Positions 1-7,160 of a stretch of DNA of 7,160 nucleotides are shown in pieces. The stretch is from the NCBI GenBank assembly GCA_016219235.1, contig JACRBO010000216.1, positions 1-7,160 of the forward strand, given 5' to 3'. The notes below the pieces were generated by a model that was not told the DNA's origin, did not search any database, and was given only the letters and a program-made list of their open reading frames with translations. A program made the translations under genes and the position numbers. This DNA is from Chloroflexota bacterium. Its GTDB lineage: Bacteria; Chloroflexota; Anaerolineae; Fen-1058. Position 1 is the stretch's first letter, and each line of letters starts with the position of its first letter.

Positions 1-349
1 GACGTTCGCTTATCCCTATGGCTATTACAGTCCGGCAGTGCGTGAGTTAGTGCAGGCCGCCGGGTTCACCTCAGCCTGCGCAGTCAAGCATGCGCTGAGC
101 ACCACGACCGATGATCGCTTTGCGTTGGCGCGGATCATCATCTCGCCGCAGACCGATGTTGAGCGTCTGGCCGATCTGCTGGCGGGCCGCAACTTGCGCA
201 TTGCGCCGGCCGGGGAGCAGCTCTGGACGAAAGTGTGGCGGCTGATTCGGCGGCTGCGATGGCGTTTGACGCCAGCGCACATGGCTGACCTGTCAGGCAA
301 GACGCGGCTTCAGACCATCCTGTCACGCTTCAATCAATGGCTGGCCTGA
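1..349 (+). CDS. Polysaccharide deacetylase (NodB-type), C-terminal part; 5' end outside window
   Basis: The reading frame is open from the first bases (first full codon at base 2) to the TGA at 347-349, giving about 115 residues. The start lies upstream of the window. The first visible residues, TFAYPYGYYSPAVRELVQAA, followed by GFTSACAV, match the late conserved part of NodB-homology carbohydrate esterases (family CE4), where the F-x-[YP]-P-[YF]-G loop is followed by a helix and the 'AGF..A.T' strand. These enzymes remove N- or O-acetyl groups from polysaccharides, usually outside the cytoplasm. The metal-binding Asp-His-His motifs would lie upstream and cannot be checked. The last 60 or so residues (from about LLAGRNLRIAP) are a basic, arginine-rich tail that I do not recognise as a domain. 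Its stop lies inside the next gene (13-base overlap), which suggests translational coupling. An internal GTG at 38 is not a plausible start because the conserved frame extends upstream of it. Confidence 0.8.
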   Translation, partial: TFAYPYGYYSPAVRELVQAAGFTSACAVKHALSTTTDDRFALARIIISPQTDVERLADLLAGRNLRIAPAGEQLWTKVWRLIRRLRWRLTPAHMADLSGKTRLQTILSRFNQWLA

Positions 350-1440
350 CGGCTTTACCGGCCGCCCTGGAGCGGAAAGCCGATCGGCTGCAGGCACAGG
401 CGTTTACGGTCATCAGTCCCGCGCCGCGCGCGTGGTGGGGCGAAGTGCTCACAGTTGATCCGGATGCGATCGTGTCTCAGACGCCGACCTGGCTCGACTG
501 CCTCTGCGCGACTGGCGATTACGCGGATGCGAGCCGCGCGTATGAGTGGCCCGACGGGCGGCGATTGTTGCTGCCGATGGTGCGGCGACGGCACTGGCCG
601 GCGGCGCTGACGATGCAGGCCTCGCAGCCCGACGGCTGGGGCATCGGCGGGCTGCTGGGGACGCAGGCCATCACACGCGATGATGTGACCGCGGTGATGA
701 CTGACCTGCTTCAGCAAGGCGCTCTGCGCACATGCATCCGGCCTAATCCTTTGTCGGGCGCGATCTGGACCGCGGCGCAGCTACCCGGCGTGCAGGTCAT
801 TCCGCGCCTGGCGCACGTGCTCGATCTGAGCGGCGGTTTCGATCGAGTCTGGACGCAGCGCTTTAGCAGCGCCACGCGCAACAAGATTCGGAAGGCGGAA
901 CGATCGGGCCTGGTCGTCGAATGTGATACGACGGGTCGCCTGGTACCGATCTTCTATGGCCTGTTCCTGCAATCGATCGAGCGCTGGGCGCAGCAGCAGC
1001 ATGAACCGCCGGCGCTGGCGCGCTGGCGGGCCACTCGACGCGATCCGCTGCGCAAGTTTCAGCTGCTCGCTCAGCAGTTGGGCGAGGCGTGCCGCATCCG
1101 GGTGGCGTGGCTCGATCGACAACCGGTCGCGGCGATGATGGTGCTGCAAGATAAAAACGCGCACTACACCCGCGGGGCGATGGACAAAACGTTAGCGACC
1201 TCGACCCGCGCGAACGATCTGTTGCAGCGACTCGCGATCGAAGATGCCTGCCGGGCAGGCTGTCGCACTTATCATATGGGCGAGTCGGGCGTATCGACGA
1301 CGCTGGCTAACTTCAAAGAACGCTTTGGCGCGGAAGCCTGCTCGTATGCAGAGTATCGAGTGGAACGCTGGCCCATTACGCAGATCGATCGGCGGCTGCG
1401 CGGTCTGGTGAAGCGCCTGATAGGCTTTAGAGATGTCTAG
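337..1440 (+). CDS. FemAB/GNAT-like acyltransferase (BioF2-like acetyltransferase domain)
   Basis: The protein has 367 residues. The fold is suggested by family-typical stretches: an N-terminal half resembling the first GNAT-like lobe (about residues 24-160, with a substrate-recognition part around WLDCL and GWGIGGLLG), then RNKIRKAERSGL (181-192), the strand VAWLDRQPVAAMMVL (256-270), and the C-terminal HMGESGVSTTLANFKERFGAE (313-333), whose 'FK.RFGA' ending is typical of FemAB-like Acetyltransf_6 proteins. No signal peptide or membrane segment is seen, so it should be cytoplasmic. Such proteins transfer an acyl or aminoacyl group to an amine; in exopolysaccharide clusters they often sit beside a polysaccharide deacetylase, as here, but their substrate is mostly unknown. 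The ATG at 337 overlaps the previous gene by 13 bases and has no clear Shine-Dalgarno sequence, which fits coupled translation. The residues before about 24 are not conserved-looking, so a slightly later start is possible. Confidence 0.8.
   Translation: MAGLTALPAALERKADRLQAQAFTVISPAPRAWWGEVLTVDPDAIVSQTPTWLDCLCATGDYADASRAYEWPDGRRLLLPMVRRRHWPAALTMQASQPDGWGIGGLLGTQAITRDDVTAVMTDLLQQGALRTCIRPNPLSGAIWTAAQLPGVQVIPRLAHVLDLSGGFDRVWTQRFSSATRNKIRKAERSGLVVECDTTGRLVPIFYGLFLQSIERWAQQQHEPPALARWRATRRDPLRKFQLLAQQLGEACRIRVAWLDRQPVAAMMVLQDKNAHYTRGAMDKTLATSTRANDLLQRLAIEDACRAGCRTYHMGESGVSTTLANFKERFGAEACSYAEYRVERWPITQIDRRLRGLVKRLIGFRDV
1246..1260 (+). repeat. 15-bp palindrome inside the acyltransferase gene
   Basis: GCCTGCC (1246-1252), one G, then its exact reverse complement GGCAGGC (1254-1260). 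It is G+C rich and could form a tight hairpin in RNA, but it is inside a gene, lacks a T-tract and is not a terminator. Chance in G+C-rich coding sequence is the simplest explanation. Confidence 0.4.
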
Positions 1441-1453
1441 CCAACCGCCTGGT

Positions 1454-1460
1454 GGAGGAG
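1454..1460 (+). promoter_or_regulatory. Shine-Dalgarno sequence GGAGGAG for the methyltransferase gene
   Basis: GGAGGAG lies six bases before the GTG at 1467 and is the strongest ribosome binding site in the window. It decides the start: the longer in-frame candidate GTG at 1452 overlaps this sequence and has no site of its own. The other genes rely on overlap or very short spacing instead, so this gene may be translated more independently of its upstream neighbour. Confidence 0.75.
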
Positions 1461-1466
1461 TACACT

Positions 1467-2240
1467 GTGACTATCAGAACACTGGTTCAACGCGGCATTG
1501 ACGAACTTCAATTCCGGTTCGATGCCTTTCCCACGCTGCTGTATCAGCCGCTGCCGTGGCTGGGTCTGACGACGGCCAAACGCGGTGAAGGAACCGAGGC
1601 GCGCTGGGCGGCGATCGAATCGGCCATCGACGATCTGGCGATCGATTCGGCGCTGGACGTAGGCTGCAATGTCGGCTACTTTTGTTTCTCGCTGGCTTTC
1701 AAGGGCATTTCCACGCTCGGCATCGATCTGGACGATCGCTTTCTCAGGATTGCGCAGCGGGCCGCGCGCAAGCTCAACGTGGCCGGGGTCGCATTCTGCA
1801 ACCTGGCAATCAATCGCGACACAGTGCGGCTCCTGCCGGAAGTTGATCTGGTCCTGCTGCTGTCGGTGTGGCATCACTGGGTGCGCGCCTACGGCCTGGG
1901 GGCAGCCAGTGAACTGCTGACCGCCGTCTGGGCCAAATCACAACGCGTGTTGTTCTTTGAAACGGGCGAAGCCGAGATGCCGCCCGAATTTGGACTGTCG
2001 ATGTTAAAGTCTTCGCCACGCGACTGGCTGGCCGATTATTTGCAGGCGATGTGCGCCCACTCCACCGTGGAGTGGCTCGGCGCTTTCAAGGCGTTTGCGC
2101 CGCAGGGCGATGAATCGCGGAAGGTTGTGTACCGGAATCTGTTCAAGGTCACGCGCGCCGGCGACGAGTCGATTGAATCGTCGAACGCCCTCGCCGGCGT
2201 GACACAGCGGCGAGTCGAAGTTCGCGGCTTCGGCCGGTAA
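1467..2240 (+). CDS. Class I SAM-dependent methyltransferase
   Basis: The protein has 257 residues counted from the GTG at 1467, chosen because GGAGGAG ends six bases upstream; a GTG at 1452 would add five residues. A Rossmann-type methyltransferase core is clear: motif I LDVGCNVGYF at about 63-72 binds S-adenosylmethionine, the acidic end of strand 2 is IDLD at about 86-89, and the strand 4 region reads VDLVLLLSVWHHW. The VWHHW stretch recalls the 'S.[FLW]HH' of the Methyltransf_9/DUF1698-like group. There is no signal or membrane segment, so it is cytoplasmic. The acceptor cannot be read from sequence; in this operon O-methylation of a sugar or of a lipid-linked intermediate is the reasonable guess. 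The last 25 or so residues, after the final strand (VVYRNLFKVTR), are a polar tail without recognisable motifs. It is separated by 26 bases from the acyltransferase gene, and its TAA directly abuts the next candidate start. Confidence 0.85.
   Translation: MTIRTLVQRGIDELQFRFDAFPTLLYQPLPWLGLTTAKRGEGTEARWAAIESAIDDLAIDSALDVGCNVGYFCFSLAFKGISTLGIDLDDRFLRIAQRAARKLNVAGVAFCNLAINRDTVRLLPEVDLVLLLSVWHHWVRAYGLGAASELLTAVWAKSQRVLFFETGEAEMPPEFGLSMLKSSPRDWLADYLQAMCAHSTVEWLGAFKAFAPQGDESRKVVYRNLFKVTRAGDESIESSNALAGVTQRRVEVRGFGR
2057..2075 (+). repeat. 19-bp palindrome inside the methyltransferase gene
   Basis: The nine bases CCACTCCAC (2057-2065) are followed by a single C and then by the exact reverse complement GTGGAGTGG (2067-2075). 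It lies within coding sequence for HSTVEW, and the opposite strand also spells HSTVEW in one frame. Whether it has any role is unknown. Confidence 0.55.
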
Positions 2241-3173
2241 GTGAACTCGCTCATGCGCAAATTCCTGGCCATAGTCAGTCTATGGATGATCAGCCTCTCG
2301 CTCGATGGTTGCCTGTCGCAAGGCCTGGTTCAACATATTCCGATCATGATCCCGGCCCGGCCAACACCCGCGCCGACGCCCACGGCCATACCGCCCGTCA
2401 CGCCGATCGGGCAGATCGGCGGGTGGGATCTGATCTTCAGTGATGAATTTAACGGGACGGCGCTCAATACCGGCCGGTGGACGACCTGTTACTGGTGGGG
2501 CAAGCAGGGTTGTACGATCGCCACCAACCATGAACTGGAATGGTATCAACCCGATCAAGTCCTGGTGGCCGACGGCGTGCTTCGACTGCGAGCGCAGCCG
2601 CGCACGCAGACAGCCTCTGATGGAAAAGTCTATGACTATACTTCCGGGGTCATTACGTCAGGCCGCGCCAGCTATGACCGAACGCAGCCGGTCAAGTTTT
2701 CGTTCACGTATGGTTACGCGGAGATTCGAGCGAAGATTCCAACGGGCAAGGGTCTGTGGCCGGCCTTCTGGCTGTTGCCGATCGATCACACTTCGCGGCC
2801 CGAGATCGATGTGATGGAGATCATCGGCGATGAACCGCAGGTCGTTCATCTGCGCCTTCACTATCTCACGGCCGACGGTGAGCGCGGCGATAAGGGCGGC
2901 AAATGGATCGGCCCCGATTTCTCCGCAGGCTGGCACACTTTCGCCATCAACTGGCAGCCGCAGGCGCTGGTCTGGTACGTCGACGGCGTCGAGCGTTGGC
3001 GTTACACGGACCAGGCCACGATTCCAGCGGAGCCGATGTACCTGCTGGCGAATCTGGCGGTGGGCGGCGACTGGCCAGGCGCACCGGATGCCTCGACTCA
3101 GTTTCCGAGTGACTATCAGATCGATTACGTGCGGGTGTGGCAAACAGACGCAGCCGCCCGGCCGGCGAATTGA
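2241..3173 (+). CDS. Family 16 glycoside hydrolase, predicted surface lipoprotein
   Basis: The protein has 310 residues from GTG 2241, or 306 from ATG 2253, which gives a cleaner signal peptide beginning MRKF; neither start has a good ribosome binding site. The N-terminus is a short basic stretch, a hydrophobic core (about 7-21) and LDGC with Cys24, a plausible lipobox though Asp at position -2 is atypical. A Pro/Thr/Ala linker follows (about 38-56). The GH16 domain spans about 60-302: SDEFNGTALNTGRW at the start, KGLWPAFWLLP (170-180), and the catalytic motif EIDVME with nucleophile Glu188, Asp190 and acid/base Glu193. The concluding DYQIDYVRVW is typical of the family. Cys83 and Cys91 could form a disulfide. 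GH16 enzymes cleave (or transglycosylate) beta-1,3/1,4-glucans or galactans; the exact substrate is not predictable here. Beside a flippase and decorating enzymes, a role in trimming or releasing the secreted polysaccharide is likely, by analogy with endoglycanases encoded in other exopolysaccharide clusters; nutrient glucan degradation is the alternative. Confidence 0.9.
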   Translation: MNSLMRKFLAIVSLWMISLSLDGCLSQGLVQHIPIMIPARPTPAPTPTAIPPVTPIGQIGGWDLIFSDEFNGTALNTGRWTTCYWWGKQGCTIATNHELEWYQPDQVLVADGVLRLRAQPRTQTASDGKVYDYTSGVITSGRASYDRTQPVKFSFTYGYAEIRAKIPTGKGLWPAFWLLPIDHTSRPEIDVMEIIGDEPQVVHLRLHYLTADGERGDKGGKWIGPDFSAGWHTFAINWQPQALVWYVDGVERWRYTDQATIPAEPMYLLANLAVGGDWPGAPDASTQFPSDYQIDYVRVWQTDAAARPAN

Positions 3174-3176
3174 GCA

Positions 3177-5564
3177 ATGTTTAATGATGGGTCGTTAAGC
3201 ATGTCTGCTTTCACGCGACGATTGGCCGCGCTCCACTTCGAGCGATTCATCGATCACCTGCGGACGCCGTTGTATCGCAATGGTTACGCGCTGGTCTTTA
3301 GCTCGGCGGTCACTTCGGCGCTGGGGCTGGTGTACTGGATCCTCGCGGCGCGGTATTACACCACGGAGGTGATCGGCCTGAATGCGGCGGCGCTGTCGGC
3401 CATGATGTTTATCTCGAACCTGTCGCAGTTGAATTTGATGAATGCGCTCAATCGCTTTGTGCCTACCGCCGGCCGGACGACGGCCCGATTGGTAGGCTCG
3501 GCTTACATCATCAGCGCGCTGGTCGCAGGCGCGGCCAGTCTGATTTTTGTCCTGGGCGTCCGGGTGTGGACACCGACGCTGGAAGCGTTTGTGTCGGGGT
3601 TTGGCGGGTGGTTCGTGGTGGCCACAGCGATGTGGTGTATTTTTGTGCTGCAAGACAGCGCGCTGACGGGTCTGCGTCAGACCACCTGGGTGCCGATCGA
3701 GAATCTGGTGTTTGCAATCGGCAAGGCGATTTTGCTGGTGGCATTGGCGGCTGCGCTGCCGCGCTATGGCGTGCTGGCCTCGTGGATCATTCCGTTGATC
3801 GCGATCAGTGTGCCGCTGAACTGGCTGATCTTTCGACACCTGATCCCGCGGCACGTCCAGACCACCGCTCAAGTCGCGGCGCCGGGCGGGTGGAGACAGA
3901 TCGCGCGCTATGTCGCCGGTGATTACGTCAGTTCACTCGCATGGATCGCCACCGTCAACGTAATGCCGCTCGTCGTCGTGGAGCAGCTCGGCGCGACCGC
4001 CAACGCCTATTTTTATTTGAGTTGGACCGTCGCCTATACCCTGTATCTGATCAGCCGCAACATGGGCATGTCGCTCATTGCGGAAGCCGCGCTGGAGCCG
4101 GATCGACTGTATGCCTACAGTTACCGGGTGCTGATCCAGACGGCGCGCCTGCTCGTCCCGATTGTAACGGTGCTCGTTATGGGGGCGCCGCTCATTTTGC
4201 AGATATTCGGCAGGAACTATGCCGCCGACAGCACGACGCTGCTGCGCCTGTTAAGTCTGTCGGCGCTGCCGCAGATGGTGATTGCCCTGTATCTGAGCAT
4301 CGCCCGCGTGCAGCGCCGCATGATGGCGATTGTGGTGGTTCAGGGCGCGCAGTGCGCGCTGGTGATTGGGCTGGGGAGTTGGCTGTTGGAGCGGAGCGGC
4401 CTCGACGGGCTGGGCTGGGCGTGGCTGATCGCTCAGACGAGCGTGGCGGTGGTTTTGCTGTTTACGGAACTGCGGGCAGCCTGGCTGGTAAACCTGCCAT
4501 TGGGCAATCTGTGGCGGGTGCTGGCCGCGCCACGCCGGTGGTGGCAGGCGCGAGACAATCACCGCCGCGCGGCCGAAGCCACCGAGTTAATGCGGACCGT
4601 CGCATCAACGATCGCCTTGACGACGGAGCCGGATCCGACGACGACGTGGAATGTGCAAGACTTGATCGGGTCGTTGAACGATATGACCGTCGCCAATCTG
4701 GGACCGATCGACCAGCCGCCGACCGCGATCCTGAAGCTGGCTCATTCTGAGCGTGCGGCAATGAATCTGAAAACGCAGGTCAAAGTGCTTACGCGGCTGC
4801 GGGCTGATTCGCGGCTCGACGGACTAACGGCGTTGATGCCGGCCATCTTGACGAGCGGCGAAGCCGCCGACCGGTTTTATCTTATCGAGCGACACCTGCC
4901 CGGCATTGACGGCCGCCATTTGCTGGGCAATGTGACCCTGCGGACCTGTTTGCAGGCGGCTGCGGCTAATACCATCGCGCAACTCCACCGGGCAACAGCG
5001 TCGACGGCGTTCGTCAATGATGACCTGTTGACCCGCTGGATCGATCGGCCCTTGCAGGCGATCCGGCCGGTTGCGATCCGGCACGATCGAGCGGGTGAAG
5101 GCGCGCGCGCACTCGATCGGTTGGCCGCCGAATTGAAGAGTTCGCTCATGGGGCGGCGGGTGTCGGTCAGTTGGATTCACGGTGACTACATGCCCGGCAA
5201 TATTCTGGCGACCGCCGACGGCGCGCGGTTGACGGGCATCGTCGATTGGGATCTGGCCGCCGCCGGTGAGTTGCCGCAATTGGACTTGATGCACTTCCTG
5301 TTGTCGATGCGGATGCTGGTCGAGAATCGCGAGATGGGCGACGTGGTGCGCGAACTGTTGACGCGGGAGAAATGGACGACGCAGGAGTTGGATATATTGA
5401 TCGAGGCGCAGGCGGCGTTGCCCGGCGAAGTGGTTGAAACGCGAACGCTGATTCTGCTGAGCTGGCTGCGGCATATCGCGCGGAATCTGACCAAGTCCGA
5501 TCGGTATGCGGGCAACTGGTTGTGGCTGACGAAAAATGTCGAGGGTGTGCTGCATCACATCTGA
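3177..5564 (+). CDS. Polysaccharide flippase (MOP/Wzx-like) fused to APH-like kinase domain
   Basis: The protein has 795 residues, against about 400-500 for an ordinary flippase. Residues about 35-435 contain roughly twelve hydrophobic segments, beginning YALVFSSAVTSALGLVYWIL with the following TTEVIGLNAA typical of Wzx/MOP-family lipid-linked oligosaccharide flippases. A charged, Arg-rich linker (about 450-475) leads to a soluble C-terminal domain resembling aminoglycoside/choline kinases: AILKLA with the likely ATP-binding Lys520, the Brenner-type loop HGDYMPGNIL with catalytic Asp670 and Asn675, and IVDWD with metal-binding Asp690. These key residues are intact, so it may be active rather than a pseudokinase. 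At the helix-C position where related kinases often carry Glu, the sequence LKTQVKVL has Gln, which may reduce activity or be normal for this subgroup. The kinase part would lie in the cytoplasm if the bundle has an even number of helices and its N-terminus is inside. Start: ATG 3177 lies three bases after the previous stop; ATG 3201 (MSAFTRR) is an alternative that loses only eight unconserved residues. Substrate of the kinase is unknown. Confidence 0.85.
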   Translation: MFNDGSLSMSAFTRRLAALHFERFIDHLRTPLYRNGYALVFSSAVTSALGLVYWILAARYYTTEVIGLNAAALSAMMFISNLSQLNLMNALNRFVPTAGRTTARLVGSAYIISALVAGAASLIFVLGVRVWTPTLEAFVSGFGGWFVVATAMWCIFVLQDSALTGLRQTTWVPIENLVFAIGKAILLVALAAALPRYGVLASWIIPLIAISVPLNWLIFRHLIPRHVQTTAQVAAPGGWRQIARYVAGDYVSSLAWIATVNVMPLVVVEQLGATANAYFYLSWTVAYTLYLISRNMGMSLIAEAALEPDRLYAYSYRVLIQTARLLVPIVTVLVMGAPLILQIFGRNYAADSTTLLRLLSLSALPQMVIALYLSIARVQRRMMAIVVVQGAQCALVIGLGSWLLERSGLDGLGWAWLIAQTSVAVVLLFTELRAAWLVNLPLGNLWRVLAAPRRWWQARDNHRRAAEATELMRTVASTIALTTEPDPTTTWNVQDLIGSLNDMTVANLGPIDQPPTAILKLAHSERAAMNLKTQVKVLTRLRADSRLDGLTALMPAILTSGEAADRFYLIERHLPGIDGRHLLGNVTLRTCLQAAAANTIAQLHRATASTAFVNDDLLTRWIDRPLQAIRPVAIRHDRAGEGARALDRLAAELKSSLMGRRVSVSWIHGDYMPGNILATADGARLTGIVDWDLAAAGELPQLDLMHFLLSMRMLVENREMGDVVRELLTREKWTTQELDILIEAQAALPGEVVETRTLILLSWLRHIARNLTKSDRYAGNWLWLTKNVEGVLHHI

Positions 5565-5575
5565 CCGATCTGAAA

Positions 5576-7160
5576 ATGTGGGGCAAGTCATTGAATACAA
5601 GCACGTCTAATTTGCAGCGACGGCTGTGGCTGCGCACCGCCAACTGGCTGACCCCCTGGTCGGGCCAGGCGCTGCTGCCGGTGCTCATCGCCGTGGTCGT
5701 TTGGGCGCTCGCGCTGCCCACCATCGACGTCAGGCGCATGACCGACCTGGGCTTGCTGTCGGTCTTTCCGGTGTCGATCTATCTGGCGCTGGCGCTGCTG
5801 ACGCTGGGCTTCTGCCTGGCCGTGCAGCGGCCGCAGACGCCGCCGATGGTGCTGGCGATCTACGTGATCGTGCTGATCGTCATCATCCACGGGACGCCCA
5901 ACATTCTCTACGGCACGCTGCGCTACTCGTGGGCATGGAAACACGTCGGGATTGTGGACTACATTCAACGGCACGGCAGCGTCAATCCAGAGATCGCCGC
6001 GCTGGATGCCTATCACGATTGGCCGGGGTTCTTTGCCTTTAACGCGCTGCTAACCGAGGCGGCCGGGTTTACCAGTGCGCTGGCTTACGCCGGTTGGGCG
6101 CCGGTCTTTTTCAACCTGCTGAACTTTGGCGCGTTGCTGCTGCTCTTGAGCACCTTCACGACCGATCGGCGTTTGATCTGGCTGAGCGTCTGGATTTTCT
6201 TCCTGTCAAACTGGGTGGGGCAGGATTATTTCTCGCCGCAAGCCTTGAGCTTCTTTTTCTACTTGATCAGTCTGTATGTCTGTCTCAAATGGTTCAGCGC
6301 CGGCGCGCCGCGCGTTCGATCGATCCCCTTCAGGTGGCGCGTACCGATCGGGCTGCAAACAACTCTTCACAAATTGATCGGCGATCGCCCATTACGGACG
6401 CCCGAACCTGCCGCCGCCGCTTCGTCGCCGCTGCAACGCGTCGGCCTGATGCTGATCGTCATCCTGATCTTTCTGGTCATGACGTCCAGCCATCAACTGA
6501 CGCCGTTCATGACGATCAGCGCGCTTGCGGTGCTGGTGATTTTCCGCCGCTGCAACGCCACGTGGCTGCCGGTCTTGATGACGATCATCCTGGCGCTATG
6601 GATTTTGTATGGCGCGGAAGCTTTCCTGCTCGATCGGCTGGAGTTCATCTTTAGTTCAGTCGGTCAGTTTGCCAGCAACCTCGACGCGAACCTGATCGAC
6701 GTAAATCAGATCAGCGCCGGTCAAAGACTAGTCTCACTGATGGGCCGCGCGCTGACGGGCGGTCTGTGGCTGCTGGCCGTGCTGGGCGGCCTCCGCCGGA
6801 TGCGCCAGGGCCATCGGGATTGGCGGCCGTTCCTGTTATTGATCGCTGTGTTAAGCCTGCCGTTAATCAACTCCTACGGCGGCGAAATCCTGTTCCGGGT
6901 CTATTTGTTCGCGCTGCCGTCGGCGGCGTTCTTTGCCGCCGCATTGATTTACCCGGATGCCGCCGTGACTGAATCGCGGCGCACGCCGTGGGTGGCCGTG
7001 GCCGTAAGCGCGGTTTTGCTGATCGGTTTTGTGTTTGCCTATTACGGCAAGGATCGGCAGTATTATTTCACCCCGAATGAAGTAGCCGCCGCGGAATTTC
7101 TGTATGGTACTGCGCCGCCCAACTCACTCCTGATTGAAGGCACGCGCAACTACCCGACCC
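5576..7160 (+). CDS. Polytopic membrane protein, putative GT-C-type glycosyltransferase or polymerase; 3' end outside window
   Basis: The frame is open from ATG 5576 to the window edge, giving 528 residues without a stop. About eleven to thirteen hydrophobic segments can be placed, among them about 33-50, 61-82, 90-105, 175-193, 200-211, 222-239, 288-303, 311-324, 330-346, 390-405, 418-431, 440-459 and 471-489. A large loop after the third segment (about 106-150) carries acidic and histidine residues and ends YHDWPGFFAF. Further distinctive stretches are NWVGQDYFSPQ (212-222) and SSHQLTPF (304-311), which I recall from uncharacterised membrane proteins of actinobacterial and Chloroflexota polysaccharide clusters. 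A basic cytoplasmic-looking loop lies at about 243-285. The topology and context suggest a lipid-phospho-sugar-using glycosyltransferase (GT-C) or an O-antigen-polymerase-like protein, but no catalytic motif proves this. The part after about 490 looks like the start of an extracytoplasmic C-terminal domain. The start follows the flippase stop by 11 bases without a clear Shine-Dalgarno sequence; TTG 5591, preceded by GGGG, is a weaker alternative. Confidence 0.75.
   Translation, partial: MWGKSLNTSTSNLQRRLWLRTANWLTPWSGQALLPVLIAVVVWALALPTIDVRRMTDLGLLSVFPVSIYLALALLTLGFCLAVQRPQTPPMVLAIYVIVLIVIIHGTPNILYGTLRYSWAWKHVGIVDYIQRHGSVNPEIAALDAYHDWPGFFAFNALLTEAAGFTSALAYAGWAPVFFNLLNFGALLLLLSTFTTDRRLIWLSVWIFFLSNWVGQDYFSPQALSFFFYLISLYVCLKWFSAGAPRVRSIPFRWRVPIGLQTTLHKLIGDRPLRTPEPAAAASSPLQRVGLMLIVILIFLVMTSSHQLTPFMTISALAVLVIFRRCNATWLPVLMTIILALWILYGAEAFLLDRLEFIFSSVGQFASNLDANLIDVNQISAGQRLVSLMGRALTGGLWLLAVLGGLRRMRQGHRDWRPFLLLIAVLSLPLINSYGGEILFRVYLFALPSAAFFAAALIYPDAAVTESRRTPWVAVAVSAVLLIGFVFAYYGKDRQYYFTPNEVAAAEFLYGTAPPNSLLIEGTRNYPT

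Follow-up and report, generated by a model that had tools for sequence, protein, structure and literature searches.

The window analyzed here (the whole stretch of 7,160 nucleotides, a Chloroflexota contig, JACRBO010000216.1) encodes a MOP/Wzx-type flippase and an APH-type kinase in a single chain (Table 1), an arrangement that we confirmed as a real observation. Both parts belong to known families. We tentatively propose, with a probability of roughly 0.45, that the kinase phosphorylates a lipid-linked glycan (or its sugar) just before it is flipped, i.e., that the protein would act as a two-domain glycolipid export enzyme.

Table 1 Features of the 7,160-nucleotide window and of the fusion gene that it contains.
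Feature	Position	Strand	Remarks
C-terminal end of polysaccharide-deacetylase-like gene	2..349	+	Weak PgaB match (E 3.8e-4), below the PgaB cut-off
FemAB-like GNAT transferase	337..1440	+	PF13480, E 3.6e-13
Methyltransferase near TIGR04290	1452-2240		In the window
GH16 hydrolase	2241..3173	+	PF00722, E 5.6e-25; lipoprotein-signal-like start (by eye)
Flippase-kinase fusion gene	3177..5564	+	795 aa; open frame; homologues of equal length
MOP/Wzx-type flippase domain	3267..4496	+	Residues 31-440; 12 long helices
Junction	4497..4643	+	Residues 441-489; long helix 442-478 and low-confidence loop 483-488 (structure model)
APH-type kinase domain	4644..5561	+	Residues 490-795
Lys520	4734..4736	+	K in 48/54 aligned relatives, R in 4
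HGD(668-670)....N675	5178..5201	+	H and G in 54/54, D in 51/54, N in 52/54
IVDW (688-691) with Asp690	5238..5249	+	D in 51/54, W691 in 54/54
Multi-helix protein, GT-C/oligosaccharyltransferase-like, incomplete	5576..7160	+	Downstream of the fusion gene

The likely true start of the fusion gene is position 3201. Structure models were made of the whole fusion protein and of one relative of the downstream GT-C-like protein. Both domains of the fusion protein were modelled confidently, and in the model's helix list the junction helix is charged and leads from the 12 long helices to the kinase. The modelled membrane part has the 12-helix MOP fold of Wzx/PST flippases and is a probable exporter of lipid-linked sugar chains; PF01943 did not match the window protein at E 0.01 and matched 10 of 54 relatives (best 5.4e-8). 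The solved chains of WzxE (409–418 residues) stop after the membrane part, whereas here the kinase continues in frame, and the teichoic acid flippase TacF differs from the modelled flippase in having 14 helices with a TM13-14 groove (PMC13385700). As the helix number is even, both ends should lie on one side of the membrane. This side may be cytosolic, which fits the count of basic residues in loops set by hand (15 in seven loop stretches of the termini side and 5 in the six opposite stretches). The mean identity of relatives to the window protein was 54% for the flippase, 42% for the kinase and 19% for the junction (residues 440-489), so sequence conservation is lower in the kinase than in the flippase.

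The kinase part matched PF01636 with 61.1 bits (curated cut-off, 23.2), and 54 of 54 relatives matched this family at E 0.01. Its nearest solved folds were APH(2'')-IIIa and APH(2'')-IVa (15–17% identity), in a type of fold-match list that one domain can occupy, which leaves room for kinase families outside it. Unlike the APH(2'') enzymes, the window kinase is fused to a flippase within a glycan locus. It carries the APH motif set, i.e., an ATP lysine, an HGD....N loop and a DW metal motif; by their roles in the APH family, we take Lys520 to be the ATP lysine and the loop ending at N675 to be catalytic, and Asp690 is presumably a metal ligand. K520, D670, N675 and D690 are all present in 44 of the 54 aligned fusions, the last three together in 50, and 25 of 29 aligned free-standing kinase relatives keep all four. 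Given the open frame, the confident model and the fused relatives, we agree with the preliminary description that a full MOP/Wzx bundle is followed in the same frame by an APH-like kinase with its catalytic residues; that description would have been undone by the lack of a kinase fold after residue 480, and the model places such a fold there, with APH nearest. Separately, P0070 and P0074, which form a small branch, have T and G at positions 675 and 690 in a domain that is still full-length, and are possibly pseudokinases within the family.

To learn how widespread the fusion is, the protein was searched by scoring the 7995 candidates sharing most words, which returned at least 127 homologues, 120 of them examined. 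Among the matches listed, 86 of these 120 cover at least 85% of the chain; one is the window's own copy, and the others range from 81% down to 36% identity. A genome collection was also scanned with an alignment, and the best 80 of 557 relatives were used, with loci classed as fused if the kinase match started less than 400 bases after the flippase match. One locus (L035) with a run of masked or unknown bases inside the flippase was left out of the counts, and another (L031), whose contig stops inside the flippase, out of one comparison. Among the matches listed, 23 of 79 loci were fused, and these included loci from Anaerolineae, Caldilineaceae, Doudnabacteria, Acidimicrobiia, Ilumatobacter, Nocardioides, Streptacidiphilus and Mesorhizobium. 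The window's source contig is just 7160 bases long, which would fit a merger of two genes by sequencing or assembly, the other outcome named beforehand as fatal to the fusion. However, the frame is open across the join in all 23 listed fused loci, isolates included, and the listed homologues mostly cover at least 85% of the chain; because relatives keep this open frame, a merger is very unlikely, with a chance close to nil.

The fusion is rare among Chloroflexota genomes. In a set of 301, including the genome at the centre of L001 and with at most three candidates scored per genome, 47 matched the fusion profile at E 1e-20, mostly in the flippase part alone, and three also showed the kinase. 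In the L001 genome it is fused. In G120 (contig L026), one frame (L026:3-4046) encodes the flippase, an inserted segment and then the APH kinase; the insert matches PF02223 (thymidylate kinase) weakly (E 8.6e-4) and is an apparent nucleotidyltransferase plus P-loop kinase. In G005 (contig L027), the genes are separate: those for the flippase and the GT-C protein are preceded, ~3.3 kb upstream, by one for a 373-aa kinase.

The free-standing kinase profile, with at most five candidates scored per genome, matched 3 of 400 Chloroflexota genomes (E 1e-20), each time within the flippase cluster, and 9 of 396 Actinomycetota genomes, one being the fused L014. The surroundings of the other eight Actinomycetota kinases were inspected. 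Flippase and GT-C homologues lie within ~10 kb of the free kinase in L124 and L127, as they do in L027; the L127 kinase sits on a long branch of the kinase-domain tree, and the L123 contig ends at the kinase. In L125 (5969-7974) and L126 (8612-10623), an APH-type kinase gene overlaps a GT2 gene by four bases, with no flippase match in the fetched stretch, and because of this overlap the wider kinase family itself seems tied to glycan synthesis. The weak kinase matches in L128, L129 and L130 also had no flippase match in the fetched stretch.

The nearest published layout is that of mycobacterial MviN (MurJ), in which a MOP flippase leads into a kinase-like domain on the cytosolic side (PMC12599244); MviN differs in kinase type and activity. 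That domain is described as a Ser/Thr-type pseudokinase without catalytic motifs and deficient in ATP binding (PMC12599244), whereas the window kinase is APH-type with catalytic residues and does not belong to the MviN type (ActPs3). MviN is thus an analogy of layout, not of mechanism, and the parallel drawn in the preliminary description survives in the former sense and not in the latter. A MviN-like pseudokinase was rejected for most members based on residue conservation and kept for the P0070/P0074 branch. A regulatory domain would sense ATP or phosphorylate a protein and thereby open or shut the flippase, as the MviN scaffold regulates peptidoglycan synthesis. The MviN layout is consistent with such a role, as is the full-length domain that P0070 and P0074 retain after losing catalytic residues, but the conservation of all four residues in most fusions, the APH-like fold and the wider-profile kinases with no flippase match in the fetched stretch (L125, L126 and L128-L130) make it unlikely. 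The suggestion that nucleotide sensing gates export lost ground for the first of these reasons, the four residues being kept in 44 of 54 relatives.

The phylogenies point to repeated rearrangement. Fused and unfused rows are interspersed in a quick tree built from 131 flippase domains (15 changes of the two-state label; for the fused group, well supported branches force at least 10), where an "unfused" database protein may still have a kinase in trans on its contig. Free and fused rows are likewise mixed in a quick tree of 91 kinase domains (nine changes), so that joins were probably formed or lost on many occasions. For the flippase the fusion is optional, since membrane-only relatives intermingle with fused ones, and flipping does not need the kinase in cis, as relatives lacking a fused kinase reach 58% identity. 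Two individual proteins, P0097 with a cut-short kinase part and P0094 with an apparently frame-changed one, suggest that the flippase can persist as its kinase degenerates.

A flippase signature tracking the kinase was also considered and is not supported, as the invariant charges (R93, D160, K183 and R377) are identical with and without the kinase, which counts against the favoured reading. Ten flippase positions differed in raw counts between the two groups (Y290, W256, Y287, N92, R380, I301, W436, N81, D249 and R104), and none was significantly associated with the kinase over nine independent pairs, a test of low power that could hardly reach significance because the residue differed in fewer than six pairs. 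The strongest leaning was that of W436 at the junction (3.6 pairs with versus 0.1 against; median p 0.125), and Y287 leaned the opposite way (0.3 with versus 2.6 against).

The fusion gene lies in a glycan locus. The first ATG of the downstream multi-helix gene is 11 bases after the fusion gene's stop, and a relative of its product was modelled as GT-C/oligosaccharyltransferase-like with a GT-C membrane fold; no Pfam family matched more than one of 18 members of this protein family, and PDB gave no sequence match at E 1. Homologues were found in Chloroflexota and Actinomycetota loci. Among the matches listed, 20 of the 23 fused loci had one, which in 16 was on the same strand and no more than 1.5 kb downstream. 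The same 23 listed loci contained homologues of the FemAB-like protein (n = 14), the GH16 hydrolase (n = 14), which perhaps trims the exported glycan, and the deacetylase (n = 15), and no detected homologue of the window's methyltransferase (n = 0). Of the 61 neighbour frames scanned, 24 matched GT2, and the models matched included MftF (25 members), AglG (16) and AglJ (8), the latter two stemming from archaeal lipid-linked glycan pathways.

The survey of domain architectures recommended in the preliminary description recovered MOP flippase-APH pairings, plus two triple fusions, P0067 (1377 aa) and P0112 (1244 aa), in which the flippase, the APH kinase and a GT-C-like protein form a single chain (GT-C-like parts 42% and 38% identical to the window's, respectively). 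In many Streptomyces loci (including L042, L044, L052 and L064) the flippase and the GT-C homologue share one frame of ~1220-1540 aa; L052 and L064 have no kinase and carry a Pro/Ala/Thr-rich low-complexity linker where other lineages carry it. The 38 Streptomyces-group loci included the GT-C homologue in 34, the deacetylase in 36, and FemAB and GH16 in none.

This genomic context, together with the structure model, fits a kinase working for the glycan pathway while tethered to the flippase, and with the fusion sitting in a glycan locus, export and phosphorylation may well be coupled as was claimed at the outset. A sugar or a lipid carrier had been suggested as substrate, of which we favour the former, as part of a glycan. 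Were the kinase instead to act on a precursor, it would phosphorylate a free sugar, amino sugar or amino alcohol for activation by a nucleotidyltransferase and incorporation into the glycan, and the fusion would place supply near use. The PDB relatives of the kinase profile are mostly named small-molecule kinases, the fructosamine kinase and choline kinase models matched weakly in six and one of 54 relatives, respectively, and L026 has its apparent nucleotidyltransferase and P-loop kinase between the flippase and the APH kinase, all of which agree with this alternative. LicA is an APH-type choline kinase. A further parallel is that LicA feeds the TacF pathway (PMC13385700). However, it is hard to see why a kinase for a soluble precursor would be fused to a flippase or form a triple fusion with a GT-C-like protein, and no nucleotidyltransferase was found among 25 of the 62 families matched by the 61 neighbour frames; we regard a precursor kinase as possible, though doubtful.

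Recycling of the carrier, with the kinase phosphorylating polyprenol or a polyprenyl headgroup, would suit a domain that adjoins the flippase and whose helix, in the model, may lie near the membrane. No APH-type polyprenol kinase turned up in this analysis, and elsewhere the kinase gene is paired with a GT2 gene, with no flippase match nearby, so we give a lipid carrier kinase a slim chance.

Phosphorylation of the lipid-linked glycan is favoured because WbdD and TacF lend plausibility to phosphate on a glycan as a signal for export. In E. coli O9a, a polyprenyl-linked mannan receives a terminal phosphate from WbdD on the cytosolic side, ahead of export, and in WbdD mutants the polymer is made and export is blocked (PMC3482155). 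The MOP flippase TacF reads phosphates on its cargo and holds back cargo that is undecorated (PMC13385700). Neither system is the same as the window protein: WbdD has a eukaryotic-type kinase fold, is served by ABC export and has a methyltransferase, not a transporter, as its fusion partner (PMC3482155), and in the TacF/Lic phosphocholine pathway the small-molecule kinase acts upstream as a separate protein (PMC13385700), whereas here the kinase is fused. The window's methyltransferase is a separate chain, unlike the kinase-methyltransferase pairing of WbdD, and since its homologue was not detected in the 23 listed fused loci, a strict WbdD-like pair is not conserved. A WbdD-style methyl-phosphate cap made by this methyltransferase is not supported, for the same reason. 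The Streptomyces polydiglycosylphosphate (PMC7831098), considered as a candidate for the product, was set aside, as no result of this analysis ties it to these loci.

In the proposed mechanism, glycosyltransferases of the locus would assemble a glycan on its polyprenyl carrier in the cytosolic leaflet. The long helix would keep the kinase at the flippase's cytosolic mouth, where the kinase would spend ATP to phosphorylate this glycan or the sugar just added, the flippase would move the phosphorylated lipid-linked glycan to the outer leaflet, and the GT-C enzyme of the next gene would there transfer it to an acceptor. The least secure step is phosphate as a licence for flipping.

No published flippase-APH fusion was found in a search of open-access literature. 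The Actinoplanes imp cluster contains a flippase, an Alg6/Alg8-like protein and GTs, and "phosphotransferase" is absent from the main text about it (PMC12691653); the lipocone paper mentions both domain types and, in the text available, does not describe this fusion (PMC12419801). The fusion is visible in databases, because JGI annotation names both halves for several relatives.

How a MOP flippase tells a complete lipid-linked glycan from an incomplete one is still an open question, and TacF shows that phosphate on the cargo can serve as the signal. A glycan kinase, a MOP flippase and an outer-leaflet GT-C enzyme might even form a joined assembly line in which the flippase's own kinase licenses export by phosphorylating the lipid-linked glycan, a new class of machine that we offer as a speculative idea. 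If the kinase is active, the coupling of decoration, flipping and transfer could be tested directly on a single purified protein, which in two cases also includes the next transferase. If true, the proposal would suggest that Chloroflexota and Actinomycetota have surface glycans bearing phosphate.
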